From: an uncultured Acidimicrobiaceae bacterium
Lineage (GTDB): Bacteria; Actinomycetota; Acidimicrobiia; Acidimicrobiales; RAAP-2
Length of the DNA: 32,683 nucleotides
Direction: 5' to 3'
NCBI GenBank assembly: GCA_937881055.1
Contig: CALGFJ010000224.1
Span: 1-32,683 of the forward strand
The notes beneath the pieces were generated by a model. The model ran no database searches and was not told where the DNA came from. It was given only the letters and a program-made list of their open reading frames with translations. A program made the translations under genes and the position numbers. Every line of letters begins with the position of its first letter. Within the stretch, counting starts at the first letter, position 1. Shown in pieces: positions 1 to 32,683 of this stretch.

Positions 1-232
1 CCGCCCCCTTCCCCCGGTTCTCGGGCTGTTGGACGAACACGACATGGGGTAGATGGCCGTAGACCGCGTGCGCGACCTGCATCGTGTCATCACGCGAGCC
101 GTCGTCCACGACGATGACCTCGAGCTGCTCCGGACCCATTTCGTCAAGGACCGGTCGGAGTCGGTCGAAGCCGGCGGCGAGTCGCAGTGATTCGTTATAG
201 GCCGGTATGACTAATGAGGTTGTGATCGTCAC
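1..232 (-). CDS. Family 2 glycosyltransferase (N-terminal fragment, cut by window edge)
   Basis: Only the first 77 codons are present, starting at a GTG at 232-230; an in-frame TAG three codons upstream rules out a longer protein. The visible part has the GT-A nucleotide-sugar fold signature: a hydrophobic first strand ending in SLVIPAYNE, then EVIVVDDGSRDDT, then QQPENRGKGA near the edge. DDGS binds the nucleotide in this family and the NRGKG segment is typical of dolichol- or polyprenol-phosphate mannosyl/glucosyltransferase-like members. It probably transfers a sugar from an NDP-sugar at the cytoplasmic face of the membrane. It is divergent from the sulfotransferase at 445, so both may serve surface glycan assembly, but that is inference. 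The acceptor cannot be judged from the fragment. Confidence 0.85.
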   Translation of the reverse strand, partial: MTITTSLVIPAYNESLRLAAGFDRLRPVLDEMGPEQLEVIVVDDGSRDDTMQVAHAVYGHLPHVVFVQQPENRGKGA

Positions 233-427
233 GGTGCTCTATCTCGATGCGACCTTCGTTCGGAAAGGAATCGGTGGCGCGCAATAAACCGTAGTACGAC
301 CGAGATCGCGAGTCTGACCAATCGCTTCGACGTGGTTCGTGGACATTTTCGATTCATCATTCGGGCTGCGAGGTATTTGTGCGATTGACTCGTGCGGCGA
401 TGTCTCATTGGAAACGAACAGCGCTCC

Positions 428-432
428 GGAGG
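428..432 (+). promoter_or_regulatory. Ribosome binding site of the sulfotransferase gene
   Basis: GGAGG lies 12 nt before the GTG at 445. It supports that start over the ATG at residue 8, which would cut into the nucleotide-binding strand. Confidence 0.6.
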
Positions 433-444
433 TAGTTTTCTTGA

Positions 445-1464
445 GTGGGAGTCTTGGTATTGGGCATGCATCGGTCGGGCACATCCGCGTTGGCGGGTGC
501 CCTTCAATCGATGGGATACGAGGTTGGACCCGACGACGACGTGATGCCCGCCGACGTCGGAAATCCCGAGGGCTACTTCGAACTCCTGAGCGTCGTTCGG
601 GCGAATGACGAACTGCTCGCTCATTTTGGGGGACGTTGGGACAGCCCGCCGGAGTTTCTCCCGGACTGGACGAATGACGAGGTCGCCGGCGAATTCGTGG
701 ACGCCACGCGCGCCATGATCGATGCACTCTTCGAGAGCGATCACTACGTGCTGAAGGATCCGCGGATTTCGCTCCTACTTCCGTTGTGGCGACAAATCAC
801 CAACGACCGTGGATGCGCCGTGGCCATTGTGCGCGATCCGCTCGAAGTGGCCGCCTCACTTACGCGACGCAACGGGATTCCCACTCTTACGGGTCTCGCC
901 TTGTGGGCGGCGTACAACCGGGCGATGCTCCGCGATCTCGAAGGCGCAAGGGTTCACGTCTGCAGCTACAGCGATCTCATCGAGAATCCCGTTGAAGTCC
1001 TGACCGCCATCTCAGAAAGTCTCCGTGGGTGGGGCGAGATCGTTGACGACCGGGACCTTTCCAATGCGGTCTCGTTGATTCGTCCGGAACTTCGACGCAA
1101 CACCATCGTCAACGCCGAAATGCAAACCGTGGCGTCACACCTCGGGGTCACCGAACTGATGAAGCTGATGCTCGACCTGCGTGGTCGCCACGACGTCTTC
1201 AACCTGGGAACTGCGCTGGAGCCGGGGTGGTGGGAAGGGCCGCTCCTGGAAGAGCGTCACGTACTGCTTCAGTGGGCTCTCACTGCCATCGCCGAGTTGG
1301 AGTCGCACAATTCGAAACTGCTCACGGAGAACGCAATCCTGTGGGAGAGAAGCGAATCCGCGACGCGCGAGGCCGATCGCTTGCGCGGTCGCATCGACGG
1401 CGTGCGTCGACTCGTCCCCGGACCGCTCTATACGCTCGTCACCAAATTGGCCCGTCGATCCTGA
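445..1464 (+). CDS. Sulfotransferase family protein (PAPS-dependent)
   Basis: This 339-residue protein begins MGVLVLGMHRSGTSALAGAL, a P-loop-like 5'-phosphosulfate binding motif at residues 5-15 typical of the sulfotransferase fold. KDPRISLLLPLW at about residues 104-115 and AIVRDPLEVAASL near 128-140 match the second and third conserved blocks, the 3'-phosphate-binding Arg and following Ser region. The C-terminal 80 residues are rich in Glu, Arg and Leu and look like a helical or coiled-coil tail. It should move sulfate from PAPS to a carbohydrate or lipid hydroxyl. The APS kinase gene 160 bp downstream on the same strand makes PAPS, which supports the call. The start is GTG with GGAGG upstream. 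The acceptor is unknown. Confidence 0.8.
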   Translation: MGVLVLGMHRSGTSALAGALQSMGYEVGPDDDVMPADVGNPEGYFELLSVVRANDELLAHFGGRWDSPPEFLPDWTNDEVAGEFVDATRAMIDALFESDHYVLKDPRISLLLPLWRQITNDRGCAVAIVRDPLEVAASLTRRNGIPTLTGLALWAAYNRAMLRDLEGARVHVCSYSDLIENPVEVLTAISESLRGWGEIVDDRDLSNAVSLIRPELRRNTIVNAEMQTVASHLGVTELMKLMLDLRGRHDVFNLGTALEPGWWEGPLLEERHVLLQWALTAIAELESHNSKLLTENAILWERSESATREADRLRGRIDGVRRLVPGPLYTLVTKLARRS

Positions 1465-1625
1465 GCTCATCGACTCTGGCCCGCAGCGACGTCGAGTGGT
1501 TTTTCCATGACGCATTCAACGGTCTGGGTTGAAGCGGTACACAACGAGGAGTGAGTGAACCCAGTGCAACCTGAACATCCCAAATCGACGAGATACGCTG
1601 CGCCCGATGTCCGGAAAGCCAATCG

Positions 1626-2168
1626 ATGACGGACTCGACCGAATCGACCTTCGTCGTCTGGTTCACCGGAATATCCGGGGCTGGTAAGTCGACGATCGCC
1701 CGTATTGTTGAAGAACGTCTTCGCCAGAAGGGACTTCCGGTCCACAACCTCGACGGGGACGACATTCGTCACGGTTTGAACCGCGATCTGGGATTCAGCG
1801 ACGCCGACCGCGCGGAGAACATCCGTCGAGTCGGCGAACTCGCACGCCTCTTCAATTACGCCGGGATGATTGTGCTCGTCGCGGCCATCTCTCCCTTTCG
1901 GGTGGGACGTGACGACGCGCGCGCGCTCGTCGAGCCGGGCCGTTTCGTCGAGGTCCACGTGGACACGCCCATCGAGATCGCCGAACAGCGCGACGTGAAG
2001 GGTCTGTACCAGAAGGCGCGTTCGGGACAGCTCCTGAATTTCACTGGTATCGACTCGCCCTACGAATCGCCAGTACATCCCGAAATACGGATCGACTCCT
2101 CATTCGTCACGGCTGAAGACGCCGCCGATGAAGTGCTGCGTGTGCTCGAGGCGATGGGTCTCGTGTAG
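1626..2168 (+). CDS. cysC: Adenylylsulfate (APS) kinase
   Basis: The 180-residue product matches stand-alone APS kinase in length. It has the Walker A loop GISGAGKS (residues 15-22), [17 protein letters not shown] (42-58), [13 protein letters not shown] (64-76) and [10 protein letters not shown] (87-96), where Ser89 is at the position of the usual phosphorylated Ser. [12 protein letters not shown] follows near residue 138. The enzyme phosphorylates APS at the 3' hydroxyl to give PAPS in the cytosol. GGAAAG 8 nt before the ATG is a plausible ribosome binding site. There is no ATP sulfurylase gene next to it; with a sulfotransferase immediately upstream, it probably feeds sulfation rather than, or as well as, sulfate assimilation. 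It ends 9 bp from the convergent gene at 2178. Confidence 0.95.
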
Positions 2169-2177
2169 TTCGAACGA

Positions 2178-2768
2178 CTACTGGTTCGTCGACGGGCCGG
2201 AGGTCATCGGGCCGTCATTCCGTGGCGTCAAATATGGCTGCGCATCGGGTGACGTCGGCGTGATGACCGGCGCCGCGGGGACGCCGCTCGCCATGCAGCG
2301 GATCAGGTCCATCTGACATTGATCGCGATGTTGCACTGCGGTGTTCATACCGTCAACCGCCTTGGCGACGAGGGACGCGTGCGCCGGTTCATCGACCGAG
2401 GCGCCGTCAACGAGCATTCGTTCTCTTTCGACTGCCTCCAGGTGGGCCCGCGCAGTTTCCCAATAGCGCACGGCGCGCTCGGCCAACTCGAGCGCATCTC
2501 GCTGGTCGGCGCACTGGCTCGGACGACGCTTGCGACGCGCCCGGGTGAAGAGAAAGATGCCGATGCCGCCGAGTACGAGCACACCAACACCGAGGGCGAG
2601 AAGAACTCCTTCGCTGCCGGGAGACGCGGTGGTCGCGACGAGTGTCTGTCGACTCGCCGCGCCGGCGTTCGAGGACTGCAGCGTGTCGACGGTGAGTACG
2701 ACGCCCACGGCCACGATCGTCGAAAGACGATGCGTGCGGCGAATCCTGATTTTCCCTCGTGCGCCCAT
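2178..2768 (-). CDS. Hypothetical secreted or membrane-anchored protein
   Basis: I do not recognise this family. The 196-residue protein starts with a basic stretch (GARGKIRIRRTHR), then a hydrophobic signal-like helix ending near SNAGAAS. A second strong membrane helix (GVLLALGVGVLVLGGIGIFLF, about residues 53-73) is followed at once by RARRKRRPSQ, so the C-terminal 120 residues should be cytoplasmic. That part is charged and predicted helical (ALELAERAVRYWETARAHLEAVERERML), with a Pro/Thr-rich end. The reading frame is open for 77 further codons upstream, but GGAGGAG at 2774-2780 sits 5 nt before the ATG at 2768 and fixes the start. It is downstream of, and possibly cotranscribed with, the sugar-acid operon. 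Confidence 0.65.
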   Translation of the reverse strand: MGARGKIRIRRTHRLSTIVAVGVVLTVDTLQSSNAGAASRQTLVATTASPGSEGVLLALGVGVLVLGGIGIFLFTRARRKRRPSQCADQRDALELAERAVRYWETARAHLEAVERERMLVDGASVDEPAHASLVAKAVDGMNTAVQHRDQCQMDLIRCMASGVPAAPVITPTSPDAQPYLTPRNDGPMTSGPSTNQ

Positions 2769-2773
2769 CAATG

Positions 2774-2780
2774 CTCCTCC
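2774..2780 (-). promoter_or_regulatory. Ribosome binding site deciding the start at 2768
   Basis: On the minus strand GGAGGAG precedes the ATG by 5 nt. This selects the 196-residue protein over the longer open frame beginning at 2999, which would overlap the dehydrogenase gene by 121 bp. Confidence 0.7.
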
Positions 2781-2878
2781 GAGCAGGAAACGTTGACCGA
2801 TGGCAAGAACGATACATCGTGTCGCACGCTCATCACCTGAGGCGCCGGGTATTGCCGCCCAGGACAGTCGTCGCAGCG

Positions 2879-4402
2879 TCAGCGCTCGTAGTGCACGACA
2901 CCATCGACGCGTCGCGGGATCGAGAGGGGATTGCCCTCTTGCAGGGCCGGTGGCAGCAGGTCGTCGGGTACGGACTGAAAGGTGACAGGGCGCAACCATC
3001 GTTCAACGGCGGCGGCCCCGACCGACGTGCTGGCGCTCGACGTCGTCGAGGGCCACGGACCACCGTGTTGCATCGACCAGCTCACGCCAACGCCCGTCGG
3101 GAAGCCGTTGACGATGACGCGACCGCTTCGCCGAGCACCGAGTTCCAAGAGCCAGCGGCCGTCTCGGTCGTTGTCGACGCCAAAGATACTGAAGGTGAGC
3201 GCGGGCTCGCTCGCGAGCAGCGCGTCGCGCAGTTCATCCTTCGAGTGGTATCGGACGATCAGCGCGCTCGGGCCGAAGCACTCTTCGCGCAGCGCGTAGG
3301 CGTCACGACCGACGAAGCGCGCGGCGTCCACTTCGTACAACTGCGCGGACGCGTGAGCGTCGCTTCCCGGGTCGTGCTGCACCAATGGCCGCACGTCACT
3401 GATGGCGGCGATGGCCTCGGTCCCGCGTCGAAAATGATCGGCGATCGACGAGGTGAGCATGGTGAAAGGGCCGAGCGCAGAAAGGGACTCCACGGTCGCG
3501 GCGACGAGGGCGTCACCGTCTTCGCCGCCCGGCACGAACACGAGGCCCGGCTTCGTGCAGAACTGTCCCACCCCCAGTGTCATCGACCCGGCGAGTGAGG
3601 ACCCGATCTCCGCAGCGCGCTCGGCCGCGGCGCTCTCGGTCACGACCAATGGATTCGCTGATCCGAGTTCACCAAAGAAGGGGATTGGCACGGAACGATC
3701 GTTCGCTCGTTCCCAGAGGGCCAGTCCGGCACCGACCGAACCGGTGAAGCCGATGGCACTGGTCTGTGGTGCGTCGACCAGTGCGGTACCGGCCTCGAGG
3801 CCGAAGATGAGATTCACCGTTCCCTTCGGCGCCTCACATCGTCGCGCGGCGCGTTCGAGCGCTTCAAACGTGGCGGCGCTCGTTGCCGGGTGCGCCGGGT
3901 GCGCCTTTATGACGACGGGACAACCGGCGGCGAGGGCGGACGCGGTGTCGCCGCCGGGGACCGAGAAGGCGAAGGGGAAATTCGAACTCCCGAAGACGCC
4001 CACCACGCCGATCGGAGAACGCATTCGTCGAAGGTCCGGCAGCGGTCCCATTGGCGAGTCGGTGGCGTGGTCAATGGTCGCGTCAAGAAATGTTCCGTCG
4101 CTCACGACATCGGCGAAGAATCGAAGCTGGAACGCGGTTCGACGCAGCTCACCTTCCAGGCGCGTCGTCGGCAACGCAGTCTCTGAGATCGCGAGTTCGA
4201 CCAGATTCGCCGCGTCACTCTCGAGTTCCTCGGCGATCGTTCGAAGAAGTCCGGCGCGCCAGTTCAGTGACCGGCTGGCGTAGTCGTCCAGTGCGGCCGC
4301 GGCCATTTCGGTCGCCGCCACAACCTCGGCGTCGCCATCTTCTTCGAAGCCCAGCGAACGATGTTCGCCCGTTTCTGGGTTGGTGCTTATGACGTCAGCC
4401 AC
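2879..4402 (-). CDS. Aldehyde dehydrogenase, 2,5-dioxovalerate (alpha-ketoglutarate semialdehyde) dehydrogenase type
   Basis: The 507-residue protein is an NAD(P)+ aldehyde dehydrogenase with the catalytic set visible: Asn141 in GVFGSSNFPFAF, Lys166 in VVIKAHPAHP, Glu245 in FFGELGSANP and nucleophile Cys282 in GQFCTKPG. The FPFAFS and KAHPAHP variants are typical of the ketoglutarate-semialdehyde branch. It would oxidise 2-oxoglutarate semialdehyde to 2-oxoglutarate, the last step of oxidative pentose, glucarate and hydroxyproline degradation. It is the last clear member of the operon that also encodes a sugar importer, a lactonase and a sugar-acid dehydratase, and it starts 3 bp after the lactonase stop. 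The pentose or sugar-acid route is therefore favoured over hydroxyproline. Cofactor preference cannot be read from the sequence. Confidence 0.85.
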   Translation of the reverse strand: MADVISTNPETGEHRSLGFEEDGDAEVVAATEMAAAALDDYASRSLNWRAGLLRTIAEELESDAANLVELAISETALPTTRLEGELRRTAFQLRFFADVVSDGTFLDATIDHATDSPMGPLPDLRRMRSPIGVVGVFGSSNFPFAFSVPGGDTASALAAGCPVVIKAHPAHPATSAATFEALERAARRCEAPKGTVNLIFGLEAGTALVDAPQTSAIGFTGSVGAGLALWERANDRSVPIPFFGELGSANPLVVTESAAAERAAEIGSSLAGSMTLGVGQFCTKPGLVFVPGGEDGDALVAATVESLSALGPFTMLTSSIADHFRRGTEAIAAISDVRPLVQHDPGSDAHASAQLYEVDAARFVGRDAYALREECFGPSALIVRYHSKDELRDALLASEPALTFSIFGVDNDRDGRWLLELGARRSGRVIVNGFPTGVGVSWSMQHGGPWPSTTSSASTSVGAAAVERWLRPVTFQSVPDDLLPPALQEGNPLSIPRRVDGVVHYER

Positions 4403-4405
4403 ATC

Positions 4406-5233
4406 TCACTCCGTTCTGGGAAGGCGAATCGGTGCACCGCGGTGCTCGGGCGCGATCGTCACGATGTTGTGACCGCAGAGCGACGCGAGGGCGAGCCGGT
4501 CGAGTCCATCGCCGTAATAGGCGACGTTGGTGGGCGAGAGGATCAGTTCGCCCGTCCACTCGTCGAAGATCAACTCGAGGCCGTCCTCTTTGGTCCAGCG
4601 CCACATTTGGTTCGGTTGGTAGCACGAGATCAACAGACCGCCCGCGGCGTCGAACGCTAAGCCGTCCGGGACGCAGCGCTCCAACTCGATCACCCGTTCG
4701 AGTTCGCCCCCGTCGAGCGCCAGCGCACTCACCGCGGGAGCGGCGGACTCGATGATCCAGAGCGTCGTCGCGTCGATCGCGATTCCGTTGGCGAACGCCA
4801 GTGGGCGCGTCGGCACCCGGGTCGTCGTGCCGTCGGCGTCGATCGCGACGATGCCCCCGCTCGCTTCTGAGAAGATTCCGGAGTCGGAGACGAAGAGGCG
4901 ACCGTCCGGGGCGAAGGCGGGGTAGTTGGGGTAGCCGATCGCGTCGCCGAAGGCCTCGATCACAAACTGCGCGTTCATCTTCCAGACTTGGTGATTCCCG
5001 GGGTCGCAGATGTAGAGCGCCCCACTCGCGTCCAGCGCCAGTCCCAAGAGAGCGCCGCCGTCGATGACCGTGACGACGTTGACCGAGCCGTCCAGTTCGA
5101 CGCGATAGACCTGGCCGCCTTCACCGCCGGCCCACAGGCACCGGCGAGCGGGATCCCAGCAGACACCCTCCACGTGATCGAATCCCGAGGCGAGGATCTG
5201 GTAATCGAGGGCGTCGGAGATCGTGGTCGCCAT
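4406..5233 (-). CDS. SMP-30/gluconolactonase family sugar lactonase
   Basis: The 275-residue product is a six-bladed beta-propeller of the SMP-30/LRE family. Likely metal ligands are Glu22 (HVEGVCWD), Asn149 (FANGIAID) and Asp190 (VPDGLAFD); Asn103 in GYPNYPAF is the usual substrate-side Asn. Repeated blade motifs such as ALDASGALYICDPGNHQVW are seen. It should hydrolyse an aldonolactone to the aldonic acid with a divalent metal ion in the cytosol. Its ATG overlaps the ATPase stop in TAATG, so translation is probably coupled. In this operon it fits the second step of a non-phosphorylating sugar route, between a sugar dehydrogenase and the IlvD/Edd dehydratase. Confidence 0.87.
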   Translation of the reverse strand: MATTISDALDYQILASGFDHVEGVCWDPARRCLWAGGEGGQVYRVELDGSVNVVTVIDGGALLGLALDASGALYICDPGNHQVWKMNAQFVIEAFGDAIGYPNYPAFAPDGRLFVSDSGIFSEASGGIVAIDADGTTTRVPTRPLAFANGIAIDATTLWIIESAAPAVSALALDGGELERVIELERCVPDGLAFDAAGGLLISCYQPNQMWRWTKEDGLELIFDEWTGELILSPTNVAYYGDGLDRLALASLCGHNIVTIAPEHRGAPIRLPRTE

Positions 5234-6396
5234 TACGAACTCCTTCGAAGGCTGAGACCGCTGTCGGTGTCGAAGAAGTGGAAGTGATCGGGATTCAGTC
5301 GAACCTGAAGTTGGTCGCCCACCGAGACGCCCGAACGCGGTCCCATCTTGGCGACGAGCGTCGTCGGTCGTGATACGACCGCGCCGCTGTCATTGACGAC
5401 GAACGCGTCGTTGCCTACGGCGTCGACCAGGGCGAGGTGGACGAGGATCTCTGCGCCCAGCGCCTCACGTCGTTCGACCTTCGTCGAGAGCGAGTCCGAA
5501 CCCGAGTGCTCGAGGACCTCGATGTCCTCGGGCCGGACGCCGAAGACCACCCCCGGTCCGTCCACCTTGGGCAGTTGGTGCGACGTGGCATAGTTCGAAG
5601 GGACGGCGAGGCGCTGCGAGCCCAGTACGAGGGCGAGGCCGGAGTCGTTCGATTCGAGAGAGCCTCGCAACAGGTTCATGGGAGGCGAGCCCATGAAGCC
5701 GGCCACGAACTCATTCCGTGGGTGGTCGTAGAGGTCCTGGGGTGTGTCGCACTGTTGGAGTTTCCCCCCACGCATGACCGCCACCCGATCGCCCATGGTC
5801 ATGGCCTCGATCTGGTCGTGCGTCACGTAGACGGTGGCCACGCCCAAGAGGCGCTGGATGCGCGCAATCTCGAGTCGCATCTCGACGCGTAACTGCGCGT
5901 CGAGGTTCGACAATGGCTCGTCCATCAAAAATGCCTGGGGACTGCGGACGATTGCCCGACCCATTGCCACGCGTTGACGTTGACCTCCCGAGAGCGCCTT
6001 CGGACGACGATCGAGGTAGTCGGTGAGTCGCAGGATCGCCGCCGCCTCGCCCACCTTCTTCGCGACCTCGGCTTTCGAAAGCCCACGGACCTTGAGGGCG
6101 AATCCCATGTTCTGCGCGACCGTCATGTGGGGGTAGAGGGCGTAGTTCTGAAAGACCATCGCGACGTCACGGTCCTTCGGCAAGACGTTGTTGACGACGG
6201 AGCCGCCGATCGAGAGCGTGCCCGACGTGATGTCCTCCAAACCGGCCAACATGCGAAGCGCCGTCGTCTTGCCACATCCCGACGGCCCGACCAGGACCAT
6301 GAACTCGCCGTCGGCGACGTGGAGTGACAGATCGTCGACCGCCCGAATATCGTCACCAAAGATCTTGGTGACGCCGTCGAAGGTGATCTCTGCCAT
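5233..6396 (-). CDS. Sugar ABC transporter ATP-binding protein (UgpC/MsmK family)
   Basis: The 387-residue ATPase has Walker A GPSGCGKTT (37-45), Q-loop FQNYALYPHM, signature LSGGQRQRVAMGRA (135-148), Walker B AFLMDEPLSNLD (155-166) and the switch His193 in VTHDQ. The remaining 150 residues form the TOBE-type regulatory domain, including FGVRPEDIEV, as in MalK, UgpC and MsmK. It energises the importer formed with the two permeases and the binding protein upstream. AAGGAG lies 8 nt before the ATG. Such ATPases often serve several importers, so it may not be exclusive to this substrate. Confidence 0.93.
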   Translation of the reverse strand: MAEITFDGVTKIFGDDIRAVDDLSLHVADGEFMVLVGPSGCGKTTALRMLAGLEDITSGTLSIGGSVVNNVLPKDRDVAMVFQNYALYPHMTVAQNMGFALKVRGLSKAEVAKKVGEAAAILRLTDYLDRRPKALSGGQRQRVAMGRAIVRSPQAFLMDEPLSNLDAQLRVEMRLEIARIQRLLGVATVYVTHDQIEAMTMGDRVAVMRGGKLQQCDTPQDLYDHPRNEFVAGFMGSPPMNLLRGSLESNDSGLALVLGSQRLAVPSNYATSHQLPKVDGPGVVFGVRPEDIEVLEHSGSDSLSTKVERREALGAEILVHLALVDAVGNDAFVVNDSGAVVSRPTTLVAKMGPRSGVSVGDQLQVRLNPDHFHFFDTDSGLSLRRSS

Positions 6397-6433
6397 CAGT
6401 GACTACTCCTTGATTGGAACTTCGCAAAGTCGC

Positions 6434-7303
6434 TCATCGGTCGATTCCCATCGTGAGTCCCTTCACCAGATAGCGCTGGAAGCCGAGGTAGACGAGCATC
6501 GCCGGCAACGCGCTAATGATGGACCCGGCCATGAGTCCCGGGATCGACGTCGTTCGTCCGGCCGCGAGGACCGCGAGCCCGACGGTAATCGGTCGGTCCG
6601 ACGTGTTTTGAATGAAGAGGAGTCCGACGAGCAAGTCGTCCCAGATCTGGATGAACTGCAAGACCGTGACCGTGGCGATGGCCGGTACGGCGATCGGCAA
6701 GACGAGGCGCCACATCGCCCCGAAATATCCGAGTCCGTCGACGATGCCGGCTTCGATGAGTTCATCGGGTACGCCGCGGAAATACGTCGTGAAGAGAAAG
6801 ACCGAAAATGGGGTGCCCAGTGCCGCGTAGACGAGGATCGCACCGGTGTAGCCCCCGGTGAGATGCAACTTGGTGACGTTGACGAATTCGGGCATGAGAA
6901 TCGCCTGCAGTGGCACCATCATCGCGCTGACGATGACGAGGAACACCGCGGTCGAACTGCGAAAGCGCAATTTCGAGAACGCGAAGCCGGCCGGGAGCCC
7001 GACGCAGAGAATGATGAAAATCGACGCCGAACAGAGGATCGTGGAACTGAGCACCTCTTGGCCAACGGGGATGACGCTCGTCAAGCTCGACCAACTGAGC
7101 CACGAGAAGCCACCGCCGGAGAGGAACTGCGACTCCGACTTCAAACTCGTGATGACCATCACCCAGAACGGGTACAGCATGACAATCGCCACGATGACCA
7201 TTGCGCCAAAGAGAATCCAACGACCGACCTTTCGCGGCTTCTTCATTGCCCGCGGTTCACCGGTGCCTTCGGATTCGGTGGGTGGCGTGACGAGCGTGGT
7301 CAT
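6434..7303 (-). CDS. Sugar ABC transporter permease, MalG/UgpE type
   Basis: The 289-residue membrane protein has about six hydrophobic helices, starting WILFGAMVIVAIVMLYPFWVMVITSLKS, which is typical of the MalG side of CUT1 importers. The cytoplasmic EAA loop reads DELIEAGIVDGLGYFGAMWRLVLPIAVP, the coupling helix that contacts the ATPase. The C-terminus YLVKGLTMGIDR is the usual KGLTxGAVKG-like ending. Its start overlaps the stop of the MalF-like permease by 4 bp, so the two subunits are likely made together. Confidence 0.93.
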   Translation of the reverse strand: MTTLVTPPTESEGTGEPRAMKKPRKVGRWILFGAMVIVAIVMLYPFWVMVITSLKSESQFLSGGGFSWLSWSSLTSVIPVGQEVLSSTILCSASIFIILCVGLPAGFAFSKLRFRSSTAVFLVIVSAMMVPLQAILMPEFVNVTKLHLTGGYTGAILVYAALGTPFSVFLFTTYFRGVPDELIEAGIVDGLGYFGAMWRLVLPIAVPAIATVTVLQFIQIWDDLLVGLLFIQNTSDRPITVGLAVLAAGRTTSIPGLMAGSIISALPAMLVYLGFQRYLVKGLTMGIDR

Positions 7304-8223
7304 TCGTTTGACCCGATCAGTCGAAGTTGTACGACGCCGACGATGCCGGTGATCACGAAGAGGATCAACCCGTAGAGCGCGGCCGTCCCGAAGTCACCCT
7401 GATTAAAGCCGGTCTCGTAGATCAAGAACTCCATGGTGGTCGTGGCGTAGCCCGGACCGCCGCCCGTCATGACGAAGATGAGACTGAAGAGGGCCGAAAA
7501 GAGTGCGATCACGGTCATGACGAACGCCAACTGGATGAAGCGACTGAGGTGGGGCAGTGTGATGCTGCGAAAGATTCTCCACCGGCCAGCGCCATCGATG
7601 CGCGCCGCTTCTTCGAGGCTCGGATCTAGTGTCGCCAGTCCCGTGAGAAAGAGCATCGTGTTCGTGCCAATCATCGTGAAGACGAACGTGATGCCGAGCG
7701 CAATGAGCGCTTCTGACTGATAACCCAACATGTTCGTGCTGATGTGGGAGAAGCCCAGAGCGTGAATGATCGAATTCAGCGTTCCTTGGTAGGCGAAGAA
7801 TCGCTCGGCGACCAGTCCAAGCACGACCCACGAGATGGCGGTCGGGAGAAAGTAGATGGAACGGAAGACCCGCCATCCGGCCACACGCTGGTGGAGGAGT
7901 ACCGCGATACCAAGTGGGATTGCGAGCGCAAAGGGTACGGAGAGCAGCAACAAGCCGTTGTTGCGTAGCGCGGTCCAGAGATTTGTGTTGTGGAAGGCCT
8001 GGGTCCAGGTGGACGGACCGATCCACGTCGACGTCAGGCCATTCCACTGCGTGAAGGAGTAGTAGACCGCTTGGCCAATCGGCACACCGATGAAGCACAC
8101 AACAAGCGCGATCGCCGGCAACGCGAACACGACGCCCGCGAACTGGCGACGTCGCTTAAGCGTCATCCGCCTCGCCTTGGGGGCGAACGTCGGTGTCGCT
8201 GGGATGGGGATCGTTGTGCTCAT
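7300..8223 (-). CDS. Sugar ABC transporter permease, MalF/UgpA type
   Basis: The 307-residue protein has a basic N-terminus (KARRMTLKRRRQ) and about six membrane helices, beginning FAGVVFALPAIALVVCFIGVPIGQAVYYSF. The EAA loop is EEAARIDGAGRWRIFRSITLPHL. VMTGGGPGYATTTMEFLIYETGF near the C-terminus is a hallmark of this permease family. It pairs with the MalG-type subunit encoded next, with a 4-bp overlap. A strong stem-loop lies between this gene and that of the binding protein upstream, which could make permease levels lower than binding-protein levels. Confidence 0.93.
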   Translation of the reverse strand: MSTTIPIPATPTFAPKARRMTLKRRRQFAGVVFALPAIALVVCFIGVPIGQAVYYSFTQWNGLTSTWIGPSTWTQAFHNTNLWTALRNNGLLLLSVPFALAIPLGIAVLLHQRVAGWRVFRSIYFLPTAISWVVLGLVAERFFAYQGTLNSIIHALGFSHISTNMLGYQSEALIALGITFVFTMIGTNTMLFLTGLATLDPSLEEAARIDGAGRWRIFRSITLPHLSRFIQLAFVMTVIALFSALFSLIFVMTGGGPGYATTTMEFLIYETGFNQGDFGTAALYGLILFVITGIVGVVQLRLIGSNE

Positions 8224-8261
8224 GGTGAGACTGCGTTCTTTCGAATCCTTCTCTAATCAGC

Positions 8262-8305
8262 ATCGCGTCCCCATCCAATCCCGGCGGCTTGGATGGGGAC
8301 GCGAT
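8262..8305 (-). terminator. 17-bp perfect stem-loop between binding protein and permease genes
   Basis: ATCGCGTCCCCATCCAA (8262-8278) is exactly complementary to TTGGATGGGGACGCGAT (8289-8305), with a 10-nt loop. It begins 10 bp after the binding protein stop codon. No T-run follows on the minus strand, so it is more likely an mRNA-stabilising or attenuating hairpin that favours binding-protein expression than a simple intrinsic terminator. Confidence 0.7.
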
Positions 8306-8315
8306 CTGGCGTTAC

Positions 8316-9614
8316 TTAACCCGCGAAGCCCTTGGAGCTACGCTGCGCGGCGGGTAGCAACTTCCACGCCTGGGCCATGTTCTGCAGTGCCTTAAGCGGC
8401 TGTGTCTGGTTCGCGAGAACCGACGGCAACTCACTGTCGGCGGCGTTACCGACGTTGACCTGGACGTAGTTGTCCATCATCGGGTACGGCGTCATGTGAT
8501 CGACCGTGACGAAGTTCAACATCTCCTGGTTCACCGGGTTGGTCGTCTTCAGACCGGTGATGTCGGGAATGAGTCCGGCCGCGTTGATGATGTTGCCGGC
8601 CTGCGTGGTCGTCAAGAAGTCGAGGAATTTGAAGGCGTCCTTCTTGTTCTTCGAGTACTTGGTCACCGAGAAGCCGTCACCCGGGTACTCCACCACTCCC
8701 TTGATCGGGGTGTTGGAGTACGGCGGCACGAACGCCGCGACGTTGGTGCCCATCGTCTGGGTGTACTTCGACGTGTCCCACGTGCCGTCGACCATCATGG
8801 CCGCCTTACCCTTCTCAAACTGCTGGATGTTGGCGGTGTTCGTCAAGACGTCGGAATTGGTGTAGCCGTCTTTTTGCAGCGTGGCCCACATCTTGAGTTG
8901 GGCGACGTTCGTCGATGACGTCCACGGGATTGCTCCGTCGTACAGACCCTTCCAACTGGTTAGTGAGTGCGCCCCGATCATGAGGTAACTCATGTCGTAC
9001 CAGGGGTAGAACTCGGTGCTGATCGCTTGACCGCCGTTGCCGTAGACCATGGGCTGGATGCCCTTCGCCTTCAGCGCCTTGCAGTCCGCCAAGAGTTGGG
9101 TCCAATCAGTCGGCACTGAGGTGATGCCCGCCTTCTTGAACAACGCCTTGTTGTAGAACCCGATGTAGAACTGGGTCTCGAGTGGCATGACGTACGCGCC
9201 CTTCGAAACGTTGAAGTTCGGCGCCTCCCACTGCAGGCCCTCCATCTTCGACAGATCCGCGGCCGGCACGTTGCCCTTCAGGTTCTCGAGATAGCTCGAG
9301 TACTGGAGGTCGTAGATGCCCGTCCACATCACTGCCAAGTCGGGGCCGTTACCCGAGATCGCGGCCGACTGGAGCAAAGTGAAATAGCTCGTTCCCGGTT
9401 GAGGGACGTCCACGATCTTGATGTTGGGATTCAGCTTTTCGAAGGCCGCGATCAAGTTCGTGGTCGCCACGGCGTTCTGTTCGGTTCCGTAGTTTTGCCA
9501 TAGGGTCAAAGTCGTCTTGGCACTTGCCGACGCTGGTCCCGACGCGTAGAACGTACCGGCGAGAACAAGCGTTGCGGCGACCGCGCCGAAACTCCTCATT
9601 CGTATCTTTTTCAA
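8316..9614 (-). CDS. Extracellular sugar-binding protein of ABC transporter (family 1, CUT1)
   Basis: The 432-residue protein starts with a signal peptide: basic MKKIRMRS, hydrophobic FGAVAATLVLAGTFYA, then SGPASASAKTT. The mature part opens with TLTLWQNYGTEQ and has FEKLNPNIKIVDV, GPDLAVMWTGIYDL, QFYIGFYNKALFKKAGI and GKAAMMVDGTWD, all typical of family 1 solute-binding proteins for oligo- or monosaccharides. It captures substrate outside the membrane for the two permeases. No Cys lies in the signal region, so it lacks a lipobox. The start is TTG at 9614, supported by a purine-rich ribosome binding site at 9622-9631; the ATG five codons later is the alternative. The sugar cannot be read from the sequence. 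Confidence 0.92.
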   Translation of the reverse strand: MKKIRMRSFGAVAATLVLAGTFYASGPASASAKTTLTLWQNYGTEQNAVATTNLIAAFEKLNPNIKIVDVPQPGTSYFTLLQSAAISGNGPDLAVMWTGIYDLQYSSYLENLKGNVPAADLSKMEGLQWEAPNFNVSKGAYVMPLETQFYIGFYNKALFKKAGITSVPTDWTQLLADCKALKAKGIQPMVYGNGGQAISTEFYPWYDMSYLMIGAHSLTSWKGLYDGAIPWTSSTNVAQLKMWATLQKDGYTNSDVLTNTANIQQFEKGKAAMMVDGTWDTSKYTQTMGTNVAAFVPPYSNTPIKGVVEYPGDGFSVTKYSKNKKDAFKFLDFLTTTQAGNIINAAGLIPDITGLKTTNPVNQEMLNFVTVDHMTPYPMMDNYVQVNVGNAADSELPSVLANQTQPLKALQNMAQAWKLLPAAQRSSKGFAG

Positions 9615-9621
9615 AGTCGCA

Positions 9622-9631
9622 CTTCCCCCTT
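9622..9631 (-). promoter_or_regulatory. Ribosome binding site of the sugar-binding protein
   Basis: AAGGGGGAAG on the minus strand ends 7 nt before the TTG at 9614, supporting that start over the ATG at 9599. Confidence 0.6.
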
Positions 9632-9678
9632 CTCTAACGAAGCCCTCTTTGAACTCCGGTTCTTTTGGATGTTCCTCC

Positions 9679-11394
9679 TCAAGATCTGCCCACTACCGGC
9701 TCATCGAGGTGGGGACGTTGTCCCGTCTCGAGGGCCAAGAAATCAAAGTCACAACCGGCCGGAGCCTGGGTGACGTGTCGTCGATAAAGTTCAACATAAC
9801 CCCGCGTTGCGGTGCGAGTCTGGTCACGGGTGCCGCGTCGCGCGGTCATCTCCTCGGGTGAAATCGCCACGTTGATGAGCCCGGCGTCGGCGTCAACCGT
9901 GATGACGTCGCCGTCACGAACGAGCCCGATCGGTCCGTCGGCGGCGCCCTCGGGTGCGACGTGCAAGAACACGGTGCCGAAACTGGTTCCGCTCATGCGC
10001 GCGTCGGTGACCCGCACCATATCGGTGACGCCTTGCTCGAGCAGGGGGGTGGGAATGGGGATCATTCCCCACTCCGGCATACCCGGTCCGCCGATGGGAC
10101 CCGCGCCGCTCAACACCAAAACGGCGTCGGGCGACGCCGACGAGTCTGGGCCCGTCCGCTGCGTCACTTCGTCGGTGTCGCGCATGACGAACGCCGGGCC
10201 CGAGTGGCGCAACAGCGACGCCGTCGCCGCGGATCGTTTGATGAGCGCGCCGTCGGGTGCCAAATTCCCTCGAACCACTCGAAAGGCTCCGGCGGCGTCG
10301 ACGGGGTCGCTTTGATCGCGGACCGCGCCCTGGGGCGTGAGAGCGCGCGATTGCAGGTCGGCCATAGAACGCCCGTCGGCGAGGATCGTTTCGCCATCGA
10401 GCAGATTGCCGAGGGCTCCAAAGACCGTGGGAATCCCACCAACGTCGTCGAGGTCTTCCATCAACGCCTCGCCCGTAGGTTCCACGTCGACAATGACGGG
10501 GACGCTTCGTCCGACGCGGTCGACCGCGTCGAGATCGAGTTCGAGCCCCAGCCGTCGGGCCATCGCCGTGAGATGGATCACCGCGTTCGTCGAGCCGCCG
10601 AGCGCCCCGAGTACCGTCAACGCGTTGTCGACCGATGCCTGGGTGACTTGACTCGAGACCGTGGTACCGAAGGTGACGAGCGACACGATACGTTGGCCCA
10701 CATTGTGGGCGATGGAAAGATGCCTCGGATCGCCCGCCGGAATCGACGTTGAGCCGGGCCAGGCCAGTCCGAGGGCTTCGCATATGGCACCCATCGACGA
10801 CGCGGTTCCCATCGTGTTGCACGTTCCCTTGCCGAGCGTCAGGGCACTCTCGAGCTCGCTCCAGGCTTCGTCGCTGAGCTCGCCACGGCGCCGTTCGTCC
10901 CACAGCCGCCACAGATCGGTGCCGGTGCCGATCCGACGGCCCTGGAAGATCGCTACTGGCCGGGGTCCGGAGACCAGAATCAGACAAGGTACGTTCGCGC
11001 TGAACGCACCCATCAACGCACCGGGTATGGACTTGTCGCAGGCGGCCAAGACGACGAGCCCGTCCAGGGGTTGGCTGCGCACCGACTCCTCGACCTCCAT
11101 CGCGAGGAGGTTGCGATAGAGCATGGATGAGGGCTTCATCAAGTCCTCGCCGAGTGAGAGAACGGGGAACTCGACCGCGATGCCGCCGGCCGATTCGATG
11201 CCTTCACGCAAGGGAGCGACGTATTCAGCGAGTGGTTGGTTGCAGGGATTGAGGTCACTCGAAGAGTTCGCGATGCCGATGATTGGTCGGCCACCGCTGG
11301 CGTCAACCGAAGCCCCGCCCATCTTCAACGCGACGCGACTGTCGAGGGCGACTTCATCGTCGCCCCGCACCCATCGGTCGCTTCGCAGGGTCAT
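9679..11394 (-). CDS. IlvD/Edd family dehydratase, probable sugar-acid (aldonate) dehydratase
   Basis: The 571-residue protein has the three iron-sulfur ligand cysteines of the family: Cys51 in SSSDLNPCNQ, Cys119 in AACDKSIPGAL and Cys192 in GKGTCNTMGTASSM. C-terminal blocks such as LSGAGPIGGPGMPEWGMIPIP and TDARMSGTSFGTVFLHVAPE are also typical. Members are dihydroxy-acid dehydratases (IlvD), phosphogluconate dehydratases (Edd) or xylonate/arabonate/gluconate dehydratases. Context decides here: the gene lies between a sugar importer and a U32-like protein gene, with lactonase and ketoglutarate-semialdehyde dehydrogenase genes downstream, and no branched-chain amino-acid genes nearby. It would convert an aldonate to its 2-keto-3-deoxy form. 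Its ATG overlaps the previous stop by 4 bp. Confidence 0.85.
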   Translation of the reverse strand: MTLRSDRWVRGDDEVALDSRVALKMGGASVDASGGRPIIGIANSSSDLNPCNQPLAEYVAPLREGIESAGGIAVEFPVLSLGEDLMKPSSMLYRNLLAMEVEESVRSQPLDGLVVLAACDKSIPGALMGAFSANVPCLILVSGPRPVAIFQGRRIGTGTDLWRLWDERRRGELSDEAWSELESALTLGKGTCNTMGTASSMGAICEALGLAWPGSTSIPAGDPRHLSIAHNVGQRIVSLVTFGTTVSSQVTQASVDNALTVLGALGGSTNAVIHLTAMARRLGLELDLDAVDRVGRSVPVIVDVEPTGEALMEDLDDVGGIPTVFGALGNLLDGETILADGRSMADLQSRALTPQGAVRDQSDPVDAAGAFRVVRGNLAPDGALIKRSAATASLLRHSGPAFVMRDTDEVTQRTGPDSSASPDAVLVLSGAGPIGGPGMPEWGMIPIPTPLLEQGVTDMVRVTDARMSGTSFGTVFLHVAPEGAADGPIGLVRDGDVITVDADAGLINVAISPEEMTARRGTRDQTRTATRGYVELYRRHVTQAPAGCDFDFLALETGQRPHLDEPVVGRS

Positions 11395-12332
11395 GGCTCG
11401 GGGACTCCGATGCCTTCAGCGCCGGGCTTGGAGATCGTGAGATCGATGGCCGACGCCTCGAGGAACTCCAGCGCCAGTGATGCTCGACGAACCTTCTCTC
11501 GGACGTTCGCGACGAGGTCACTCATGTTGTGTTCTCCGGCGGGGTAGACCATGCGGGCGTTGCGCAGTCCGAACTTCGCGTAGAGCGGAGCAGCGACCGT
11601 GGCGATCTCGGCCAGCTCGTTGCCGCGAACCATCCCACCGAGGGCGTCCGGGGCTTCGAGATAAAGGTCGATGGGCGCGTCGCTCGCGGCCCTAATCTCG
11701 GCCAGTTCCAACAAACTCACGTCACTCGGCACGTTGACCGTGCTTCCGCCCATGTCGATGAGTTGTGCGAAGGACACCGGATTGGACGGCGCCAGGACCG
11801 CTGAGATCTTCCACACGATCGACGACGGAAGTTCGCCGTCGCCCGTCATGGCCTTCACGAGTTGCATGAGGCCACTGTCCGCGATCAAGAATCCGCGAAT
11901 GCCCGCGTCGACGGCGCGCAAGATATCTTCAATCGCGTAACGAAGCTGGTCGAGACCACGGAGTCGTCCCGAGAGCACGAGTCCTTCGGGGCTGCGCACC
12001 GATCCGCCAATGCCGTACTCTTCGCGCGGTCCGACGAAGAGGCTCACTTCGAGACCTTCATCGGCGCCGATGACGGCCATTTCGATGAGTTCAGAACGGG
12101 TGAGCAGCATGGCGCCGCTGCCCTGGGACGTTCGGTGGATCGGCGTCTTCAGGACTCGGCCCTCTTCGACCACGGCGCGAAGCGCCGAGGGATTCTCGAC
12201 ACTCGGAATCTCAATGCGGAAATGCGCTCCGTCGGGGAAGCGATGTTCGCTCGGCTGCACGGTGTCGACGAGCGCGGCGAAGTGGCGCTGAAGCGCCGCC
12301 GTGCCGCGAGGACTTCCAGTACCTCTAATCAT
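11391..12332 (-). CDS. U32-peptidase-like TIM-barrel protein of unknown function
   Basis: The 313-residue protein resembles, from memory, a family often labelled U32 peptidase that occurs in actinobacterial carbohydrate clusters. It begins with HFRIEIPSVENPSALRAVV, then TPIHRTSQGSGAMLLTRSEL, GLEVSLFVGPREEY, GIRGFLIADSGLMQLV, LDVYLEAP-like DLYLEAPDALGGMVR and KFGLRNARMVYPAG. Alternating strands and helices suggest a TIM barrel. The Cys-rich motif of genuine U32 proteases is absent, so proteolysis is doubtful. It overlaps the dehydratase start by 4 bp and the M24-like stop region closely, so all three are probably made together. A lyase, dehydratase or isomerase role in sugar-acid breakdown is an inference. 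A purine-rich site before the ATG at 12332 sets the start. Confidence 0.6.
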   Translation of the reverse strand: MIRGTGSPRGTAALQRHFAALVDTVQPSEHRFPDGAHFRIEIPSVENPSALRAVVEEGRVLKTPIHRTSQGSGAMLLTRSELIEMAVIGADEGLEVSLFVGPREEYGIGGSVRSPEGLVLSGRLRGLDQLRYAIEDILRAVDAGIRGFLIADSGLMQLVKAMTGDGELPSSIVWKISAVLAPSNPVSFAQLIDMGGSTVNVPSDVSLLELAEIRAASDAPIDLYLEAPDALGGMVRGNELAEIATVAAPLYAKFGLRNARMVYPAGEHNMSDLVANVREKVRRASLALEFLEASAIDLTISKPGAEGIGVPEP

Positions 12333-12336
12333 CCTG

Positions 12337-12343
12337 CTCCCCC
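12337..12343 (-). promoter_or_regulatory. Ribosome binding site deciding the start at 12332
   Basis: GGGGGAG on the minus strand lies 4 nt before the ATG at 12332, inside the end of the M24-like gene. It favours this ATG over the in-frame TTG at 12356. Confidence 0.6.
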
Positions 12344-12345
12344 AT

Positions 12346-13485
12346 TCACTGGACAACTTTTACCCGGCTGTGTTGCATCCCACCATGATCCGACGTCATC
12401 GCCCACGCCCCGGAAGACGTGACCAGTTCGAAACCATCGGACCCCACAAGGTAGGTCTCTTCGATCTTCGCTCCACCTCGCAGGCTCGGATTCCACGCGA
12501 CCGCGACGTCGGATTGACAACCGATGTCCCAGAACGGTGAGTCACTCTGCGTGGGAGCGAGCTCGAATTCGCGCTGCTCGAACGCGATCGGGCCACCTTG
12601 GAAGTGTTCGCGCCACGCGCCGGGTTGAGCGATGTTGTCGTAACCCTTGGCGAGAGCTTCAATCGCGTCGCCCCAGCTGTGTCCGGGTCGAGACGAGCTC
12701 AGAACCGCTTGGTGCACCGGCTCGAGTCGTTGCGTGAGTTCGAGGATTGGGTCGTCTTCGTGGGTGATCGCACTGCGCGTCGCTGCGACGTGAAGACCGC
12801 CGCGCCGAGCGACCACGACGGCCATCAACGCCTCTCGAATGACGGCACCGATGGCGAGGGGATGTCGAATTGAGCGAAGTCGTTCGTCGCCTCCCACGAT
12901 GAGGCAGACGGCCTTTGCCCCGTGTCGTTCCAGTTCACGGCTCACGACTGAAGCGACCTCGTAGTCACTCGAAACGCCCGGGTTCCAGGAGTCGATGCCC
13001 GCCTCGAGCGCACGCGCGGCGTCCGCGCCCAGTGAACGTAGGTCATCTTGTTCGGGGACACTCAACACCAATCGTGCTGCCACGATCGCGGTCATGATGT
13101 TCGAACCAATCCCGTCACTATCACTCAGGAGTTCGTCTGGCGTCACCCCGGCGAAGTTCGCGGCCGCGCGAAGGGGTGCGCCCGCGTCGAACCACGGAAC
13201 GCTGATGACGTCCCATCCGAGCGATTCGATGTCAAAGTCACGGAGCAGTCGAGGAGCTTCGATCTCACTCGTGACGAGCGCTCGACCGTTCTTCGATTCG
13301 ACGGCCCAGACGGGGTCCTGGGCGGCGGTGATGTCGACGGGGTCCGACAGACCACCGGTGATCCAGTTGACGGAGCCCGGAGTCGTGAGTACCAAAGGTC
13401 GCTCGTCGAAATGTGCCCGCAGCGACGTGACGCTCTCTCGCGAAGCGTCACCCCTTTCGCCGATACGAATTTCTCTGTTCGGCAC
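12346..13485 (-). CDS. M24 (creatinase/aminopeptidase P) fold protein lacking metal-binding aspartates
   Basis: From the GTG at 13485 the product has 379 residues: an N-terminal creatinase-like domain (about 20-140) and a C-terminal pita-bread domain (about 145-365). His294 in WREHFQGGPIAFEQREFEL and Glu342 in GGAKIEETYLVGSDGFELVT match the conserved His and Glu blocks. The strand that should carry the two metal-binding Asp reads MAVVVARRGGLHVAATRS, with no Asp, and the usual HE after the His block is QRE. This looks like a non-metal member, as creatinase is, or an inactive one. It is the first gene of the sugar-acid operon. The start is uncertain: the frame is open to 13632, but that would overlap the divergent regulator, and no clear ribosome binding site is seen. 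Confidence 0.65.
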   Translation of the reverse strand: MPNREIRIGERGDASRESVTSLRAHFDERPLVLTTPGSVNWITGGLSDPVDITAAQDPVWAVESKNGRALVTSEIEAPRLLRDFDIESLGWDVISVPWFDAGAPLRAAANFAGVTPDELLSDSDGIGSNIMTAIVAARLVLSVPEQDDLRSLGADAARALEAGIDSWNPGVSSDYEVASVVSRELERHGAKAVCLIVGGDERLRSIRHPLAIGAVIREALMAVVVARRGGLHVAATRSAITHEDDPILELTQRLEPVHQAVLSSSRPGHSWGDAIEALAKGYDNIAQPGAWREHFQGGPIAFEQREFELAPTQSDSPFWDIGCQSDVAVAWNPSLRGGAKIEETYLVGSDGFELVTSSGAWAMTSDHGGMQHSRVKVVQ

Positions 13486-13493
13486 AACAAAAC

Positions 13494-13556
13494 GCTTGTC
13501 GGTATTGATTCGTTCATACAAGCAGGTATTTAGAGCAAGGTCAAGTGAATACTTGC
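13494..13556. promoter_or_regulatory. Divergent regulatory region with inverted repeats, candidate IclR operator
   Basis: Between the divergent starts at 13485 and 13591 lie GCAGGTATT (13522-13530) and AATACTTGC (13548-13556), complementary at 8 of 9 positions, and a second pair GCTTGT (13494-13499) with ACAAGC (13518-13523), fully complementary. Repeats between an IclR gene and its divergent target operon are the expected place for the operator. The TATTGT at 13577-13582 could be the -10 box of the regulator gene. Confidence 0.45.
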
Positions 13557-13590
13557 GAAAGATATCGGCTAGACCGTATTGTGTTGGCCT

Positions 13591-14391
13591 GTGCCGAACA
13601 CCAGAGAACAAGACAAGAGATACGAAGTTCAATCAGTGGCACGCGCCGCGTCGCTACTCGACCTCGTCGGCGGTTCCGGCGCTGGAGGACTCGGCGTCAC
13701 CGAGATCGCCGGGCATTTGAAGGTCGCCAAGAGCACGGCCCTCTCGCTCGCGAGGACGCTGAGTTCCGCCGGTCTGTTGCGGGCCATCGATCCCGGTCCT
13801 CGCTACGTACTCGGCCTCAATCTTCTGCGACTCGGCGACCTCGTCGGCCAACAGACCTCGATTGCCGAACTCGGATTGCCGACGTTGCGAGACCTTTCGA
13901 GCGTCACGGGCTTGACCGCTCGACTCGCCATGAACGAGAACGGCTATCCCGTCTTTCTCGAGCGTATCGACGGTGAGGGGTCCATTCGCTTTCACGCGCC
14001 ACTCGGACAACGCGAGGAACCACACGCGACCGCAGCGGGCAAAGCGATCCTCGCCGAAATGAATGAGCAACAGGTTCGTGATCTCATCGCGGAGGCGGGC
14101 ATGGCCGTCCACACCTCCAAGACGTTGACGGACGTGACGGCGCTTCTCGAGGACCTCGATCGAGTTCGCGTTGAGGGCTACGCGACCGACGACGAGGAGG
14201 AGGCCGAAGGAGTATTTTGCGTCGGCGCGGCGTTCTTTGACCATCAGGGCAATTGCGCCGGAGCGCTGAGTATCACCGGACTCAAAGCTGACGTCCCCCT
14301 TCGCGAAGTGCAACGACTCGGGACCATCGTGAAAGATCACGCCGAGCGAATGACGTTTTTACTCGGCGGGATGCGTCCGGAGCGACGATGA
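13591..14391 (+). CDS. IclR family transcriptional regulator
   Basis: About 266 residues. The N-terminal winged helix runs YEVQSVARAASLLDLV, GLGVTEIAGHLKVAKSTALSLARTLSSAGLL, with a recognition helix around KSTALSLARTL, then RYVLGLNLLRLG. The C-terminal effector domain has LTARLAMNENGYPVFLERIDG, LGQREEPHATAAGKAILAEM, GYATDDEEEAEGVFCVGAAFFD and the GALSITGL end, all standard for IclR. It probably controls the divergent sugar-acid operon, binding the inverted repeats upstream and responding to a pathway intermediate. The start may be GTG at 13591 or TTG at 13579; neither has a ribosome binding site. The dehydrogenase gene follows with a 4-bp overlap, so it is likely part of the regulon. Confidence 0.9.
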   Translation: MPNTREQDKRYEVQSVARAASLLDLVGGSGAGGLGVTEIAGHLKVAKSTALSLARTLSSAGLLRAIDPGPRYVLGLNLLRLGDLVGQQTSIAELGLPTLRDLSSVTGLTARLAMNENGYPVFLERIDGEGSIRFHAPLGQREEPHATAAGKAILAEMNEQQVRDLIAEAGMAVHTSKTLTDVTALLEDLDRVRVEGYATDDEEEAEGVFCVGAAFFDHQGNCAGALSITGLKADVPLREVQRLGTIVKDHAERMTFLLGGMRPERR

Positions 14392-15392
14392 TGCGTGCGC
14401 TGGTCGTACGATCACCGCACGACGTCGCGCTCGACACCGTCGGTGATCCCGCCCTCGGCAAAGACGACGTGTTGGTCACCCCACTCCTCGCTGGCATGTG
14501 CGCCACTGACCTCGAATTGATCGACGGCAGCATCGATCCCGCGTACGTGCGCTACCCGTTGATCCTCGGTCATGAATGGGTCGGCCGAGTGGAAGCTGAC
14601 GTACCCGGAGTGGCGACGCGGGGCGACCGTGTCGTCGTCGAAGGGATCGTTGCGTGCGGCACCTGTGACGAATGTCGAATCGACGCGACGAATCGCTGCT
14701 CGACGTACGACGAGATCGGCTTCACCCGTCCCGGCGCGATCGCCGAGCACATCGCCGTGCCGATCCGCCTCGTGCACCGGGTCGATGATTCGGTGAATAC
14801 CGACGACGTTGTGCTCGTCGAGCCGATGGCGGTCGTGTGGCGAGCGATCACGCGATTTCCCTTGCGTGAGCGCCTGAACGTCGCCGTGATCGGTGATGGC
14901 ACGATCGCGCTCTTGGCCGCACATCTGGTCCGACGATTCAATCCCGTTCGCGTCGTCGTGGTCGGTCGGCGAAGCGCCCAAGAGACATTGGCGAAGGCGG
15001 TGGGTGCCGACCAATTCGTCACTGAGGAACCGGGTGATCGATTCGACCTCGTCATCGAGGCCGCCGGCACTGGCGCGTCGGCGTCGTCGGCTATCTCACT
15101 CGCCGCCCGCGGGGCGATGGTGATCCTCCTCGGATTGCCCGCGCACGGCACGCTTATTGACGTCGCGCCGCATGACCTGGTCAACAATGACGTCGTGATC
15201 CAAGGGAGTTTCGCGTACACGCGCCAATCGTTCACCGAGGTCGTCGAGCAAGTCAACATCGGAAATCTTAAGCCTTCATTTTTGATCACTCACCGTTTCT
15301 CGATGGATCAGACGAGTGACGCGATTGGCACGTTGCGAGGTCGCGTGGCCGATGACGAGCCTCGCGGCAAGGTCGTCATCTCGCTCACGTAG
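14388..15392 (+). CDS. Zinc-dependent medium-chain alcohol/polyol dehydrogenase
   Basis: The 334-residue protein has catalytic zinc ligands in AGMCATDLEL and ILGHEWVGRVE, the four-Cys structural zinc lobe ACGTCDECRIDATNRC, and a Rossmann motif VAVIGDGTIALLAAHLVRRF with VVVVGRRSA after the second strand. The Arg pair there hints at NADP(H), but this is weak. Relatives include sorbitol, threonine and sugar 1-dehydrogenases. It overlaps the IclR stop by 4 bp (ATGA) and stands opposite the sugar-acid operon. It could supply the missing first oxidation (sugar to lactone) or oxidise a 2-keto-3-deoxy acid. Which of these it does cannot be decided from the sequence. It ends 17 bp from the convergent hisA. 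Confidence 0.85.
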   Translation: MMRALVVRSPHDVALDTVGDPALGKDDVLVTPLLAGMCATDLELIDGSIDPAYVRYPLILGHEWVGRVEADVPGVATRGDRVVVEGIVACGTCDECRIDATNRCSTYDEIGFTRPGAIAEHIAVPIRLVHRVDDSVNTDDVVLVEPMAVVWRAITRFPLRERLNVAVIGDGTIALLAAHLVRRFNPVRVVVVGRRSAQETLAKAVGADQFVTEEPGDRFDLVIEAAGTGASASSAISLAARGAMVILLGLPAHGTLIDVAPHDLVNNDVVIQGSFAYTRQSFTEVVEQVNIGNLKPSFLITHRFSMDQTSDAIGTLRGRVADDEPRGKVVISLT

Positions 15393-15409
15393 CTCGTCAG
15401 TTCGCCACG

Positions 15410-16102
15410 TTACGAGTCGAGTTGGAGACCGAGGCGGGGGAGATAGCCGAGACCCATAACGGCCGCTTCGCAGCCGATCTCGGCGAGGTCGTCCACGTCG
15501 TGGTCATCACGCACACCCCCGGCCGCGACGACCGCGATGCCGCTCGCGCAGGCCGTTCGGTAGAGCGCCAGGTCGGGTCCGCGCATGGTGCCGTCTCGGT
15601 CGATCGCCGTCACGTGCAGCCGCGCGACGCCAGCCTCACGACAAAGCCGCAGCGCGGCGTCGACGTCGAGATCGCTCGATTCGGTCCACCCATGCGTGGC
15701 GATTCGCCCGTTGCGCACGTCCAGGGCCACGAGCAACTGCGGGCCTAGCGTTCGCGTGAAGAGTTCGAGTGCGTCGAAACTCGCCCACACCGCCGTACCG
15801 ACGATGACTCTGGCTGCTCCGGCGTCCAGCGCGTCGCGCGCGGCGTCAATAGAGCGGATTCCGCCCGAGATCTGAAGGGGAATTCCTCGGGCGACCGCTA
15901 CGCACCGTTGAACCACGTCGAGTCGCAATGCACCGTCACGAGCGCCTTGGAGATCGACGATATGGATCAATGGGGGTTCCGTCGCCACGATTCGCGCCAT
16001 GAATTCCTCGATGGGCTGGCGGAAAATGACTCGATCGAAATCTCCCTGTTCTAGGCGAACGGCGTCGTCACCGAGGAGGTCGAGGGCGGGAAGGACTTGC
16101 AT
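15410..16102 (-). CDS. hisA: HisA, phosphoribosylformimino-AICAR-phosphate isomerase
   Basis: The 230-residue TIM barrel has catalytic Asp8 (VLPALDLL) and Asp128 (LVALDVRNGRIATHGWTE), the phosphate-binding loop QISGGIRSIDAARDALDAGAARVIVGT and VVAAGGVRDDHDVDDLAEIG. It performs the fourth step of histidine synthesis. The C-terminus MGLGYLPRLGLQLDS departs from the usual GKALYEG ending, and the protein is about ten residues shorter than most. In actinobacteria the homologue PriA often also acts as TrpF; this sequence has the GW of HisA, but dual use cannot be excluded. Unlike the other his genes it is on the minus strand, diverging from yerC with only 30 bp between the two ATGs. Confidence 0.9.
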   Translation of the reverse strand: MQVLPALDLLGDDAVRLEQGDFDRVIFRQPIEEFMARIVATEPPLIHIVDLQGARDGALRLDVVQRCVAVARGIPLQISGGIRSIDAARDALDAGAARVIVGTAVWASFDALELFTRTLGPQLLVALDVRNGRIATHGWTESSDLDVDAALRLCREAGVARLHVTAIDRDGTMRGPDLALYRTACASGIAVVAAGGVRDDHDVDDLAEIGCEAAVMGLGYLPRLGLQLDS

Positions 16103-16109
16103 AGCAGCG

Positions 16110-16125
16110 TGTTAGCATGTTAGCA
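16110..16125. promoter_or_regulatory. Tandem TGTTAGCA repeat, candidate YerC/HisR operator
   Basis: TGTTAGCATGTTAGCA is two adjacent identical 8-mers. Each is a near-palindrome, matching its own reverse complement at 6 of 8 positions. They lie in the 30 bp between the hisA and yerC ATGs and overlap candidate -10 boxes for both directions (TAGCAT 16121-16126 plus; TAACAC, complement of 16109-16114, minus). A repressor here could block both transcripts. Confidence 0.55.
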
Positions 16126-16132
16126 TAGTAAA

Positions 16133-16447
16133 ATGACGAGTGGCAAAGTTACTTCCGCCGAAGCCAATCCCGAGACGGCCGCGCGCTTCGACGAACTGGT
16201 TGAGGCGTTCGCAAGTATTCGCGACAAGACGCTCACCGCAGCGTTCTTGCGCGACCTCTGCACGACGACCGAGATCGACGCGATGGGCCAACGCCTTCAA
16301 GTGGCGCGCTTGGTGAACGAGGGTGTCTCCTATCAAGAGATTTCGCGACGTACCGGCGCGTCGACCGCGACCGTGACGCGGGTCGCCCAGTGGCTTCACT
16401 ACGGCGAGGGCGGCTACGCAGCGGTCTTGAAGAGGAGCCGGCGATGA
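16133..16447 (+). CDS. YerC/YecD family TrpR-like DNA-binding protein
   Basis: The 104-residue protein matches the TrpR-like YerC family. A helical N-terminal part (FDELVEAFASIRDKTLTAAFLRDLCTTTEIDAMGQRLQVARLV) is followed by the helix-turn-helix VSYQEISRRTGASTATVTRVAQWLHYGEGGY. It is the first gene of the his operon and overlaps hisG by 4 bp. I recall TrpR-family proteins of this type being proposed as histidine biosynthesis regulators (HisR) in Gram-positive bacteria, so it probably represses its own operon and perhaps hisA through the tandem repeat just upstream. The ATG lies 6 nt after TAGCAT, so the mRNA may be leaderless. The effector is not known. Confidence 0.85.
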   Translation: MTSGKVTSAEANPETAARFDELVEAFASIRDKTLTAAFLRDLCTTTEIDAMGQRLQVARLVNEGVSYQEISRRTGASTATVTRVAQWLHYGEGGYAAVLKRSRR

Positions 16448-17301
16448 ATCGCCGACTCTCGTTGGCGTTGCCATCCAAGGGTCGTCTTCGCGAGCCATCG
16501 TGGTCCCTCCTGGAGGCGAGCGGCGTCGCCCCGCAGGAGCCGGGCGAGCGCGTACTGCAATCGCACTGTCGCAACGCCGATATCGACTTGCTCTTTGTTC
16601 GTGCCGAGGACGTGCCCGAGTACGTGCAAGACGGTGTAGTGGACTGCGGGATAACTGGCCTCGACCTGATCTCCGAGCGCGAGTGCGACGTCGAAGTTCT
16701 CCTGCGTCTCGGCTATGGCGCCTGCTCGTTGCAGGCGGCCGTCTCGATGGAGGACGACGCCCGGAGCATCGAAGACCTCTCCGGTCGAAGAATCGCCACG
16801 TCGCACCCGCGCATCGCTGCTCGGGCCCTGGCCGAGCGCGGCGTCGACGCCGAGCTCGTGCAAGTGACGGGATCGGTGGAGATTTCACCTCGGCTGGGTC
16901 TCGCCGACGCGATCATCGATTTGGTGTCGACCGGTAGCACGCTGCGCACCAACGGACTGCGGTCCATCGGCACACTGTTCGAATCGGAAGCGGTGTTGGT
17001 CGGGAGAGTCGGCTCGACCGATTACGAGGCGCGTCGGACGTTGACCATGGTGCTGGGATCAGTGATCAACGCTCGAGCCAACCGCTACCTCCTGTGCAAC
17101 GTGGCCAAGGATCGCCTGGCGGAAGTGACGGCGCTGTTGCCGACGTCGGGTTCGCCGACGATCATGGATCTGGCCACACCCGGTGTCGTGGCGGTGCACG
17201 CCTTGGTACCGGCGGCCCAGATCTGGTCCCTCCTGCCACGACTCGAAGCCTGTGGTGCGAGTTCGATTCTCACGCTGCCCGTGGAACGGATGGTGCCGTG
17301 A
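16444..17301 (+). CDS. hisG: ATP phosphoribosyltransferase
   Basis: The 285-residue product is the long, HisZ-independent form. It has LSLALPSKGRL (6-16), LLFVRAEDVPEYVQDGVVDCGITGLDLI, IATSHPRIAARALAERGV, VTGSVEISPRLGLADAIIDLVSTGSTLRTNGL (PRPP-binding loop) and a C-terminal ACT-like domain beginning near ANRYLLCNVAKDRL with PTIMDLATPGVVAVHALV. It joins ATP and PRPP in the first, feedback-controlled step of the pathway; histidine normally binds the C-terminal domain. The ATG at 16444 overlaps the yerC stop and is preceded by GAGGAG. It overlaps hisD by 4 bp. Confidence 0.95.
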   Translation: MNRRLSLALPSKGRLREPSWSLLEASGVAPQEPGERVLQSHCRNADIDLLFVRAEDVPEYVQDGVVDCGITGLDLISERECDVEVLLRLGYGACSLQAAVSMEDDARSIEDLSGRRIATSHPRIAARALAERGVDAELVQVTGSVEISPRLGLADAIIDLVSTGSTLRTNGLRSIGTLFESEAVLVGRVGSTDYEARRTLTMVLGSVINARANRYLLCNVAKDRLAEVTALLPTSGSPTIMDLATPGVVAVHALVPAAQIWSLLPRLEACGASSILTLPVERMVP

Positions 17302-18356
17302 GCAAGCCCGTCGCAACCGAGACGCCCGTCACGATTGAGGACATCGTGAATGACGTTCGCGCGCGCGGAGACGCCGCGCTCGTGGAATGGTCGAAGAAGT
17401 TCGACGGCACAACTGCCGAGAGTCCACAACGCGCCGTCGCCTACGGCGACCTTCCCACGTCGGCGGTCTTGGCCGCGGCCGAGAACGTTCGCACCTGGCA
17501 CGCCGCGCAACGACCGGCCGACGTGACGTTGGAGGTCTCGCCCGGCGTGACACTCGAGCGTCGATGGGCACCGATTCGTTCTATCGGCATCTATGTGCCG
17601 ACCGGACTCGTGTCGTCGCTCATCATGGCCGGAGTGCCCGCCCAAGTCGCCGGTGTTGAACGAATCGTCGTCTGCACGCCGCCCAACGGATCGGCCGCGG
17701 TCGCCGCCGCCGCCGCACTCCTCGGCATCGATGAAGTGTGGGCGATCGGCGGCGCGCAGGCGATCGCGGCTATGGCCTACGGCACCGAGTCGATTGCCCC
17801 CGTCGACAAGATTTTCGGTCCGGGCGGCGGCGCGGTCAATACCGCCAAACTGCTCGTGAGCCGCGACGTGGCGATCGATCTTCCGGCGGGACCCAGTGAA
17901 GTCGTCGTCGTGGCGGACGTCGGCTTCGATCCCGTCATCGTGCAACAAGAGCTCGACGCGCAAATGGAGCATGGTCCCGACTCACGCGCTCACGTGGTGT
18001 GGGTGGGCGAGGACCTCGAAGCCGCGCTCGCCCAAGTCGAGGAGTACGCAGCCGAGCACGTCGCTCTTTTGGGCGAACGCGCCGAGTCCTTGGCCGATCG
18101 CATTCGAAACGCCGGCGCGGTCTTCGTCGGTCCCTTTTCTCCGGTGCCGGCGGGCGACTACGCCACCGGCGGCAATCACGTGCTTCCGACGGGCGGGTGG
18201 GCCAAGTCGACCGGCGGACTCGGACTCGAGGCCTTCATGAAAACAGTCACGGTCCAGCGCGTCACGAAGGAGGGACTGGACCGACTCGCGCCAATAATTG
18301 AAGCGCTGGCCGAACTCGAAGACATGCCCGCTCACAAGATCACGGCGCGTCGATGA
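17298..18356 (+). CDS. hisD: Histidinol dehydrogenase, short divergent form
   Basis: From the GTG overlapping the hisG stop (GTGA) the protein has 352 residues, against about 420-435 for typical HisD. The catalytic set is complete: zinc ligands Gln222 and His225 (DAQMEHGPDS), Asp287 (PAGDYATGGNHVLP) and His346 (MPAHKITARR), and catalytic Glu253-His254 (AAEHVAL). Missing are about 30 N-terminal residues and about 36 residues between HGPDS and AEH; the GPGN motif reads GPGG. The reading frame is unbroken through the short region. It should oxidise histidinol to histidine with NAD+. An open frame extends upstream to 17094, but it runs inside hisG in another phase and does not resemble HisD. Confidence 0.9.
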   Translation: MSKPVATETPVTIEDIVNDVRARGDAALVEWSKKFDGTTAESPQRAVAYGDLPTSAVLAAAENVRTWHAAQRPADVTLEVSPGVTLERRWAPIRSIGIYVPTGLVSSLIMAGVPAQVAGVERIVVCTPPNGSAAVAAAAALLGIDEVWAIGGAQAIAAMAYGTESIAPVDKIFGPGGGAVNTAKLLVSRDVAIDLPAGPSEVVVVADVGFDPVIVQQELDAQMEHGPDSRAHVVWVGEDLEAALAQVEEYAAEHVALLGERAESLADRIRNAGAVFVGPFSPVPAGDYATGGNHVLPTGGWAKSTGGLGLEAFMKTVTVQRVTKEGLDRLAPIIEALAELEDMPAHKITARR

Positions 18357-19873
18357 GACGGCCCGTCGCTCTCGCCAGTTACCAATGGCCACCGTCGAAC
18401 GAAGTGATCGCCGAAAAAGTGGGACTCGACCCCCGAGAGATCATCCGCTTCGACGGTAACGTCGCCGCGACACCGCCCGCCAGCGCTCGTCCGGCAGCCC
18501 TGGCCCGCGCACTCGCGGACGTCAACGAATACGACCGTGGTCGATACCACTCATTGCGAGCGGCAATCGCGCAGCGACACGGCGTCGGCATTGATCAAGT
18601 CGCGCTCGGGGCCGGAAGCGATGAGTTCATCGTGTTGTTGGCGCGACTCTTCGCCGAAGGGGGCTCTGTCGCCACGGTTCCGGCATTCTCGTATTCGATG
18701 TATCCCTTCGCCGCCGCTATGGCCGGCGCCGCGATCGTCGACGACCCGAAGACGGCGGACCTGGTCTTCGTCTGTCGACCGAACAATCCGACGGGGGAGT
18801 TACCGGAGATACCCGACGTCCCGGGCCAATTGGTCATCGACGAGGCCTACGCCGATTATGCCGGCGTGGACGCCCTGGAGCGGGTCAACGATGGCGCGAT
18901 CGTGTTGCGGACATTCTCTAAGGCCTACGGTCTGGCCGGCGCTCGTGTCGGATACGCCATCGCGAACTCCGAAACGATCGACATCATCACGTCACGGCAA
19001 GCGCCCCTCTCGGTTTCGTCACTTTCGGCCGCGCTCGCGCTCGCGGCCATCGCGACGCCGCTCGACGTGTCAACCCAGGTGGCGGAGCGCGAGCGTTTAG
19101 CGGGTGAGTTGACGTCGTTGGGGATGGCGCCGGTGAAGTCCTACACCAACTTTCTCTTCATACCGATGGAAGAGCCCCAGGAACTCGTCGAGCAATTGAT
19201 GGCGTACGGCGTCGTTGTTCGCGCCTACGAGGGCGGCTTGCGAATAAGCGTGAAGGACGAGCTCGACGACAACGTCCTTTTGGACGCACTGCGTTGCGTT
19301 CGAGACGGCGAGACGATGCCGCGTCCCGCGCTCCGGCGTCGTCGTGCGACGGCCGAGACACTCTTGAACGTACGACTACGCATTCCCGGCGAAGGTCGCG
19401 TCTTCGTAAACACCGGTCTCGGTTTTTACGATCACATGCTGCAACAGTTGGCGTTTCACGGTGGAATGGACCTACGCCTCGAAGGCGTCGGCGACCTCGA
19501 GACCGGGGAACACCACATGGTCGAGGACATGATGATTGCCTTCGGCGAAGCGCTCGACGAAGCGTTGGGCGATCGGCGCGGCCTCACCCGTTACGGCGAG
19601 GCTCGCGTGCCGATGGACGAGGCGTTGGCGCACGCCGTCGTCGACCTCTCAGGTCGCGCCACCGCCACAATCTCCATCTCGCCCGATCCGGGAATGGCGG
19701 CCCACGCGTTCCAGTCCCTCGCCCAGAACGCTCGAATAACGCTGCACGTGACGGCGACCGGCGAGAACGACCACCACGTCGCCGAGGCCGCGTTCAAGGC
19801 GGTTGGCCGAGCCTTGGCCCAGGCCCTCACTCGTGACGGCACACTGGTGAGATCCACCAAGGGTTCGCTGTGA
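18353..19873 (+). CDS. hisC-hisB: Fused histidinol-phosphate aminotransferase / imidazoleglycerol-phosphate dehydratase
   Basis: One 506-residue frame carries two enzymes. Residues 1 to about 318 are a class I/II aminotransferase of the HisC type: GAGSDEFI, CRPNNPTGE, DEAYADYAG, the PLP lysine Lys190 in TFSKAYGLAGARVGYA, and SYTNFLFI. From about residue 328 (RRRRATAETLLNVRL) it is HisB: GLGFYDHMLQQLAFHGG (355-371), GEHHMVEDMMIAFGEAL (385-401) and ENDHHVAEAAFKAVG. These catalyse the steps on either side of imidazole acetol phosphate, so substrate passage is plausible. No linker is seen between them. An internal ATG at 19316 (Met322) could give HisB alone, but it has only a weak GAGACG ribosome site. 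It overlaps hisD and hisH by 4 bp each. Confidence 0.93.
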   Translation: MRRPVALASYQWPPSNEVIAEKVGLDPREIIRFDGNVAATPPASARPAALARALADVNEYDRGRYHSLRAAIAQRHGVGIDQVALGAGSDEFIVLLARLFAEGGSVATVPAFSYSMYPFAAAMAGAAIVDDPKTADLVFVCRPNNPTGELPEIPDVPGQLVIDEAYADYAGVDALERVNDGAIVLRTFSKAYGLAGARVGYAIANSETIDIITSRQAPLSVSSLSAALALAAIATPLDVSTQVAERERLAGELTSLGMAPVKSYTNFLFIPMEEPQELVEQLMAYGVVVRAYEGGLRISVKDELDDNVLLDALRCVRDGETMPRPALRRRRATAETLLNVRLRIPGEGRVFVNTGLGFYDHMLQQLAFHGGMDLRLEGVGDLETGEHHMVEDMMIAFGEALDEALGDRRGLTRYGEARVPMDEALAHAVVDLSGRATATISISPDPGMAAHAFQSLAQNARITLHVTATGENDHHVAEAAFKAVGRALAQALTRDGTLVRSTKGSL

Positions 19874-20424
19874 GTGACGTGGTCGTGGTCGAGTACGGCG
19901 CCGGCAATACTCGCTCGGTTCGCGCGGCCTTCACCCACCTCGGCGTCACGAGTGTCGTGAGCAGCGATCTAGCGACGATCGCGAACGCCGAACTGGTGGT
20001 CCTTCCGGGCGTCGGTTCGGCGCGCAGCGCCATGGAACACCTCGAATCGACCGGCGCCGCCCAGGCGCTGCGCGATCGATTCGAATCCGGTGATCCGATC
20101 CTCGGAATCTGTCTCGGTATGCAGTTGGCGCTCGAGCACAGTGACGAAGACGGCGGCGTCGACGGGATCGGACTGCTGTCGGGTTCAGTCCACTTGCTGA
20201 CGGAAGGTCGTGTACCACGATTGGGTTGGGCGCCGGTCGAACCGTGGGGCGACGCGTACTACTTCGCGCACTCCTACGCCGCGCACTCTCCCGACGCCGT
20301 CGCGTCGTCCGAAGGCGTCACGGTAGCCATCGAACGGGGCGCCTTTCTCGGCGTCCAATTCCACCCCGAAAAGAGCGGGACCGCCGGGTTGGCCTTCCTC
20401 GAGCGATGCCTCTCGCCCGCTTGA
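19870..20424 (+). CDS. hisH: Imidazole glycerol phosphate synthase, glutaminase subunit
   Basis: The 184-residue class I glutaminase has VVLPGVGSARSAM (43-55), the nucleophile Cys81 in GICLGMQLALEHS and the His165/Glu167 pair in GVQFHPEKSG. It releases ammonia from glutamine for HisF, with which it forms a complex. The GTG at 19870 overlaps the hisC-hisB stop (GTGA). It overlaps hisF by 19 bp in another phase. Confidence 0.95.
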   Translation: MSDVVVVEYGAGNTRSVRAAFTHLGVTSVVSSDLATIANAELVVLPGVGSARSAMEHLESTGAAQALRDRFESGDPILGICLGMQLALEHSDEDGGVDGIGLLSGSVHLLTEGRVPRLGWAPVEPWGDAYYFAHSYAAHSPDAVASSEGVTVAIERGAFLGVQFHPEKSGTAGLAFLERCLSPA

Positions 20425-21158
20425 TCCCCTGTCTCGACGTGGCTCATGGTCGCGTCGTGAAGGGCGTGAATTTCGTCGGTCTACGTGACGTCGGTGATCC
20501 CGTGGAACTCGCCAAGTTTTACAGCGACGGGGGAGCGGATGAACTCGTCTTCCTCGACATCGCGGCGACACCCGAAGAGAGCGCCACGATGACGTCGGTC
20601 GTCGCCGACGTCGCGGATGTGTTGGAGATCCCCTTCACGGTTGGTGGCGGCGTTCGCTCGGTGGAGGACGCCATTCGAATCATCGAATCTGGCGCCGATC
20701 GCGTGTCATTGAATTCGGCCGCCCTCGCCGACCCCGGATTGATCACGGCGATCGCCCGGCGCTTCGGCAGCCAAGCGGTGGTCGTCGCCATCGACGCCGG
20801 CGACGGAGTGGTGCACACGCACGGGGGCCGCGTGGCGACGACGACTCGAACGATTCCGTGGGCCGTGGAAGCTGCGTCACGCGGCGCCGGCGAGATCCTG
20901 TTGACGTCAATCGCGCACGATGGGCTCCGAGGAGGCTTCGACCTGGAGTTGACCGCGGCCGTTCGCGACGCGGTGTCGGTTCCCGTCATCGCATCCGGAG
21001 GCGCCGGTTCGGCCGCTCACGTCGCCGACGTCCTGCGGATTACCGACGCCGCCTTGATCGCGTCGATCGTGCACGAGAATCCGGCGGGCCTGCCCGGACT
21101 GCGGCGCGAGATCCAAGAGCTCGGCATTGAACTGCGACCAGTGAAGGAATTGATATGA
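20406..21158 (+). CDS. hisF: Imidazole glycerol phosphate synthase, cyclase subunit
   Basis: The 250-residue TIM barrel begins [20 protein letters not shown], with catalytic Asp11, and has [10 protein letters not shown] with Asp130. Phosphate-binding loops are [30 protein letters not shown] and [17 protein letters not shown]. It uses ammonia from HisH to make imidazole glycerol phosphate and AICAR. The ATG at 20406 lies inside hisH; the longer open frame upstream from 20226 is non-homologous. It overlaps hisIE by 4 bp. Confidence 0.96.
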
Positions 21159-21697
21159 GTGATGAACTTCGTGCGGCGATCGTCCAAGATGACGTCTCCG
21201 GCCGCGTCTTGATGTTGGGTTGGATGGACGACGAGGCGCTCGCGCTGACGCGTTCGAGTGGTCTCGTGCACTTCTTCTCGCGGTCGCGTCAGAAGTTGTG
21301 GCAAAAGGGCGAAACATCGGGTAACACGATGCACGTCCTCGAGATCACGCACGACTGCGACGACGACGCCGTACTCGTGCGAGTCTCGGCTGATGGGCCG
21401 GCCTGCCATGACGGTGCGACGTCGTGCTTCACGCCGTGGCTGTGGCGCAAGATCCTGCGGCGCGAAACCGAAGGACCCGAGGGCTCGTACGTCGTCGACC
21501 TGCTCAACGCCGGGACCACGCACGTCTCGCGAAAGGTCGGCGAAGAGGCCGTCGAACTCGTCGTTGCCGCGCTCGCGGAAGACGATCAACGCGTGATTGA
21601 AGAGGCGGCCGATCTGTGGTTCCACACGCTGGTCTTACTCCGAAGTCGAGGACTCGACCCGGCGGCGGTGGAGAACGAACTTCGGCGTCGAGAGTAA
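21155..21697 (+). CDS. hisIE: Bifunctional PRAMP cyclohydrolase / PRATP pyrophosphatase
   Basis: The 180-residue fusion has a HisI half (1 to about 100): [24 protein letters not shown], the metal-binding [10 protein letters not shown], and [12 protein letters not shown]. The HisE half (about 105-180) has [25 protein letters not shown] and [18 protein letters not shown]. It carries out the second and third pathway steps, pyrophosphate removal and ring opening. It is the last gene of the operon; no histidinol phosphatase gene is in the window. No convincing terminator follows; a 10-bp palindrome ACGCTAGCGT is at 21739-21748. Confidence 0.95.
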
Positions 21698-21871
21698 GGA
21701 AACCTACTGGAGCAATCACCGTCGAGGGTTCTCGTCGGACGCTAGCGTTCAGAGCGAAGCGAAAATGCTCGCGAGAGGTACTCGGTCGTTCCAACGCACC
21801 AAGGAAATGTTGCCGATGGATCGCGACGGAGCAATGGTGCCCTGTTCGAAGTCGTCAAGAGGAAACATGTC

Positions 21872-22639
21872 GTGTTCATAGCAACATCGGTGTCATCAGG
21901 AGTCGTCGTCCTCGTCGGCGCCGTGTTCTTGGCGTCGTGTGTGGAGATGGTGGAGGCGCTCACCATCGTGTTCGCCGTGGGTCACATTCGCGGTTGGCGT
22001 TCTGCCTTCGAAGGAACGGGCGCGGCGCTGGTGGTTCTGGCGGCACTCGTCGCGGCGTTCGGTCCGGCGCTCGTGCACGTACCGCTCAACATCTTGCGAC
22101 TGATCGTCGGAGGAGTACTTCTCATCTTCGGAATGCAGTGGTTGAGGAAGTCAATTCTCCGCGCCTCCGGCTTCAAGGCGAAGCATGACGAGGACGCGAT
22201 CTACGAAGAGACCGTGGCGACGTTGCGCGCCACCGGTGCCACGCCCGGTCGTGACCGCATTGCGTTCGTGATGGCGTTCAAGGGGGTCTTCCTCGAGGGA
22301 CTAGAAGTAATCATTTTGGTGATCACGCTCGGCACGTCGGCGCATCGACTCGGCCTCGCGGCGATCGTCGCCGCAATTGCGGTGGTACTGGTTGGACTGT
22401 GTGGTGTCGTCGTCGCCAAACAGCTTTCGAGCGTGCCGGAAAATGCGTTGAAGATGTCGGTCGGCGTTCTGCTCGTGACCTACGGGACGTTCTGGACCGG
22501 CGAAGGCCTAAAGGTCAAATGGCCCGGGGGCGACACGATGTTGATCGGTCTCACCGCGATCTACGCGGTCATAACGTGGCTCTTCGTCCTGGCCCTACGA
22601 CGCGAAAGTCAATCACGGTCGAACGCGATGAGCGCATGA
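21872..22639 (+). CDS. Multi-pass membrane protein with two E-x-x-E helices (COG4280-like)
   Basis: The 255-residue protein has about six membrane helices. Helix 1 carries FLASCVEMVEALTIVFAVG and a later helix carries FKGVFLEGLEVIILVITLG, so the protein looks like two related halves, each with an acidic pair in the membrane. A basic cytoplasmic stretch (WLRKSILRASGFKAKHDED) links them. The EGLE helix recalls FTR1 iron permeases and other cation carriers, and I recall a predicted membrane protein group (COG4280) of this shape, but function is not established. The start is GTG at 21872, after AGAGGAAA; the ATG at 21866 reads into a stop. It overlaps the next small membrane gene by 4 bp. Confidence 0.65.
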   Translation: MFIATSVSSGVVVLVGAVFLASCVEMVEALTIVFAVGHIRGWRSAFEGTGAALVVLAALVAAFGPALVHVPLNILRLIVGGVLLIFGMQWLRKSILRASGFKAKHDEDAIYEETVATLRATGATPGRDRIAFVMAFKGVFLEGLEVIILVITLGTSAHRLGLAAIVAAIAVVLVGLCGVVVAKQLSSVPENALKMSVGVLLVTYGTFWTGEGLKVKWPGGDTMLIGLTAIYAVITWLFVLALRRESQSRSNAMSA

Positions 22640-22878
22640 ACGAGGACTCTCCGCTGGTACTGCGCCTCATCTGGGGATTCGCACGGTTCTGGTGGGACTT
22701 CTTGGTGGGCGACACGCCCGAGATCTTCGTCGCCGTGCTCGTGATCGTTGGAGCGATCGCCCTACTGAGTGAGGGCGGTCACTTCAACGCGTCGGCCGTC
22801 GTCGTGTTGCCCGTCCTCGCGGTGCTCACGCTCGCCGCTTCGCTGTTGCGCGCGACGCGTTCGTCACGACGAGAGTGA
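22636..22878 (+). CDS. Small two-helix membrane protein
   Basis: I do not recognise this 80-residue protein by function. An amphipathic start (LVLRLIWGFARFWWDFLVG) is followed by helix EIFVAVLVIVGAIALL, a short turn EGGHFNAS and helix AVVVLPVLAVLTLAASLL, ending in a basic tail RATRSSRRE. It starts in ATGA overlap with the preceding membrane protein, so the pair is likely cotranslated and may form a complex. Its stop is 1 bp from the stop of the convergent dioxygenase gene. Confidence 0.7.
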   Translation: MNEDSPLVLRLIWGFARFWWDFLVGDTPEIFVAVLVIVGAIALLSEGGHFNASAVVVLPVLAVLTLAASLLRATRSSRRE

Positions 22879-22879
22879 G

Positions 22880-23662
22880 TCAGGTCGCCGCAAGTTCGTA
22901 CGCGGTCATCGACAGAGAGCCCATCTCGTAACCGTCGACCAGCGTGCGCGTGGGCGTGTTGGCCGCGGCCGACAGTCCCGCCACGTACGCGAGCGGCAAG
23001 AAATGGTCGGGCGTCGGGACGGCGAGTCGGTAGTCACCATGGGCGCTGGCGCGTCCCAGTTCGGTCGTGTCATTCGTCATGATCGCGCGCACGTCGTCGT
23101 CGAATCGGTGGGCCCAGTCGGTGCCCACGCCGGGGGCGTTGAAATCAATCAGTCGCAGGTTGTGCACGACATTGCCGCTGCCGACGATCAAGACACCTTC
23201 GCTGCGAAGGGCGTGCAGCTGCGCGCCCAGATTGAAGTGATAGTCGAATGGCAGTTCGGCGTTGATCGAGAGTTGCAACACGGGCACGTCGGCCGCGGGG
23301 AACATATGCACGAGCACCGACCAGGTGCCGTGGTCGATACCCCAACTGTCCTCGTCGAGGCCGACGTAGGTCGGTTGCACGACGTCGACGATTCGTTCGG
23401 CGATCGAGAGATCGCCGGGCGCCGGATATTCGACGGCGAAGAGTTCCTTCGGGAATCCGTAAAAGTCGTGAATCGTGCGCGGCATTCGCATCGCCGTGAC
23501 CGCTGTGATGTTGACGTACCAGTGCGCCGAAATCACGAGGATCGCTTTGGGCTTCGGCATCGACGCACCGAAGTTTGTCCAACTCTCGGTGTAGCGATTC
23601 TGTTCAATCGCGTTCATAGGGTTGCCGTGACCGATGAAGGCCGCGGGCATCAGTTGTGACAT
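22880..23662 (-). CDS. LigB/YgiD-like extradiol dioxygenase family protein (DODA type)
   Basis: The 260-residue protein has the class III extradiol dioxygenase pattern: FIGHGNPMNAI with His12, LVISAHWYVN with His47, SWGIDHGTWSVLVHMFP, VLQLSINAELPFDYHFNLG, VLIVGSGNVVHNL and TPDHFLPLAYVAG. The first two His probably bind the non-haem iron or zinc. Family members include YgiD, which opens the ring of 4,5-DOPA; the true substrate here is unknown. Transcription diverges from the GH3 gene across 68 bp, and TACGCT lies 22 nt before the ATG on the minus strand as a possible -10 box. Confidence 0.82.
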   Translation of the reverse strand: MSQLMPAAFIGHGNPMNAIEQNRYTESWTNFGASMPKPKAILVISAHWYVNITAVTAMRMPRTIHDFYGFPKELFAVEYPAPGDLSIAERIVDVVQPTYVGLDEDSWGIDHGTWSVLVHMFPAADVPVLQLSINAELPFDYHFNLGAQLHALRSEGVLIVGSGNVVHNLRLIDFNAPGVGTDWAHRFDDDVRAIMTNDTTELGRASAHGDYRLAVPTPDHFLPLAYVAGLSAAANTPTRTLVDGYEMGSLSMTAYELAAT

Positions 23663-23718
23663 CGCACTCGTTTCGACGCTCGACAGCGTAGCGGTCGGTA
23701 TTGCGTGAGTGGTCGTCG

Positions 23719-23724
23719 TAGCCT
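23719..23724 (+). promoter_or_regulatory. -10-like box of the GH3 gene, leaderless arrangement
   Basis: TAGCCT is 6 nt before the GTG start at 23731 and no ribosome binding site is present, so transcription may begin at the start codon. Confidence 0.45.
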
Positions 23725-23730
23725 TCGAGC

Positions 23731-24882
23731 GTGCGACTCTTGCGATTCTTCACGGTGCTGGCGACGCTCTCGGGTGCGTTGATCGCGAGCGCTAGCGCGA
23801 CCGAGAGTCGCTCCGATCCGAGCAATCTGGCGTGCGCCAATCAAATCGTCTCGACGTGGACGATTGCGCAGTTGGCAAACGAGACGATCGCGATCCCGGT
23901 GGAGGCGACCAACATCGGCGCATTAGCACCCGCCGCGCGCGCCGGCTACGGCGGCATCCTCCTGTTCGGTGCGACAGCGCCGGCGTCGATGCCCCAAGTT
24001 CTCGCGACGTTGCAGCGCGAGCGACCTGGCCATTACGCCTGGATGGTGATGACGGATGAAGAGGGCGGCGGTGTCGAGCGACTCACGAACGTAGTTGGCT
24101 CGTTCCCGTGGGCCCAGACCATGGGCAAGAATCTCAACGCCCCGCAAATCACCTCGATCGCGAAGCGAGTGGGCATCGCACTTTCGGCGTCCGGCGTCAA
24201 CACCGACCTCGCGCCAGTTCTCGATGTCGACGGCCGGGCGCAGTTTCCCGGAGCGGCCAATCCCGACGGCTACCGCTCGTTCAGCGGCGTGGCGTCAGTG
24301 GCGGCGACCGACGGCCCTGCGTTCATGAAGGGTTTGCAAGAGGTCGGCGTCACGTCGGTCGTGAAGCACTTTCCCGGGCTGGGCTACTCGACGCGTAATA
24401 CCGACTACGGTCCGGCCGCCACCTTGTCGTGGGCGAATCTGCAGACGTCCGGTCTCGTGCCATTTCGCGAGGCCATCGCCAATGGTGCCACCGCGGTGAT
24501 GATGTCCAACGCCCGAGTTCCAGGTCTCTCGTCATTGCCGGCCGGTCTCTCGCCGGTCGTCGTGCAAGCACTTCGCACCACACTCGGTTTCAAAGGACTC
24601 ATCGTCACGGACTCGTTGTCAGCCGGGGCGATCAGTGCGCTGCACCTCGCTGAACCGGCGGCGTCGGTGATGGCCCTCGCGGCGGGTGACGACCTGATCC
24701 TTTTCGGTTCGCCGACGTCGGTGACGGCGTCGTTGTCGCTGGCCGCCAAGATCTCGACAGCGATAGTGACGGCCGTCGAGCACGGCACGCTCGCTCAATC
24801 CACTTTGATCGCCGCCGCCGCTCAAGTGTTGGCCGCGCGCAATCAACTCGTCTGTGGAGCGGCGACCACGACGACGACATGA
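23731..24882 (+). CDS. Secreted glycoside hydrolase family 3 protein (NagZ-like)
   Basis: The 383-residue protein starts with a signal peptide (MRLLRFFTVLATLSGALIASASA). The GH3 barrel shows MTDEEGGGVERLTN (107-120), VNTDLAPVLDVDGRAQFP, VTSVVKHFPGLGY (208-220) and the nucleophile Asp294 in GLIVTDSLSAG. NagZ-type enzymes usually have KHFPGHG followed by DSH, supplying an Asp-His acid/base pair; here the place reads NTD (223-225), so the His is missing. It probably cleaves a beta-glycosidic bond outside the membrane, perhaps GlcNAc from cell-wall or other polysaccharide, but specificity and acid/base residue are uncertain. The C-terminus ends in a run of Thr. The start is GTG. Confidence 0.82.
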   Translation: MRLLRFFTVLATLSGALIASASATESRSDPSNLACANQIVSTWTIAQLANETIAIPVEATNIGALAPAARAGYGGILLFGATAPASMPQVLATLQRERPGHYAWMVMTDEEGGGVERLTNVVGSFPWAQTMGKNLNAPQITSIAKRVGIALSASGVNTDLAPVLDVDGRAQFPGAANPDGYRSFSGVASVAATDGPAFMKGLQEVGVTSVVKHFPGLGYSTRNTDYGPAATLSWANLQTSGLVPFREAIANGATAVMMSNARVPGLSSLPAGLSPVVVQALRTTLGFKGLIVTDSLSAGAISALHLAEPAASVMALAAGDDLILFGSPTSVTASLSLAAKISTAIVTAVEHGTLAQSTLIAAAAQVLAARNQLVCGAATTTTT

Positions 24883-24885
24883 CCT

Positions 24886-25056
24886 CTAGAGGTAGTGCGG
24901 TGGGACCTCGTTGGTTTCGCGACGAATTCGACGGATCTCTTCCTTAAGGCGCGTGATCTCATCGCGCAGCGAGGAGATGATCTCTTCGAGTTCTTCGCGC
25001 GATGGCTCCGTAGGGGTCACCTCGTAAGACTCGCATACCTCGGCGCTCGACGACAA
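24886..25056 (-). CDS. Small coiled-coil protein of unknown function
   Basis: A 56-codon frame ends at TAG 24888-24886, 70 bp downstream of the glutamate dehydrogenase stop and on the same strand. The C-terminal part reads EELEEIISSLRDEITRL followed by KEEIRRIRRETNEVPPHYL, a clear heptad pattern with charged a strong Glu/Arg alternation, consistent with a short coiled coil. Start candidates are TTG at 25056 (56 residues) or GTG at 25020 (44 residues); AAAGG stands just 2 nt before the TTG and no better ribosome site is seen. I do not recognise the family. It may be cotranscribed with gdhA. Confidence 0.5.
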   Translation of the reverse strand: MSSSAEVCESYEVTPTEPSREELEEIISSLRDEITRLKEEIRRIRRETNEVPPHYL

Positions 25057-25126
25057 GACCTTTCTTATCGAAAGAGAACGGTGCGTGAAGCGATCGTGAC
25101 CAATGAGTACGACGACTCAGATTCGA

Positions 25127-26401
25127 TTACGGGAAGAGACCGCGGAGCTCCGTGGCTTCGGCGATACGCTCGACGCCGACGGCAATTGCCGTCTCGCGCA
25201 GCGTGACGTCGAGCTGAAGATGTCGCGTCCAGATGTAATTGAAGGCTTCGCGCATCGTCTTTTCCAGGCGGTCGTGAAACAGTTCCGGCTCCCAGAGGTA
25301 GCCCTGCAGGTCCTGGGCCCATTCGAAGTACGACGCCACGACGCCGCCGGCGTTGGCGAGGACGTCCGGCACGACCGCGATACCGCGACTCGCCAGAACG
25401 TCTGCTCCCACACCGGTCGTCGGACCGTTGGCCGCTTCGACGACGATCGACGCCGCCATTGTCTTGGCGATGTCCTGATCGATCACACCACCCAAGGCCG
25501 CCGGGATGGCGATGTCACTGGGCAGCGTGAAGAGCAGATCGGCGGCCACGGCTTCGCTGTCGGGGTAACCGACGATAGTGCCGGCCTCCTTGTAGTGGTT
25601 CGCCATGATCGTGGGATCGATGCCGCCGGGCACGTGGATCGCGCCGCGGATATCGGCCACACCGACGACCTTCATGCCCCGATCACTCAAGAGCTTCACC
25701 AGGGGAGCCCCGACCTTGCCGTAACCCTGGATGACGACGCGCTGTTCACTCGCGAGCCGACCCATTCGCTGAAGAATCGCACTCGTGCAGATCGTCACGC
25801 CGAGCGACGTCGCACCGGCGTGACCGAGGGTCCCGCCGATGGCGAGCGGCTTACCCGTGACGACGCCAGGAATGTTGTGTCCGGCGAGCATCGACACCGT
25901 GTCCATGATCCAACTCATGACCTGCGTGTCGGTATTGATGTCCGGCGCGGGGATGTCACGGTCCGGTCCGATCATCGGGGCGATGGAGAACGCGTAACGC
26001 CGCGTCAGTCGTTCGAGTTCGGCGCGGCTGAGTGCTGAAGGGTCGACGCGAATACCACCCTTGGCTCCGCCGTAGGGGATGTTGACGACCGCGCACTTGA
26101 TCGACATATCGGCGCTGAGTGCGGCGATCTCATCGACGTTCACACTGGGGTGGAAACGGATACCGCCCTTGCCCGGGCCGCGCGCCGTGCTGTGCTGAAT
26201 GCGCCAGCCGTGGAACATCTCGATCTCACCTGAGTCCATGCGAACGGGGACCGCGACTTCGAGGATCCGTTCCGGAGTCACGATTCGCTTGATCAATCCT
26301 TCGTTCAGACCGAGCAAGTGCCCGGCCGTCTCGATGAGCGAAGTGACATGGAGCCACGGATTGAATTCGTGAGGGGACGCCTCAGACGGACGCGTGACCA
26401 C
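25127..26401 (-). CDS. gdhA: Glutamate dehydrogenase (Glu/Leu/Phe/Val family)
   Basis: The 424-residue protein has STARGPGKGGIRFHPSVNVDEI, KCAVVNIPYGGAKGGIRVDP with the catalytic Lys, DIPAPDINTD with the catalytic Asp, and the Rossmann region VVIQGYGKVGAPLVKLLSDRGMKVVGVAD. EAANGPTT and DVLANAGGVVASYFEW are typical of the hexameric GdhA class. It interconverts glutamate and 2-oxoglutarate plus ammonia. The coenzyme-site Asp after VVGVAD suggests NAD+. Start is GTG at 26401, with GGTGA a few nt upstream; TATATT about 17 nt before it may be a -10 box. The enzyme could use 2-oxoglutarate made by the sugar-acid operon, but the genes are 12 kb apart and the link is only metabolic. Confidence 0.92.
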   Translation of the reverse strand: MVTRPSEASPHEFNPWLHVTSLIETAGHLLGLNEGLIKRIVTPERILEVAVPVRMDSGEIEMFHGWRIQHSTARGPGKGGIRFHPSVNVDEIAALSADMSIKCAVVNIPYGGAKGGIRVDPSALSRAELERLTRRYAFSIAPMIGPDRDIPAPDINTDTQVMSWIMDTVSMLAGHNIPGVVTGKPLAIGGTLGHAGATSLGVTICTSAILQRMGRLASEQRVVIQGYGKVGAPLVKLLSDRGMKVVGVADIRGAIHVPGGIDPTIMANHYKEAGTIVGYPDSEAVAADLLFTLPSDIAIPAALGGVIDQDIAKTMAASIVVEAANGPTTGVGADVLASRGIAVVPDVLANAGGVVASYFEWAQDLQGYLWEPELFHDRLEKTMREAFNYIWTRHLQLDVTLRETAIAVGVERIAEATELRGLFP

Positions 26402-26497
26402 GTTGTCACCAGCCTTTGAATATATGAAAGCGATGTTGCTTCCTCGTACCAGCGTAGGCGACGTGTGATCGTGTTACGGGCCAGTCAACGCGCTTGG

Positions 26498-26503
26498 TAC
26501 TCT
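26498..26503 (+). promoter_or_regulatory. -10-like box of the LLM oxidoreductase gene, leaderless arrangement
   Basis: TACTCT is 7 nt before the ATG at 26511, with no ribosome binding site between them. Confidence 0.45.
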
Positions 26504-26510
26504 GACGACC

Positions 26511-27581
26511 ATGACCGCGAACTCTCGTCCTGCACTGCAAATTTCAACGATCCTGGCGTATTCCGGAGGATTCAAAGAGGCCGCACGAAGCGTCGCGGAA
26601 ATGGAGCGGGCTGGCCTCGACCTCGTGTGGGTCGCCGAGGTCTACGGGTTCGACAGCCCTTCCCTGATGGGATACCTCGCGGCACTGACCGAGCGCGTTC
26701 AGATCGGCTCGGGGATCATGAACATTTTCTCGCGCACGCCATCACTGATCGCTATAACCGCGGCGGGGATTGACGCACTCTCTGATGGTCGCTTTCACCT
26801 CGGCCTCGGCGCCTCCGGCCCTCAGGTCATCGAGGGCTTTTACGGGGTGCCCTACAAGAATCCCCTCGGACGCACGCGCGAGATCGTCGATATCTGTCGC
26901 GACGTGTGGAAGCGAGAGGCGCCACTCGTGCACGAGGGCCGGAATTTCACCCTCCCGTTGCCGAGTGACCAGGGCACCGGACTGGGCAAGGCCCTGAAGA
27001 TGCTGACGCATCCGGTGCGTAGCGAGATCCCGATCTGGATCGCTTCGCTGGGCGAGAAGAACGTCGAGATGACGGCCGCCATCGCGGACGGTTGGCTCCC
27101 GGTCTTCTTCATCCCCGAGCGGGCCAACGAGGTCTGGGGATCGTCGCTCGCGGCCGGTCGGGCCCAACGCGACCCCGCACGGGGCGAATTGATGATCTCG
27201 GCCGGTGGCCTGCTCGCGATCGGCGACGGCCCGGACGTGACGGCGCTTCGAGAGTTCGCGCGACCGATGACGGCGCTGTACGTCGGAGGTATGGGGGCGA
27301 AGGGCAAGAACTTCTACAACGAACTCATGGTGCGCTACGGCTACGAAAAGGAGGCCGCGATAATCCAGGATCTCTATTTGGACGGAAAAAAGAAGGAGGC
27401 GGAGGCGGCGATACCCGATGAGTTCTTGGAACTCACCACGTTGTGTGGACCGGTGAGTTACGTCGCCGAGCGCGTCGCAGCCTTCAAAGAGGCCGGCGTC
27501 ACGCACCTACAGATCCATCCGATACCGCTCGGCGATCAGAGTACGGCGTCACTCATCGAGACGCTCAAGGGGATGGCTTAA
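26511..27581 (+). CDS. LLM-class (luciferase-like) flavin or F420-dependent oxidoreductase
   Basis: The 356-residue TIM-barrel protein has LDLVWVAEVYGFDSPSLMGYLAALTERVQIGSGI, then IAITAAGIDALSDGRFHLGLGASGPQVIEGFYG and VDICRDVWKREAPLVHEG, with PIWIASLGEKNVEMTAAIADGWLP. These are the usual blocks of bacterial luciferase-like monooxygenases, most of which in actinobacteria use coenzyme F420. The Gly-Leu-Gly-Ala-Ser-Gly turn probably holds the cofactor. The substrate is not evident. Its stop TAA and that of the convergent ABC gene share one palindromic TTAA. Confidence 0.88.
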   Translation: MTANSRPALQISTILAYSGGFKEAARSVAEMERAGLDLVWVAEVYGFDSPSLMGYLAALTERVQIGSGIMNIFSRTPSLIAITAAGIDALSDGRFHLGLGASGPQVIEGFYGVPYKNPLGRTREIVDICRDVWKREAPLVHEGRNFTLPLPSDQGTGLGKALKMLTHPVRSEIPIWIASLGEKNVEMTAAIADGWLPVFFIPERANEVWGSSLAAGRAQRDPARGELMISAGGLLAIGDGPDVTALREFARPMTALYVGGMGAKGKNFYNELMVRYGYEKEAAIIQDLYLDGKKKEAEAAIPDEFLELTTLCGPVSYVAERVAAFKEAGVTHLQIHPIPLGDQSTASLIETLKGMA

Positions 27582-29533
27582 GCGTCGTCACTCGCGACGT
27601 CGGCGCGCGTCGAGTCTCGACCGCCCGACTGGAGCCAGGCGTTGTACATGACGGCGTAGGGCCCGCCGGCGCGCAGTAGTTCCTTCGGTGTCCCGACTTC
27701 GACGACGCCGCCGTGGTCGACGACGACGATGCGGTCGGCTCGTTGGGCCGTCGTGAGCCGATGCGCGATGAGGATGGCCGAACGACCTTCGAGCAATCGG
27801 TCGAGGGCTTTTTCAATCACCGTTTCGCTGTGGAGGTCGAGCGAGGACGTCGCCTCGTCAAGGATCAGCACGCGCGGACGCGCGAGGAACGCGCGCGCCA
27901 GGGCGAGAAGTTGGCGCTCGCCCGCCGAGAGGGTCTGACCGCGCTCGTGCACGATCGTGTCCACGCCGTCGGGCAGGCGCTCGACGAGTTCGCGTAGTCC
28001 GACGACGTCGATGGCCTCTTCGATCTCGTCGTTCGTGATGTTCGTTCGGCCGAAACCCAAATTTGTTCGGATGGAGCCGGCGAAGAGGAACGGTTCTTGG
28101 GGTACGACGCCGAGCTGGGAGCGCAACGAGCGCAGGGTCACCGTTCGAATGTCGACGCCGTCGAGCAGGACCCGGCCCGAGGTCGGGTCGTAGAAGCGAT
28201 TGGCCAGTTTGGCCATCGTGGACTTACCGGCACCTGTCGGGCCGACGAACGCGACGGATTCACCGGGAGCGATTTCCAGATTGACGTCGTGCAGCACGAG
28301 GTGGTCGGGGTGGTAACCGAAGCTGACGTTCTCAAACGTGATGCGCCCATCGATCGTCGGCAGGTCCGGGGCGTCGGCGACTTCGTCGACGGCCGGTGGA
28401 ATCTCGAGCAGTTCGCGTAACCGGATGATGGACGAGCGGCCCTGCTGCAGGGCGTTGTACTGCTGGACCAGGAGCTGGATCGGGCCGAAGAATCGGTTCA
28501 GGTACAAGAAGAAGGCGACCAGTTCGCCGAGGTTGAGCTGACCTTCGAGCACCATGTGACCGCCGATGCCGAGCAGCAATCCCTGACCGAGGATGCCGAT
28601 CGTGATGGTCGCCGGTCCGTAGATGGCGTTGACGCGACCGGTGTAGAGGTTCGCGTCACGGTAGGCGCCCACGACGTGGCGGTGATTGCGGATGTTACGG
28701 CGTTGGCGGTTGTTGGCCGTGACGACGCGGATCCCGTAGAGCGACTCCGAGAGGTCGGCCAGCACGTTGGCGATGCGGTCGCGACTGAGCAGGTAGCCCT
28801 TCTCCGATGCGCGGTGGAACCAGACGGTGAGGGCGAAGAGCAACGGCACCACGAGCAGCACCGTCCACGCCGCGAGCGTCACGTTGATGGTGAAGAGCAC
28901 GGCGGTGATGACCACCATCGTCAGACCCTGCATCGCGAACTGGCTGATGCCATCCTGCACGAGTTGCTGCAGGTTCTCGATGTCGCTCGTCATGCGACTC
29001 ATCAAGACTCCGGCTTTCTCTTCGGTGAAGAAATCCAGGCTGAGCCGTTGGAAGTGGGTGAAGACGCGAATTCGCAGGTCGTGCATGACGCGCGCGGCGA
29101 GTTTCCCCGTGACCGAGACCTGCACTCGTTGCAGGAGTGCGCTCGCGAAGGCGAGCGCCAAATAGAGCAGGCCGCAGATCGCGATTACCGCTAGCGAATG
29201 GTGGTGCTTCACCATGCCCTTGTTGATCGCCAACTCGGTGAGCAGCGGTCCCCCCTGCAGGATCAGGCTGATGATGATGACGAGCAGTGACCCGCTGACG
29301 ACCCAACGAGGGTAGGCGCGAAGGAGCTGGGGCAAGGTGAGTCGTTCGTGTTCCTTCTCGCTCGGTCGTTGCGTGAAGGTGAGGTTCGAGGGGGCGTGGG
29401 CCGGCTCACTCGCGAGCAACTTGGTCGCTTCGGTCATCAACTCGGACGGAATGCCACCGAAGGGCAGGCCGTTGGAGGCGCTCGTCCCGCCGAACATGGC
29501 GCCCCCGCCACCCCAGCCGCCACCCCACGCCAT
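27578..29533 (-). CDS. ABC exporter subunit, canonical ATPase half with glycine-rich N-terminus
   Basis: The 651-residue half-transporter has a membrane domain (about residues 70-370, six helices) and an ATPase domain: Walker A GPTGAGKST, GVVPQEPFLFAG, signature LSAGERQLLALARAFL, Walker B VLILDEATSSLD with the catalytic Glu, and switch AHRLTTAQRADRI. The signature LSAGE differs from LSGGQ. The first residues MAWGGGWGGGGAMFGG form an unusual Gly/Trp tract before the membrane domain. Its ATG overlaps the partner stop in TAATG, so the two are translated together and almost certainly form a heterodimer. The substrate may be a lipid, drug or peptide; nothing in the context decides. Confidence 0.93.
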   Translation of the reverse strand: MAWGGGWGGGGAMFGGTSASNGLPFGGIPSELMTEATKLLASEPAHAPSNLTFTQRPSEKEHERLTLPQLLRAYPRWVVSGSLLVIIISLILQGGPLLTELAINKGMVKHHHSLAVIAICGLLYLALAFASALLQRVQVSVTGKLAARVMHDLRIRVFTHFQRLSLDFFTEEKAGVLMSRMTSDIENLQQLVQDGISQFAMQGLTMVVITAVLFTINVTLAAWTVLLVVPLLFALTVWFHRASEKGYLLSRDRIANVLADLSESLYGIRVVTANNRQRRNIRNHRHVVGAYRDANLYTGRVNAIYGPATITIGILGQGLLLGIGGHMVLEGQLNLGELVAFFLYLNRFFGPIQLLVQQYNALQQGRSSIIRLRELLEIPPAVDEVADAPDLPTIDGRITFENVSFGYHPDHLVLHDVNLEIAPGESVAFVGPTGAGKSTMAKLANRFYDPTSGRVLLDGVDIRTVTLRSLRSQLGVVPQEPFLFAGSIRTNLGFGRTNITNDEIEEAIDVVGLRELVERLPDGVDTIVHERGQTLSAGERQLLALARAFLARPRVLILDEATSSLDLHSETVIEKALDRLLEGRSAILIAHRLTTAQRADRIVVVDHGGVVEVGTPKELLRAGGPYAVMYNAWLQSGGRDSTRADVASDDA

Positions 29534-31386
29534 TACGGGTTCTCCTTGGTCGTCTGGGCGAGGACTTGGGAATACAACGGTGTCGACGCCAGCAGTTCCT
29601 CGTGCGTTCCGGTCGCGATCACGCGACCTTCGTCGAGAAGGATCACACGACTGGCGAGGGCGATCGTTGAGATGCGGTGCGCGATGACGATCGTCGTGCG
29701 CTGGCGCAGTAGCCGCGAGAGCGCCTCGTAGATGCCGGCCTCGACGTGCACGTCAATGGCACTCGTCGCGTCGTCGAGGATCAGGATGGGGGGATTGACG
29801 ACCAACGTGCGCGCGATCGCGATTCGCTGACGCTGACCGCCGGACAGGGTGTAGCCCCGCTCGCCGACCACGGTCTCGTAGCCGTACGGGAGGCGTTCGA
29901 TGAATTCGTGGGCGTTCGCGGCCCGGGCCGCCGCCTCGATCTCTTCGAAGGTGGCGTCGGGCTTGCCGTAGGCGATGTTGTCACGGATGGAGACGGAGAA
30001 GAGGAACGGCTCGTCGAGCACGACGCCGACGTTCTCGCGAAGCGACGGCAGCGTGACGTCGCGCAGATCGGATCCGTCAATCGTGATCGATCCACCGGTG
30101 ACGTCGTAGAACCGCGTGACGAGTCGCGCCACCGTCGATTTACCCGATCCGGTTCTTCCGACGATGGCGACCGTCTCGCCGGCGGCGATGTGTGCGTCAA
30201 AGTCGGTCAAGATCTCGGCGCCATTGGCGTAGGTGAAATCAACGTGATTGAAGTCAATGGTCCCGTGAACGTCGACGAGGTCAAAGGCGCCGGGTCGTTC
30301 GACGATGTCCGGGTTCTCATCGAGGATCTCGAAGATCCGTTCGGCGCTCGCCTTGGCGCGCTGTCCCATCATGACGAGTTGGCCGAGCATCATGAACGGT
30401 GCTTGGAGCATCAAGAGATAGGCGTTGAAGGCCAGGATCGCGCCGATGCCGAGGTGGCCGTCGATGACCATCCACCCACCGAAGAACAACACGAGCGCCA
30501 GTCCGAGCTGAGGGAGGTTTTGCACCCACGGCGACCACTGGCCACGGATCTGGGCGTCCTTGATGTAGGCCCACGCCACTCGCTCGGCGGCGTCGGAGAG
30601 CCGATTTATCTCGGCCTCTTCTTGCGCGAAGGACTTGACGACGCGCACGCCATTCACGTTCTCGTCGACGATCGTCGCGACGTCGGCGAGTCGCGCCTGC
30701 GTGATCCACGAAATCGGGAACATCACGCGGCGCATCTTGATGCCGACGAAGTACAGGATTGGCATCACCGTCATCGCGATGCAGGCGAGCAGGGGGTCGA
30801 TACTCAGCATGAACCCGAAAGCGAGCACGCCGATGCAGCACTGCACGAGGATCAACGGCGCGAACGTCGAGTACATCTGCACGCTACGAATGTCACTGTT
30901 CGCACGACTGATGAGCTGTCCGGACTGCACGCGGTCATAGAAGCTGAAGGACAGCCACGTCAGGTGTTGATAGATGAGCGTGCGCAAGTCCGCCTCGACG
31001 TTATAGGCGGTGGAGAACACGTAGCGGCGGGAGATGAATCCGGTAAGTCCCGCTAAGAGCCCGACGATCACGATGTGAACGACGTCGGTGTGAAGGGCCG
31101 TGGAGTGCTTCACCAAGGCGTGGTCGATGGCGCCGTTGAGCATGTTCGGCACCAGCGTTTGGAAGATCAAACTGACGAATGAAAGCCCGATCGCAGTGAA
31201 GAACGTCGCGCGGTGCGAAGCGATCACCGGCAGGATGCGCCGCCACCACGAGAGCGTCTTATCCCGAGATATCCGCACCCTCGGACCGGGATAGTTCGAG
31301 GTGATGCCGCCAAGGGGATTGGCCGATTCGGGCTCCACTTCCTGCTCTCGGACGCGTTCGGAACGCGAAGAGAGGAAAGAAGCCAT
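29533..31386 (-). CDS. ABC exporter subunit with degenerate Walker B
   Basis: The 617-residue half-transporter has a six-helix membrane domain and an ATPase with Walker A GRTGSGKST, VVLDEPFLFSVS, canonical signature LSGGQRQRIAIARTL and switch AHRISTIALASRV. The Walker B end reads ILILDDATSAID, so the catalytic Glu is Asp. With the partner's altered signature LSAGE this makes the pattern of heterodimeric exporters such as TM287/288: one weak ATP site (this Walker A/B with the partner signature) and one active site. The ATG is 6 nt after TAATCT on the minus strand with no ribosome site, so the mRNA is probably leaderless. Confidence 0.93.
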   Translation of the reverse strand: MASFLSSRSERVREQEVEPESANPLGGITSNYPGPRVRISRDKTLSWWRRILPVIASHRATFFTAIGLSFVSLIFQTLVPNMLNGAIDHALVKHSTALHTDVVHIVIVGLLAGLTGFISRRYVFSTAYNVEADLRTLIYQHLTWLSFSFYDRVQSGQLISRANSDIRSVQMYSTFAPLILVQCCIGVLAFGFMLSIDPLLACIAMTVMPILYFVGIKMRRVMFPISWITQARLADVATIVDENVNGVRVVKSFAQEEAEINRLSDAAERVAWAYIKDAQIRGQWSPWVQNLPQLGLALVLFFGGWMVIDGHLGIGAILAFNAYLLMLQAPFMMLGQLVMMGQRAKASAERIFEILDENPDIVERPGAFDLVDVHGTIDFNHVDFTYANGAEILTDFDAHIAAGETVAIVGRTGSGKSTVARLVTRFYDVTGGSITIDGSDLRDVTLPSLRENVGVVLDEPFLFSVSIRDNIAYGKPDATFEEIEAAARAANAHEFIERLPYGYETVVGERGYTLSGGQRQRIAIARTLVVNPPILILDDATSAIDVHVEAGIYEALSRLLRQRTTIVIAHRISTIALASRVILLDEGRVIATGTHEELLASTPLYSQVLAQTTKENP

Positions 31387-31392
31387 CGATCA

Positions 31393-31398
31393 AGATTA
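31393..31398 (-). promoter_or_regulatory. -10-like box of the ABC exporter operon, leaderless arrangement
   Basis: On the minus strand TAATCT is followed by 6 nt and the ATG at 31386; no ribosome binding site can fit between. Confidence 0.5.
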
Positions 31399-31468
31399 CC
31401 GGTCGACCGTTACACCCAACCGTGGCGCGAAGGGTTGCGGCACGCGAGCGCGGTACTCGACCCCGACG

Positions 31469-31474
31469 TAGTGT
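31469..31474 (+). promoter_or_regulatory. -10-like box of upp, leaderless arrangement
   Basis: TAGTGT is followed by 6 nt (GACCTC) and the GTG start at 31481. Confidence 0.5.
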
Positions 31475-31480
31475 GACCTC

Positions 31481-32116
31481 GTGCCATCACTACAGGTCAT
31501 CAATCATCCCGTCGTCGCCGACAAGGTTCGACGTCTGCGCGACGTCACGACGTCCAACGCGGACTTCTTGCGCCTGGCGGGCGAGATCTCGAGATTCGTC
31601 GCGTACGAGGCCTTTCGCGAGACGCCGGTCACGGTTACGACCGTCGACACGCCGGTCCTCAAGGGTGCGCCGGCGGTGCGCATCGATACCGAGTATCTGA
31701 TCGTCCCCATCCTTCGCGCCGGTCTCGGTATGAGTCCCGCCGTCCAAGAGGTCTTGCCCCATCACCGCGTGTGTCTCGTCGGACTTCGTCGCAACGAAAC
31801 GACGTTGAAGCCCGACGTGTACCTCGACGGATTGCCGGAGTCGCTCACCGGGGTGCACGTGGTGCTCTGTGATCCGATGTTGGCGACCGGAGGTTCGTTG
31901 GTGTGTGTCCTGGACATGCTGCGTGCGCGTGGCGCTGGTGACGTGACCGTCTTGTGTCTGATCGCGGCCCAGCCCGGCGTGGACTACGTCTTCTCTCAGC
32001 ATCCCGACGTCGCCATCGTGGCGGCCGCGCTCGACGCGGAACTCAATGACGTGGGCTACATCACGCCCGGTCTCGGCGACGCCGGCGATCGGCTGTTCGG
32101 TCCGCCGGCGCGCTGA
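31481..32116 (+). CDS. upp: Uracil phosphoribosyltransferase
   Basis: The 211-residue protein has VINHPVVADKVRRLRDVTTSNADFL near the start, EYLIVPILRAGLGMSPAVQEVLP (Arg/Ala/Gly loop), VGLRRNETTLKPDVYLDGLP, the PRPP-binding VVLCDPMLATGGSLVCVL and the uracil-binding C-terminus YITPGLGDAGDRLFG. It makes UMP from uracil and PRPP in the cytosol. Start is GTG at 31481. The cytosine deaminase gene is convergent and its stop immediately follows, so both encode steps of pyrimidine salvage. Confidence 0.96.
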   Translation: MPSLQVINHPVVADKVRRLRDVTTSNADFLRLAGEISRFVAYEAFRETPVTVTTVDTPVLKGAPAVRIDTEYLIVPILRAGLGMSPAVQEVLPHHRVCLVGLRRNETTLKPDVYLDGLPESLTGVHVVLCDPMLATGGSLVCVLDMLRARGAGDVTVLCLIAAQPGVDYVFSQHPDVAIVAAALDAELNDVGYITPGLGDAGDRLFGPPAR

Positions 32117-32587
32117 CTACAATCCGATGTCCTCGTTCCAGAGGTCGGGGTGTTCGAGGATAAAGGTGCCCAGTAGTTCGGTGCAGGCCGGGTCGTCCAA
32201 CACGACGATCTCGACGCCGAGTTCGGCCAGCCAGTCGTGACCGCCGTGAAAGGTCGTCGCTTCACCGATCACCACGGCGCCAATGTTGAACTGTCGCACG
32301 AGTCCCGAGCAGTACCAGCACGGCGAGAGCGTGGTGACCATCACGGTGTCCGGGTAGTCGCGACGACGACCGCCCTTTCGGAACGCGTCGGTCTCGGCGT
32401 GCACCGACGCGTCGCGTTCTTGGACCCGACGGTTGTGGCCCGAACTGATCAGGGTGCCGTCGCGCAAGTACAGCGCGGCGCCAATTGGAATACCGCCTTC
32501 ACTCAGACCGAGGACGGCTTCGTCGTAGGCCGTCACGAGCATTCTTCGAGCGAGGTCACGGTCGAGGGGTGATTTGGATGAACTCAT
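32117..32587 (-). CDS. Cytosine deaminase, fungal FCY1-like zinc type
   Basis: The 156-residue zinc deaminase has the HAE motif (His63, Glu65 in ASVHAETDAF) and PCWYC (Cys90, Cys93 in LSPCWYC), which bind zinc and shuttle the proton. The C-terminal run VVIGEATTFHGG, VEIVVLDDPACTELLGTFI and PDLWNEDIGL resembles yeast cytosine deaminase (VVGEN, VVVVDDERC, DWFEDIGE) rather than tRNA adenosine deaminase. It would turn cytosine into uracil, the substrate of the convergent upp product. CATACT lies 6 nt before the ATG. A guanine or other base deaminase is less likely. Confidence 0.85.
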   Translation of the reverse strand: MSSSKSPLDRDLARRMLVTAYDEAVLGLSEGGIPIGAALYLRDGTLISSGHNRRVQERDASVHAETDAFRKGGRRRDYPDTVMVTTLSPCWYCSGLVRQFNIGAVVIGEATTFHGGHDWLAELGVEIVVLDDPACTELLGTFILEHPDLWNEDIGL

Positions 32588-32593
32588 CGGCTA

Positions 32594-32601
32594 AGTATGC
32601 T
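32594..32601. promoter_or_regulatory. Overlapping divergent -10-like boxes in a 22-bp intergenic gap
   Basis: Minus: CATACT (complement of 32594-32599), 6 nt before the deaminase ATG. Plus: TATGCT (32596-32601), 8 nt before the GTG at 32610. The two boxes overlap, so initiation in one direction should exclude the other. Confidence 0.4.
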
Positions 32602-32609
32602 CGCTCAGC

Positions 32610-32683
32610 GTGGGCGAACGTACGTACTCAGTTGACATCGGCACGCAGCGCGTTGAACTGCCTCTCGTCTCGTTGAATGAGCA
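32610..32683 (+). CDS. Start of a gene, possibly a phosphoribosyltransferase-like protein (cut by window edge)
   Basis: From the GTG at 32610 the frame stays open to the window end: GERTYSVDIGTQRVELPLVSLNE. The VDIG...ELPLV pattern reminds me of the N-termini of adenine/xanthine phosphoribosyltransferase-like proteins, which would suit the base-salvage neighbours, but 24 residues are too few to assign. Confidence 0.5.
   Translation, partial: MGERTYSVDIGTQRVELPLVSLNE

Follow-up and report, generated by a model that had tools for sequence, protein, structure and literature searches.

U32-like gene and its operon

The window, i.e., the whole stretch of 32,683 nucleotides that was analyzed, carries a gene for a U32-like protein directly upstream of a sugar-acid dehydratase gene, in an operon with transport and oxidation genes (Table 1). 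The U32-like gene starts with ATG at 12332-12330 and stops at 11393-11391. Bases 11391-11394 are TCAT on the plus strand and ATGA on the coding strand, which confirmed the 4-bp overlap with the downstream gene described in the original prediction. The predicted adjacency to the upstream stop was also confirmed: that stop lies at 12348-12346, 13 nt from the U32-like ATG. These two ORFs do not overlap, and the gap includes what reads as a purine-rich, Shine-Dalgarno-like stretch.

Table 1. Features of the operon and of the U32-like gene in the window.
Feature	Position	Strand	Remark
Aldehyde dehydrogenase	2879..4402	minus	best solved relatives 1eyy and 3v4c
SMP-30/gluconolactonase-like candidate lactonase	4406..5233	minus	assigned by reading
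ABC ATPase	5233..6396	minus	assigned by reading; kept in related loci
Two ABC permease genes (7300-8223, 6434-7303)	6434..8223	minus	assigned by reading; kept in related loci
ABC solute-binding protein	8316..9614	minus	domain match
IlvD/Edd dehydratase, sugar-acid type	9679..11394	minus	closest solved relatives 8ej0 and L-arabinonate dehydratase
ATGA overlap, U32-like stop/dehydratase start	11391..11394	minus	read from sequence
U32-like (beta/alpha)8 barrel protein	11391..12332	minus	313 aa, no Cys
Lys253	11574..11576	minus	end of beta8 (predicted model); invariant in 50/50 aligned sequences
Motif DLYLEAPDALGGMVR, residues 222-236	11625..11669	minus	strand beta7 and following loop
Lys175	11808..11810	minus	on beta5 of predicted model
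Motif HRTSQGSGAMLL, residues 66-77	12102..12137	minus	strand beta2 and following loop
Upstream gene, M24-peptidase-like candidate	12346..13632	minus	motif reading only; no Pfam match
IclR-type regulator, divergent	13624..14391	plus	domain match
Zinc-type alcohol/sugar dehydrogenase	14388..15392	plus	domain match

For the candidate lactonase, NCBIfam gave only a ScyD/ScyE-family match, below the cut-off. The best NCBIfam model for the aldehyde dehydrogenase was 2,5-dioxovalerate dehydrogenase, at 108.8 bits against a cut-off of 750. Sequence searches did not confirm an M24 assignment for the upstream gene: neither Pfam (E≤1) nor the PDB (E≤0.01) gave a match. Its profile scored 0.5% against a single Xaa-Pro peptidase of T. 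roseum, and the model of the gene product was of low confidence (pLDDT 38) and was left unused.

U32 descent without the cysteine motif

Profile-profile comparison (hhalign) with TIM-barrel families placed the U32-like family with the E. coli U32 proteins UbiU, UbiV, TrhP and RlhA (PF01136) at 94.4% (E 8.8e-8), as a homologous barrel aligned over residues 45-226, whereas control TIM-barrel profiles scored far lower: 5.3% for the class II aldolases GatY/KbaY and 0.3% for YagE/NanA/DapA. The window protein itself matched Peptidase_U32 (PF01136) at 15.4 bits (E 0.011), below the Pfam cut-off of 22.4 bits; at E≤0.01 the family was matched by 30 of the 50 aligned sequences, the best at 1.3e-6, but the window protein is not one of these 30.

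The AlphaFold2 model (pLDDT 87.6) has eight strands arranged as a (beta/alpha)8 barrel. The U32 structure 5d88, aligned over 188 residues at rmsd 3.7, was among its Foldseek matches (E 1.8e-6, Z 13.4) but did not stand out from other barrels. CutC, RuBisCO-like proteins, class II aldolases and the U32 protein Mk0906 all scored closely, with Z of 13-15 and rmsd of 2.8-4.8 among the matches listed, and therefore the fold alone does not pick a function. Class II aldolases (YdjI, tagatose-/fructose-bisphosphate aldolase) were among the nearest solved folds, with a Foldseek TM of 0.44-0.58 for YdjI.

The window protein contains no cysteine, and no alignment column is cysteine in more than 10 of the 50 rows. 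The four-cysteine motif CX6CX15CX3C, given for U32 iron-sulfur oxidases in PMC11574389, was absent from the window protein, and the 50-row alignment has no conserved cysteine column. In canonical U32 proteins the first of these cysteines follows strand 7, whereas the U32-like protein reads EAPDALGG there; the profile alignment ends at residue 226, just before this site. The family differs from UbiU, UbiV, RlhA and TrhP in lacking the iron-sulfur motif and in its gene context, and the original prediction of a U32-like barrel without the cysteine motif held. The groups PepU32#5 and PepU32#6, described in PMC6747719, are likewise U32 domains without a fully conserved four-cysteine cluster.

Searches for a characterized enzyme agreed with the earlier statement that no known assignment fits. 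The single protein gave no PDB match at E≤10, and none of the 50 aligned sequences matched an NCBIfam model at E≤0.01. The window protein had no match to PF00701 (DHDPS/NAL) at E≤1. The family profile gave only weak PDB matches, none better than E 0.036; these were six bL21 ribosomal proteins, one OR486 entry and an 18-residue stretch of the tagatose-bisphosphate aldolase AgaY, and were treated as chance.

Conserved residues

The two patterned motifs, which had been read as possible active-site loops, were located on strands and loops of the predicted barrel and contain several invariant residues: R67, G73, P228, G232, G233 and R236 are invariant in the 50 aligned sequences. S69-Q70-G71-S72, Y224 and E226, as well as the whole SQGSG of HRTSQGSGAMLL, are identical throughout the first 30 rows. 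The invariant polar residues include Lys253. The column of Lys175 was counted in 49 rows and is lysine in 47 of them (30/30 and 17/19). It aligns with a histidine that all four E. coli U32 proteins share; L060 and L063, both of the outer clade, have methionine at this position. Lys175 and Lys253 may be catalytic residues.

Gene neighborhoods across relatives

Neighbors were searched with phmmer (E≤1e-10) from seed proteins, a search that can overlook distant versions. Distances were taken to the longest open frame and can be too short. From 108 loci with a match, 73 loci of the window clade (73 rows in the tree, support 100/99) and 25 others were counted, some of them from closely related genomes, so that the counts are not independent events. 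Loci at or cut by contig ends (L011, L018, L049, L059, L061, L062, L065, L141) were left out, as were L124, whose contig matches that of L007 in length and neighbors, and L026. An apparent U32-IlvD fusion in L026, where an unread stretch (X in the translation) inside the U32 gene is followed by another frame, is likely an assembly fault. The dehydratase adjoins the gene in six of the loci left out (L011, L018, L026, L059, L124, L141), and the omission therefore does not raise the share given below.

At 59 of the 73 window-clade loci there is a sugar-acid dehydratase gene no more than 8 kb from the U32-like gene, and at 42 of those 59 the distance is within 100 bp. In contrast, none was found at the 25 loci outside the clade, 13 of which had 5 kb on both sides. 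The neighborhoods were thus strongly non-random, and the coupling to a sugar-acid dehydratase proposed from the window was reproduced across the clade; close similarity to a characterized enzyme outside sugar metabolism was not found in the searches above. The partner is of the IlvD/Edd type at 33 loci and of the unrelated MR/MLE type (Pfam-confirmed on one representative) at 26. The MR/MLE label needs four changes on the tree, which indicates that the link between U32 and dehydratase survives exchange of the dehydratase.

Other neighbors at the 73 loci were ABC genes (65), alcohol dehydrogenase or SDR genes (56), lactonase candidates (32) and aldehyde dehydrogenase genes (24). The M24-like upstream gene, found near 31 of them, is a second gene of the window operon without an assigned role, and phosphorylase-family genes near four do not fit the explanation preferred below. 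Relatives outside the clade occur in other settings, for example in clusters with cupin, creatininase-family, aldehyde:ferredoxin oxidoreductase, fumarase and malic-enzyme genes; the oxidoreductase gene was within 8 kb at 10 of 20 outer-clade loci, and creatininase-family hydrolase genes were nearby at 12 of 20. The predicted sugar-metabolism setting was supported for the window clade; the wider family is not confined to sugar metabolism.

Candidate enzymes elsewhere in the genomes

The known 2-keto-3-deoxypentonate dehydratases belong to the FAH and DHDPS/NAL superfamilies, according to a 2022 review (PMC9795676), and both differ from the U32-like family. Genes that might act in trans were counted in 14 window-type genomes: G000, G349, G208 and those of L001-L006, L008, L009, L012, L013 and L016. 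The genomes of L010, L011, L014, L015, L017, L018, L026 and L059 lie outside this sample. None of the 14 has a protein closely related to the FAH-family one of other U32 loci (best match 33% identity). Exactly one DHDPS-family gene was present in nine, more than one in three and none in two; these two had no dapA either, and the absences there may be missing sequence. A PF01081 aldolase was found in trans in four of the 14, including the window's own genome, RraA-like genes in 11, and the HpcH/HpaI family in all. One RraA-like 2-keto-3-deoxyglucarate dehydratase/decarboxylase is known, as given in PMC8563752. Seven non-window-type genomes had 1 to 8 DHDPS-family genes each, so an argument from missing dehydratase genes does not hold for them.

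The FAH-family gene does occur at other U32 loci. Eight of the 73 loci have it no more than 8 kb from the U32-like gene, and it was found in 17 of another 30 genomes that carry U32 and in three of four non-window-type genomes (one of the three being the source of the query). If this protein is a 2-keto-3-deoxy acid dehydratase, as we assume, the step would be filled twice there. The co-occurrence at the 8 loci and in the 17 genomes led us to reject U32 as a general replacement of the FAH-type dehydratase.

Proposed role of the U32-like protein

The U32-like protein probably performs an unassigned step of sugar breakdown, because its neighbors in related bacteria usually take up, oxidize and dehydrate sugars. 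Our preferred reading, to which we give a probability of roughly 0.43, is that it is a cysteine-free U32-type TIM-barrel enzyme acting on a 2-keto-3-deoxy sugar acid as a dehydratase or aldolase; neighborhood and gap evidence point to this substrate. The pathway would be an oxidative, non-phosphorylative one. A sugar would be imported by the ABC transporter and oxidized to a lactone by the dehydrogenase. The lactonase candidate would open the lactone, and the IlvD/Edd enzyme would dehydrate the product to the 2-keto-3-deoxy sugar acid. From a pentose, the U32-like barrel might then remove a second water to give alpha-ketoglutaric semialdehyde; alternatively, retro-aldol cleavage would give pyruvate and an aldehyde. 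Oxidation of the aldehyde so formed would fall to the operon's aldehyde dehydrogenase. The sugar, the order of steps and the U32-like reaction are all proposed from the gene set.

A parallel pair, which we counted for this reading together with the outer-clade aldehyde:ferredoxin oxidoreductase genes, is E. coli yagE, annotated as 2-dehydro-3-deoxygluconate aldolase, beside yagF (D-xylonate dehydratase, IlvD/Edd-related). YagE belongs to the DHDPS family, for which the profile comparison above gave 0.3%. If the preferred reading is right, the U32-like enzyme would perform the same step as the 2-keto-3-deoxypentonate dehydratases.

The FAH-type gene at other U32 loci makes an epimerase or another step possible. 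An epimerase or isomerase that precedes the dehydratase and makes, from a sugar or aldonate, the stereoisomer accepted by the IlvD or MR/MLE enzyme would account for the tight coupling to the dehydratase itself (within 100 bp at 42/73 loci). It would also account for L112, where alcohol dehydrogenase, MBL-fold protein, IlvD, FAH and aldehyde dehydrogenase look like a complete set without U32, and for L110 and L128, where U32 co-occurs with FAH and aldehyde dehydrogenase. However, the window-type operon would then have no known-family enzyme for converting the 2-keto-3-deoxy acid to an aldehyde, and Pfam and PDB sequence searches found no resemblance to epimerase families; we consider this role unlikely.

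Less probable still is a hydrolase role, with either a sugar lactone or a 2,4-diketo acid as substrate, the latter as in Route III (dehydrogenase/hydrolase), for which PMC6336799 describes an SDR plus a hydrolase. SDR genes adjoin the dehydratase in the FadR-U32-MR/MLE-SDR loci and creatininase-family hydrolase genes accompany outer-clade relatives, but 32 of the 73 loci, though not the other 41, already have a lactonase candidate nearby, either SMP-30-like or of the metallo-beta-lactamase fold.

A non-catalytic partner stabilizing the dehydratase is quite improbable: accessory proteins exist for aldolases (GatZ and KbaZ carry the annotation of putative aldolase chaperones) and the coupling is close, but the partners are two unrelated dehydratases and many invariant charged residues are kept across phyla. 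Hardly credible is the peptidase or iron-sulfur oxidase that U32 descent and the family name would suggest, given the missing cysteines and the sugar-catabolic neighborhood, and "peptidase" is probably a wrong label for this gene, as originally suspected.

Among the papers listed by keyword searches of the open-licence PMC literature, none links U32-like barrels with sugar-acid dehydratases, as judged by title and start of the abstract. More broadly, and somewhat more tentatively than the role itself, we propose that a cysteine-free metabolic enzyme with no oxidase function evolved from the U32 fold. It would represent an additional superfamily of 2-keto-3-deoxy sugar acid dehydratases/aldolases, unrelated to the others, and would complete oxidative sugar pathways in actinobacteria together with one or the other of two unrelated sugar-acid dehydratases. 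If true, the "U32 family peptidase" label would hide a sugar-breakdown enzyme, and U32 barrels would turn out to support a second type of chemistry, one that does without an iron-sulfur cluster. The enzyme would also fill a gap in the oxidative pentose or hexose pathways of actinobacteria, among them Streptomyces and lineages from peat and soil, and would be a new tool for plant-sugar conversion.

The U32-like gene and its operon

The arrangement described in the original prediction was confirmed on both sides of the U32-like gene: downstream, its stop codon and the start codon of the IlvD/Edd dehydratase gene share the 4-bp sequence ATGA (11394-11391), and its ATG lies 13 nt from the end of the upstream gene.

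Features of the operon, in minus-strand order, and of the divergent genes
Feature	Positions	Strand	Remark
M24-like gene	12346-13632	minus	upstream gene, unassigned; kept near 31/73 loci of the window's clade
U32-like gene	12332 to 11391	minus	313 aa
IlvD/Edd dehydratase		minus	
Solute-binding protein		minus	
Two permeases		minus	
ATPase		minus	
SMP-30-like candidate lactonase		minus	
Aldehyde dehydrogenase		minus	
IclR regulator and zinc-type dehydrogenase			divergent from the minus-strand operon

The closest solved structure to the IlvD/Edd dehydratase was 8ej0, named dihydroxyacid dehydratase (480 bits). L-arabinonate dehydratase scored 442 bits, and chloroplast dihydroxy-acid dehydratases scored far lower (about 274-283 bits). 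The enzyme passed the NCBIfam subfamily model PRK06131 and did not pass the NCBIfam model of L-arabinonate dehydratase. For the aldehyde dehydrogenase, the best NCBIfam model was 2,5-dioxovalerate dehydrogenase, at a score far under the cut-off. The C-terminal pattern HFQGG ... GGAKIEETYLV in the M24-like product resembles M24 peptidases, and their usual Asp metal ligands are seemingly lost; Pfam, PDB and profile comparison gave no support for M24 identity.

Fold and conserved residues

The U32-like protein was predicted to form an eight-stranded (beta/alpha)8 barrel (pLDDT 87.6). Compared profile to profile with a set of four characterised U32 proteins of E. coli, it scored 94.4% (E 8.8e-8), against 5.3% for GatY/KbaY and 0.3% for YagE/NanA/DapA as control TIM-barrel sets. 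Relatives from an outer clade of the tree (20 loci in Bacillota, Chloroflexota, Acidobacteriota, Pseudomonadota, an archaeon and others) alone gave 83.9% with the same E. coli set (E 7.7e-6). The four-Cys motif, which an excerpt of PMC11574389 describes for U32 oxidases, was not found: the window protein contains no Cys, and no column holds Cys in more than 10 rows of an alignment of 50 U32-like sequences. The proposal of a U32-like barrel lacking the Cys motif was upheld, and the suspicion that the peptidase label is probably misleading was supported. As part of PMC6747719 reports, two of ten U32 families are without a fully conserved Cys cluster.

The profile alignment with the E. coli proteins stops at Glu226, immediately ahead of the canonical first-Cys site. 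At this place the window protein reads EAPDALGG, within the second motif of the original prediction, and outer-clade sequences aligned across the site (DNPPA versus SLCIM) have no Cys there. Lys175 of the window protein, in strand 5, takes the position of a His that is invariant among the four E. coli proteins. The 50-sequence alignment contained 33 invariant columns, and Lys253 in strand 8 was invariant in 50/50.

Gene neighborhoods in the window's clade

In a tree of 98 rows, the window protein fell in a 73-member clade with support of 100/99. A sugar-acid dehydratase gene was found within 8 kb at 59 of the 73 clade loci (IlvD/Edd at 33, MR/MLE at 26), at 39/46 when loci were restricted to those with 5 kb or more on each side, and no more than 100 bp from the U32-like gene at 42/73. 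Of the 14 clade loci without a dehydratase within 8 kb, 7 have less than 5 kb on one side. Outside the clade, none was found within 8 kb at 25 loci, 13 of which have 5 kb on both sides. Neighborhood statistics had been set beforehand as a check, and the neighborhoods were not random. The MR/MLE label requires 4 changes on the tree, indicating that the U32-like gene stays with a sugar-acid dehydratase even when this is swapped for an unrelated enzyme.

Also found near the U32-like gene in this clade were genes for ABC transporters (65/73), ADH or SDR (56/73), lactonase candidates (32/73), ALDH (24/73), FAH-family proteins (8/73) and phosphorylase-family proteins (4/73). PNP/UDP-phosphorylase family genes among or beside ABC transporter genes at L019, L022, L034 and L064 (Pfam on the L064 copy), hint at a nucleoside-like substrate, at odds with the sugar-acid reading. 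In Thermomicrobium roseum, the family member on the megaplasmid bears the annotation 'U32 family peptidase' and comes after genes for sugar ABC transport, MR/MLE and an MBL-fold hydrolase. Family members (E at most 1e-10) occurred in 39 of 396 genomes drawn from the phylum. An apparent U32-IlvD fusion ORF (L026:8001-8880) was rejected, because it contains an unread assembly stretch after which the U32 gene resumes in another frame.

A proposed missing step in the operon

The window operon encodes a dehydrogenase and a first dehydratase, together with a candidate lactonase and an aldehyde dehydrogenase, which would leave the conversion of a 2-keto-3-deoxy acid to an aldehyde without an enzyme. 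According to a section of a review (PMC9795676), 2-keto-3-deoxypentonate dehydratases belong to the FAH and DHDPS/NAL superfamilies. A search of the 14 window-type genomes with the FAH protein from locus L112, a candidate 2-keto-3-deoxy acid dehydratase, gave no close relative (best match 33% identity, E 1.9e-12). DHDPS-family genes numbered exactly one in 9 of these genomes and more than one in 3; none was found in G405 or in the window's genome, which is 92% complete. The sole copy of genome G349 reads like dapA from its sequence.

Other enzymes may act on this step in trans, as PF01081 aldolases were present in 4/14, HpcH/HpaI proteins in 14/14 and RraA-like proteins in 11/14 window-type genomes. 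Of the three HpcH/HpaI proteins of the window's genome, the two that were examined resemble CoA-ester lyases in their motifs. The same genome carries a second sugar cluster (L152:4396-9781, contig C311) with a KDPG-aldolase family protein (PF01081) and, by reading, a PfkB-type kinase, two SDRs, a zinc dehydrogenase and an amidohydrolase; it could process 2-keto-3-deoxy acids in trans. Within the operon, the M24-like gene may be the other candidate. The gap in the operon and the searches of 14 genomes together mark the U32-like gene as the best candidate for the missing step. We tentatively propose that its product is a 2-keto-3-deoxy acid dehydratase or aldolase, with a probability of about 0.43.

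Genomes with both genes weigh against this argument. FAH and U32-like genes occurred together at the 8 clade loci given above, in 17 of 30 further genomes, and in G032 (the source of the FAH query), G070 and G408; no close FAH relative was found in G407. In such genomes, either two enzymes serve one step, for example on different stereoisomers or by cleavage versus dehydration, or the U32-like protein acts elsewhere, for example in epimerisation. Nine genomes labelled f32 combine MR/MLE, ADH and U32-like genes with those for a sugar ABC transporter of a second type, and a close FAH relative was absent from 9/9. They are probably Streptomyces, because L098, a copy from a plasmid of Streptomyces nigrescens, clusters with them in the tree. 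One of them, G128, had 8 DHDPS-family matches, so other enzymes are possible for the step there.

The outer clade and distant relatives

A distant U32-like gene on an Enterobacter chuandaensis plasmid lies in what looks like a biosynthetic cluster (L100:10847-23084), with genes for a phosphotransferase, an aminotransferase, an oxidoreductase, an M14 metallopeptidase, a nucleotidyltransferase, an MFS transporter and two redox enzymes that contain iron. Long-branched U32-like genes were found in small genomes of one genus (L119, 8338-10177; L120, L127, L130). At L119 and L120 they are preceded by a gene of one family, which at L119 looks like panB by reading of its sequence.

Within 8 kb of the 20 outer-clade loci were genes for creatininase-family proteins (12), cupins (11), AOR (10), Ldh_2 (9), malic enzyme (8, by reading) and two-part fumarase (7). 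Across L041-L058, one cluster recurs in which the U32-like gene is accompanied by cupin, creatininase-family and AOR genes; Ldh_2, fumarase and malic enzyme genes are often part of it. At positions 179, 224 and 226, the outer clade has His and Asp, whereas the window's clade has mostly Val, Tyr and Glu. With AOR in the outer clade and ALDH in the window's clade, an aldehyde-oxidising enzyme is common in both, which would fit a U32-like reaction that produces an aldehyde.
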